From positions 1 to 40,862 of IMG/VR virus record IMGVR_UViG_3300027793_000137: a stretch of 40,862 bases of DNA; one strand, 5' to 3'. Source of the DNA: a virus. Shown one piece after another: positions 1 to 40,862 of this stretch. The first letter of the stretch is position 1. Each line of letters starts with the position of its first letter. The position numbers and the translations under genes are program-made. The notes under the pieces were generated by a model. It was not told the origin of the DNA. It saw only the letters and a program-made list of their open reading frames with translations, and searched no databases.

Positions 1-1420
1 GGTTTCACAGGTGTTTCTGTATTGGCCGGGGTGCCCGTACAGCACCGGTCAGACTGTCTATTGCTCACTCACGACGGTAGACATTAACGACAAGTGCCCG
101 CTTTATTTGGACGCGCATCCGGTTGATTTAGTGACGGCTATCTGGACCAACGCGCGGGTGGCCTATGACTCCAACGCGGCATGGATTCAGACGATTAAAG
201 ACCTGATTGGGCCAAATGTCCGGCTGGCGTGCCGGTTCCCGCAGGCTCCGGTCATGGATGAGTTTCTGGAGCAGGCAATCTTTGGCCCGTTTGGCATCAG
301 CGCGCGCACGAACAGCCAAGGGTATCAGGAGCTGTTCCCGACCCGGATCACCACCAGCGCGGTGCCGTCGTTGCAGTTGACCGCCGCAGATATGCGGGGC
401 GCTGACGAGGTGGTGTTTGATCTTGACGAGCAGACGGCCATCAGCGGGGTGCGCCTAACACAGCAAGTGCTTGCGCCCCGGTACTATGCTCCGGGCACGA
501 CCGGGCAGGCTACCGCTGGCGGTGGCTCACAGGGCAGTGGCCCCATGGATGGGGTCATGGTGACTGAGCAGACACAGACCGCGCAGTACCTTGACCCAAA
601 CCTCACCGTATTTAGTGGGCGGGTCATTGAGTACAAGATCCCGGGGATGATTCACAGTGCGGCAGACTTTTGGCCGGACACCGGGGTGCAGCTTGATGCC
701 ATCGCGGTCGGGATGTTTGACCGATTTGGGCGCGGGTGCCAAGCCGCCGAGGTGTCTGTCTTGGCTACCTCTCCGGTGGCTGCGGCAGCCCTTGGGGATG
801 AGATATACTTTGCGGCTCCGCACTTTCCGAACAAGGGCTATCGCATTGGCGAGAGCACGGTGGGTGACCGCATCATGCAAGTGGTGCGCCGGACAGAGAC
901 CCCAGCGGGTCCGGTATTCCGCCTGCTGGATTCTGGGCTTGCCGCGCAGCCGGTTGCGCCTGCTGCCACTATCAGTATCGCGCAAAACCCCAACGCCGCC
1001 AGCACCACCGCGCGCTTTACCATTACCAATGCCGCCGCGATTAATGCGACCGGGGTGTTGCAGGTCCGGGTGGAGTATGCGACCGGAACCAGTACGCCGA
1101 CCACGAACGGCAAAGACTTCACAGTCTATAACGCGGGTGAGGTGCCGACTGGCGCGGTAGACCTTCCGCCGGTGCTGACACCGGGTGTGAATGTCTATGT
1201 GCGCGCGCGCACCGAACAGGCGGGGCGGCGACCCTCCGCATGGACGGCGTGGGCCGGGGTGGCGCTGGCCAACATTCCGGTGATTAGCTCCCTCATCAGC
1301 AGTAACCTGCGGCAGACAGCGGTCACGTTGTCATGGACCAACAGCAGCACCAGCCTGCCACTGGCGGTGTTTGCCTATCAGGGTGGGTCTGCTCCGGCGA
1401 ACTGGCAGCCTTACCGGGTC
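1..1420. repeat. Overlap copy A of the window ends
   Basis: This segment aligns gap-free to 39443-40862 with a constant offset of 39442 and about 41 mismatches by my count (roughly 97% identity). Only about three mismatches change an amino acid (Asn/Ser at base 174, Leu/Phe near 470, Trp/Met near 670). It most likely marks the closure of a circular or permuted genome assembled from closely related strains. Confidence 0.9.
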
Positions 1421-3907
1421 GGCACTCTTCCGGCAGGCACCACCAGCACAGTGGTGCGGAACCTGAGCGGCCCCGGTATCGCATGGACGCTCGGCATCGC
1501 TTATGAGAACGCGCAGTCTACCGGCACGGTGGTTTCTACCACGGTCACCACCAACTCCACGCTGGACACCCCGTCACGACCGGCAGGGCTGGCGATCATT
1601 CCCGGTGTGGATGACGCCACTTTAACGCAAGGCATTGCGCTGGCACTCTGGGCCTCAGATCAGACGCTGGATATTGTCATTCAGCGCAGCACCACCAGCG
1701 GCAGCGGGTTTGCGACTATCGCCACGGTCAGCGGGTCCACTCCGGTCTACATTGACCAACTGCCGCGCACCAACACCACCTACTACTACCGCATCGCGCA
1801 CCTCCTCGGCGGGTTTAATACCTCAACCTTTACCGCTGAAGTGTCCGGTATTGCGCGCGGGGTCCCGGCGAATGTGACGCGCCCCGGCGCGGTCGCTCCG
1901 GTGGTGCAGGTCCAAACCTCTGAGACGACCACCACCGGCACGGTGACGCTGGTGATTACGGACCCGCAAAACCGGGTAGATCAGGTCCGGTTCCGCGAAC
2001 GCACCAACGGCGGGGCATGGTCCGCATGGACAGTGGACAGTTCAGTGCCGTACAGCTATACCGGCACATTGCCCGGAGCTGGGTTCCTCGACATTGAGTA
2101 TGAGGTCACCGGCTTTGATGCGGCTGGCACGGCCTCTCAGGTGCTGGCTGGCGGGGTGGAATCGTTTGACCAGAACACCACCAGCGATATGGTGTCAGTC
2201 GTTGGCACCTTTAGTGACAGCGGGGCCTTTACGCTGGCGATCAGCGCGGACTCAGACACCCAGTCTATCCGCTTTGCGCTGTCTACAGTCGGGCAGCCTT
2301 CGCTGGCCACCGTACAGGCGCAGGGGTGGGTTAACCAGCGGAACTACACCCAAACGTTCCTCGGACCCTACGCCAACGGTACGACGGTGTATGTCTCAGT
2401 GCTTGGATACACGGCCGCAAACGCGGGCGGCACTGAGTCTGTCCTCTTTGAGTACCGGTTCATCCGAGATGGCGGCATTACCTACACGCAATGCCTTGCC
2501 AATATGACCTCGGCCTCGGACACGCAAATCACGGTCACGGTCACCGCAACCGCCCCAAGCGGCACCCCACAGGTGCTACTGGTGCAAACCACCGGCTCCG
2601 CGACGGTGGCCTCTGGTGCGTCACCGGGTGTCAATGTGCCAAGCGGGTCGGTATGGGTGTTCGACCGGGGCGCAGCTCTTGGCCCAACCGGCGGGGCGCA
2701 GTTCCGCGCGGTGCTGTCCGGCGCGCAGAGCGATGACGATTTTATTGAGATTCCAGAGCGGGGCCGCGATACGACCTACATCGCCAGCCGTGCGCGCGTT
2801 ATCGCGTCCAGTGAAACGTCGGTCACGGTCCGAGTGGCCGCGTTGGACAAATACAGCGCCCTGTCAAGCACAATCACCTACAGCACGCAAGGGCTGGCCA
2901 GTGTGTCGCCAGCCTCTGGGCAAGTGGTCACTGCCGCGATTGGCGACACTTTTACCACGCCGGAACCTGCTGGCAGCTACGCCGATTTTGTTATTACGCG
3001 GCCGAATGCGGGCCAGCCAGTTGGTCAGATTACGTTTACCGTTTCTGCCACCAACCGGGTCTCTGACAGTGATTTGGTGACGGTCCCGGCGCAGAGCACC
3101 TATGGGCTGGCCTGCTCCTGCACCTTTACTGCCGCTGGCGCGGCCACCGTGGCGTTTGCTGGGGATACTTCGGTGGCCTCCCTGAAGTTCGCCACCAGTA
3201 ACAGCGCCTTTCCAACGTTGGCGACAGTGCAGGCGCAGAGCGCCATCAATGCGCGCAATCATCAGACCACGGTGGCTGGCCCGTTTGCGCTGGGGCAGAC
3301 CATCTATATCAGCGCATTGACCTACACGGCGGTTGGTGGCGGTGGGCAAGAGAGCGCCATCTTCCAGTTCCAGTTCACGCGGCAGAATACCACGCCTACG
3401 GTCATCAACCGACAGCCCGCAAACACAACCTGTTACCCGACCACTGGCACCACATTGTTTGAGCGGCTGTTGGGCTATTACCGGCCTGCTCCGGTGGCTC
3501 CAGCCAGCCCGCCAGCGTCGGGAATCGGCATCCATTACGCACAGGTGATTGTCCCAAACGGCTGCACCCTGCGCGCCATCCGGGTCCGGTGTTACGCCAT
3601 TGCGCCTCCAAGCCCTGTCGGCTCGGCGTTTGGTGACATTGTGAGTATGAACTTCTTCAGGATTGAGAGCGACGGCACGTCCTCATTCCTTGGCTCGACC
3701 CAGCAGAACCTGTACGCAGGCTGGCAGACTCTTGGCGTCACTTCTTTGTCAGAAAGCACCACCAACCGGCAGTACGCGGTTTGGATTGAGGCGTACTGGA
3801 ATATGTGGCCTACTAGTTCAACCCCGCCGAGCGGCATTGCGTCGGACATTCGGGTGTCCTACATCGAAGCGGAGTACGACAAGCCCAACACGGATACCAA
3901 CATCTGA
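1..3907 (+). CDS. Large tail-tip / central fibre protein, 3' part (5' end outside the window start)
   Basis: The reading frame is open from the first base, so the true start lies upstream. The same gene begins at 38565 near the other end, and joining the two gives a protein of about 1,594 residues. The first 470 residues repeat the end of the 38565 copy. The central part is Ser/Thr/Ala-rich beta-sandwich sequence; bases 1590-1860 look like a fibronectin type III domain. Two related segments of about 75 residues, encoded at about 2250-2480 and 3160-3395, share LATVQAQ and a GPxxxGxTxYxSxLxYTA pattern. Position after tape measure and distal tail genes suggests a tip or receptor-contact protein. 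The role is inferred from context; the family was not identified by search. Confidence 0.75.
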   Translation, partial: VSQVFLYWPGCPYSTGQTVYCSLTTVDINDKCPLYLDAHPVDLVTAIWTNARVAYDSNAAWIQTIKDLIGPNVRLACRFPQAPVMDEFLEQAIFGPFGISARTNSQGYQELFPTRITTSAVPSLQLTAADMRGADEVVFDLDEQTAISGVRLTQQVLAPRYYAPGTTGQATAGGGSQGSGPMDGVMVTEQTQTAQYLDPNLTVFSGRVIEYKIPGMIHSAADFWPDTGVQLDAIAVGMFDRFGRGCQAAEVSVLATSPVAAAALGDEIYFAAPHFPNKGYRIGESTVGDRIMQVVRRTETPAGPVFRLLDSGLAAQPVAPAATISIAQNPNAASTTARFTITNAAAINATGVLQVRVEYATGTSTPTTNGKDFTVYNAGEVPTGAVDLPPVLTPGVNVYVRARTEQAGRRPSAWTAWAGVALANIPVISSLISSNLRQTAVTLSWTNSSTSLPLAVFAYQGGSAPANWQPYRVGTLPAGTTSTVVRNLSGPGIAWTLGIAYENAQSTGTVVSTTVTTNSTLDTPSRPAGLAIIPGVDDATLTQGIALALWASDQTLDIVIQRSTTSGSGFATIATVSGSTPVYIDQLPRTNTTYYYRIAHLLGGFNTSTFTAEVSGIARGVPANVTRPGAVAPVVQVQTSETTTTGTVTLVITDPQNRVDQVRFRERTNGGAWSAWTVDSSVPYSYTGTLPGAGFLDIEYEVTGFDAAGTASQVLAGGVESFDQNTTSDMVSVVGTFSDSGAFTLAISADSDTQSIRFALSTVGQPSLATVQAQGWVNQRNYTQTFLGPYANGTTVYVSVLGYTAANAGGTESVLFEYRFIRDGGITYTQCLANMTSASDTQITVTVTATAPSGTPQVLLVQTTGSATVASGASPGVNVPSGSVWVFDRGAALGPTGGAQFRAVLSGAQSDDDFIEIPERGRDTTYIASRARVIASSETSVTVRVAALDKYSALSSTITYSTQGLASVSPASGQVVTAAIGDTFTTPEPAGSYADFVITRPNAGQPVGQITFTVSATNRVSDSDLVTVPAQSTYGLACSCTFTAAGAATVAFAGDTSVASLKFATSNSAFPTLATVQAQSAINARNHQTTVAGPFALGQTIYISALTYTAVGGGGQESAIFQFQFTRQNTTPTVINRQPANTTCYPTTGTTLFERLLGYYRPAPVAPASPPASGIGIHYAQVIVPNGCTLRAIRVRCYAIAPPSPVGSAFGDIVSMNFFRIESDGTSSFLGSTQQNLYAGWQTLGVTSLSESTTNRQYAVWIEAYWNMWPTSSTPPSGIASDIRVSYIEAEYDKPNTDTNI

Positions 3908-3918
3908 CCGGAGTGATT

Positions 3919-4266
3919 GTGAACCCGTCAACGCAGCAATACATCGACACCATCAGCAACCCGCCCATAAAGTCACTGACTTCCTTTCAGGCGGACCTGA
4001 TTGCTTTTCAAGGCACCGTGCCCATGTACAGTGCCGAGCTGGCGATGGAGATGGTCCCGCTCCAGAACGCGGTGATGACAGAGACGAACCCGGCCTATAG
4101 CTTGCCGCTTAACAATGCATACCAGCGCACCCAGTTCCTGCAAAACCGGCTGGAGCGATTGAGCGCGCTGTTGCAGGAGATCCGGGTCGGGCTGGTGGAT
4201 CTCAAGACAGATCAAACGGCGGTCGAGAACGGGGGGTATCCGCCCCCAGTTGGCCCGACGCCATAA
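3919..4266 (+). CDS. Small protein following the tail-tip gene, unknown function
   Basis: A 115-residue soluble protein with no recognised domain. The region encoding NNAYQRTQFLQNRLERLSAL through the following LLQEIRVGL is helical and heptad-like, so a short coiled coil is likely; the end is Pro-rich (YPPPVGPTP). The start is taken as GTG 3919 because GGAG at 3910-3913 lies five bases before it. An in-frame GTG at 3913 overlaps that Shine-Dalgarno sequence and is less likely. It follows the tail-tip stop by 11 bases, so it is probably co-transcribed and may be a tail accessory protein. That role is inference. Confidence 0.7.
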   Translation: MNPSTQQYIDTISNPPIKSLTSFQADLIAFQGTVPMYSAELAMEMVPLQNAVMTETNPAYSLPLNNAYQRTQFLQNRLERLSALLQEIRVGLVDLKTDQTAVENGGYPPPVGPTP

Positions 4267-4283
4267 CACCGGGGACTGACATT

Positions 4284-5399
4284 ATGCGGCTCCACCTGTT
4301 GGGGATTCCGCACACGGTCACGCATCCGGCATGGACTCACTGTGCCTTTACACAAAAGGTGCTGAAGTTCAGCCGGATGATGCGCCCGTATGGGTACGAG
4401 GTCTGGCACTACGGCGTGGAGGGCTCACAGTCCGGGGCCACCGTGGATGTGGACCTGATGTGTCAAGAGGAGCACCAAAAGCTGCTCGGGCACCGCTACC
4501 GGCATGACCGCCTGTACGGTGATGACGCGCAGGACCAAAGCGCGGTCTACCGCCAGTGGAACCTGTACGCGCGTGAGGCGCTGCGGGACCGGGTAGAGCC
4601 GGGGGACCTTATCCTGCTGCCCTTTGGACACGCACACGCGGGCGCAGTGCGCGGCCTAGAGCCTCTCAAGGACGGTGCGGTCGGGGCGATAGAGTCTGGG
4701 ATTGGCTATTACGATTGCCTGTTGCCGTGGCGGATCTATGAGAGCTACGCCGTGCGCCATGCGGCCATGGGGCGCGAGGGGCGGCATGGGGTCAGCCTAG
4801 AGAGCGCGCGGCTGGAGTTTACGATCCCGAACTACTATGACCTTGAGGACTGGCCGTTTCGACCGGGTGACCGGTCTGACGGGCCGGTTGTTTTTCTTGG
4901 CCGGTGGACTGAGGGCAAGGGGCTGCGGATTATCCGCGAAATGGCGCGCGCGCGGCCTGACATTCCCTTTCTCTTGGCTGGCCAAGGGGACCGGACGTTG
5001 TGGGACCCATGGCCCAAGAATGTCACGGACCTCGGGGTTTTGGGTGAGGAACGGGAACGGATCTTGAACATGGCGCGGTGCATTGTCGCCCCCTCCCGCT
5101 ATGTTGAGCCCTTTTGTGGCTCAGTGGTGGAGGCGCAGTTGTGCGGCGTCCCGGCTATTACGTCCGACTTTGGCGCGTTTGCGGAAACCATTCAGCACGG
5201 CATCACAGGGTACCGGTGCAACACCATGAGCCAGTTTGTGGCGGCTCTTGATAAAGTCGGGCGTCTTAACCGGCGGGCTATCCGCAAGCGAGCCGAGCGG
5301 CTGTGGGCGCTGCCGCGTGTGGGGCGGCTGTACCATGATGCTTTTCAGGTCTGTGCGGAGCGGCTGGCAAACAAGGCATTTCCGGCGAGCGGCTGGTGA
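4284..5399 (+). CDS. GT-B fold glycosyltransferase (GT4-like)
   Basis: A 371-residue protein resembling family 1/4 glycosyltransferases, which move a sugar from a nucleotide donor to an acceptor. The C-terminal nucleotide-sugar half is clear: FLGRWTEGKGL at about residues 203-213 begins the second Rossmann domain, LLAGQGD follows, and EPFCGSVVEAQLCGVPAI at about 275-292 holds the EX7E motif typical of retaining GT4 enzymes. The N-terminal half carries the acceptor side and is not recognisable in detail. There is no signal peptide. It sits between tail-tip and lysis genes and its stop overlaps a GTG (GTGA), so it is transcribed with late genes. The acceptor is unknown: a virion protein, the host surface or DNA are all possible. 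Confidence 0.8.
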   Translation: MRLHLLGIPHTVTHPAWTHCAFTQKVLKFSRMMRPYGYEVWHYGVEGSQSGATVDVDLMCQEEHQKLLGHRYRHDRLYGDDAQDQSAVYRQWNLYAREALRDRVEPGDLILLPFGHAHAGAVRGLEPLKDGAVGAIESGIGYYDCLLPWRIYESYAVRHAAMGREGRHGVSLESARLEFTIPNYYDLEDWPFRPGDRSDGPVVFLGRWTEGKGLRIIREMARARPDIPFLLAGQGDRTLWDPWPKNVTDLGVLGEERERILNMARCIVAPSRYVEPFCGSVVEAQLCGVPAITSDFGAFAETIQHGITGYRCNTMSQFVAALDKVGRLNRRAIRKRAERLWALPRVGRLYHDAFQVCAERLANKAFPASGW

Positions 5400-5420
5400 T
5401 CGGCGTATTGTGCGCGCGTG

Positions 5421-5464
5421 GTGTTTTCCACAGATTTACTCCCGAGTGTGCATTGTGGAAACAC
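5421..5464 (+). promoter_or_regulatory. Long inverted repeat before the lysis cassette
   Basis: GTGTTTTCCACA at 5421-5432 pairs with TGTGGAAACAC at 5454-5464 with a single bulged base, around a 21-base loop. There is no T-run, so it is not an ordinary intrinsic terminator. The left arm contains TTTTCCACA, one base from a consensus DnaA box, and the right arm carries a near copy in the opposite direction. It may be an RNA hairpin separating the glycosyltransferase from the lysis genes, or a protein-binding site. Confidence 0.5.
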
Positions 5465-5491
5465 GCCACCTGTCAACCTAGTGAGGGCCTC

Positions 5492-5722
5492 ATGATGGCT
5501 GGAGATCCGACGATAACGCTCTCTCCGCTCATGTTGACGGTGGGCACCATTGTGGCCTCAGTCGCAGCGGCATGGGGTGTGATGCAGGCCACACTGAAGC
5601 AGGTCACGCGCGAGATGCAAACCGTGCGGCATGACCTCAAGAACTGGCAACAAGCGCAGCAAGGGGTGCTGATGGAGACCCTTGAACGGGTGGCGCGTAT
5701 TGAAGGGAAGCTGGGCGTCTAG
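5492..5722 (+). CDS. Small single-span membrane protein of the lysis cassette
   Basis: A 76-residue protein with one hydrophobic segment (about residues 11-32, LMLTVGTIVASVAAAWGVM) followed by a charged, heptad-patterned helix up to the end (VRHDLKNWQQAQQG through RVARIEGKLGV). This topology fits XhlA-like or holin-accessory lysis proteins that oligomerise at the inner membrane. The start is ATG 5492 or 5495 behind GAGGG at 5483-5487. The upstream GTG 5396 would translate through the inverted repeat at 5421-5464 and give an implausible N-terminus. The stop TAG shares its G with the GTG start of the endopeptidase, so translation is coupled. Function is inferred from topology and neighbours. 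Confidence 0.65.
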   Translation: MMAGDPTITLSPLMLTVGTIVASVAAAWGVMQATLKQVTREMQTVRHDLKNWQQAQQGVLMETLERVARIEGKLGV

Positions 5723-6243
5723 TGTCCCCAGTCTTTGGCACAGTGCCGGTCGAGGTACGCGCGGTACGAGACCTGAGCGTGCTGGCCCCCAAGTTCCGGG
5801 CCGCACTGGAGCGCGGCATCGCGCGCCTGATGGCTATGGGGTTCGACCCGGTGGTGGTGGAGACTCTGCGGACCCATGACCGGCAGGAGTACCTGTACGG
5901 CTTTGGGCGCGACTATGATGACGGCCGAGGGCGGGTCACCTTCAGCCGGGACGCCGACGAAACATGGCACGGCTACGGACTAGCCGCTGATGTGATCCCG
6001 CGCAAGGACGGCTACACTGCCCCACGCTGGGTTTGGGATGCCTATGGCCGCGCGTGGCAAGCGGAGGGCCTTCGCTGGGGCGCAGACTGGGACCATGACG
6101 GCAGCACCAAGGACGAGACCTTTCTTGATTTTCCTCATGTGCAGTGGGGGCCTCCAATGCGGCGGTCTCCCTCTCCGCGCGCGGCTCGACTCTTGGCAAC
6201 TGGAGGCCCTCCCGCTGTGTGGCGTGAGGTTGGTGCGATCTAA
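5722..6243 (+). CDS. Endolysin: M15 family peptidase (L-Ala-D-Glu / D-Ala-D-Ala type)
   Basis: A 173-residue zinc peptidase that should cut peptidoglycan stem peptides at the end of infection. The pattern from about residue 47 matches phage M15 enzymes: ETLRTHDRQEYLY, then GFGRDYDDGRGRVTF, then WHGYGLAADV at about 82-91 containing the zinc-binding HxxGxAxD motif. The third metal ligand region is DFPHVQW at about 136-142. No signal peptide is visible, so release probably depends on the neighbouring holin-like proteins. The C-terminal tail of about 30 residues is Arg/Pro-rich and may be a small wall-binding or unstructured extension. The start GTG 5722 overlaps the previous stop. Confidence 0.88.
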   Translation: MSPVFGTVPVEVRAVRDLSVLAPKFRAALERGIARLMAMGFDPVVVETLRTHDRQEYLYGFGRDYDDGRGRVTFSRDADETWHGYGLAADVIPRKDGYTAPRWVWDAYGRAWQAEGLRWGADWDHDGSTKDETFLDFPHVQWGPPMRRSPSPRAARLLATGGPPAVWREVGAI

Positions 6244-6262
6244 CCTGAACTGGAGGTGATCG

Positions 6263-6577
6263 GTGGACACGCTCAAGCTCAAGCTGGTAGAGTACGGGTT
6301 CGCGCTTATTGTTGGCCCGCTGGCGGCACTAACCGTGCAGGGGCTCAAGAGCTATCTGGTGTGGGTAGATGGCTTGTCGGTGTGGCAGAAGCGGGCCTTT
6401 GTCATGGTCACCGTTACGGTCTTTACCTTGCTGGGCCAAGTGGCTGGCATGGACTTTGGCATCAAGGACGGCGACCTGTCGGCTCTGATGGCGCTGGACG
6501 TGGAGATGGTCAAGGTCCTGCTGGCCAGCCTGTTTGCCATGGGCCTGCACGCCGTGAAAAAGATGCTGAAAAAGTAA
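6263..6577 (+). CDS. Holin-like membrane protein
   Basis: A 104-residue protein with three hydrophobic stretches: about residues 12-30 (FALIVGPLAALTVQGL), 44-62 (RAFVMVTVTVFTLLGQVAG) and 84-98 (VKVLLASLFAMGLHAV). It ends in a basic tail, KKMLKK. Size, topology and position just after the endopeptidase fit a holin that permeabilises the inner membrane and lets the lysin out. The start is GTG 6263, preceded by a strong GGAGGTGAT at 6252-6260. It is the last gene before the terminator at 6724-6756. No particular holin family was recognised. Confidence 0.72.
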   Translation: MDTLKLKLVEYGFALIVGPLAALTVQGLKSYLVWVDGLSVWQKRAFVMVTVTVFTLLGQVAGMDFGIKDGDLSALMALDVEMVKVLLASLFAMGLHAVKKMLKK

Positions 6578-6587
6578 GGCCAAGGGC

Positions 6588-6615
6588 TTGCACACTTTCG
6601 CTACCGTGGTAGATT
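6588..6615 (+). promoter_or_regulatory. Candidate sigma-70 promoter for a small RNA
   Basis: TTGCAC at 6588-6593 and TAGATT at 6610-6615 are separated by 16 bases. The expected start, about 6622, falls exactly on the first base of the hairpin at 6622-6673. It lies 10 bases after the holin stop codon. Confidence 0.5.
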
Positions 6616-6621
6616 TGCTGT

Positions 6622-6756
6622 TGACTTGGGGACAGCTTCGCGTGATGCGCCACGCGCACCCGATGCCAAGTCAGACCGATCAGGTGCAGAGGATTACGTC
6701 TCTCCCGTCGTAATGCCTCGCAGAAAGCTCCGGTGCGAACCGGGGCTTTTCTGTTT
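6622..6756 (+). ncRNA. Candidate phage small RNA, about 135 nt, three hairpins
   Basis: No convincing ORF lies here. The expected transcript folds into three consecutive stems. Hairpin 1 pairs TGACTTGG (6622-6629) with CCAAGTCA (6666-6673) and encloses CGCGTG/CACGCG (6639-6644, 6651-6656). Hairpin 2 pairs GAGGATTACG (6689-6698) with CGTAAT-G-CCTC (6709-6719), leaving one bulged G. Hairpin 3 is the intrinsic terminator at 6724-6756. A promoter-like sequence stands directly upstream. This could be a free-standing RNA or a processed 3' UTR of the lysis mRNA. It does not fold as a tRNA. No known RNA family was recognised. Confidence 0.5.
6724..6756 (+). terminator. Rho-independent terminator after the lysis cassette
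   Basis: AAAGCTCCGG (6724-6733), loop TGCGAA, and CCGGGGCTTT (6740-6749) form a 10-bp stem with one T-G wobble, followed by the T-rich tract TTTTCTGTTTT. It should end late transcription from tail and lysis genes and separate it from the early promoter downstream. Confidence 0.85.
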
Positions 6757-6763
6757 TGGTCCC

Positions 6764-6791
6764 TTGACCTGCAAGGCTGAAGGTGTAGACT
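6764..6791 (+). promoter_or_regulatory. Candidate first early promoter
   Basis: TTGACC at 6764-6769, a 16-base spacer and TAGACT at 6786-6791 lie eight bases after the terminator. The expected start near 6798 abuts a stem of GGTCGGG (6799-6805) and CCCGACC (6820-6826), so the transcript would begin with a hairpin. Confidence 0.55.
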
Positions 6792-6797
6792 AGGCAC

Positions 6798-7164
6798 AGG
6801 TCGGGCCTCCCTTGCGTCTCCCGACCGGTTGTGACTGTCCCACAGCCAACCAATCCTGACGCTACCGGATGGTGAGTAGGTCAAGAATCTGGGCTCTGCC
6901 GCGCCTGCACCCCAGTCGGTCAGAAATCACCAAGCCGCGTCACACGGTCGCATCACAAGACCGCAGGTAACTCCCGAGGGGGACCACGCATTAGCGGGCG
7001 TGGATCTGGAAGGGACCCCATTGTGAGCCGGACAGCCTACACGACGAGGACCGCACTGGTCCGGTGTCCCGCACGACAGGTATGCGCTTCGCGCTTATGA
7101 CCTGACCGGGAATGGCCCCGCTGTGCCCTTTGCAAAGATGAAGAACAAATAATGAAACTGCCTC
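6798..7164 (+). other. Long structured non-coding leader upstream of the early genes
   Basis: About 370 bases without a supported gene. Several stems are visible: GGTCGGG/CCCGACC (6799-6826); GGTTGTG pairing with CACAGCC after a 7-base loop just downstream; CCACGC/GCGTGG near 6990-7010; and GGACC/GGTCC nested inside GGACA/TGTCC near 7035-7070. At 7101-7114 a partial start-associated sequence (CCTGACCGGGA) runs straight into an ATG that opens a 9-codon ORF ending at 7141. The region could hold a second structured RNA, an attenuator or leader peptide, or cis signals. I recognise no known family. Confidence 0.4.
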
Positions 7165-7251
7165 TTGCTATTGCATGGGACTCTTGCCATTATACTGGTG
7201 TGCGGCGGCAATGAGGCAGCCACACAGCAACCTGACCGGGAGATTAGAACC
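7139..7251 (+). promoter_or_regulatory. Early promoter module 1 (upstream box, -35/-10, weak dyad, start-associated sequence)
   Basis: TGAAGAACAAATAAT at 7139-7153 recurs exactly at 10286-10300. TTGCTA (7165-7170), 17 bases, then CATTAT (7188-7193) form the promoter. GTGTG (7198-7202) can pair with CACAC (7221-7225), weaker than in the other copies. The start-associated sequence CCTGACCGGGAGATTAG precedes ATG 7252. Confidence 0.75.
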
Positions 7252-7551
7252 ATGACTACTGCCGCGCCCCTCTTCATCCGCTCCGAGACCCCTACCATTC
7301 TTGCCATGGGTCTTGCCTCCAATATGCTCGGCCTATTGGTAAACGGTCCCAACTCTGTGATTCAAGAGATTGTTCGTGAGCGCCTGCTTGACAATAGCGG
7401 CGAGATGGCGCAGCTCCTGCACAATGAGCTGATGGCTGGTGATGCCACAGACACACAACGTACCGCTGTTATTGTGGCAAACTTTGTTCGCCATCTTTTG
7501 CAGACCACTGTGCGGGAGACTCAAGAAAAGATGGATTGCCGGGGCTTCTAA
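7252..7551 (+). CDS. Small early protein, unknown
   Basis: A 99-residue protein, first of the early block. The composition is mostly helical: SVIQEIVRERLLDNSGEMAQ and TAVIVANFVRHLLQTTVRE look like amphipathic helices. There is no transmembrane segment I would trust and no known motif. The start is set by the conserved start-associated sequence ending one base before ATG 7252; an earlier in-frame start would read through promoter module 1. Early expression and small size suggest a host-takeover or regulatory protein, but no function can be assigned. Confidence 0.7.
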   Translation: MTTAAPLFIRSETPTILAMGLASNMLGLLVNGPNSVIQEIVRERLLDNSGEMAQLLHNELMAGDATDTQRTAVIVANFVRHLLQTTVRETQEKMDCRGF

Positions 7552-7559
7552 CATTTCAC

Positions 7560-7609
7560 GGGGTCAGTCAACCGGCTGGCCCCAACCACCTGATCGGGAG
7601 AACAGGACC
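7560..7609 (+). promoter_or_regulatory. Hairpin plus start-associated sequence without a promoter
   Basis: GGGGTCAG (7560-7567) pairs with CTGGCCCC (7576-7583), including one G-U wobble. CCTGATCGGGAGAACAG then leads to ATG 7610. No -35/-10 pair stands here, so the gene is probably read from promoter module 1, and the hairpin acts at the RNA level or marks a recombination joint. Confidence 0.65.
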
Positions 7610-7960
7610 ATGCCGAACCGCACCTTCTACGAGTGGGACGTAGAGACTTTTGTGGAATATGACGGCACCGATGATGAGGACATTATCGACCACAGCCACA
7701 GCGAGACCGTTGCCACCCTCTTGCCAATAGTGGCGCACCCTGACTGTGCCGCGCCCGAGGGATATGAGCAGGGCACCGTCAAGGCTCGGCTAGTACTGGT
7801 GCGCGATGTGTTTGATGACGCCGAGATCCTTGTTCACCGCGCGTGGGCCTACGTCGATGATGGGGAGTTGCCTGCTGAGTTCGACGATGGTTGCAAGGTT
7901 CCGGTGCGGTTCCACCGTGAGCTGGAATCAGCGCAAAAAAACTTTTGGATTCCCTCTTGA
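7610..7960 (+). CDS. Early protein, paralogue of the 8581 product
   Basis: A 116-residue acidic protein of unknown function. It is related to the 8581-9171 product: FYEWDVETFVEYDGTDDE here aligns with CYDWVSELVELHDDGVDE there, and KVPVRFHRELESAQKNF aligns with AVPLKYRKEVDTFHRRV, with a matching middle segment (VKARLVLVRD / DFVGLVRYII). The last codons overlap the next promoter: an A7 tract and the final Ser-TGA, whose TGA lies in TTGACA at 7957-7962. The strong acidity near the N-terminus (YDGTDDEDIID) could fit a nucleic-acid mimic or protein-binding inhibitor, which is speculation. Confidence 0.72.
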   Translation: MPNRTFYEWDVETFVEYDGTDDEDIIDHSHSETVATLLPIVAHPDCAAPEGYEQGTVKARLVLVRDVFDDAEILVHRAWAYVDDGELPAEFDDGCKVPVRFHRELESAQKNFWIPS

Positions 7961-8041
7961 CATATCCTGCCCCTCTTGCCATTATTCTGGTGTCCGGCAG
8001 CACTGAGGTTGCCGACCTAACCTGATCGGGAGAACAGGACC
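7935..8041 (+). promoter_or_regulatory. Early promoter module 2
   Basis: AAAAAAACTTTTGG (7935-7948) recurs at 10301-10314, with the same eight-base distance to the -35 box. TTGACA (7957-7962), 17 bases, CATTAT (7980-7985). A dyad pairs GGT+CGGCA (7989-7999) with TGCCG+ACC (8010-8017). CCTGATCGGGAGAACAG leads to ATG 8042. The stop of the 7610 gene is TGA 7958-7960, inside the -35 box. Confidence 0.85.
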
Positions 8042-8248
8042 ATGTACAAGTTCCGCGTTGTTGAGCAGCACAAGTTCCTCACCGGCCACATGGCTGGCAT
8101 GACAATAAAGAGCGAGTTTCCGATCTGCTCTCTCAGCGACTACAACGTGGAGAAGGAGGTCGGCAAGGTCTGGAGGTCCCTGTTCAGCAGTACGATGGGG
8201 CGGTTTGACAAGTACGAAGTGGTCAGCGCGCGGATCGTGAAACTCTGA
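8042..8248 (+). CDS. Small early protein, unknown
   Basis: A 68-residue basic protein: MYKFRVVEQHKFLTGHMAG opens it and DKYEVVSARIVKL closes it. Alternating hydrophobic segments suggest a small beta-rich fold; no known motif is recognised. The start is fixed by the start-associated sequence at 8021-8041. It is followed after six bases by a perfect 13-bp hairpin and another start-associated sequence, so it shares a transcript with the 8312 gene. Confidence 0.68.
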   Translation: MYKFRVVEQHKFLTGHMAGMTIKSEFPICSLSDYNVEKEVGKVWRSLFSSTMGRFDKYEVVSARIVKL

Positions 8249-8254
8249 ACCATA

Positions 8255-8311
8255 GCCCGGGGCCAGCCGGATTGCTGGCCCCGGGCATCACCTGAACGGG
8301 AGAACAGGGCA
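8255..8311 (+). promoter_or_regulatory. Perfect 13-bp hairpin plus start-associated sequence
   Basis: GCCCGGGGCCAGC (8255-8267) pairs perfectly with 8274-8286 around the loop CGGATT. CCTGAACGGGAGAACAG then precedes ATG 8312. No promoter and no T-run are present. It occupies the place where other modules carry the promoter-linked dyad. Confidence 0.75.
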
Positions 8312-8503
8312 ATGTCAAAGGAAATCAACTACAAGGTCGGCGAGCAGGTTTGGATTGTTGGCTACTACGACCGGCCCTCGCGGATGTGGTGGGCCTTCTA
8401 CCGGGACGCCGAAGGCAACCAGATCGGGGACGCATGGTTTGATCCCTGCCGCGACATTCTGCTGCTGATCCGCCCCGACGTCCCGGCATTGGTTGCCTCT
8501 TGA
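8312..8503 (+). CDS. Small early protein, unknown (SH3-like composition)
   Basis: A 63-residue protein rich in aromatic residues (YKVGEQVWIVGYYDRP, MWWAFYRDAEGN). The pattern of short strands with Gly/Asp turns resembles small SH3-type beta barrels; that is an impression only. The stop TGA at 8501-8503 lies inside the TTGACA of promoter module 3, giving the C-terminal Ser seen in several genes here. Function unknown. Confidence 0.66.
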   Translation: MSKEINYKVGEQVWIVGYYDRPSRMWWAFYRDAEGNQIGDAWFDPCRDILLLIRPDVPALVAS

Positions 8504-8580
8504 CATAGCTCGCACCTCTTGCCATTATTGTGGTGTCAGCGCCTCTGCTGGCACCATCACCTGAACGGGAGAACAGACCA
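8500..8580 (+). promoter_or_regulatory. Early promoter module 3
   Basis: TTGACA (8500-8505), 17 bases, CATTAT (8523-8528). The dyad TGGTGTCAGC (8531-8540), six bases, GCTGGCACCA (8547-8556) overlaps the expected start near 8535. The start-associated sequence CCTGAACGGGAGAACAG precedes ATG 8581. Confidence 0.87.
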
Positions 8581-9171
8581 ATGGCGCGTGAGATTTGCTA
8601 CGACTGGGTGAGTGAGCTGGTAGAGCTGCACGATGACGGTGTTGATGAGACGCTAGAGCAAGAGTACGCAGCCACCTACGCACAGGCCCGCCAGTCAGCC
8701 CGAGCCACGATTGAGCGCGAAGGAAGCCAACACCCTGACCTGATGTTTGAGGATTTCGTTGGGTTGGTCCGCTACATCATCGTTGATGGGCAGGTGCAGG
8801 AGACCGAGAGCGTGTATGTGCAACAGGACAACCGGCTGCCTCACACCTTCTTGTCAGGTGCCGCCGTGCCGCTCAAGTATCGCAAAGAGGTGGACACCTT
8901 CCACCGCCGCGTAGACTGGGACCGGTACGAGGCGGAAACCTCAGTTGACCGGTTAGTCACTGAGTACGATCAGGCGCGCCAGCAGGTAGACACCAGCCGC
9001 CAGCTTGCGAACTGGGCTGGCAATCAGCGGCGGGGTGGCTACGAGGAGCGCGAATACTTCTACGATATGGGGCAAGCGCACCGCGCCGAGATGCAGCGTG
9101 CCGAGGACCGCATGGCCGCGATTGGGCTGCGGCTAGATGCGCTGATGCAACGTCACGCTGAGGAGGCGTAA
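8581..9171 (+). CDS. Early protein, larger paralogue of the 7610 product
   Basis: A 196-residue protein. Residues 1-115 align with the whole 7610 product (for example CYDWVSELVELHDDG and AVPLKYRKEV). Residues 116-196 are extra: a Glu/Arg/Gln-rich helical part (LVTEYDQARQQVDTSRQLAN) and a C-terminal helix (HRAEMQRAEDRMAAIGLRLD), both likely coiled coils. ATG 8581 follows the start-associated sequence; a GTG at 8530 lies in the promoter dyad and is rejected. The pair suggests duplication of a promoter-plus-gene cassette. Function unknown. Confidence 0.75.
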   Translation: MAREICYDWVSELVELHDDGVDETLEQEYAATYAQARQSARATIEREGSQHPDLMFEDFVGLVRYIIVDGQVQETESVYVQQDNRLPHTFLSGAAVPLKYRKEVDTFHRRVDWDRYEAETSVDRLVTEYDQARQQVDTSRQLANWAGNQRRGGYEEREYFYDMGQAHRAEMQRAEDRMAAIGLRLDALMQRHAEEA

Positions 9172-9173
9172 GG

Positions 9174-9509
9174 ATGACGACCAAGTACGTGAAGTGGCTG
9201 CGCGCGACTGAGGAAACCATCCGCGCAGATTGTCAGGAGGCGCAGGCGTTGCTGGAAAGTGTCCGCCGACTCAAAGCGGGATGGCTGGGACCCGCCGAGC
9301 TGGGCGCGGATGGGATGCCGCTGGACCGTGAGGCGGCACGGGCGAATGCGGTGCATAGAGCATGGCAGGCAGTGATCGCGGCGGAGCTGGATGCGGAGGC
9401 GCTCTGCCGGTCCTACCGGGCGATTCTGTCGCGTCTAGATCGTGGCGAGAGGCCCTTTCTATTGGATGACGACTCTATATATTCCAACCTGCCGGTCGGG
9501 CCTATCTGA
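9174..9509 (+). CDS. Early protein, unknown, helical
   Basis: A 111-residue, Ala/Arg/Glu-rich protein predicted by eye to be mostly helical (ATEETIRADCQEAQALLESV; HRAWQAVIAAELDAEALC). It starts two bases after the 8581 stop without a start-associated sequence of its own, behind GAGG in the preceding codons, so it is translationally linked to that gene. The C-terminus is acidic then hydrophobic (LLDDDSIYSNLPVGPI). No family was recognised. Confidence 0.65.
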   Translation: MTTKYVKWLRATEETIRADCQEAQALLESVRRLKAGWLGPAELGADGMPLDREAARANAVHRAWQAVIAAELDAEALCRSYRAILSRLDRGERPFLLDDDSIYSNLPVGPI

Positions 9510-9520
9510 TCGGTCTATCA

Positions 9521-9542
9521 ACCCCAACGGGAGAACGGGAGA
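9521..9542 (+). promoter_or_regulatory. Degenerate start-associated sequence before the erf-like gene
   Basis: CCCCAACGGGAGAACGGGAGA precedes ATG 9543. It keeps the CGGGAGAAC core, repeats the GGGAGA, and lacks both the CCTGA block and any hairpin or promoter. Confidence 0.6.
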
Positions 9543-10283
9543 ATGAAAACCAGCAATAGCATCGGGGCACTGGCCCCGGCCCTCGTCGCCGCCGCCGCCG
9601 AGCTTGCGCCAGTGGCAAAGGACGCGGTGAACCCGGCGTTCCGGAACCGGTACGCCACGTTGGACGCCATCATGGAACAGGTGCGCCCAGTCCTTGCGCG
9701 GCACGGGCTGGCGGTCATGCAGACAGGATCTACGCCGGAAACAGTGGACGGGCGGCTCATGGCGGTCGGGGTCGAGACGATGCTTCTGCACAAGTCGGGC
9801 GAATGGATCGCCAGCAGTGTCACCCTCCCGGTTGAGAAGCTGACCGCGCAGGGTGCCGGAAGCGCCCTCAGCTACGGGCGGCGTTATGGCCTTTCTGCCA
9901 TCCTCGGGCTCACGGCGGAAGATGATGACGGGCAAGACGCCTCCGCGCGCCCGGTGGCTATTCAGGCCCCCAACAGCGCACCGGCGGCAGTGGAGCCCGG
10001 GCAGCGCCTCTATTCCAACGTCCCAGACACCCCGCGCGCCAAGCCATTCAGCGGGGACGTGAACGAGGCGATGAGCTGGAAGTTGCCGTTCAAGAAGTCC
10101 AAGTTCTACAACGTGGCGTTGCAGGACATTCCCGAGAACGAACTGGAAAAGCTGCTAGAGTTCGTGCGCCGGGACCCTGAGAAGTTCAAGGACATTATCG
10201 CGCGGGTCGAGACCGTGCTGGAGGCATGGACCGGCATGGCCGCGAACGCCGAGGCTGAGGAGCGGGACGACCTGCCCTTCTAA
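9543..10283 (+). CDS. Erf-family single-strand annealing protein
   Basis: A 246-residue recombinase of the ERF superfamily, which anneals complementary single strands and helps circularise or recombine phage DNA. Supporting sequence: NPAFRNRYATLDAIMEQVRP (about 29-48), HGLAVMQTGS, and the central GAGSALSYGRRYGLSAILGL (about 105-124), the best conserved ERF motif. A Pro/Ala linker (about 135-165) leads to a C-terminal region of about 75 residues. The last residues, ERDDLPF, resemble the acidic tip of bacterial SSB (DDIPF), which binds SSB partner proteins. No other replication protein is apparent, so this is the main DNA metabolism gene of the early block. Confidence 0.88.
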   Translation: MKTSNSIGALAPALVAAAAELAPVAKDAVNPAFRNRYATLDAIMEQVRPVLARHGLAVMQTGSTPETVDGRLMAVGVETMLLHKSGEWIASSVTLPVEKLTAQGAGSALSYGRRYGLSAILGLTAEDDDGQDASARPVAIQAPNSAPAAVEPGQRLYSNVPDTPRAKPFSGDVNEAMSWKLPFKKSKFYNVALQDIPENELEKLLEFVRRDPEKFKDIIARVETVLEAWTGMAANAEAEERDDLPF

Positions 10284-10285
10284 TG

Positions 10286-10408
10286 TGAAGAACAAATAAT
10301 AAAAAAACTTTTGGGGACCCTCTTGCTATTGGGGGTCCCTCTTTGCATTATTGTGGTGTCCGGCGGCACCAAGGCAGCCGACACCAACCTGATCGGGAGA
10401 CCAGACCA
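10286..10408 (+). promoter_or_regulatory. Early promoter module 4, with extra inverted repeat around -35
   Basis: It carries both upstream boxes: TGAAGAACAAATAAT (10286-10300) and AAAAAAACTTTTGG (10301-10314). TTGCTA (10323-10328), 17 bases, CATTAT (10346-10351). GGGACCC (10314-10320) and GGGTCCC (10333-10339) flank the -35 box, unlike in other modules, and may be an operator. The dyad TGGTGTC-c-GGC (10354-10364) pairs with GCCGACACCA (10377-10386). CCTGATCGGGAGACCAG precedes ATG 10409. Confidence 0.82.
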
Positions 10409-10834
10409 ATGCTCAAGACCACGACGACCCCCGCCTACCTGACCACCCAGCCCGTTGTGGCAGAGTTCCCGGCCTACCGGATTGTGGCGGCGGACCTGAC
10501 CCGCGAGTTCCAGTACGGCGAGCAGTTTGCGGTGCCTTACGAGAGCGGGCGGTACGGCACGATGTACCGGATGTACACCCTTGGCTCAGTGGCCGGATAC
10601 GCGGCGGACTACAACGAGGACCCCACGGCGGCGGTGGAGCGGGCGCGCGCGCGCGGCGAGGAGCTGTACTGGGCGAACCAGAACTCGACCATGCTGACCG
10701 CGTGGGACCGCCCGCAGGAGACCTTCCCGATGGTGCAGTACGGCGATGTGATCCGGTTCGCTGGCAAGCAGTTCTTCCTTGATAAAGCGAACAACAACAA
10801 CATCGTGCTGGTTGAGTTGCCAGCAGCCTCTTGA
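10409..10834 (+). CDS. Early protein, unknown
   Basis: A 141-residue protein. The N-terminus MLKTTTTP resembles that of the 10912 product (MLDTIKTTTTP), and the DNA is nearly identical there, so the two genes share start-region ancestry. The rest is Tyr-rich (FPAYRIVAADLTREFQYGEQ; GRYGTMYRMYTLGSVAGYAA) and ends with a likely beta-stranded segment (VQYGDVIRFAGKQFFLDKA). The stop TGA at 10832-10834 lies in the next -35 box. An upstream in-frame ATG at 10343 is in the promoter spacer and is rejected. Function unknown. Confidence 0.7.
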   Translation: MLKTTTTPAYLTTQPVVAEFPAYRIVAADLTREFQYGEQFAVPYESGRYGTMYRMYTLGSVAGYAADYNEDPTAAVERARARGEELYWANQNSTMLTAWDRPQETFPMVQYGDVIRFAGKQFFLDKANNNNIVLVELPAAS

Positions 10835-10911
10835 CATAACGCAGCACTCTTGCCATTATTCTGGTGTCAGCAATGCGGCTGGCACCACCACCTGATCGGG
10901 AGAACAGGACT
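10831..10911 (+). promoter_or_regulatory. Early promoter module 5
   Basis: TTGACA (10831-10836), 17 bases, CATTAT (10854-10859). The dyad TGGTGTCAGC (10862-10871) pairs with GCTGGCACCA (10878-10887) around a different loop from modules 3 and 6, so arms are conserved while loops vary. CCTGATCGGGAGAACAG precedes ATG 10912. Confidence 0.87.
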
Positions 10912-11280
10912 ATGCTAGACACCATCAAGACCACGACCACCCCCGGCGCGACCCCTGACGATGCGATTGATCTCAACTACGCCGACTCGTCGCGCCTTAT
11001 GAAGCGTGTGCTGACCAAGGCGTTCCCGGGCACCAAGTTCGGCGTCCGGTTGAGCAGCGGCACCGGCTACGGCAACTGTTACCTACGGTGGACTGATGGC
11101 CCGACCGTGACTGAGGTGGCACAAATCACCTCCGCGTTTGAGGGGCAGGGGTTTGATGGCTGGACGGATATGGCGTACAGCATGAGGACCAAGATCATGT
11201 ATGACGCGCAGCGCAAGCAGTGGGTGCGTCCGCGCCTGCGAATGATTCTTGAGCAGCGCGACCGCTCCGCAGAGTCTTGA
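10912..11280 (+). CDS. LPD29-like domain protein (polyvalent-protein domain), early
   Basis: A 122-residue protein. The core RWTDGPTVTEVAQITSAFEG followed by GFDGWTDM matches the pattern I associate with the large polyvalent protein-associated domain 29 (WTDGPT and FDGxxDM). That domain is found alone or inside big proteins of phages and conjugative elements that are injected with DNA. The domain spans about residues 35-95; its function is not established, though a DNA-entry or anti-defence role has been suggested for such proteins in general. The stop TGA (11278-11280) lies within the -35 box at 11277. The ATG follows the start-associated sequence. Confidence 0.68.
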   Translation: MLDTIKTTTTPGATPDDAIDLNYADSSRLMKRVLTKAFPGTKFGVRLSSGTGYGNCYLRWTDGPTVTEVAQITSAFEGQGFDGWTDMAYSMRTKIMYDAQRKQWVRPRLRMILEQRDRSAES

Positions 11281-11356
11281 CATTCTCTGCACCTCTTGCC
11301 ATTATTCTGGTGTCAGCGATCCGGCTGGCACCATCACCTGAACGGGAGACAGACCG
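11277..11356 (+). promoter_or_regulatory. Early promoter module 6
   Basis: TTGACA (11277-11282), 17 bases, CATTAT (11300-11305). The dyad TGGTGTCAGC (11308-11317) pairs with GCTGGCACCA (11324-11333). A slightly shortened start-associated sequence, CCTGAACGGGAGACAG, precedes ATG 11357. This is the last module; it probably drives the overlapping genes that follow, possibly as far as terminase. Confidence 0.85.
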
Positions 11357-11575
11357 ATGGCACAGCACCAGATGCAGCAGATGACCGTAGAAGCTCTTGA
11401 GCAGTGGGCCGAGGAGTTGGCGGCGTTCATTCAGGCATGGGACCGCCCGTCCAGCCGCTGGCACCGCGATGTGGATACGGGCGGGCTTGTGTTGGATGCG
11501 GCCGAGCAGAAGTTGCGGCAGGTGCGCGAGGAGCTCGGGTTTCGCCGTGCGGCGGCGTGGGAGGTCAACGTATGA
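11357..11575 (+). CDS. Small helical early protein, unknown
   Basis: A 72-residue protein, Gln/Glu/Arg-rich, likely two helices (QMTVEALEQWAEELAAFIQA and AAEQKLRQVREELGFRRAAA). It is the last gene with the start-associated sequence. Its stop TGA overlaps the following ATG (ATGA at 11572), where the genome switches from separated modules to overlapping stop-start coupling. No family recognised. Confidence 0.65.
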   Translation: MAQHQMQQMTVEALEQWAEELAAFIQAWDRPSSRWHRDVDTGGLVLDAAEQKLRQVREELGFRRAAAWEVNV

Positions 11576-11775
11576 GCCGCCGCCGTCATCTGATGAACCC
11601 GGCCGATGATTGGGTTCCGTTGCCCCGTGATCCGGGCACCCGGATGCGGCAGTTCCCAGCCCTGTGCGGAAAGCTGCTGACGATTGTGCCCATGCTGGAG
11701 ACCTCACCCGGGCAGTCGATCTGCCAGCACTGTGAGGCGCTGGGGGCGGCGATGGGGCTGGAGGCTGTGCCGTGA
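11572..11775 (+). CDS. Small CxxC protein, unknown
   Basis: A 67-residue protein beginning MSRRRHLMNPADDWVPLP. One Cys occurs in FPALCGKLL, and a CxxC pair near the end (SICQHCEAL) may bind a metal as a half zinc ribbon. It starts inside an ATGA overlap and ends in a GTGA overlap with the next gene. The size and layout fit a real coupled gene. Function unknown. Confidence 0.6.
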   Translation: MSRRRHLMNPADDWVPLPRDPGTRMRQFPALCGKLLTIVPMLETSPGQSICQHCEALGAAMGLEAVP

Positions 11776-12290
11776 CTACCCTTGACCTTTTCAGCGCGCG
11801 TGAGATCCGAGACGCCGCCATTGCGCGCGCGGATCAGACTGTACAGGACGACCCGTTTCAGTCGGCCGTGGTGGAGCAAATCACCGAGATGCTTATTGAC
11901 CGGCTGCGCGATGTGGGGCAACTGGAGTTCACCGCCGACCTTGTCGGGGTGCTGCTCGACGAGATGCAAATCGTGGACGATCTTTCAACAAGGCGGCGGC
12001 TGGCGTCTACCATTATCAACCGTGGCAAAGGCAAGCACTGGCGGCGGATCGGGTCCGCGCAATCCGCGCGGCGGCACTGTGCCGAGATCGCGCTCTGGCA
12101 ACTCAACGAGGGGGGCGGGACCGTGAGCGGGGACTTGATTGCAATGGCACGGGCGGGCATCACCCTGCTGCCGGGAGAGGCCAAGAAGGTGGCGAATGCC
12201 TTCGACAAGCTGCAACAGCGGCTCCATGAGGTGGAGGCCGAGCGTGATGCCGTGCGCGCGGAGCTGGCCAAGTGCCGGGGTGAGGCGTGA
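11772..12290 (+). CDS. Protein with C-terminal coiled coil, unknown
   Basis: A 172-residue protein starting at GTG 11772 (GTGA overlap). Residues 1-110 are a helical domain (VVEQITEMLIDRLRDVGQLE; TRRRLASTIINRGKGKHWRR) with a basic stretch that could touch nucleic acid. From about residue 140, KVANAFDKLQQRLHEVEAER onwards is a clear heptad coiled coil. No recognised family. Expressed with the DNA metabolism genes. Confidence 0.7.
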   Translation: MTTLDLFSAREIRDAAIARADQTVQDDPFQSAVVEQITEMLIDRLRDVGQLEFTADLVGVLLDEMQIVDDLSTRRRLASTIINRGKGKHWRRIGSAQSARRHCAEIALWQLNEGGGTVSGDLIAMARAGITLLPGEAKKVANAFDKLQQRLHEVEAERDAVRAELAKCRGEA

Positions 12291-12742
12291 GCGCGGCCCC
12301 GACCGATTGCCGGGTGCCGGACCCGTCTGACAAGCTCGACGCCAAGGCGGACGGCCAGTTTCAAGCCGTCAACCGGCGGGCGGGGTACGGCGACGACCGA
12401 TTGAGCCGCACCATTGCCACCGCCCGCAAAGGCTGGACGCTGGCCGCTGGCGAGGGGCTGGTGCTGGTGCAGGAGATCGACCGACTGCGGAAGGAGTTTG
12501 ACATTGCCACGTCCATGCTGGGCGGCAAGTCCCGGATTATCAATGGCCTGCAAGACGAAATGGACCACGCGCGGGCGCTCTTGATTGACCTCAAGCGATG
12601 GCGCGACGAGGCGGAACGGTCCCGGCCGATTGTGCAGGCCGCGCAGGCATACCTTGACTCAGGTGGCAGCTACACCACTTGGCTGGCGCTTCGGCAACTC
12701 ATCCCTCTATCAGAGACTTCGCCATATGCCACTGAGCCTTGA
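12287..12742 (+). CDS. Coiled-coil protein, unknown
   Basis: A 151-residue protein with a GTG start overlapping the previous stop (GTGA). The middle third (VLVQEIDRLRKEFDIATSML; NGLQDEMDHARALLIDLKRW) has strong heptad character. The C-terminus is a shorter helical part (TTWLALRQLIPLSE). It may act together with the neighbouring coiled-coil products at 11772 and 12886, which is inference from adjacency. Confidence 0.65.
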   Translation: MSAAPTDCRVPDPSDKLDAKADGQFQAVNRRAGYGDDRLSRTIATARKGWTLAAGEGLVLVQEIDRLRKEFDIATSMLGGKSRIINGLQDEMDHARALLIDLKRWRDEAERSRPIVQAAQAYLDSGGSYTTWLALRQLIPLSETSPYATEP

Positions 12743-12893
12743 TCAAGCCGTGCGGGGCGAGCGGCCACCGCAGATGACCAAAACCGCATGGCAGCGGATG
12801 CATGACCGCAGCCGGGAGTTGATGGTTGAAGCCCTCCGCTCGACTGTTGACCGGCATAACCTTTCCCGAGAGCAAGAGCGCCAGCATGAGTAA
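12726..12893 (+). CDS. Small basic protein, unknown
   Basis: A 55-residue protein overlapping the previous gene by 17 bases, start ATG 12726 (MPLSLDQAVRGERPPQMTKT). It is rich in Arg, His and Gln and looks helical (DRSRELMVEALRSTV). The frame continues cleanly into a stop that overlaps the next ATG. Its shortness lowers certainty. Confidence 0.5.
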   Translation: MPLSLDQAVRGERPPQMTKTAWQRMHDRSRELMVEALRSTVDRHNLSREQERQHE

Positions 12894-13254
12894 GGCATAC
12901 CGGACCCCCGTGGAGGTCCGAGCGGATTTCCATTTAACAGAAAAGATGCCGTGGGTAGTGATTGATCCGCGTATTGACCGGCTCGCGCAATACGCTGCTG
13001 ACCTTGAGGTGGCGCTGGATCTTGCCAAGCGCACCACTGAGCGGCTGCGGCTGACGTTGCAAGAGGCACAGCAGGCAGAGGTGGAGGCCATCCGCGCGTT
13101 AGAAAGTGCGCGCGTCAAGGCAGCCGTTGGGGTCAACCTGTTTCAGTCTGTGTTGACGTGGGATGCGGCCCGTGGCGGTCGCCATGAGAAGCAAGCCATG
13201 GCAGACCTGCGGGAAGCGATCACGATGTGGCGGCGAGAGGAGGCGCGGCTGTGA
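12886..13254 (+). CDS. Coiled-coil protein, unknown
   Basis: A 122-residue protein. ATG 12886 overlaps the previous stop and is preferred over upstream in-frame starts. After MSKAYRTPVEVRADFHLTEK comes a long helix from about residue 35 to 80 (LEVALDLAKRTTERLRLTLQ, then EAQQAEVEAIRALES). It ends with a short helical region. The stop overlaps GTG 13251. Function unknown. Confidence 0.62.
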   Translation: MSKAYRTPVEVRADFHLTEKMPWVVIDPRIDRLAQYAADLEVALDLAKRTTERLRLTLQEAQQAEVEAIRALESARVKAAVGVNLFQSVLTWDAARGGRHEKQAMADLREAITMWRREEARL

Positions 13255-13541
13255 AGTTCCCGACGAATCAGACCTGCGGCGAGCGGTTGTGGAGTGGTGA
13301 GATATGCCAAGAGATAAAGCGCCCGATTCGGCTTTCCTCTGGGCGGGTTACTTTTGGGCTGTGCCTGCGATGCCATGCCCAAGAGTGCGGCCATTGCTGG
13401 AACTGCGGCAAGGTGCGCGAGAACGACAGCACGCAAGCATGGTTCTGTGACCGGTGCGCCACCGTGAAAAGCCAGTTGTACAATCAGGAATGGAACAAGG
13501 CCCACCCGCGTCGGCGGTCAGTCGCTCAGTCTGATGCCTAA
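13251..13541 (+). CDS. Zinc-finger / zinc-ribbon protein
   Basis: A 96-residue protein with about nine cysteines arranged in knuckles: CLRCHAQECGHCWNCGK at about residues 42-58 and FCDRCATVK at about 70-78, after an N-terminal pair (TCGERLW, EICQEI). The CxxC spacing implies two or more zinc sites, as in small phage DNA- or RNA-binding proteins. The GTG start overlaps the previous stop; the C-terminus is basic (NKAHPRRRS). The partner is unknown; the next gene is a nuclease. Confidence 0.65.
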   Translation: MKFPTNQTCGERLWSGEICQEIKRPIRLSSGRVTFGLCLRCHAQECGHCWNCGKVRENDSTQAWFCDRCATVKSQLYNQEWNKAHPRRRSVAQSDA

Positions 13542-14004
13542 GCGCCCGTCATGGCCAGCCAGCCGACCGCTGCCGGACTGGATGGTGCGCGCACGGGCCA
13601 AGGAGCCGGGAGCTTCCACGCCGCGCGCCAAGCCCAAGCACCTAGAAGCGGTGGAACAGCGGCTGTTCATTCAGCGGGTGCGGCTGGACCCGCTGACGCG
13701 CGACTTGCCGTGCTGTGCCATCCCGAACGGTGGTGCGCGATCCGCCCGTGAGGCCGCACTCCTCAAGGCCGAAGGCGTCACGGCGGGTGCCCCGGACTGG
13801 ATGCTGTTTGCCGCGCGGGGGCCGTTTGTTGGGCTGGCACTGGAGTTCAAGAGCCCAACCGGGCACGGGCGTATATCGGAGGCGCAGAAAGCCTTCCACG
13901 ACCGGTTGCGTCAAGAGCGATGGTCAGTTCATATTGTCAAGACTGCCGCTGAAGCATGGGCGGTGCTTACCACCTACCTGTTAGGAGTAATACCAGATGC
14001 CTGA
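13534..14004 (+). CDS. VRR-NUC domain nuclease
   Basis: A 156-residue protein of the PD-(D/E)XK superfamily. The VRR-NUC signature is readable: AIPNGGARSAREAALLKAEG, then GAPDWMLF (catalytic Asp, about residues 85-92), then LALEFKSPTGHGRISEAQKA (catalytic E-x-K at about 101-110, with the conserved Gln following), ending in WSVHIVKTAAEAWAVL. Stand-alone phage VRR-NUC proteins are structure-selective endonucleases, often replacing Holliday junction resolvases. With the Erf protein it would process recombination or packaging intermediates. The basic N-terminal 40 residues may bind DNA. Confidence 0.85.
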   Translation: MPKRPSWPASRPLPDWMVRARAKEPGASTPRAKPKHLEAVEQRLFIQRVRLDPLTRDLPCCAIPNGGARSAREAALLKAEGVTAGAPDWMLFAARGPFVGLALEFKSPTGHGRISEAQKAFHDRLRQERWSVHIVKTAAEAWAVLTTYLLGVIPDA

Positions 14005-14329
14005 CGAGTTGCCGGACCTTTCGATTGCGGAAGCGGCCACGTTTATCGGCGTATCGCGCGCGCGCATTTATCAGCGGGTTACCGGTCGAGCGGGGCAGTG
14101 GCCTGCCGGTCGCCCGTTGCAGTCCATCATGCGGGAGACCAAGCGCCCCGGCACCAAGGATGGCCAACAGCGCCGGATCAGTATTGCGGATGCGCTGGCA
14201 TGGCGCATGGAGCGCGAGGTGAAGCAGCAGCCGGTTGGCCCCATTACTCCGCACATGGATGCCCTGCTGGCCAAATACCGAGAGGCTACAAGTGCCCCGG
14301 TTGGGATGCCCACCATTCAGCCGTTTTGA
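13997..14329 (+). CDS. HTH (excisionase/MerR-like) DNA-binding protein
   Basis: A 110-residue protein. DLSIAEAATFIGVSRARIYQ at about residues 7-26 is a typical winged-helix HTH as in excisionase-like or MerR-like regulators, and RRISIADALAWRMEREV supports the family pattern. The remaining C-terminal segment is flexible and Pro-rich. ATG 13997 overlaps the nuclease stop. As the only recognisable small DNA-binding regulator before the late genes, it could control late transcription or take part in packaging. That is inference; a role in excision is unlikely because no integrase is seen. Confidence 0.65.
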   Translation: MPDELPDLSIAEAATFIGVSRARIYQRVTGRAGQWPAGRPLQSIMRETKRPGTKDGQQRRISIADALAWRMEREVKQQPVGPITPHMDALLAKYREATSAPVGMPTIQPF

Positions 14330-14378
14330 TGCGCTGATTGTCACCGCAGGACGCTCGCTCACCCTCACCGGAGGCCCG

Positions 14379-14564
14379 ATGCTGTCGTTCCTGACACTCC
14401 CTGATGTGCCGCCGTATCAGCCAACCAAGCCGCTGCCCGTCATCCAAACCTATCGGGCGCAATCCCACGGGCGCACCATTGAATCCCGGGTGCATCTGTC
14501 GCACCTCGCAGAGGTGGTCATGGCGCGCCTGATGGTCCAAACCTATGCCCCTGAAACTGTCTGA
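14379..14564 (+). CDS. Small protein, unknown
   Basis: A 61-residue protein starting at ATG 14379 behind GGAGG at 14370-14374. It begins MLSFLTLPDVPPYQPTKPLP and ends in a helical stretch (HLAEVVMARLMVQTYA). The stop TGA overlaps the next ATG (TGATG), which supports it as a true coupled gene. No family recognised. Confidence 0.55.
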   Translation: MLSFLTLPDVPPYQPTKPLPVIQTYRAQSHGRTIESRVHLSHLAEVVMARLMVQTYAPETV

Positions 14565-15088
14565 TGCTGCAATACCTACCCATCACGCGCGTGCGCGGAA
14601 ACCCGAAGAACCCGCGCGTTGTCAAGGATGAGCGATTCCACAAGCTGGTGCAAAGTGTCAAGGATTTCCCTGAGATGCTGGAGCTTCGCCCGATTGTAGT
14701 GGACGCGGACTTTATGGTGCTGGGCGGCAATATGCGCCTTAAAGCCTGTCAGGCGGCGGGCCTCACTGAAATCCCGGTCTTGATTGCGGATAGCCTGACC
14801 GAAGCGCAAAAGAAAGAGTTCGTCATCAAGGACAACGTCAGCACCGGCACGTTTTCATGGTCCACCTTTTTTGACACGGGCGATGACTGGGACGTGCATG
14901 AGCTACAGGACTGGGGCCTTGAGCTGCCGTATTCCCCAAACATTGACCCCAGCTTTTCCCGGGATGAGGTCACAGACAAGGACATCGCCACGGCCGACCA
15001 GAAGCTGACCACCAAGTTCAATGATCGGCAGGAGCTACGCGAAGTGACGTGCCCTCATTGCGGCGAGGACTTTGGCATTGACCAGTGA
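14564..15088 (+). CDS. ParB/Srx-fold protein with C-terminal CxxC motif
   Basis: A 174-residue protein. Residues 1-95 are a ParB N-terminal-like domain: YLPITRVRGNPKNPR, then ELRPIVVD, then the ATP/CTP-site motif LGGNMRLKACQAAG at about 51-64, and EIPVLIAD. In phages this domain is often fused or adjacent to DNA methyltransferases or PP-loop enzymes. Here it stands alone, followed by a middle region (EFVIKDNVSTGTFSWSTFFD) and a terminal CPHCGEDFGID, half of a zinc ribbon. It opens the cassette with the IbrA-like and IbrB-like genes. It could be a specificity or nuclease factor for nucleic-acid modification; the activity cannot be read from sequence. Confidence 0.8.
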   Translation: MLQYLPITRVRGNPKNPRVVKDERFHKLVQSVKDFPEMLELRPIVVDADFMVLGGNMRLKACQAAGLTEIPVLIADSLTEAQKKEFVIKDNVSTGTFSWSTFFDTGDDWDVHELQDWGLELPYSPNIDPSFSRDEVTDKDIATADQKLTTKFNDRQELREVTCPHCGEDFGIDQ

Positions 15089-15107
15089 GCCAGTAGACAA
15101 GCGGGTC

Positions 15108-15365
15108 ATGCTGGCGGGCGCGTTGCGCGAGCAGGTATGGACATTTGCCAAGACGATGGCGTCTATGCCGCATGACTATGTGCATCAGGACAAGTGGACG
15201 GGCAGCATACCCTTTGAGGCAGCCAAGGAGTGGATTGCCCAGCTCGGCGTCCCGCGCCGATTCATGCAACAGACCTATACCTACTTTCGAGCCAACGGGT
15301 ACAGGTATTGGGCCATGCCAGCCATCAAGCCGGGGACCTATCTCATTAATCGGGCAAAAGAATGA
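15108..15365 (+). CDS. Conserved phage protein (MPHDYV ... YRYWAM type)
   Basis: An 85-residue protein. ASMPHDYVHQDKWTG, EWIAQLGVPRRFM and YFRANGYRYWAMPA followed by YLINRAKE recall a small phage protein family with MPHxY and GYxYWxM motifs, commonly next to DNA modification or ParB-like genes. Its function is unknown. ATG 15108 is chosen for a 19-base gap; TTG 15072 or 15078 behind GAGG at 15065-15068 would add up to 12 residues and overlap the ParB gene. The stop overlaps an ATG at 15362 (ATGA). Confidence 0.7.
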   Translation: MLAGALREQVWTFAKTMASMPHDYVHQDKWTGSIPFEAAKEWIAQLGVPRRFMQQTYTYFRANGYRYWAMPAIKPGTYLINRAKE

Positions 15366-15442
15366 TCGCCATTTTGCTCGGGCACCGGATCGGAGGCAGC
15401 CCCATGTACGTGGGACAGGTGGCCAATCATGCGGATCTATAA
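15362..15442 (+). CDS. Possible 26-codon ORF bridging to the IbrA-like gene
   Basis: ATG 15362 overlaps the preceding stop as ATGA, and the ORF ends at 15442, inside the start of the IbrA-like gene (ATG 15429). The product would begin MIAILLGHRIGGSPMYVG. The exact stop-start coupling at its 5' end and the overlap at its 3' end argue that it is translated, perhaps only to carry ribosomes across a 60-base gap. No homology is claimed. Confidence 0.35.
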   Translation: MIAILLGHRIGGSPMYVGQVANHADL

Positions 15443-16589
15443 CCACGCCAACGTATTGGAAGCCGCGCAGCAGCGGATTGCGTGGCTGTTCGACGAGTTT
15501 GAAAACGTGGTCGTGCATTGCAGCGGCGGCAAGGATAGCACTGTGGTGCTCAATCTGGCGCTGGCTGAAGCTGAACGCCGGGGGCGGCTCCCGCTGCCGG
15601 TCATGTGGCTAGACCAAGAGATGGAATGGCAAGCCACGGCCGATATGGTGCAGGCGGTTATGGAGGACCCGCGCGTAGAGCCGCGTTGGTTTCAGATCCC
15701 TTTCCAAATGCCGAACAGCACGTCGGCAGAGGCATGGATCAAAATCTGGGACGCCGACCGGCCTGACTTGTGGATGCGCCCAAAATGGGCGCGCGCATAC
15801 ACAGAGAACATCTTTGGCCCCGGGGAGGACTTCTATAGCCTGTTCCAAGCAATCCGGCGGCATTTCTACCCTGATAGTTCCTGCGCGACCATTGGAGGCG
15901 TTAGGGCGGAAGAGAGCCCCGGTCGAGCGGCAGGGCTGACGAGTTTTCCGACCTATAAGTGGGTGACGTGGGGGACCAAGGAGGACCCCAAGCGGGGGCA
16001 TTACAACTTCTACCCCATCTACGACTGGACGTACCGGGACGTGTGGAAGGCCATTCATAGCCACGGCTGGCCGTACTGCCGGATCTATGACCAGATGTAT
16101 CAGTACGGCTACCACATACAGGATATGCGGGTCAGCAACCTGCACCATGAGACCGCCGTCAAGCATTTGCGGTTCATGCAAGAGATTGAACCGGTAACGT
16201 GGGAGAAGCTCACCCGCCGCATGAAGGGCATCAACACCGTCAAGCAGCTCAAGCAGTTTGCGTCACAGACCCCTAAAGAGCTGCCGTGGATGTTTTCTGA
16301 TTGGAAAGAGTACCGGGATTTCCTGCTGCCGCGTTTGGTGCATGACCCAACCACCCAGCACAACCTTGCCAAAACGTTTGCGGCCTTTGACAAGAAGTAC
16401 GTTGACATGAAACGACCTGACCTTCGCCACAAGGTTGAGGTGGCGTCCATCCTGACCCAAGACGGGGACGTGATGACCAAGATGAAGAACTGGGAGATTT
16501 CACCACCGGTTGGCACATGGCGCAAATGGAAGCGCGGCGATGCGATCCGGCCTGAGTTCCTCCGCACGAACCCCTACATCAATGGATGA
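15429..16589 (+). CDS. IbrA-like PP-loop ATPase (PAPS reductase superfamily, DUF3440-like)
   Basis: A 386-residue protein. The PP-loop SGGKDSTVVLNLALAEAE at about residues 32-49 binds ATP and releases pyrophosphate. GVRAEESPGR at about 157-166 and YPIYDWTYRDVWKAI at about 195-209 are the other superfamily motifs. The C-terminal region (YDQMYQYGYHIQDMRVSNLH) matches DUF3440/IbrA proteins. The ECGLH active-site motif of true PAPS reductases is absent, so sulfate reduction is unlikely; substrate adenylation as in nucleic-acid thiolation enzymes (DndC, TtcA) is more plausible. IbrA and IbrB were named as paired regulators in E. coli prophages, and an IbrB-like gene follows with an 8-base overlap. 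Substrate unknown. Confidence 0.82.
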   Translation: MRIYNHANVLEAAQQRIAWLFDEFENVVVHCSGGKDSTVVLNLALAEAERRGRLPLPVMWLDQEMEWQATADMVQAVMEDPRVEPRWFQIPFQMPNSTSAEAWIKIWDADRPDLWMRPKWARAYTENIFGPGEDFYSLFQAIRRHFYPDSSCATIGGVRAEESPGRAAGLTSFPTYKWVTWGTKEDPKRGHYNFYPIYDWTYRDVWKAIHSHGWPYCRIYDQMYQYGYHIQDMRVSNLHHETAVKHLRFMQEIEPVTWEKLTRRMKGINTVKQLKQFASQTPKELPWMFSDWKEYRDFLLPRLVHDPTTQHNLAKTFAAFDKKYVDMKRPDLRHKVEVASILTQDGDVMTKMKNWEISPPVGTWRKWKRGDAIRPEFLRTNPYING

Positions 16590-17340
16590 AGCCCTCACCG
16601 CCGTGCTGGAGGCCCTCCGCGCGTTGCCGGAATCTGCGCGTCTGGCCGGAATAGAAAGGGTGCGGGATGCCCTGCACCAGCTTTCCCCGCTTGCTACCCA
16701 GCCGGTGGACCGGGTGCGCTGGGTGCCGGTTGAAGAGGTGGACCCCAACGACTACAACCCCAACTCAGTCGCCGGGAAAGAGATGGGCTTGCTGTATACC
16801 TCTATCAAGCATGACGGCTACACCCAGCCGGTGGTGGTGATCCGCGATGAGGCCAAGGGCAAATACGTCATCGTTGATGGGTTTCACCGCTATTTCACCT
16901 GTAAGAGCAACCCGGACATTTACGAGCGGAACCGTGGTCGGTTGCCGGTCGTGGTGATTGAGAAGAGCATCAACGACCGGATGGCCTCCACCGTGCGGCA
17001 CAACCGAGCCCGGGGCGAACATTCTGTACAGGGCATGGCCAACATGGTCTTTACCATGCTGGACAACGGCTGGAGTGACGCCGCCATCTGCAACGAGCTG
17101 GGCATGGAGCCGGAAGAGCTGCTGAAACTGAAGCATATCACCGGCTTTTCTAAACTCTTTGAGGACGTTGCGTATCAAAAATCGTGGGAATCTAAAAATC
17201 AGATCCGGCTACGAAAGGAATGGCAAGCCCGAGAAGCGGCAGGTGAGGCGCTCCAACCGGACAGCCTCAAGCGCGATCCTAAGCAGATGAAAGCAGCCAA
17301 GGAGGCGGCTAATGACAAGAGACAAAGCGGGACAACGTAA
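16582..17340 (+). CDS. IbrB-like ParB-domain protein
   Basis: A 252-residue protein. Residues 50-165 form a ParB-like domain: WVPVEEVDPNDYNPN, then YTSIKHDGYTQPVVVI, then VIVDGFHRYFT (nucleotide-site motif at about 93-103) and RHNRARGEHSVQGMA at about 135-149, a motif shared by IbrB proteins. An HTH-like stretch follows (GWSDAAICNELGMEPEELLK). The C-terminus is a charged helix rich in Lys/Glu/Arg. ATG 16582 overlaps the IbrA-like stop by 8 bases, so the two are co-translated and probably form one system. The small terminase gene starts within its last codons. Confidence 0.83.
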   Translation: MDEALTAVLEALRALPESARLAGIERVRDALHQLSPLATQPVDRVRWVPVEEVDPNDYNPNSVAGKEMGLLYTSIKHDGYTQPVVVIRDEAKGKYVIVDGFHRYFTCKSNPDIYERNRGRLPVVVIEKSINDRMASTVRHNRARGEHSVQGMANMVFTMLDNGWSDAAICNELGMEPEELLKLKHITGFSKLFEDVAYQKSWESKNQIRLRKEWQAREAAGEALQPDSLKRDPKQMKAAKEAANDKRQSGTT

Positions 17341-17671
17341 AAAGGCCATGCTGGAGGCGCTGCGCGCGTCTCTGGGCATTGTGACCACTGCCTGTGAGCG
17401 GGCTGGCGTTGGTCGTGCCACTCACTACCGGTGGCTGGAGAGTGACCCGGATTACGCCGAGGCGGTCAAGGAGTGCGAAGACGTGGCGTTGGATTTTGCC
17501 GAAACCTCCCTGATGAAACAGATCGGGCGAGGGGAGGCAGCCGCGACCATCTTCTACCTCAAGACCAAGGGCCGGAACCGGGGCTACATTGAGCGGAAGG
17601 ACGTGGACGTGACCAGTGCCGGACAGGCGGTCGTGTCCCCTCCGGTGCTCTGGACCGACTCCAGTCCCTAA
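17312..17671 (+). CDS. terS: Terminase small subunit
   Basis: A 119-residue DNA-recognition subunit of the packaging motor. An HTH lies near the N-terminus (IVTTACERAGVGRATHYRWL, about residues 21-40). The oligomerisation and binding region ends with ATIFYLKTKGRNRGYIERKD at about 83-102, a pattern typical of small terminases (YLKTKG..RGY). It overlaps the IbrB-like gene by 29 bases and is followed one base later by the large subunit. Confidence 0.85.
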   Translation: MTRDKAGQRKKAMLEALRASLGIVTTACERAGVGRATHYRWLESDPDYAEAVKECEDVALDFAETSLMKQIGRGEAAATIFYLKTKGRNRGYIERKDVDVTSAGQAVVSPPVLWTDSSP

Positions 17672-17672
17672 G

Positions 17673-18971
17673 ATGGCCACCGCCGTCATGCCCCGGCCAG
17701 CCAAGCAAGGGATGGACGCCGCTGTCCCTCCCTTGCTGCTTTTGCGCCAATACAAAGAGCTATTTGCTCAGAAGCCAATCAAGGCAGATGGGACGCCGTG
17801 GCGTTATGCCTTTATCACGGGCGGGCGCGGCAGCGCGAAGAGCTTTCACGTCAGCCTGTTTCTGTTGAACCTGACGTATGAGGTCGGGCACGTCATCCTG
17901 TTTACCCGATACACGCTGACCTCAGCCAACCTCTCAATCATCCCTGAGTTCAAGGAAAAGATCGGCCTCTTGAGCAGGGAGGAAGATTTCCACATTACGG
18001 CTAGTGAAATCATCAACCTCAAGACCGGTTCGCGCATCCTGTTCCGGGGCATCAAAACTAGCTCCGGCAATCAGACCGCCGCGCTGAAGTCCATTCAGGG
18101 GGTGACGACGTGGGTGCTGGATGAGGCCGAAGAGCTTGTGGACGAGGACACCTTTGAGCGGATTGACCTATCTATCCGCCATAAAACGTTGCCCAATCGC
18201 GTCATTTTGGTTCTGAACCCCTCCACTTTCAGCCATTTCCTGTACCGCAACTTTATCGAAAACGGGCAGCGGCCTGACACCCTATACATTCACACCACAT
18301 GGGAGAACAACCGGCACAACCTTGCCCAGTCATGGATTGAGAAGGCCGAGGAGACGCGCGAGCGCAACCCTGCCCGCTATAACCACATCTTTGGCGGGCT
18401 GTGGAGCAAGGAAAAGCCGGGGCTGCTCTGGACCCGGGCTGAGATTGAGCGGTGCCGTATTGCAACCGCCCCGGAGCTGTCCCGCGTGGTCATTGGTGTT
18501 GACCCTGCCGCCACCAGTCACATGGAATCCAATGAGACCGGCATTGTGGTAGTTGGCGCGGATCGGCAGCGGCGAGGTTATGTTCTGGAGGACCTGAGCG
18601 GGCGGTATAACCCCAACCAGTGGGCCAGCATTGCCATTGACGCGGCCAAGCGGTGGAAGGGGAGCATTGTGGCCGAGACCAATCAAGGGGGCGATATGGT
18701 GACCAGTGTCATCCGCTCCATCGGGGATCGCGCCAGCGGGGTCCGTATCATTGACGTGCGCGCCTCGCGCGGAAAGTACGCCCGTGCCGAGCCCTGCTAC
18801 TCCCTCTATACTGAAAACCGCGTGTTTCATGTGGGCGAGTTCCCAATCCTTGAGCAACAGATGGCCGGATTTAACCCGGACGATGACGTAGACTCCCCTG
18901 ATCGCGTAGATGCGCTGGTTTGGGCATTGACCGCGCAGCTCTTGACTGGCTCAACCCCGTTTGTGATTTAA
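17673..18971 (+). CDS. terL: Terminase large subunit (PBSX/SPP1-like ATPase-nuclease)
   Basis: A 432-residue motor protein that pumps DNA into the prohead and cuts it. Walker A is GGRGSAKSFH at about residues 49-58; Walker B is TTWVLDEAEEL at about 145-155, giving the DE pair; a coupling region follows (ILVLNPSTFSHFLYR). The nuclease domain begins at VIGVDPAATSHMESNE, about 273-288, with its first catalytic Asp, and the late acidic residue lies in SPDRVDALVWAL near 408-419. ATG 17673 is chosen one base after the terS stop; the longer frame has no supporting signals. The architecture suggests headful or pac-type packaging, which fits the apparent circular permutation. Confidence 0.93.
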   Translation: MATAVMPRPAKQGMDAAVPPLLLLRQYKELFAQKPIKADGTPWRYAFITGGRGSAKSFHVSLFLLNLTYEVGHVILFTRYTLTSANLSIIPEFKEKIGLLSREEDFHITASEIINLKTGSRILFRGIKTSSGNQTAALKSIQGVTTWVLDEAEELVDEDTFERIDLSIRHKTLPNRVILVLNPSTFSHFLYRNFIENGQRPDTLYIHTTWENNRHNLAQSWIEKAEETRERNPARYNHIFGGLWSKEKPGLLWTRAEIERCRIATAPELSRVVIGVDPAATSHMESNETGIVVVGADRQRRGYVLEDLSGRYNPNQWASIAIDAAKRWKGSIVAETNQGGDMVTSVIRSIGDRASGVRIIDVRASRGKYARAEPCYSLYTENRVFHVGEFPILEQQMAGFNPDDDVDSPDRVDALVWALTAQLLTGSTPFVI

Positions 18972-18997
18972 CTGAGGTAATGTAAACCGGCTTTAAG

Positions 18998-19041
18998 CGG
19001 GCTGTTGACTCCTTGCTTGCAATCACCTACCGTTGTGGTGA
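18998..19041 (+). promoter_or_regulatory. Possible late promoter before the portal gene
   Basis: The 115-base gap 18972-19086 holds GCTGTTGACT, with TTGACT at 19005-19010, a 17-base spacer and a poor -10 (TACCGT). Part of it (TTGCA..CTACCGT..GTGGT) resembles the sequence at 6588-6610. The weak -10 makes this tentative; a phage-modified or activator-dependent promoter is possible. Confidence 0.3.
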
Positions 19042-19086
19042 GGCGTGGCGAGTCCGCGCATGAGTGCCCATTGACACGGGGGCAGC

Positions 19087-21693
19087 GTGTCCGAGAGGAC
19101 TACCGGCAGTTCCGTAGTACGGCGACTCGCGCGCGCATGGGATGTGGTGCGTGGACGTGATGAGTCCCGCGCAATCAACTCTATTACCTATCCCAACTTC
19201 CCCGGCGCGGCTGGCCTTGCGTCGATGAGTTTGGTTCGCACCGCGAACCCGCAGGAATACAAGCCCGATGGCGCGGTCATCCGCGCGGAAGGGTTCAATA
19301 AGCATCCGGTCGTTCATGCCTGTATTCGGGTAGTGGCTGACATTATTTGCTCAGTCCCTCTGATTGTGCTGCGCGAGAAGGGCAACACCGAGAGCCGCGT
19401 TGAGGATGACCACCCGCTCCAGCGGCTCCTGAACTACCCCGGACCCCGGCTTACGGCGCGTCAGTTCCGCGCGCGGTACGCGGTGGATTATCTCGGCTAC
19501 GGCAACAGCTTCTTTCAGCTAGAGCGCCCCGGAGCTACCGGCCTCCCGGTTGGCTTGCGGCCAGTCAATGCCGAGTCCATTCAATCTGTCTGGGTGGATG
19601 GTGAAGGAGACCCCCGCCGCTACGATTACGCGAACTGGGCGGGCATCATTGTACAGGCCCCGGTCGAGGATATGCTGCACTTCCGCGATTTGGATATGCC
19701 GCGACCCTTTCAACCGGACGTGTTTGGGTTCCCGAGGGGGGCCACCGCGATTGCCAGCATGGCCGCTGACAATGAGGCCACCAAGTACGTAAGGCAAGTG
19801 GTGACCAACGACGGCACCCCCACCTTTGCGGTGCTGTTGGCAGATGAAGCCTCACAGGATGACGCGCAGGCCATGCAGGACCGCTACCGCGCGCGCACGG
19901 TAGACCGGGGCAAGCGAGGCACTCCGGCGTTCTTTGGGGCGGTGCGGGACATTAAGCCGCTGGGCTTTACCCTGAGTGACCTAGAGTTCCCTGACCTGCG
20001 GCGGGTCAGCCGGGAGGACATTTGCGCGGCGTATGGGGTAGACCCGCGCATGATTGGCATCGCCAGTGCCAGCAAAGATTCTGGTCTCTCGGGCGCACAA
20101 TACGTTGAGGCCCGAGCGCGGCTGGTGCAGCATACCATTGAGCCGATGTTGAGCGCCATTGAGGACGAGCTCAACCACTGGCTCGCGCCTGAGTTTGGCG
20201 AGGTCTGGATCACTTACGATCACGACATCCTGCGCGATTTGGTTGAGGATGACGAAAAGACCAGTACGCGCGTGCGCGCGGAGTTCAAGGACTCGCTGCG
20301 GACGTGGGAGGAAGCTCGGCGTGCTCTCAAGTTGCCGCCTTTGCCAGTTCCTACTGACGCCATCGCCCTATCTACTGGCACCCAACTGGTGCCAGCGTCT
20401 ACTGCGGTTCTTGACGCAAGCACTGTTCTACAAGAAGCACCCTCAACTGACAATGAAACCCCAGCAGTTTTCACAAAACAGGACACTGCTGAGGTTAAGC
20501 AACGCACTCGCAATCTGACCTACGCCGTGCGCGCGCTCTCTGATGCCGCGCTGGATGGGGACCAGATTGAGGCTATTATGGAGCTGCTAGAGGCTGTTGT
20601 GGAGGGCGAGCTTCCGGCGGCGGCGGTTAAGGGGGTGTTGCGGCTGGCGTTCCCGAAGGCTGACCCGGCAACAGTAGCCGCCATGCTGGCGTCTCTGTCA
20701 GATTTTGAGGCCCCGGAGGAAGAGCCGGAGGAGGAACCGGAAGCCCCGGAGGAAGCGCCAGAGGAGCCGGAAGAAGAGCCGGAGGAGATGGCGGAGGAGG
20801 TTGAGGACCAGCGCCCGTGGTGGGTCCATGTGCCGCCCGAGGAGCGCCCGTGGTGGGTGCCGATGTATGAGAACGGCACGCTGGCCACTGAGCCCCGGTA
20901 TCAGGCATGGAAGCGGGCGATGGACGAGCTAGACGGTGAAGAGTCGGTTTACTACACCGCCGCGCGCAACCAGTTTGCCGCTGACGCGCAAGCGGTCGCC
21001 ATGCTCTTTGCCCAATACGTCAAGGAGGCCGCTGACGCTACTGAGGGCCGCCGCAAGGCCATGCTAGACGAAATCAGTCGGCGTATTGACACCAACTACG
21101 GCAAAAAGGGCGAGTATTACCGCGCGTGGAAGGCGGCGTATGAGGCGCTGGTTGGGGAGACCTATATGATGGGTGCGCGGCAGGGCGCAGGGCTCAACTT
21201 CAACTTTACCTTGCAGTCGCCGGAAGTGCTGCGCGCCATTGACACGCGCGTCTCCAAGCTGGCCGAGTTTGTTGGTGAGGACACCGCCAAGCAGGTGACC
21301 GCCGCGATCCGCGCAGCGGAGAAGGCCGGGTTTAGTGTGGAAGAGACCGCGCGGCTGGTGCAGGCGAGCGTGTACAGTGAGCGGCTGACTGAGGTACGCG
21401 CCATGCGGATTGCCCGCACAGAGGCGGCTGGCGCTATGTCGCAAGGTTCATGGGATCAGGCGATGGAGCTGGGCATCTACAAATCCAAGGAATGGCTCTC
21501 GTTTGATGATCGCAAGACGCGGGACAGCCACCGTCGCTACGGCAACACCAACATCAAGCCCATGGATTACAAGTACGGCCAGATGCTCTACCCGCTGGAT
21601 TCCATGGGTGGCGCATCAGAGGTCATCAACTGCCGCTGCACTCTTGTTTATTATACGGAAGAGGCCCCTGCACAACCCGAGGTGACCCCATGA
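19087..21693 (+). CDS. Portal protein fused to a MuF/gp7-like domain
   Basis: An 868-residue protein. Residues 1 to about 415 are an HK97-type portal, the dodecameric DNA gate: HPVVHACIRVVADIICSVPL, DYLGYGNSFFQLE, and EDICAAYGVDPRMIGIA with QYVEARARLVQHTIEPMLSA. Residues 418-478 are a linker with a less GC-rich codon choice. Residues 540-567 are a Glu/Pro tract (EEEPEEEPEAPEEAPEEP), followed by two PWWV repeats (PWWVHVPPEERPWWVPM). The C-terminal part (about 600-860) is a Mu gpF/SPP1 gp7-like minor head domain with ARTEAAGAMSQGSW and the signature INCRCTLVYY. Usually these are separate genes. GTG 19087 follows CGGGGG. Its stop overlaps the protease start. Confidence 0.9.
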   Translation: MSERTTGSSVVRRLARAWDVVRGRDESRAINSITYPNFPGAAGLASMSLVRTANPQEYKPDGAVIRAEGFNKHPVVHACIRVVADIICSVPLIVLREKGNTESRVEDDHPLQRLLNYPGPRLTARQFRARYAVDYLGYGNSFFQLERPGATGLPVGLRPVNAESIQSVWVDGEGDPRRYDYANWAGIIVQAPVEDMLHFRDLDMPRPFQPDVFGFPRGATAIASMAADNEATKYVRQVVTNDGTPTFAVLLADEASQDDAQAMQDRYRARTVDRGKRGTPAFFGAVRDIKPLGFTLSDLEFPDLRRVSREDICAAYGVDPRMIGIASASKDSGLSGAQYVEARARLVQHTIEPMLSAIEDELNHWLAPEFGEVWITYDHDILRDLVEDDEKTSTRVRAEFKDSLRTWEEARRALKLPPLPVPTDAIALSTGTQLVPASTAVLDASTVLQEAPSTDNETPAVFTKQDTAEVKQRTRNLTYAVRALSDAALDGDQIEAIMELLEAVVEGELPAAAVKGVLRLAFPKADPATVAAMLASLSDFEAPEEEPEEEPEAPEEAPEEPEEEPEEMAEEVEDQRPWWVHVPPEERPWWVPMYENGTLATEPRYQAWKRAMDELDGEESVYYTAARNQFAADAQAVAMLFAQYVKEAADATEGRRKAMLDEISRRIDTNYGKKGEYYRAWKAAYEALVGETYMMGARQGAGLNFNFTLQSPEVLRAIDTRVSKLAEFVGEDTAKQVTAAIRAAEKAGFSVEETARLVQASVYSERLTEVRAMRIARTEAAGAMSQGSWDQAMELGIYKSKEWLSFDDRKTRDSHRRYGNTNIKPMDYKYGQMLYPLDSMGGASEVINCRCTLVYYTEEAPAQPEVTP

Positions 21694-22484
21694 CGGCAAC
21701 AACCCAGCGGCCACCCCTGCGGCCTGTGCAGTACATCACCAGTGAAGTGACCCTCTCGGTTCGCGCGGATGGCAACCTGCCGCCCGGGATTGCGGGGCGC
21801 GTCTCCGGGGTGGCGCTGACCTATGACGTGGTGGACAGCTACAACACCATCTTCGCGCGCGGCTGTGCCAAGCGGTCGATTGATAACAAGGTCAAGGCCC
21901 GCAAGGTCCCGCTGTTGATGGACCACAGCCGCACCGTGGGCGCGCACGTCGGCGTGGTGGCGTCCATGATTGACAGCGGGGATTCCCTGATCATGACCGC
22001 TGACCTGTTTGACACGCCCGAGGGGCGCGCGGCCCTTGATTACGTCAAGACCGTGATTGCGGCGGGCGCGTCTACTGGCTTCAGCATTGGGTTTGTCCCG
22101 CGTCGGTCTGATATGGTCATGCTTGAGGGCAAGCCGAGCGAAAAGTTCCTAGAGATTGAGCTGCGCGAAGTCAGCCTAACGCCGATGCCTGCGGTGCCGG
22201 GGGCTGATGTGACTGGCGCGCGCATGGATGAAACCTCCCCAGTACAAGCTCCCGTCCGGCCAGACGCGGAGTTGTTGGAAACGGCAGCCGTCGTTGCGCT
22301 TGAGGCGCTGGATGCCTCAACCCGCGCGGCTATCGTTTCGCGGTATCTGTCTCCCGCCGCCACGTCCCCCGCGTCGGCCCGCTGCTGCGGTCCTGACACG
22401 ACCCGTGCCACGGAGTCAGCAGGTGTTAGCATGGCCGACCGGCTTGCTGCCGTGCGGCGTTCGTTCCTTACTCCCCAGCACTGA
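21690..22484 (+). CDS. Prohead maturation protease (HK97 type)
   Basis: A 264-residue serine protease that trims the scaffold part of the capsid protein. The fold markers are GRVSGVALTYDVVDSYNT, the catalytic His in LLMDHSRTVGAHVGVV (about 72-87), the catalytic Ser in AAGASTGFSIGFVPRR (about 127-142) and the following ELREVSLTPMPAVPGA. About 90 C-terminal residues are Ala-rich and variable, ending MADRLAAVRRSFLTPQH, which could be a removable targeting tail. ATG 21690 overlaps the portal stop (ATGA); the capsid gene starts 7 bases after it. Confidence 0.9.
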   Translation: MTATTQRPPLRPVQYITSEVTLSVRADGNLPPGIAGRVSGVALTYDVVDSYNTIFARGCAKRSIDNKVKARKVPLLMDHSRTVGAHVGVVASMIDSGDSLIMTADLFDTPEGRAALDYVKTVIAAGASTGFSIGFVPRRSDMVMLEGKPSEKFLEIELREVSLTPMPAVPGADVTGARMDETSPVQAPVRPDAELLETAAVVALEALDASTRAAIVSRYLSPAATSPASARCCGPDTTRATESAGVSMADRLAAVRRSFLTPQH

Positions 22485-22491
22485 GGGTATC

Positions 22492-23853
22492 ATGAAGGCT
22501 CCCCTGATTTCCAAGAATCGCCACGCCAACGAGCTGCGTGAGCAGGCGCATAAGATCCGCCACGATTTGGCGGACCCGAGCGTCAGCCTGTCCGCCGAGC
22601 AGGTTGAGAAGATGACGCAGGACCTCCGCGCGCTGGAGATGCGCGCGCAGGCGGCTGCGGAGTTCACCGCTGATGCTGAGATTGACCGGCAGGGTGGTGA
22701 CGAGGGCCTTGTCCGGGTGGACAACAACAGCAAGGCCGAACGCACGGAGTTCCGCAGCATGAGTGACGCGCAGGGTGAGGTGCGCGCTATCCTCGCCAAG
22801 AACTGGCCCAACTACGGGGCCTACCTGCGCGCGGCCACCAAGGGCGCGGGCAACAGCCGGGAGGCTGAAGCACTCCGGCAGGTGGACCAGTACACCCGCA
22901 CCATCACCGGCAGCACGAACGGCGGCGAGTACCTGCTGCCGCTCACGCAGGTGCCGGAGATTTTCTCTGTGTCCAACCAGCAGCCGGGGCTTTTTCAGGT
23001 TGCGCGTCGGTACTCGGTCCCCGGGCGCAGCTTGAGAATCCCGTATCTTATTCAAGATGAGGGCACCACGACCCTCAACCGTCCTATGGCCGGTAAGATC
23101 GCCAACGTGACGATTGTGGGTGAGGGCGCGACCAAGCCGGTGCGTGAGCCCAGCTTTGGCCAGCGGCTGCTCACGATGTTTAAGTACGCGGCCGTTACGC
23201 AGTTTGGCGACGAACTGCTCGGGGATGACTTCACGGGCGAACTCCCGGCGGAAGTGACCACGGCGGTCGGCGGTCAGATCATCAACAAGCTCAACGAAGA
23301 TGTGACCATCGACGGCACGGGCTCCAACGAGCCGCTGGGCGCGTTCAACACCAACAATGCCGCGCTCATCAAGCACCCGCGTGCGGTTGCCTCCACGTTC
23401 TCGGCGGCGGATGCTTTCCAGATGTACCAGAAGCACACCCATGGGCCGAACTCCATGTGGATGATTACCCGCAATGCGCTCGCCCAGATGTTCGCGCTCC
23501 AGACCACCAACAACACGATGGTGACGTGGATTGCGAACCTCCGCGACAAGCCGCAGATGCTGCTGCTCGGGCTGCCGGTCGTGGTAACGGACCTGCTCCC
23601 GTCGCTTGGCACTGAGGCGGATGTGTGCCTTGTGAACCCGGACTTCTACGCGCTCGGGCTGCGGCAGGCCCTGACGGTGGAGTCCAGCATCCACTTCGCG
23701 TTCACGTCAGATGTGACCACTTACCGCTTTGTGGCGCGCGGCGGTGGCATCCCGCTCCCGACCAGCACCTACGCCTACAAGGTGGATGGCAGCGGCAACA
23801 AGGTGAACGCGCACAGCCCGTTCGTTGTACTGGACGAGCCCGCTGGCCCGTAA
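22492..23853 (+). CDS. Major capsid protein (HK97 fold)
   Basis: A 453-residue protein. Residues 1 to about 110 are a helical, charged N-terminal scaffold (delta) region (ELREQAHKIRHDLADPS; QVEKMTQDLRALEMRAQAAA) that the neighbouring protease should remove. The mature part starts around ITGSTNGGEYLLPLTQVPEI and has the standard pattern: RYSVPGRSLRIPYLIQDEGT, VGEGATKPVREPSFGQRL, VTIDGTGSNEPLGAFNTNNA, and the A-domain/P-domain end (YALGLRQALTVESSIHFAFT). ATG 22492 is chosen because upstream in-frame codons overlap the protease gene. A hairpin follows the stop. Confidence 0.93.
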   Translation: MKAPLISKNRHANELREQAHKIRHDLADPSVSLSAEQVEKMTQDLRALEMRAQAAAEFTADAEIDRQGGDEGLVRVDNNSKAERTEFRSMSDAQGEVRAILAKNWPNYGAYLRAATKGAGNSREAEALRQVDQYTRTITGSTNGGEYLLPLTQVPEIFSVSNQQPGLFQVARRYSVPGRSLRIPYLIQDEGTTTLNRPMAGKIANVTIVGEGATKPVREPSFGQRLLTMFKYAAVTQFGDELLGDDFTGELPAEVTTAVGGQIINKLNEDVTIDGTGSNEPLGAFNTNNAALIKHPRAVASTFSAADAFQMYQKHTHGPNSMWMITRNALAQMFALQTTNNTMVTWIANLRDKPQMLLLGLPVVVTDLLPSLGTEADVCLVNPDFYALGLRQALTVESSIHFAFTSDVTTYRFVARGGGIPLPTSTYAYKVDGSGNKVNAHSPFVVLDEPAGP

Positions 23854-23860
23854 TGCTGCA

Positions 23861-23898
23861 CCAGTGGCTGGGGGCCGGTCTGGCCCCCAGTTCACTGG
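23861..23898 (+). promoter_or_regulatory. Strong hairpin after the capsid gene
   Basis: CTGGGGGCC (23868-23876) pairs perfectly with GGCCCCCAG (23882-23890). Beyond a small internal loop, CCAGTG (23861-23866) pairs with CACTGG (23893-23898). There is no T-run. It is suited to protect or partially terminate the abundant capsid mRNA. Confidence 0.65.
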
Positions 23899-23919
23899 GG
23901 ACCCTTAGCCTGACCTCCC

Positions 23920-24480
23920 GTGGCGCTCCCGACAGCAACTGATCTCAAGACGTACCTGCGGATTGAAAGCACGGCCGAGGATACCCTGCTCGCCGCGCTG
24001 GTGGCGCGCGCGCGGGCCATGTTGGAACAGTGGATCGACACCCCCCTTACGGCAGAGGCCCAAACCGCCATAGATCGCGCCGATGCGCTGGACGGTGCGG
24101 TCACCTCCTTGGTCTTTCCTCGCCGCCCAATGACCACCACCAGTGTGGTTGATAGTGATGGGGTCACGGTGGTCGCCACCGATTACTGGACAGATAGCCG
24201 CAGTGGCATCATCTATGGCAAGGATGGAGTGACCTTTCCGTATGGGCCGTACACCATTACGGCGTCCTGTGGCCTCTCCCTCCGCGCTGATTATGCCCGA
24301 CTGGAGCCCCTGCTGAGTGAGGCCATTCTGGATTTGGCGGCAGACCTCTACGAACGCCGGACCCCCGGAGCCGCTACAGAAACGGCGGCGGGCACCACGG
24401 TGGCATGGGATGCTTCGCGTGAGACGGTGGCGCGGGTTATGAAAACCCTGCGGCTGCTCAAGCTCGGGGTGGCGGTATGA
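23920..24480 (+). CDS. Head-tail connector (HK97 gp6-like)
   Basis: A 186-residue adaptor that docks below the portal. The opening ALPTATDLKTYLRIESTAED and LLAALVARARAMLEQWIDTP is the characteristic start of gp6/YqbG-like connectors, and LEPLLSEAILDLAADLYERR is its second helix. A middle insertion of beta type (RRPMTTTSVVDSDGVTVVAT) is also seen in larger members. GTG 23920 is the first start after the capsid hairpin. The stop overlaps the next ATG. Confidence 0.83.
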   Translation: MALPTATDLKTYLRIESTAEDTLLAALVARARAMLEQWIDTPLTAEAQTAIDRADALDGAVTSLVFPRRPMTTTSVVDSDGVTVVATDYWTDSRSGIIYGKDGVTFPYGPYTITASCGLSLRADYARLEPLLSEAILDLAADLYERRTPGAATETAAGTTVAWDASRETVARVMKTLRLLKLGVAV

Positions 24481-24881
24481 CGGTGATGCCGGGGCTGCTT
24501 GATCGACGCATCAGCATTTATGAGCGGCAAGACGCCGGAGCGGATGGCTTCCAGCGCCCAGTCTATGTCAAGACGTTGGAGCGATGGGGCCGGATTGATG
24601 ACACAGCGGACTCACAGACTGTCCCGTTGGCTCCGCAGGCGCACATGGAAAGCCGCACGACGGCCATGGCGACACTGGCGGACTATGTTGAGGTGCCCAA
24701 GTTTGGCCTGCTGCGCGAGAACGACGGCCCGTTGTATTATGTGCGCGGCACCTTTGTGCAGCGCGCGCTCCGGTGTCAGAAAGTGACCCTTGAAGCCATT
24801 GACCCGACACAGGCGGCGTCATTTGCGGTGTTTGAGGATGTCGAAGTGCTTGACGGCACTCACCTGATTACTGGAGCCTGA
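24477..24881 (+). CDS. Head-tail adaptor / head closure protein (SPP1 gp16-like)
   Basis: A 134-residue protein. LLDRRISIYERQDAGADGFQ, then RWGRIDDTADSQTV and a beta-barrel core (DYVEVPKFGLLRENDGPLYY; ALRCQKVTLEAIDP) fit the small barrel of head closure proteins, which usually begin with RI.I.....D..G. It follows the gp6-like gene with a 4-base overlap, the usual order. Confidence 0.78.
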   Translation: MTVMPGLLDRRISIYERQDAGADGFQRPVYVKTLERWGRIDDTADSQTVPLAPQAHMESRTTAMATLADYVEVPKFGLLRENDGPLYYVRGTFVQRALRCQKVTLEAIDPTQAASFAVFEDVEVLDGTHLITGA

Positions 24882-24882
24882 C

Positions 24883-25179
24883 GTGAATACTCGGTGTGAT
24901 GCGCGCGCTATGTGTGGCCATGACCTCCGCATGGTGCGCTGGACCCCGGCAGATATGGCGCGCGCGGATGCGCTAGTGGTTGAGCACGGCGGCATTCTGT
25001 CCAACTATATCGGCTCCCTTGGGGCCGATCTCGGCGTGGAGTGGCTGGGCATGGATGGGCGGCACATTGTGTTGACTGGGCGCGATGTGCCGACCTTGCT
25101 GTCCGAACTCTCCGCGATGCTCCGCGACGGTGACGAGAGGGTCACTGGTCCGGCGACTTTCTCCCCACCTCTCTCCTAA
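24883..25179 (+). CDS. Small protein in the head-tail region, unknown
   Basis: A 98-residue protein with GTG start 24883; ATG 24910 is an alternative. WTPADMARADALVVEHGGIL and MDGRHIVLTGRDVPTLLSEL suggest a mixed alpha/beta fold. It could be another connector or a regulator. AAGGAG of the next gene lies only a few bases past its stop. No family recognised. Confidence 0.6.
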   Translation: MNTRCDARAMCGHDLRMVRWTPADMARADALVVEHGGILSNYIGSLGADLGVEWLGMDGRHIVLTGRDVPTLLSELSAMLRDGDERVTGPATFSPPLS

Positions 25180-25194
25180 AGGAGTAGCAGACTC

Positions 25195-25620
25195 ATGGCC
25201 GCGTTCAACAAGTTCGACGCCTTTGTCGAGGCGCTTGCCGAGAAGGTCCATGACCTCGGCACTGACACCCTCAAGGTCTACCTGACCAACGATACGCCGT
25301 CCGCATCCGCTGATGCGGTCAAGGCTGATCTGGCCGAAATCGGTGCCGGGAATGGCTATACGGCTGGCGGCAATGCCGCCGCGCAGACCTCATCCGCGCA
25401 GACCGGCGGGCTGTATAAGCTGGTGCTGGCGGATCCGACCGCATGGACCGCAAGCGGCGGCAACATTGGCCCGTTCCGGTATGCGGTGCTGTATAACGAT
25501 ACCACCGCGTCCAAGAACCTGATCGGGTACTGGGACTATGGCACGTCCATCACGCTGGGCGCTGGTGACACCTTCACGGTGGACTTTGACCCCACCACTG
25601 GCGTGTTGACGCTTCAGTAA
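25195..25620 (+). CDS. Virion structural protein (capsid or tail decoration type)
   Basis: A 141-residue protein. FNKFDAFVEALAEKVHDLGT, then TLKVYLTNDTPSASADAVKA, then GNGYTAGGNAA and RYAVLYNDTTASKNLIGYWD match a common phage virion family whose N-terminus reads like FNKFNxFVExLAxxxHDLGxDTLKVxLTN. Its exact position in the particle is not established from sequence. It has a good Shine-Dalgarno (AAAGGAG at about 25178-25184) and opens the fibre block. Confidence 0.7.
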   Translation: MAAFNKFDAFVEALAEKVHDLGTDTLKVYLTNDTPSASADAVKADLAEIGAGNGYTAGGNAAAQTSSAQTGGLYKLVLADPTAWTASGGNIGPFRYAVLYNDTTASKNLIGYWDYGTSITLGAGDTFTVDFDPTTGVLTLQ

Positions 25621-25642
25621 AACCCTCTGACGGAATAGACCG

Positions 25643-27817
25643 ATGCCCCTCGTTGCTGATCGCGTCAAGGAAACCACCACCACCACCGGAACCGGGGCGC
25701 TCACACTTGCGGGCGCAACCACCGGCTACCAGAGTTTCACTGCGGCCTTCGGCAACGGGGTGTCGGTCTATTACGTCATTGCTGGCGGGGCCGACTGGGA
25801 AGTCGGCATTGGCACCACCGGTGCCGGTACACTCAGCCGGGATTCGGTGCTGGCCTCCAGTAATGCCAATGCGCTGGTGCCGCTCGCGGCGGGCGCAAAG
25901 GATGTGTTTTGTGCGTATGTGGCGGGTCGAGCGGTCACGACCGAAGATGCGGCGACCCTGACCAACAAGACCATCGACGATTACACCAACAACGTCGGGG
26001 CCAACTCCACGCATTTCCGCATCAAGGCCGGGGCCACACTGGCAAAGGGCGATGTGGTGAAGGCGGTCGGGTTTACGCCCGGTGAGCAGGCCATTGAGGT
26101 GATCAAGGTCGCCAGCTCGGCGGACGTGGCGCTCGGCATCTGTGAACAGGCGCTCAATACGGGCAACTTCGGCACCGCCGTGGTGATTGGTGAGCTGTTT
26201 AGTGTCAACACCAATGGGTTCACGGTAGGCGATACCCTCTATAACAACGGCGCGGGCGGCTATACCGCCACCAAGCCGTCGAGCGGGCTGTATCAAGTGC
26301 TTGGCTGGGTGGTTCGCGTCAATGCCTCCAACGGGGTGATCGCGGTCAACGTGGTCAGCCCGCTGTATGTTGAGACCAGCAGCAACACGGTCAACACGGC
26401 GGTCCTGCGGGATGGCTCCGGCAACTTCAGCGCAGGCACGATCACCGCCGCATTGACCGGAAATGCCTCAACCGCCACCGCGCTCTCTTCGGTGCGTACG
26501 TTTGAGCTGACAGGCGATGTGACCGGAACAGTTTCTAGCAACCTGTCAACCGGTGCCAGCATTAACACCACGATTGCTGCTGGCGCGATTGTTAATGCCG
26601 ACATCAACGCGGCGGCAGCTATTGCAGATACCAAGCTCGCCACCATTAGCACGGCAGGCAAGGTCGCCAACAGCGCCACGACGGCAACCAATGCCAACAC
26701 TGCCAGTGCCATCGTGGCGCGGGATGCAAGTGGCAACTTTACGGCGGGCACCATTACCGCCTCACTTTCCGGCAACGCGACGACCGCGACCACCGCTACG
26801 CAGGTCAGCAATGCGCTGACCGCGGGCACCTATTTGACGAGCGGCGGAACCTTTACCGGCGCAGCGGCTCGCACGTTTGCGGTTGATGCCACCGAAGCCT
26901 CAACGGCCAGCAAGGTCGTGGCCCGCAACGCCAGCGGACAGGCGGCGGTCAAGGGTCTGCTGGTGGATGGCACCAGCAGCGGTACGGTGACGGTGCAGGG
27001 TGCAGCGGCGGCAGGCACATGGTCGCTTACGTTGCCGACGAGCGGCGGGACAAACGGCCATTTTTTGCAGACCAATGGCAGCGGCGTCACGTCATGGGCG
27101 GCGGCTGGTGGCGCAACAGTCAATCAGCAGGTCTTTAACAGCAGCGGCACTTGGAACAAACCTGCGTCGGGCTCCATGATTTTGATCGAGGTGTGGGGTG
27201 GTGGCGGTGGTGGCAGTAATGACAGCACAGGACAAACACAGGGAACCGGTGGTTCTGGCGGCAACTATGTTTGGCGTGTCATTCGCATGGCCGATGCTGG
27301 CTCCACGGGATCGGTAACGGTAGGTGCTGGTGGTACGGGAGCCGCTAGCGGTGTTACTGGTAACGGCAACTACGGTGGCAACTCATCATTCACAACAACG
27401 AGCGGAACAACAATCACTGTCACCGCCGCTGGCGGCGTTGGGGCTGGCAATAACTACAACACCTTGCCACAGGGCAACGTCGGGTCCAGCCCTGCGATCG
27501 TCACATTTAAGATCGACAACTCTGTTCAGTCTACTACATATCTAGCGATTGCTAACTTAGCGGTGGCTGATGGGTACTATTTTGGCGGAATCGGGATCAC
27601 AGGAACTGCAAACTGTTATCAGTGCAGCAGCGTCTATGGCGGCGGCGGTGGCGGATCACAACTCAATACTGGCGCTGGGACGAGTATGTTTGCAGGAGCT
27701 GGCGGCACTCGGGGGATTAATGGAACAGCTCCGGCGGGTGGCGGTGGTTCAGGCAATGGTGCGAGCGGTGCGGCTGGTTCCGGTGGTGCCGGACGTGTTG
27801 TCGTCACAGTGTGGTAG
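25643..27817 (+). CDS. Tail fibre / receptor-binding protein with Gly-rich tip
   Basis: A 724-residue fibre. Residues 1-105 form an attachment domain typical of environmental phages (SVYYVIAGGADWEVGIGTTG; GTLSRDSVLASSNANALVPL). ATLTNKTIDDYTNN follows, then a globular part (to about 250), then a long shaft with Ala/Thr/Gly repeats (RDGSGNFSAGTITAALTGNA recurs as RDASGNFTAGTITASLSGNA). The C-terminal 230 residues begin QQVFNSSGTWNKPASGSMIL and WGGGGGGSNDST, a Gly-rich domain like those in adhesins that present recognition loops. Codons in this tip are less GC-rich than in the shaft, suggesting acquisition. Confidence 0.8.
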   Translation: MPLVADRVKETTTTTGTGALTLAGATTGYQSFTAAFGNGVSVYYVIAGGADWEVGIGTTGAGTLSRDSVLASSNANALVPLAAGAKDVFCAYVAGRAVTTEDAATLTNKTIDDYTNNVGANSTHFRIKAGATLAKGDVVKAVGFTPGEQAIEVIKVASSADVALGICEQALNTGNFGTAVVIGELFSVNTNGFTVGDTLYNNGAGGYTATKPSSGLYQVLGWVVRVNASNGVIAVNVVSPLYVETSSNTVNTAVLRDGSGNFSAGTITAALTGNASTATALSSVRTFELTGDVTGTVSSNLSTGASINTTIAAGAIVNADINAAAAIADTKLATISTAGKVANSATTATNANTASAIVARDASGNFTAGTITASLSGNATTATTATQVSNALTAGTYLTSGGTFTGAAARTFAVDATEASTASKVVARNASGQAAVKGLLVDGTSSGTVTVQGAAAAGTWSLTLPTSGGTNGHFLQTNGSGVTSWAAAGGATVNQQVFNSSGTWNKPASGSMILIEVWGGGGGGSNDSTGQTQGTGGSGGNYVWRVIRMADAGSTGSVTVGAGGTGAASGVTGNGNYGGNSSFTTTSGTTITVTAAGGVGAGNNYNTLPQGNVGSSPAIVTFKIDNSVQSTTYLAIANLAVADGYYFGGIGITGTANCYQCSSVYGGGGGGSQLNTGAGTSMFAGAGGTRGINGTAPAGGGGSGNGASGAAGSGGAGRVVVTVW

Positions 27818-27825
27818 GAGGAGCG

Positions 27826-28020
27826 ATGACAGAGGATTATGCACTTATCGATAGTCAAAACATCGTCGTAAACATGGTCTTATGGGATGGCGTCACACCG
27901 TGGACACCACCGGATGGCTTGACGGCAATCCGCGTTGGCGATCAAATGTGCGGTATCCGGTACACTTACGATCCGGCAACCGGCACGTTCTCGCCGCCGC
28001 CTGTTGTCCCCGCGCCGTAA
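27826..28020 (+). CDS. Small fibre-associated protein
   Basis: A 64-residue protein, MTEDYALIDSQNIVVNMVLW, then WTPPDGLTAIRVGD and YTYDPATGTFSPPP. This pattern (ALID..NVVVN...WDG...W.PP.G) is frequent directly after phage fibre genes, where it can be a fibre tip or assembly domain. It lies eight bases after the fibre stop and has GGAGG upstream. Between 28021 and 28135 nothing else is supported; one frame reads like a short orphan C-terminus (DPFNPPAWPVPPAS) with no start. Confidence 0.65.
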   Translation: MTEDYALIDSQNIVVNMVLWDGVTPWTPPDGLTAIRVGDQMCGIRYTYDPATGTFSPPPVVPAP

Positions 28021-28135
28021 CGTATCCGTGACGTAAGGAGCCGCCCAGCGACTACATCAACGCGGTGACCGACCCGTTCAATCCACCGGCATGGCCGGTG
28101 CCGCCCGCGTCTTGAACCTGAGCTAAGAGGATCGC

Positions 28136-28531
28136 ATGGCCGTTACCCTGAACATCAATCTCAAAAACGACCTGCTGGACGGCATCGACACGGTGTTTAA
28201 TAACGGCAGCTTGGAGATCCGAACAGGCAGCCCGCCGGGTGCTGGAGCGACCGCGACCGGAACAGTCCTTGTCACGATGACGTTGCCAGCCGATGCGTTC
28301 AACCCGGCAAGCGGTGGGCAAAAGACCAAGGCCGGGACGTGGCAGGATTTGTCGGCAGATGCCACCGGGATTGCCGGATATTTTCGGTTGCTGAATGTCG
28401 GCGGAACGCGGGTCTTGGAGGGCACGGTCACGACGACGGGTGGCGGTGGCGATATGCAGTTGGATAACACCAGCATTGCTGTAGGCCAGCAGGTCACTGT
28501 CACCGCATTTACTCTCACCAGCGGCAACTAA
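28136..28531 (+). CDS. Virion protein, paralogue of the 28544 product
   Basis: A 131-residue beta-rich protein. LEIRTGSPPGAGATATGTVL and DMQLDNTSIAVGQQVTVTAF match the neighbouring product (LQIGTTGMATVLAEITL; DIILDNTSINTGQTVTINSA). The family is common in phage fibre regions, often in tandem, and its members are thought to be structural. ATG 28136 follows AGAGGA. Confidence 0.65.
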   Translation: MAVTLNINLKNDLLDGIDTVFNNGSLEIRTGSPPGAGATATGTVLVTMTLPADAFNPASGGQKTKAGTWQDLSADATGIAGYFRLLNVGGTRVLEGTVTTTGGGGDMQLDNTSIAVGQQVTVTAFTLTSGN

Positions 28532-28543
28532 CTCGGAGGCATT

Positions 28544-28924
28544 ATGGCTGTTGTTTACACTACCGCCGTGAAGTCCGCTCGCATGACGGCGGTTCGCGAT
28601 CAGATTGACGCGGGAGCCGGGGCGGGCATCTTGCAGATCGGCACCACGGGCATGGCCACGGTGCTGGCCGAAATCACACTGGGGGACCCTTCAGGCACGG
28701 TGACCAACGGCGTGTTGACGTTGTCCGGGTTCCCGCGCTCCGACGTGTCTGCAAATGCGTCAGGCACGGCGGCGGCGGCACGTATTCGGGATAGCAACAG
28801 CACCGACATCATCACCGGCCTCACGGTGGGCACGTCGGCGACTGACATTATTCTGGACAATACCTCGATCAACACGGGTCAGACGGTCACAATCAACAGC
28901 GCAACGATCACGCACGCCGCGTGA
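28544..28924 (+). CDS. Virion protein, paralogue of the 28136 product
   Basis: A 126-residue beta-rich protein starting MAVVYTTAVKSARMTAVRDQ. It shares the C-terminal LDNTSI..GQ.VT motif with its upstream neighbour, 12 bases away, and so arose by tandem duplication followed by strong divergence. A structural role next to fibres is inferred. Confidence 0.65.
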   Translation: MAVVYTTAVKSARMTAVRDQIDAGAGAGILQIGTTGMATVLAEITLGDPSGTVTNGVLTLSGFPRSDVSANASGTAAAARIRDSNSTDIITGLTVGTSATDIILDNTSINTGQTVTINSATITHAA

Positions 28925-28957
28925 TTCGGTAGACTTACGCCGTAGCGGGGAGCGGTC

Positions 28958-31630
28958 ATGGCGCTCGGAACACCGACCGACAACGGTGCGGCGTATAGTG
29001 CATCTGGCGGTGGTGGAACGTCAGTCGCACCGCTGTATCCAGTCGGCATTGCGGCTAACGATGTGCTTCTGCTCATTATTGGGCAGAAGCCATCAACGGC
29101 CAATGGTGGGACGGTCACCACGCCAGCAGGATGGACGCTCCGTGAATCGCTGACCGGAGCTGGTGGCTACGGCACCACGTTGGCTGCGGATACCGGCAAC
29201 ACCAACCTGTTCATCTACACCAAGGACACGGTTGCCGGGACAGAAACAGGGTCACTGACCGTTACGGTCGGGACCAACAATATCTGCTGGGGTGTCATTG
29301 TCCGCATCCCCACCGCAGGCGCTGGGGCCACCTTTAGCTTTGGCGTGGCTGACGGTTCGCGTACAACCGCCCCGACGAGCGGCGCAGCATTTACCACACT
29401 GCTCACGAACGGGGCAACGGCTCCAAACTTTGCGTCAGGAGATATGGCCGTTTGGGCCATGTGTATCCCAACTGACGTACTGAATAACGGGTTTACTGCG
29501 CCCACCATCAGCTCAACCGGCACCACGTTTGCAACGCCGGTCAAGCTAGACGAGCCAGATAACGGCGGCGGCAACGATATTGGCGGATATATCGCCTACG
29601 CTGCCGCCACAGCGGGTACAAGCACCGCCGCTCCCACGGTTGGCGCTACCGCCACCGGCACAGTCACCAATGTGCGCGGTCCGATTGCGCTCATCCGGGT
29701 GCGCGAGGCGCTGCCAGCGATTACCGGCACACTGGCAGCGACTGAAACAGCCGCAGACACGCTTGCTGCGACCGGCGCGGTCATTGTTGATGGTGACCTT
29801 GCGGCCACAGAAACTGGCAGTGACACCTTTGCGGCCGATGGCACGGTTGGTTCAGTCGCAATCACCGGAGCGTTGGCCGCTACTGAGACCGGGAACGATA
29901 CCGCAGCTTTATCTGGCACCGTGCTGGTGGCCGGGAATCTGGCCGCGACTGAGACCGGGGCGGATACCTTTGCCGCGACCGGCACGGTGGCCTTTGGGCC
30001 AATCACTGGGACACTGGCGGCGGTAGAGGCTGGCGCGGATAGCCTAGCCGCAACCGGTAGTGTGGTGGTGTCTGGGGCCTTGGCGGTTGCCGAAACGGGC
30101 AGCGACACCTTGGCCGCGTCCGGCGTTGTGGTGGTGAGCGGTTCACTTGCCGTCACCGAGTCTGGCGCGGATACGCTGGCGGCGTCCGGCGCAGTCGTGG
30201 TGGCTGGTTTGTTGGCCGTCACCGAGTCAGGCAGTGACACGTTGGCCGCGACCGGCACTGTGGTGGTATCTGGGGCGCTGGCCGCAACCGAGTTGGGTGC
30301 AGATACGTTTGCCGCGACGGGAACGGTTGGCTTCCAACCCATCACTGGCACGCTTGCCGCTACAGAGACCGGATCTGATACCGCAGCTTTGACAGGGCAG
30401 GTCCTTGTCTCCGGCTCGCTGACTGCCACAGAAAGTGGCGCAGACACGTTTGCCGCCACGGGTGCGGTAGTTGTTCAAGGCGCACTAGCCGCGCAGGAAG
30501 CGGGCGCGGACGCTTTTTTAGCCAGTGGGGTGGTCGTCGTTGCTGGCAGTCTGGCGGCGATTGAGGTTGGAGACGACACCTGTGCGGCATCCGGCAGTGT
30601 CACAATCACTGGGACACTTGCTGCCGAAGAGGTCGGCGCGGATACCGCTGCGGCCACTGGTGTGGTTGTTGTGGCGGGCACCTTGGCGGCGACTGAGCAA
30701 GGGGCGGATTCCTTTGTTGCGTCGGGCGCGGTTGAGGTTTCGGGCACGCTAGAAGCGGTCGAGCTGGGCAGTGATGCCTTTAGCGCCACGGGTGTTGTGG
30801 TATGGTCAGCCATTACCGGTGACTTGGCTGCCACAGAGAGCGGAGACGACAGCGCGCTGTTTGTCGGGAGCGTCAGTGTTGCTGGTGCGCTGACCGCACA
30901 AGAAGAAGGGAGTGATGCCTACGCCGCAGACGGGAGCGTTCTTGTCACCGGGACAGGAGCTGCCAGTCTTGCCATTGGCGTATCCGCGACGATGGAGAAT
31001 ACGTCAGCGGTTACGGCCATCATCACGATTCTGCAAGGGGTTGATGCCGCTGTTGCGGTGCCGGTATTGGGGAATGCCACCGCTGGCTTGACGCTTGATG
31101 CCATTAGCCAAGGCACGGTCGCGCACGATGCGACCGCTACCGCAGCTTTTGCGCTTGGCACAACAGCGACTGGCGCGGTGGCTACCACGGCGACGGCAAC
31201 GGCTGGCCTGACACTGAATGCTGCCGGAACCCTTACGGTTAATACCAACGCGACAACAACAGCCAGTCTGGTTATCCAGACCGCTGCTGTCGCTGGCGCA
31301 GCCGTCTCAGGAACCGCCACTGCACCACTAGCGATTGGCGTTCAGTCTACCGGCATCAAGTTTGGCGTTACTGCTGTTGTGGTTCTTGATATTGGGGTGA
31401 CCAGCAGTGCAAAAATCCCAATCAGTGTAGGCGCGTCAGCCAATACCACCAACCGCGTTGCTATCGTTCGTGCGGATGTGAGTGCTCAGATTATTGTGGG
31501 GCAAATCGCATGTCTCCCGCGTGTTGAGATTGTGGAGAATATGCACCCGAGACAACACGCCCGTGTCCGCATCGCCGTATATGAAGTAGTGCCGCGTGTG
31601 ACTGGCACTTTGACTGTGACGCCGCAATAG
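28958..31630 (+). CDS. Giant repeat-containing virion protein
   Basis: An 890-residue protein. Residues 1-250 are a beta-sandwich-like N-terminal domain (VAPLYPVGIAANDVLLLIIG; TVTTPAGWTLRES) resembling phage and surface-protein carbohydrate-contact domains. Residues 255-663 hold 18 tandem units of 22-24 residues with consensus SGxLAATExGxDTxAATGxVVV. A third region (about 670-830) repeats a different motif around GNATAGLTLDA and TATAGLTLNA. The C-terminus (VARVR-type sequence RQHARVRIAVYEVVPRVTGT) may be the anchor. There is no signal peptide. Likely a long surface fibre; attachment site unknown. Confidence 0.72.
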   Translation: MALGTPTDNGAAYSASGGGGTSVAPLYPVGIAANDVLLLIIGQKPSTANGGTVTTPAGWTLRESLTGAGGYGTTLAADTGNTNLFIYTKDTVAGTETGSLTVTVGTNNICWGVIVRIPTAGAGATFSFGVADGSRTTAPTSGAAFTTLLTNGATAPNFASGDMAVWAMCIPTDVLNNGFTAPTISSTGTTFATPVKLDEPDNGGGNDIGGYIAYAAATAGTSTAAPTVGATATGTVTNVRGPIALIRVREALPAITGTLAATETAADTLAATGAVIVDGDLAATETGSDTFAADGTVGSVAITGALAATETGNDTAALSGTVLVAGNLAATETGADTFAATGTVAFGPITGTLAAVEAGADSLAATGSVVVSGALAVAETGSDTLAASGVVVVSGSLAVTESGADTLAASGAVVVAGLLAVTESGSDTLAATGTVVVSGALAATELGADTFAATGTVGFQPITGTLAATETGSDTAALTGQVLVSGSLTATESGADTFAATGAVVVQGALAAQEAGADAFLASGVVVVAGSLAAIEVGDDTCAASGSVTITGTLAAEEVGADTAAATGVVVVAGTLAATEQGADSFVASGAVEVSGTLEAVELGSDAFSATGVVVWSAITGDLAATESGDDSALFVGSVSVAGALTAQEEGSDAYAADGSVLVTGTGAASLAIGVSATMENTSAVTAIITILQGVDAAVAVPVLGNATAGLTLDAISQGTVAHDATATAAFALGTTATGAVATTATATAGLTLNAAGTLTVNTNATTTASLVIQTAAVAGAAVSGTATAPLAIGVQSTGIKFGVTAVVVLDIGVTSSAKIPISVGASANTTNRVAIVRADVSAQIIVGQIACLPRVEIVENMHPRQHARVRIAVYEVVPRVTGTLTVTPQ
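29720..30946 (+). repeat. 18 tandem coding repeats (22-24 aa each)
   Basis: Each unit of about 66-72 bases encodes a variation of GxLAATExGxDTxAATGxVVV. Units beginning ITG recur at positions 1, 3, 5, 10, 14 and 17, hinting at block duplication. Nucleotide identity among units is only moderate, so the array is old. Confidence 0.85.
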
Positions 31631-31639
31631 GAGAGCATC

Positions 31640-31987
31640 ATGCCAATCGTTTCAGTGGTGAGCGGATACGACGACCTGTTCTATGATGTCACTTTGACCG
31701 ATGAGAGCACAGATCAGCCATTGACGCCACAAGCGGCTGGCACAGTCTCTGTGAGCCTTTGCCGTATTAACACAACCACTCCACTCGGCCAAACAGCCAC
31801 ACAAGTATTAAGCAGTCAAGGCAGCGGACGCTGGACCGGTTTGCACGATGACGCCGACGTGTTAGCGGCCTTGAATGCCGGAAACGTGGTGATCGGCCAA
31901 CAGTTTGATCTTGTCTTGACAATCGGGTCAGTGGCCATCCGAAAGCTCGGGACGTGTCAACGGGTGGCTATAGTGTCGGCCGCGTAA
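31640..31987 (+). CDS. Small virion-region protein, unknown
   Basis: A 115-residue protein (VSGYDDLFYDVTLTDESTDQ; GTVSVSLCRINTTTPLGQTA). It looks like an all-beta domain of immunoglobulin type. GGAGAG precedes ATG 31640. It is similar in type, though not clearly in sequence, to the 33369 product, and both flank the second repeat protein. Function inferred as structural. Confidence 0.6.
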   Translation: MPIVSVVSGYDDLFYDVTLTDESTDQPLTPQAAGTVSVSLCRINTTTPLGQTATQVLSSQGSGRWTGLHDDADVLAALNAGNVVIGQQFDLVLTIGSVAIRKLGTCQRVAIVSAA

Positions 31988-32003
31988 GGTGTCAAGCGGT
32001 GGA

Positions 32004-32032
32004 TTGACCTTGTGCTTGTACCGGTAAAGATT
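32004..32032 (+). promoter_or_regulatory. Weak promoter candidate before the second repeat protein
   Basis: The gap 31988-32063 contains TTGACC (32004-32009) followed at 17 bases by AAGATT or at 15 bases by TAAAGA. The -10 match is poor. It is listed because this gap is unusually long for the structural region. Confidence 0.3.
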
Positions 32033-32063
32033 TAGGTGCTGACTTTCTAGGGAGCGTGGTTGT

Positions 32064-33356
32064 ATGCTCGGATCCTTTCCGTTCAGTGACGTTCCATTTT
32101 CGTCTCTTGGGACAGTCGCACTGGCTGTGTCAGCAGCGGTCGGGTCTTTTACTTCGACCGGACAAGCGGCATCGTTTGCGCTGACACGGGCCTCGGAAGC
32201 AGGCGCATATGCACTGACCGGGCAGACCGCCACGCTGGCGCAAAGCCGCACGATGGCGGCGGGCGCTGGGACCTTCACCCTGACTGGTCAGGCAGCGAAC
32301 TGGCAGCGGTCAGCCGCGTCAGGGGCGGGCGCGTTTGCGCTGACAGGAGAGGTGGCGAGCTTCCCGGTTGGGCGGCAGGTCAGCGGAGCCGTTGGCGCGT
32401 TTAGTCTGACTGGCCAAGCGGCGGGCCTGAGCCGGGGCGGGGTGCTGACCGCTGGCGCGGGTGCGTTTGTCTTGACTGGCCAGCCTGCGGGTGGGGTCTA
32501 TACCGGTCCATCTGAGGCCGGGGCCTTTGCCCTAACTGGCCAAGCGGCTGGGGTTCGTGTCGGGCGGTATATGGCAGCCGGGGTCGGCGCGGTGGCATGG
32601 ACCGGTCAACCGGTCACCACTGTGCTGACGCGCGTGAGCGGGACCGGGACCTACACCCTGAGCGGTCAGGCGGCTGGCCTGCGTACTGGGAAGGGGTTAA
32701 CCGGCGGGGTCGGGCAGTTTGCGCTCACCGGCCAACCGGCCACCCTAAATGCGGCCCTCTCCCTTCCGGCAGCAGCAACCAGCTACAGTCTGACCGGCCA
32801 AGCAGCAGCTCTTCGCAAAGGGTTTGTCCTATCCGCCGGGGCTGGCAGCTTTGCACTGGCCGGCCACCCGGCGGTCGGGGTTTACACTGGACCCGCTGCG
32901 GCTGGCGCATTTTCGCTCACCGGACAAACAGCCATCCTGCGGTGGGGACGGTTCGTCAGTGCAGATGCCGGGGCCTTTGTCCTTACTGGCCAACCGGCGG
33001 GTGTCGCGCAGGCACGGCGAATGGCGGCGGGTGCTGGTGCCTTTTCATTGGCCGGTCAGGCAGCCATGCTGGCGGCAGATCGCGTGATTGCGGCTGCCAA
33101 CGGGTCCTTTGCATTACTCGGTCAATCCGCCAACCTTATCGTTGGGCGTCAACTTCTGGCTGCAACCGGTGTCTATACATTAGCCGGTCAAACGGCGGGT
33201 CTTAATCGCGGCAGAAGGCTTGCAGCAGGCGCTGGCTCTTATCTTTTGACTGGCCGTGCGGCGTCACTTTCGGTCAGTACCGTCGAACGATTGCGGGCGC
33301 GTGATTTCTCAATGCCGTATATTGCGGTACGAGATGAGTCCGAAGGCTACTGGTAA
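32064..33356 (+). CDS. Repeat-rich virion protein (LTGQAA repeats)
   Basis: A 430-residue protein. A short N-terminus (MLGSFPFSDVPFSSLGTVAL) is followed by 18 tandem units of 20-24 residues, consensus GAFALTGQAAxLxxGRxLAAGA, from about residue 27 to 402. It ends with a non-repeat segment, RARDFSMPYIAVRDESEGYW. Regular alternation of beta strands and Gly turns suggests a fibrous beta structure. The family is unrelated to the repeats in the 28958 product, although both have about 18 units. Likely a virion fibre or host-surface binder. Confidence 0.7.
   Translation: MLGSFPFSDVPFSSLGTVALAVSAAVGSFTSTGQAASFALTRASEAGAYALTGQTATLAQSRTMAAGAGTFTLTGQAANWQRSAASGAGAFALTGEVASFPVGRQVSGAVGAFSLTGQAAGLSRGGVLTAGAGAFVLTGQPAGGVYTGPSEAGAFALTGQAAGVRVGRYMAAGVGAVAWTGQPVTTVLTRVSGTGTYTLSGQAAGLRTGKGLTGGVGQFALTGQPATLNAALSLPAAATSYSLTGQAAALRKGFVLSAGAGSFALAGHPAVGVYTGPAAAGAFSLTGQTAILRWGRFVSADAGAFVLTGQPAGVAQARRMAAGAGAFSLAGQAAMLAADRVIAAANGSFALLGQSANLIVGRQLLAATGVYTLAGQTAGLNRGRRLAAGAGSYLLTGRAASLSVSTVERLRARDFSMPYIAVRDESEGYW
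32142..33270 (+). repeat. 18 tandem coding repeats (20-24 aa, LTGQAA type)
   Basis: Units of about 60-72 bases with a constant core encoding TGQ(A/P/T)A. The units ending VYTGP recur at two places (near 32495 and 32885), spaced six or seven units apart, so part of the array grew by duplicating a multi-unit block. Confidence 0.85.
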
Positions 33357-33368
33357 GGGGGCGCAACC

Positions 33369-33725
33369 ATGCCGATCACGACCTATAAGACGATCTACAC
33401 CGGGAACGCGCACCTTGTCCGGCAAGCGGTAGAGATTTACGAGCCAAACACAGACAGTTATCAGCCTTTTGTCAACGGGACATTTGCTGTCTCCTTTGCT
33501 ACGGCTGCTGATGGTACCGGGCCGATTGCCGGATTGCAGAACATTGCACTGGCAGCGGCAACAGGGGAGCCGGGGACCTATTACACGATCATTCAGGCGT
33601 CATCACTGACACCGCTGGTGGCACTGGCCGGGACGGTCATCTATCAGATAGTATCAGGCGGTCCTTACAATGGGCTGCGCGATGTCACGCCGCTGCGCGT
33701 CTCTTCTGTCCGGTACGCACAATGA
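33369..33725 (+). CDS. Small virion-region protein, unknown
   Basis: A 118-residue beta-rich protein (TTYKTIYTGNAHLVRQAVEI; GTFAVSFATAADGTGPIAGL). It has the look of a small Ig-like domain. The stop overlaps the ATG of the gp10-like gene (ATGA at 33722), so it is the last member of the fibre block and is coupled to the tail genes. No family recognised. Confidence 0.6.
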   Translation: MPITTYKTIYTGNAHLVRQAVEIYEPNTDSYQPFVNGTFAVSFATAADGTGPIAGLQNIALAAATGEPGTYYTIIQASSLTPLVALAGTVIYQIVSGGPYNGLRDVTPLRVSSVRYAQ

Positions 33726-34111
33726 GTGTGGATCTGGTGGACCGCGCAGCGGAGGCGATTGGCCGGTATGATGGCGCAGCCAAGAAAGGGCTGGGCGCTG
33801 CCGCGCAGTTGCTCCACCGGGAAGTCAAGAAGGCTTTCGGCACCAAATATTACAAGGGCGGCAAGTTCCGCGATACCCTCAAGGTGCGCGCGTCAATCCG
33901 CTACCTGACGCCATACAAGACGCGCAGCGGGTGGGAAAGTGTCGTCGGCACCAAGATTATACAGGCGCTGTACTGGGAGCTGGGGCATGACAATATCTAC
34001 ACCCGCAATAGAGAGCGGGTGCGGATTTGGGAGCCGACCGGGGTGGCAAAGCGCGAGGCCATGAAGGCCGAGTTTCGCGCGGTGGTCACAGCCATCATGA
34101 ACCAGAGGTAG
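33722..34111 (+). CDS. Tail completion / neck protein (HK97 gp10-like)
   Basis: A 129-residue protein. The pattern AAQLLHREVKKAFGTKYYKG, then SGWESVVGTKIIQALYWELG HDN and a final helix (KREAMKAEFRAVVTAI) fits HK97 gp10-like proteins, which join the head and tail. It is followed directly by the tail terminator, the usual order. Confidence 0.78.
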   Translation: MSVDLVDRAAEAIGRYDGAAKKGLGAAAQLLHREVKKAFGTKYYKGGKFRDTLKVRASIRYLTPYKTRSGWESVVGTKIIQALYWELGHDNIYTRNRERVRIWEPTGVAKREAMKAEFRAVVTAIMNQR

Positions 34112-34113
34112 CC

Positions 34114-34620
34114 ATGGCCAAGGAAAAGCCTCGGTATGTGGTTCCCGGCAGCCTAAATAAGCGGCAAGCGACGAACTCCACAGTTCAGATTTACGCCACG
34201 TTACGGCAGGCGCTGCTGGATTATGTCTCACCGCAGCAAGAGATGCTGCGCGAGATTGTGGGCGATCCTCCGCGCATCTATGTCCGGTCAGCCCCGGATG
34301 GGGTGGTGTTCCCATACCTCACCCTCTTGCTCTCCCGCACTTCGCAGGCGGCGTATAACGGCTACCGGGAACAGGCCACCCTTGAGGTGCAGGCGCTTGG
34401 GCGTCCTGAGTCACAACTTCCGCTGGTTGAGACGGCAATGGATGTGGTGGACCAGTGCCTCACCAGCTACACCAACCCCACACAGGGGCTAATCGTCGGC
34501 AGGAGCCGGACCCGGAGCACCATTCCGCTGTTTACTGATCCTGCCGAGTCTACTGTGGTCGGGGTGGTTGCCACCTACGACCTCTTTCTGTGGCCCACCG
34601 TCCTCACCTCACGGGCCTAA
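34114..34620 (+). CDS. Tail terminator protein (DUF3168-like)
   Basis: A 168-residue protein. The core IYATLRQALLDYVSPQQEML, then APDGVVFPYLTLLLSRTSQA and ATLEVQALGRPESQLPLVET followed by VVATYDLFLW fits minor tail or tail terminator proteins that cap the tube. ATG 34114 follows AGAGG and starts two bases after the gp10-like stop. Confidence 0.75.
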   Translation: MAKEKPRYVVPGSLNKRQATNSTVQIYATLRQALLDYVSPQQEMLREIVGDPPRIYVRSAPDGVVFPYLTLLLSRTSQAAYNGYREQATLEVQALGRPESQLPLVETAMDVVDQCLTSYTNPTQGLIVGRSRTRSTIPLFTDPAESTVVGVVATYDLFLWPTVLTSRA

Positions 34621-34665
34621 CCGCGCAGCACCGCAGCACGAACCAACTACCCAGAGGAACGAACG

Positions 34666-35229
34666 ATGACGGCACCACTGACTGGTTACACCTCCACACT
34701 CCCGACCGACGTTGTGCTGGACAGTGGCGTCCTGTACGTCGGGGCCACTGTGCTTGGCGCGTTCAATGGCGGGCTGAAGTTTGATCCCGGCGTTGAGTAC
34801 CGAAACGTCGAGTTTGACGGCAAGCGGTCGCCTCTCAAGGCGCTGGACCGCAAGACCGGGTTCATGCCAAAGATCAGCGGCACCGTGATTCAGTTGTCCA
34901 CTACCAACGTCGGCCAGTTGGAGCCGGGGGCTACTGTGGTGGTGGGCGGGGCATGGACCGGCTCCACCAGCTATATGCCCAAAGATGCGGCGGGCTTTCT
35001 TGCCTCCGGTGACTACCTGACTGATATTCGCGCGGTCTGGCTGCGCGGCAACGGCGAGTATGTACAGGTGCGGTTCCCGAGCGCGCTGTGCACCAAGTAC
35101 GACATTACTTCGCAGGATGGAGCTGAAATCGCCATCGCGCTGGAGATTGAGGCGCGGCTAGATATGTCCGTTTCTGGCGCGCAGATAGGCGATTCGCCGT
35201 ACCGGATTGAATACCTCGCGACCCTGTAA
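34666..35229 (+). CDS. Major tail tube protein
   Basis: A 187-residue protein placed between terminator and chaperones, as in other siphoviruses. Recognisable parts are LPTDVVLDSGVLYVGATVLG, then FDGKRSPLKALDRKTGFMPK and the later ALEIEARLDMSVSG. A beta-sandwich fold is likely. Shine-Dalgarno AGAGGAACG precedes ATG 34666. Confidence 0.78.
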   Translation: MTAPLTGYTSTLPTDVVLDSGVLYVGATVLGAFNGGLKFDPGVEYRNVEFDGKRSPLKALDRKTGFMPKISGTVIQLSTTNVGQLEPGATVVVGGAWTGSTSYMPKDAAGFLASGDYLTDIRAVWLRGNGEYVQVRFPSALCTKYDITSQDGAEIAIALEIEARLDMSVSGAQIGDSPYRIEYLATL

Positions 35230-35261
35230 CTCTTTCTTTCCCACACAAGGACCTGATCCTT

Positions 35262-35594
35262 ATGCCGACGATTGATCTAGACGCGCTGGTGTCCGAGGAG
35301 CGGTTGCCCAAGGTCAAGCTGTACGGGCGTGAGCTGGTGGTGCGCCCCATGACCGGGGCCGTCGCGCACCGGATTGCCAGCGTGCAGGCGGATGATGCCA
35401 ACAGCAGCGGGATGTTTACCGTGCTGCTGGAGGTGGTCGGCCGCGCCATCCCTGAACTGACGAAGAAGGAACTGGAAGGGCTTTCGGTTGAGCAGGTGAT
35501 GGCACTGGTGCAGTTAACGCGCGGGCAGATTGCGGATGTGGAGCAGATGATCGCGCAACAGCTACAGGCGGACCCAGCGGGAAAAGCGGCGTAG
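35262..35594 (+). CDS. Tail assembly chaperone, first frame (gpG-like)
   Basis: A 110-residue protein acting with the tape measure during tail assembly. MPTIDLDALVSEERLPKVKL and VVRPMTGAVAHRIASVQADD, then KKELEGLSVEQVMALVQLTR fit the short product of the chaperone pair. Its last codons carry the slippery heptamer GGGAAAA at 35579-35585, correctly phased, three codons before the TAG stop. Confidence 0.8.
   Translation: MPTIDLDALVSEERLPKVKLYGRELVVRPMTGAVAHRIASVQADDANSSGMFTVLLEVVGRAIPELTKKELEGLSVEQVMALVQLTRGQIADVEQMIAQQLQADPAGKAA
35579..35585 (+). other. Slippery heptamer for programmed -1 frameshifting
   Basis: G-GGA-AAA is read in the zero frame as GGA AAA. A -1 slip keeps good pairing and continues AGC GGC GTA into the second frame without a stop, giving a fusion of 238 residues. 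Lambda uses GGGAAAG at the same place. Confidence 0.85.
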
Positions 35595-35617
35595 CGGCTC
35601 CCCAAGCATCCGTCACG

Positions 35618-35977
35618 GTGACGTGGGATGCCGCGCAGTATGTCACACGCGCCATCGTTGAGGTGGCGCTCAGAACAGGGCAATCGGTGCGCGCGGTGGC
35701 GGCGGAATCGTTTGCCCTGACCTTGTGGATGTGGGCCGAACTGGCGCGCATCCGCAAGGAAGAAGAGGTGCGACGGCTCGGTGAGCGGACAGACTTGGCT
35801 GGCCTGATAGCGGTAGCGTTCCACAAGCCGGAGGACTTGCAGAAAGCAGAGTTTCGATACTTGGCAGCGGCGGGCACGTTGTCGCAGATGATGGAGGCCA
35901 CGCGCGCGCGTCTCATGACGCACGTTGAGCGGCTGGAGGCCCTACGGCAGACTAATCGTGTGACACAGGCGGGGTGA
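35618..35977 (+). CDS. Tail assembly chaperone, second frame (gpT-like, reached by -1 frameshift)
   Basis: This frame encodes AQYVTRAIVEVALRTGQSVR and ESFALTLWMWAELARIRKEE, a helical domain. The open frame extends back to 35585, joining the first chaperone at the slippery site. A GTG at 35618 could allow separate translation but has no clear Shine-Dalgarno. Expected product: a fusion that binds the tape measure, as known for lambda gpGT. Confidence 0.75.
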   Translation: MTWDAAQYVTRAIVEVALRTGQSVRAVAAESFALTLWMWAELARIRKEEEVRRLGERTDLAGLIAVAFHKPEDLQKAEFRYLAAAGTLSQMMEATRARLMTHVERLEALRQTNRVTQAG

Positions 35978-35980
35978 GGC

Positions 35981-38116
35981 ATGGACGTATTCGCACTGAC
36001 CATGCGGCTCAAGGAGGAAGGAGCCGGTCAAGTTCGCGCAGCGGTTGGCAAGATGCGCGAAAGCTTCAAGGCGGCAGCCAAAGACGCCAAAGTGCTCAAC
36101 AAGGCCACCTCTGACCTCTCCAGCCAGTTTAAGAATCTGGCAACCAGTTTGGCGGCAGTGGCCGGGGCGGGCGCGACCATGCGCGCCATGGACGCCTACG
36201 CGCAGATGACCAACCAGCTCAAGCTGGCCACCACCAGCACCGAAGAGTTTGAGGCCGCACAAAAAGCGGTCATTGGCATCGCGCAGCGCACCAATCAGCC
36301 GCTGGAGTCTGTGGCCGAGTTGTATGGCAAGGTCAGCCGCAGCGCGGGCGCACTCGGACTCTCACAAGATCAGGTCGCCAAGCTCACAGAAAACGTCAAC
36401 AAGGCGCTGCTCATCAATAAAACCGACGCCGGGGCAGCGGCGGGCGGCATGATTCAGTTGGCGCAAGCGTTGTCCAATGGCGTGGTGCGGGCGGAAGAGT
36501 TTAACAGCATCATGGAGTCCATGCCGCCGCTGATTCAGGCGATGGAGAAGGAGGCCGGATTGGTTCCCGGCACCTTGCGGAAGATGGCGGTGGAGGGGCG
36601 GCTGAGTTCAGAGGAGTTCGCCAAGGCTATGGTGAGCAACCGCCGCATCACGCAACAGTTCGCGGACTATGTGCCGACCGTGAGTCAGCAGTTGGTTGGC
36701 TTGCGGAACCAGTTTGTGCTGCTGGCGGGCAAGGTGGGTGAGGTCACCGGTTTTACCGAGACACTGAGCAAGGCGATTGGCTGGCTCAAGGACAACCTGC
36801 CAACCGTCACGGCTTTGGTCGGTGGTCTTGCCGCGATGTGGGTGACCTACAAGCTGGCCATTCTCGGTGCGGCTGCGGCAACGGCGTTGGTCTCTGGTGC
36901 GGAAACCCTCGCGTCCTTGTTCGCGCTGGCCAAAGCGGTCAAAAACGTCGGGGATGCGGTGGCCTTTGTCTCGCTGGCGACTGGTGGATGGGCCAAACTG
37001 CTCGGCCTAGTGCTGGCGCTTGGCGCAGGCTACACGGCATTCAACTACATCATGAACCGCCTTGACGGCGTGATGGGGTCGCTCAACACCAAAATCACTG
37101 AACAAGCCAACGGGTTGCGCTATCTGGCCAATGCCAACGCGTCCCTGCACGGTGTACTGGCTGAGACGGCCACCTTTACAAACAAGGCAGCGGAGAAGGC
37201 GAAGAGCTACATGGAGATGTTGACGGAGTTGGCTGGGCTGATGCCCATCACCACCAGTCAACAGGCGGCACTGACAGCGGAAGAAAAACGGCTGTCCTCT
37301 GAGCTGGCCAAGACCAATATCAACATGGCCACCCGCCTCAAGCTGGCGCAGCAGCTCAAGGCGGTGCAGGAGGCGCTCGGAAACGCAACCATCAAGTACA
37401 GCCTGAGTGAATCCGCCGCGCGGTTCAAGGCACAGGCGGGCACCTTTGGTGCGGGTCCACTCAAGCGCGGGTTTGAGGTGGCTCCGATTGACCCAGAACG
37501 GGTCAAGACGGCGGTGGGCGGAATCAAGCCGTCACTGGATGTGGCGCGGGCTGAGTTCAATCAACAGATGGAAAGTTTCGCCGCTGATCTGGACACCCAG
37601 CTTAAGAATACGTTGGTGGACGGTTTGGTCTCCGGCATTGAGTCCGCGATAGCCTCTGGGTCCATCAAGCAAGGATTTAAGGCGCTGGGCGCAACCATTC
37701 TGTCCGGTATCGGCAACATCCTGATTCAACTGGGGTCAGCCATGCTGCCGGTCAGTAAGCTGGTGGCCAAACTGTGGGCCAGCTTGGCAAGCCTTAACCC
37801 GGTGGCGATGGCCGCAGCGGCGGTTGGCATGATTGCTATTGGCGCAGCCATGCGCGGCGTTGCGGGCCGGATTGCAGGCGGTGGCATGGCGGGCGGTGGT
37901 GGCGGCAATGTGGGTGGCTTCAGTGCCCCGGCTTTGGCGTCAAGCGGAGCCATGACCTTGCCGACCCAGTTTTATGGGCCGACTGCCGCAGGCGCAGCCA
38001 ATACCATCGAACGGGTCAACCCGGTCAACGTCACCATTATTGGCCCGAATGACCCTGCCGCGCAGCGGCAGATGCAGGAACTACTGCGGAACGCCAACCG
38101 GCGAGGGAGTGCCTGA
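35981..38116 (+). CDS. Tape measure protein
   Basis: A 711-residue protein that sets tail length and is threaded through the tube. The N-terminal third matches the conserved tape measure domain: EFEAAQKAVIGIAQRTNQPL, ESVAELYGKVSRSAGALGLS, GGMIQLAQALSNGVVRAEEF and ESMPPLIQAMEKEAG with LRKMAVEGRLSSEEF. Hydrophobic segments lie at about 265-320 and 565-635. At roughly 0.15 nm per residue the tail would be about 105 nm, which is inference. Its stop overlaps the next ATG. Confidence 0.92.
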   Translation: MDVFALTMRLKEEGAGQVRAAVGKMRESFKAAAKDAKVLNKATSDLSSQFKNLATSLAAVAGAGATMRAMDAYAQMTNQLKLATTSTEEFEAAQKAVIGIAQRTNQPLESVAELYGKVSRSAGALGLSQDQVAKLTENVNKALLINKTDAGAAAGGMIQLAQALSNGVVRAEEFNSIMESMPPLIQAMEKEAGLVPGTLRKMAVEGRLSSEEFAKAMVSNRRITQQFADYVPTVSQQLVGLRNQFVLLAGKVGEVTGFTETLSKAIGWLKDNLPTVTALVGGLAAMWVTYKLAILGAAAATALVSGAETLASLFALAKAVKNVGDAVAFVSLATGGWAKLLGLVLALGAGYTAFNYIMNRLDGVMGSLNTKITEQANGLRYLANANASLHGVLAETATFTNKAAEKAKSYMEMLTELAGLMPITTSQQAALTAEEKRLSSELAKTNINMATRLKLAQQLKAVQEALGNATIKYSLSESAARFKAQAGTFGAGPLKRGFEVAPIDPERVKTAVGGIKPSLDVARAEFNQQMESFAADLDTQLKNTLVDGLVSGIESAIASGSIKQGFKALGATILSGIGNILIQLGSAMLPVSKLVAKLWASLASLNPVAMAAAAVGMIAIGAAMRGVAGRIAGGGMAGGGGGNVGGFSAPALASSGAMTLPTQFYGPTAAGAANTIERVNPVNVTIIGPNDPAAQRQMQELLRNANRRGSA

Positions 38117-38550
38117 TGGCCAGCATCAGCTTTAACGACGGGGCAAGCGCCACACTGGACAACGGGCTGACCACGACCGCAGGCGGCGTCGGTTCGCGCT
38201 TTGCCAACTGGACACCGTTTACGCGCCGGGTCGGTGAGCGGGCAGTCACGCTGGCAACTGGCGCGTCTTATGCCTTTACGTTCCGCATCGACTATGGGGC
38301 CACCTTTGAGATTCGGGAGATCCCGAACACCTCGCAATCAACCGCGATGCGGTTAGTGCGGCATCTGCAAGGTGGTGGCACCTGCACGGTGACCACCGAT
38401 GATGCGGCTTCGCGCGTGTACACAACCTGCGCTATTGATCCGCAAGGGGATGTCACGCTTGATTTTCAGGACCCGACGTTTCTGACCTACACGCTCAAGC
38501 TATCCCTCATCAATCTGGGTGGGGCGGATATGCTGTGCGTTTACTCTTGA
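38116..38550 (+). CDS. Minor / distal tail protein
   Basis: A 144-residue beta-rich protein between tape measure and tail-tip genes, the usual place of distal tail or tip adaptor proteins. Notable parts are TPFTRRVGERAVTLATGASY, FEIREIPNTSQSTAMRLVRH and a final LKLSLINLGGADML. ATG 38116 overlaps the tape measure stop. Assignment rests on position. Confidence 0.62.
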   Translation: MASISFNDGASATLDNGLTTTAGGVGSRFANWTPFTRRVGERAVTLATGASYAFTFRIDYGATFEIREIPNTSQSTAMRLVRHLQGGGTCTVTTDDAASRVYTTCAIDPQGDVTLDFQDPTFLTYTLKLSLINLGGADMLCVYS

Positions 38551-38564
38551 GATAGAGGCCCGTC

Positions 38565-40862
38565 ATGCCGCAGACCGTTGCCTATCGCCTGACGATCCGC
38601 AACGCCTCCACAGTGGCCAACCCAAACGGCACAGCGGACGAGCTGGTGCTAACGTCTCAGCCGTTGGGGGCCAACCCATACATTGCGGCGGCTCCGAGCG
38701 GTGATGGGGCCGAGGTTGATCCGCTGACGGGCTCTGTGCGGACGGGCTCCTACACGGTGGAAGTCGTTGATGCCAACACCGGCACTGACGCCACCGGCAC
38801 CATCCGGGTCCTCACCAACAAGCTAGAGGACGCCACCTTCCGCCAGCAGTTGCTGTCCCGGCGGGCCTATCTGGACATTGTGCGCGCCGGGGTCACTAGC
38901 CCGCTCGCGGTCGGCTACATCACCAGCATTCGGCTCATCAGCCCGATGCGGTATGCTATCAGCATTGGCGACACGCGCCGGGTCGAACGCACCCAAACCA
39001 TTTTCCAAGGGGCCAGTCTCGGCGCGTATAACATCCGGGGCTGTTTCACTGGGGGACCGGTCACCGCTGACTTTGGCACCATCCTCGCGCGCGGCGGCTG
39101 GAAGTATCAGGTGTTTGTCAGCGGGTCTGATGTTGAGCTGCGGTTCGTGGAAGGCTATGAGCCTGCCATGGGCGCGCCATTGGTCAAAGATTGGCGCAAG
39201 GTGGCGCGGGCAGACATTCCTGAGCTGCTGCAAACTTACACCCAGCCCAACCCCTACGCGCTCGCACTTGGGCCGGGTAACCCCAGCAGCTCACAGTACG
39301 TCACCAGCTTTACCACGCCTGTCTTTGATTCAGTCAGCAATGACTGGGTGGTTGGCGGCGGGGTGCAGGCCATCATCAACGGCACGGCGGTGCGCGCGCT
39401 GGTGTGCGGCTACAGCGAAACTCCGTACACTGAGAGTGCCGGGGTTTCACAGGTGTTTCTGTATTGGCCGGGGTGCCCGTACAGCACCGGTCAGACTGTC
39501 TATTGCTCACTCACGACGGTAGACATTAACGACAAGTGCCCGCTTTATTTGGACGCGCATCCGGTTGATCTGGTGACAGCCATTTGGACCAACGCGCGGG
39601 TGGCGTATGACTCCAGCGCGGCATGGATTCAGACGATTAAAGACCTGATTGGGCCAAATGTCCGGCTGGCGTGCCGATTCCCGCAGGCTCCGGTCATGGA
39701 TGAGTTTCTGGAGCAGGCCATTTTTGGCCCGTTTGGCATCAGCGCGCGCACGAACAGCCAAGGGTATCAGGAGCTGTTCCCGACCCGGATCACCACCAGT
39801 GCGGTGCCGTCGTTGCAGTTGACCGCAGCAGATATGCGGGGCGCGGACGAGGTGGTGTTTGATCTCGACGAGCAGACGGCCATCAGCGGGGTGCGCCTGA
39901 CACAGCAAGTGTTCGCGCCCCGGTACTATGCTCCCGGCACGACCGGGCAGGCCACCGCTGGCGGTGGCTCACAGGGCAGTGGCCCCATGGATGGGGTCAT
40001 GGTGACTGAGCAGACACAGACCGCGCAGTACCTTGACCCGAATCTTACCGTATTTAGTGGGCGGGTCATTGAGTACAAGATCCCGGGGATGATTCACAGT
40101 GCGGCAGACTTCATGCCGGACACCGGGGTGCAGCTTGATGCCATCGCGGTCGGGATGTTTGACCGGTTTGGGCGCGGGTGCCAAGCCGCCGAGGTGTCTG
40201 TCTTGGCTACCTCTCCGGTGGCTGCGGCAGCCCTTGGGGATGAGATATATTTTGCGGCTCCGCACTTTCCGAACAAGGGCTATCGCATTGGCGAGAGCAC
40301 GGTCGGGGACCGCATCATGCAAGTGGTGCGCCGGACAGAGACCCCGGCGGGTCCGGTATTCCGCCTGCTGGATTCTGGGCTGGCCGCGCAGCCGGTCGCG
40401 CCTGCTGCCACTATCAGTATCGCGCAAAACCCCAACGCCGCCAGCACGACCGCGCGCTTTACCATTACCAATGCCGCCGCGATTAATGCGACCGGGGTGT
40501 TGCAGGTCCGGGTGGAATATGCGACTGGGACCAGTACGCCGACCACGAACGGCAAAGACTTCACAGTCTATAACGCGGGTGAGGTGCCGACTGGCGCGGT
40601 AGACCTTCCGCCCGTGCTGACACCGGGTGTGAATGTCTATGTGCGCGCGCGCACCGAACAGGCGGGGCGGCGACCCTCCGCATGGACAGCGTGGGCCGGG
40701 GTGGCGCTGGCCAACATTCCGGTGATTAGCTCCCTCATCAGCAGTAACCTGCGGCAGACAGCGGTCACGTTGTCATGGACCAACAGCAGCACCAGCCTGC
40801 CACTGGCTGTGTTTGCCTATCAGGGCGGGTCTGCTCCGGCGAACTGGCAGCCCTACCGGGTC
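38565..40862 (+). CDS. Large tail-tip / central fibre protein, 5' part (3' end outside the window)
   Basis: ATG 38565 opens a frame that stays open to the last base (766 codons). It follows the distal tail stop by 14 bases. The first 296 residues are unique to this end (MPQTVAYRLTIRNASTVANP; RRAYLDIVRAGVTSPLAVGY), and an interior segment ADIPELLQTYTQPNPYALAL leads to the part shared with 1-1420. Those residues would bind the tail tip or tape measure complex; the rest, read from 1421-3907, carries FN3-like and duplicated domains. The codon frame matches across the overlap without indels. Confidence 0.8.
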   Translation, partial: MPQTVAYRLTIRNASTVANPNGTADELVLTSQPLGANPYIAAAPSGDGAEVDPLTGSVRTGSYTVEVVDANTGTDATGTIRVLTNKLEDATFRQQLLSRRAYLDIVRAGVTSPLAVGYITSIRLISPMRYAISIGDTRRVERTQTIFQGASLGAYNIRGCFTGGPVTADFGTILARGGWKYQVFVSGSDVELRFVEGYEPAMGAPLVKDWRKVARADIPELLQTYTQPNPYALALGPGNPSSSQYVTSFTTPVFDSVSNDWVVGGGVQAIINGTAVRALVCGYSETPYTESAGVSQVFLYWPGCPYSTGQTVYCSLTTVDINDKCPLYLDAHPVDLVTAIWTNARVAYDSSAAWIQTIKDLIGPNVRLACRFPQAPVMDEFLEQAIFGPFGISARTNSQGYQELFPTRITTSAVPSLQLTAADMRGADEVVFDLDEQTAISGVRLTQQVFAPRYYAPGTTGQATAGGGSQGSGPMDGVMVTEQTQTAQYLDPNLTVFSGRVIEYKIPGMIHSAADFMPDTGVQLDAIAVGMFDRFGRGCQAAEVSVLATSPVAAAALGDEIYFAAPHFPNKGYRIGESTVGDRIMQVVRRTETPAGPVFRLLDSGLAAQPVAPAATISIAQNPNAASTTARFTITNAAAINATGVLQVRVEYATGTSTPTTNGKDFTVYNAGEVPTGAVDLPPVLTPGVNVYVRARTEQAGRRPSAWTAWAGVALANIPVISSLISSNLRQTAVTLSWTNSSTSLPLAVFAYQGGSAPANWQPYRV
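39443..40862. repeat. Overlap copy B of the window ends
   Basis: This segment matches 1-1420 base for base with about 41 substitutions and no gaps, up to the last base of the window. If the two copies are alleles of one locus, the genome length is about 39,442 bp. Confidence 0.9.

Follow-up and report, generated by a model that had tools for sequence, protein, structure and literature searches.

Related leader systems and the setting of the locus

Stem-loops that stabilise bacterial mRNAs from the 5' terminus are known from single host genes such as ompA and papA. Both RppH and RNase E need single-stranded 5' ends and are blocked by 5' stem-loops (PMC3997798). In T4-type phages, promoter-early stem-loops (PeSLs) consist of strong sigma-70-type early promoters and stem-loops that are repeated among small variable ORFs, with gene exchange at these cassettes (PMC4503421, PMC3950731); in the part of the PeSL literature drawn on here the stem-loops are described as terminators (PMC4503421). 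Cluster K mycobacteriophages carry a start-associated motif (SAS) at many non-structural genes; in roughly half of the cases an inverted repeat lies upstream at variable spacing. These extended elements (ESAS) are paired 17-bp inverted repeats for which the authors found little support for RNA pairing and favoured DNA binding (PMC3203893). For the haloarchaeal virus HGTV-1, the passage drawn on here describes a promoter-like box and an inverted repeat before most ORFs of one genome arm, and proposes shuffling (PMC3950731).

We analysed one whole IMG/VR virus record of 40,862 bases (the window), in which promoter, hairpin and ribosome binding site are repeated before early genes. This early array lies between a small gene (6263-6577) of holin-like size and position and the genes for packaging and structure assigned by PHROGs (terminase, portal, protease and major head protein), and it includes a gene for an Erf-like annealing recombinase (9543-10283). 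The general type of such an array is known; the pairing-conserved hairpin is unusual, and there is no sequence kinship to PeSLs or SAS/ESAS. As far as the PeSL sections drawn on here go, both features seen there are also found in the window, namely repeated early promoters with stem-loops and gene exchange in a region of small variable ORFs. PeSL cassettes have a strong promoter in every copy; here six promoters match TTGMYA-17-CATTAT exactly, while of the eight copies with a hairpin two have no promoter. In contrast to the PeSLs as described in those sections, the stem-loop stands here at the predicted 5' end of the new mRNA, has no T-run and is joined to a conserved ribosome binding motif. 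The T4-type phages that carry PeSLs have no DNA kinship with the window phage. The 2010 PeSL study of Arbiol et al. reportedly found encapsidated mini-circles that arose from recombination between cassettes.

With SAS and ESAS the likeness is one of layout, with a motif at the starts of a subset of non-structural genes. A search of the window for the 13-bp cluster K SAS GGGATAGGAGCCC with up to two mismatches gave no match, in line with the earlier note, which saw a similar layout with different sequences; the arms here are 7-13 bp long and keep RNA pairing, which contrasts with ESAS (PMC3203893). We file the cassette under neither PeSL nor SAS/ESAS, because its stem-loops do not look like terminators, it lacks the 13-bp SAS and its arms behave unlike those of ESAS. 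HGTV-1 shares the repetition of a promoter and an inverted repeat before ORFs, but its box is archaeal and TATA-like, and the passage on it reports no pairing test (PMC3950731). The ompA and papA leaders resemble those of the window in having a sequence-tolerant hairpin at the extreme 5' end (here predicted), followed by an open ribosome binding site. They differ in belonging to single host genes; in the window the device recurs as a cassette open to exchange, and a stabilising effect would be predicted by analogy.

A search of 50,697 phage records found no close cultured relative; the sole DNA match was 93 bp within one 63-aa ORF of Pseudomonas phages, which in phage Ab18 is ORF52 and stands among structural genes. 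Searching 84,980 genomes for a host yielded one weak, irrelevant match, and no host was identified. Exact-pattern scans of IMG/VR returned only the same virus and two contigs with nothing else in common with the window. The relatives described here were collected from IMG/VR by protein-anchored scans with the Erf-like and glycosyltransferase-like proteins, which recovered a family of phage contigs. The nearest have the gene order of the window (glycosyltransferase-like gene, lysis-type genes, noncoding region, variable small genes, Erf-like recombinase), and a second group (L062, L065, L071 and L073) has part of it.

Two noncoding RNAs are predicted ahead of the array. One, at about 6622-6755, is a short transcript that has a promoter and a terminator of its own and is encoded by the close relatives too; the other, a larger pseudoknotted RNA (6799-7113), lies directly upstream of the array. 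The larger RNA was found in about 38 viral contigs. Compensation was seen in 26 of 48 pairs across ten sequences, and in its 5' domain 99.7% of cells paired across 18 sequences; 59 cells were doubly changed, compared with no more than 7 when partners were slid. Its pseudoknot, within the 5' domain, joins the first hairpin loop to the segment after CAAUCCU. It had no match in Rfam or the phage collection; Rfam gave nothing in the window at gathering thresholds, and weak E-value matches were judged to be chance. This RNA may be more novel than the cassette itself. Pairing of an upstream noncoding RNA (UCUCCCGA) with the SAS-like motif looked plausible by eye in the window, was not kept in L015 and was dropped.

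The repeated module in the window

The earlier note had described nine early starts that share a motif, six of them behind promoters of exactly 17-base spacing, and both counts were reproduced. The SAS-like motif CCTGAWCGGGAGAACAG had eight matches with at most three mismatches (0.27 expected), a number reached by 0 of 100 shuffles; all are on the plus strand and none lies elsewhere in the window (Table 1). Two of them, at 7231 and 9522, are weak with three mismatches each, and a ninth copy, CCTGAACGGGAGA-CAG, carries a one-base deletion. The pattern TTGMYA-N17-CATTAT occurred exactly six times (0.29 expected), in five cases as an extended -10 with TTGC before CATTAT. Motif, promoters and dyads are confined to one strand between 7.1 and 11.4 kb, and the motif occurs only at 7.2-11.4 kb, at the starts of a subset of non-structural genes.

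Table 1. Positions of the parts of each early leader in the window.
Feature	Span	Strand	Promoter	Hairpin	Motif	ATG
Module 1	7165-7254	+	7165-7193 (TTGCTA-17-CATTAT)	7197-7228	7231-7247	7252
Module 2	7560-7612	+	none found	7560-7583	7589-7605	7610
Module 3	7957-8044	+	7957-7985 (TTGACA-17-CATTAT)	about 7989-8016	8021-8037	8042
Module 4	8255-8314	+	none found	8255-8286 (13 bp)	8291-8307	8312
Module 5	8500-8583	+	8500-8528	8531-8556	8560-8576	8581
Weak motif copy before Erf-like gene	9522-9545	+	none	none	from 9522 (3 mismatches)	9543
Module 7	10323-10411	+	10323-10351 (TTGCTA-17-CATTAT)	10354-10386	10388-10404	10409
Module 8	10831-10914	+	10831-10859	10862-10887	10891-10907	10912
Module 9	11277-11359	+	11277-11305	11308-11333	11337-11352 (one-base deletion)	11357

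The inverted repeat between promoter and start was likewise found as described. Modules 5, 8 and 9 have identical arms TGGTGTCAGC/GCTGGCACCA around different loops (GCCTCT, AATGCG and GATCCG, respectively), and module 7 retains pairing with the right arm GCCGACACCA. The remaining two promoter copies, in modules 1 and 3, fold too, with changed arms. To this roster we add two strong hairpins that the earlier note had missed, at the promoterless starts of modules 2 and 4, in the same place as in the other modules; their arms GGGGTCAG/GGCTGGCCCC and GGGGCCAGC/GCTGGCCCC are related in sequence to GGTGTCAGC/GCTGGCACC. Arms overall measure 7-13 bp and pairing is kept. In the identical arms T.G stands at one pair position; it is mismatched in DNA, whereas RNA allows it as a wobble pair. 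None of the module hairpins is followed by a T-run or is among the predicted terminators.

Since joint MAFFT alignment of all window leaders misaligns the two hairpin types, pair counts were made on subsets. When the two promoterless hairpins were aligned with modules 5, 8 and 9, 45 of 45 cells paired, including changes from U-A to G-C and from U.G to C-G; the same level was reached in 53 of 500 shuffles and is not significant, so that pairing in this subset is only suggestive taken alone.

Pairing in relatives and the predicted 5'-terminal hairpin

The module is real and is carried by relatives, whose early regions keep the layout of the window with changed letters: a TTGACA-type promoter in the leaders read, an immediate hairpin, a purine-rich ribosome binding site and ATG. 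In one sister clade (L016, L022-L024 and L026-L028), eight copies aligned by sequence alone folded into a single helix of eight pairs with an invariant UAGCCG loop; 92% of cells paired and 14 were doubly changed, compared with 3 or fewer when partners were slid. A covariance model built from these copies found three more distinct ones before a 46-aa ORF (E 3e-8 to 1e-7). With these, compensated pairs rose from four to six of eight; doubly changed cells now numbered 22, whereas sliding the partners gave 7 at most. The loop was invariant in all 11 copies. The three leaders of genome L023 (L023a, b and c) have three different stems around the same loop and therefore no common half-site. A half-site common to all copies of a genome was not found; in the window, three of the six copies with a promoter have exactly the same arms. 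Arms drifting without pairing, the contrary pattern named in the earlier note, were not seen. These structures derive from copies that are related to one another, and an operator that evolves symmetrically can mimic covariation. For the dyad, the earlier note did not decide between a DNA operator, an RNA hairpin and a combination of the two. Compensatory changes, G.U pairs in the relatives, promoterless copies and different stems within one genome favour a hairpin that acts as RNA, and the relatives settle most of this question.

Folding placed the hairpin at the predicted start of the transcript. Across 26 promoter leaders the predicted helix begins a few nucleotides past the -10 hexamer, which is the expected +1 by promoter geometry, in a first fold that started 4 nt after the -10 and had earlier positions beyond its resolution. 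In a sliding profile of 32-nt windows free of that limit, the mean was -11.5 to -12.7 kcal/mol at starts from -3 to +5 relative to the -10 end, and about -2 to -7 kcal/mol beyond the peak and its flanks. The 26 leaders are less structured than shuffles from +13 onward, around the ribosome binding site and ATG, which argues that ribosome binding site and start are kept open. The dinucleotide shuffle test gave a combined p of 2e-13 for all 26 copies; because copies are related, we repeated it with a single copy per lineage, the first in each of the eight (p 0.0014). Hairpins are weak in L015b, L016b and L025a, and early leaders of L051 and L054, from other lineages of the family, have none; both points count against the protective reading given next.

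For a hairpin that is predicted to be 5'-terminal, that tolerates sequence change as long as it pairs, and after which the ribosome binding site lies open, a stabilising stem-loop at the 5' terminus is the simplest reading. We consider the chances about even that these are reusable early-expression leaders made of promoter, protective 5'-terminal mRNA stem-loop and open ribosome binding site. Each would drive an independent small-gene unit from a strong host-type (sigma-70) promoter. The hairpin would occupy roughly the initial 20-35 nt of the mRNA, followed by an unstructured stretch, a strong Shine-Dalgarno sequence (the SAS-like motif) and ATG. The stem-loop would deny RppH, RNase E or RNase J a single-stranded 5' end, giving abundant and durable small early mRNAs with an accessible ribosome binding site, and promoterless hairpins could protect in the same way following read-through and processing.

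The main rival, since one clade keeps UAGCCG, is a phage or host RNA-binding factor that recognises loop or stem as a translation regulator or as a nut/put-like antiterminator, and thereby keeps the early genes coordinated. An invariant loop on a stem in which six of eight pairs change is the usual look of a loop-recognition site, and such an invariant loop is not needed by plain protection. We nevertheless regard this as somewhat unlikely: the clade of the window has no common loop, no candidate RNA-binding protein was identified, and an antiterminator would find hardly any terminators to overcome inside the array. Coordination by a single factor, as suggested in the earlier note, would be conjectural: stems differ between copies and a common loop occurs in one clade only.

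Control at the DNA level, by a dimeric phage or host repressor on an inverted repeat across +1 that switches the early promoters together, is unlikely. It could apply to the window copies because their outer three base pairs (TGG/CCA) precede the likely +1 (pairs that are superfluous to the RNA model and speak against protection), and it agrees with a dyad overlapping the expected transcription start, with three copies of identical arms and different loops, and with covariation imitated by symmetric operators. It sits badly with the T.G arm pair, the G.U pairs of the relatives and the two hairpins that lack a promoter; a single dimer would also give the reverse of the three stems and one loop of L023.

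It is quite unlikely that the hairpin loops are targets of a phage sRNA made from the upstream short transcript. All five genomes tested that have UAGCCG loops carry GGCUA, the exact complement of UAGCC, in the short transcript, within the conserved linker that separates its hairpins; by shuffling, the probability of a chance match is 0.13-0.15 per genome, and the genomes are related. L014 has GGCUA and lacks UAGCCG loops, and other lineages showed no consistent loop complement in the short transcript. Because GGCUA complements the shared loop, one small RNA could, if this were true, govern many early phage mRNAs by loop pairing.

Plain PeSL-type elements are very unlikely; in these the stem-loops would end transcription of upstream genes and be coupled to promoters, and recombination alone would account for the repetition. 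Strong promoters, stem-loops, gene shuffling in a variable small-gene region and a terminator-like stem (10313-10340) that overlaps the promoter of module 7 are all in keeping with them, but the module hairpins lie downstream of the promoter and would end their own mRNA; as terminators they were rejected for want of T-runs. That the dyad has no function and was recently copied along with its gene is highly improbable, although copies within a genome are related and three window copies share arms exactly, as loops and spacers of modules 5, 8 and 9 have diverged around unchanged arms and stems diverge across clades with pairing kept.

Exchange of leaders as cassettes

The protective leader reading is joined by evidence on how leaders move. 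Leaders of L062, L065 and L071 are 95-97% identical, whereas the ORFs that follow resemble each other over their first 150 nt no better than shuffled sequence does, and BLASTP among these ORFs matched none with another. L023a and L028a have a common leader (84%) before different ORFs, and behind differing leaders the ORFs of L028a and of L014 leader b are 58% identical. The alignment of the window with L014 runs to 7256, two bases beyond the module 1 ATG, and resumes at 8564, inside the module 5 motif. L024 is without one promoter-to-promoter unit that is present in L023. Homology thus breaks near start codons or promoters. Judged from these alignments, leaders are exchanged as cassettes and joined to unrelated ORFs. 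Homologous leaders may serve as recombination sites at which small genes are swapped, added and deleted, a process in which the phage's Erf-like annealing recombinase perhaps assists.

Because the hairpin is kept by pairing, unlike reported ESAS, the role of start-associated repeats becomes testable by simple reporters. A sequence-tolerant 5' hairpin cassette might also be a possible expression part. For these phages, early gene expression would be organised as a plug-in, with a portable promoter, 5' hairpin and ribosome binding site onto which new small genes may be swapped.

A structured RNA upstream of the early array

Upstream of the early leaders (repeated modules of promoter, 5' hairpin, SAS-like RBS motif and ATG, window 7.1-11.4 kb) we found a larger noncoding RNA in which 26 of 48 pairs showed compensatory changes and whose 5' domain contained a pseudoknot. 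It was preceded by a promoter-like site (6764-6791) and occurred in about 38 viral contigs. Searches of Rfam and of a phage collection gave no match in either, and we regard this RNA as a candidate new family.

A further lineage of the phage family was represented by the related IMG/VR contigs L051, L053 and L054. There (L051:15420-15525, L053:16640-16760, L054:15100-15195), another short terminator-ended RNA (CCGTGTCGGGGGATAC...GGCGGGTTTGTTTTT) was located 3' of the larger RNA, and the early leader had no hairpin.

Features in the window and in related phage contigs (L handles)
Feature	Location	Remarks
Larger noncoding RNA, ~315 nt	window 6799-7113	strong covariation
Its homologues, examples	L023:8495-8810; L014:8210-8522; L051:15101-15221	
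Short putative sRNA	window about 6622-6755	promoter TTGCAC-16-TAGATT; intrinsic terminator 6723-6750
Phosphoadenosine-phosphosulfate-reductase-like gene	window 15429-16589	PHROG 2302, E 2.6e-80
Putative cytosine-C5 DNA methyltransferase-like sequence	L015 about 11170-12240; L016 about 8110-9190	variable early region

Genome ends and other genes

The ends of the record (1-1420 and 39443-40862) repeated each other without gaps at 97.1% identity (41 mismatches). The genome is therefore probably about 39.4 kb long, circularly permuted or terminally redundant, and assembled across strain variation. The reductase-like gene was followed by a ParB-like gene; a tblastn search of the retrieved parts of the related genomes gave no match to either. 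The methyltransferase-like sequence of L015 and L016 was absent from the window.

Module 7 and the short putative sRNA

A terminator-like inverted repeat (10313-10340) enclosed the promoter of module 7, the leader with its ATG at 10409, and placed the -35 box in the loop. By eye, the counterpart promoter in L014 (about 10770-10805) was likewise situated within such a repeat with its -35 in the loop. This terminator-promoter overlap is reminiscent of PeSLs, the promoter-early stem-loop cassettes of T4-type phages.

The short putative sRNA was conserved in position and was also present in L016, L023, L024, L027 and L028. In five relatives its hairpins were joined by an AGGCUAG linker that is complementary to the UAGCC loop in the early leaders and could thus base-pair with it.
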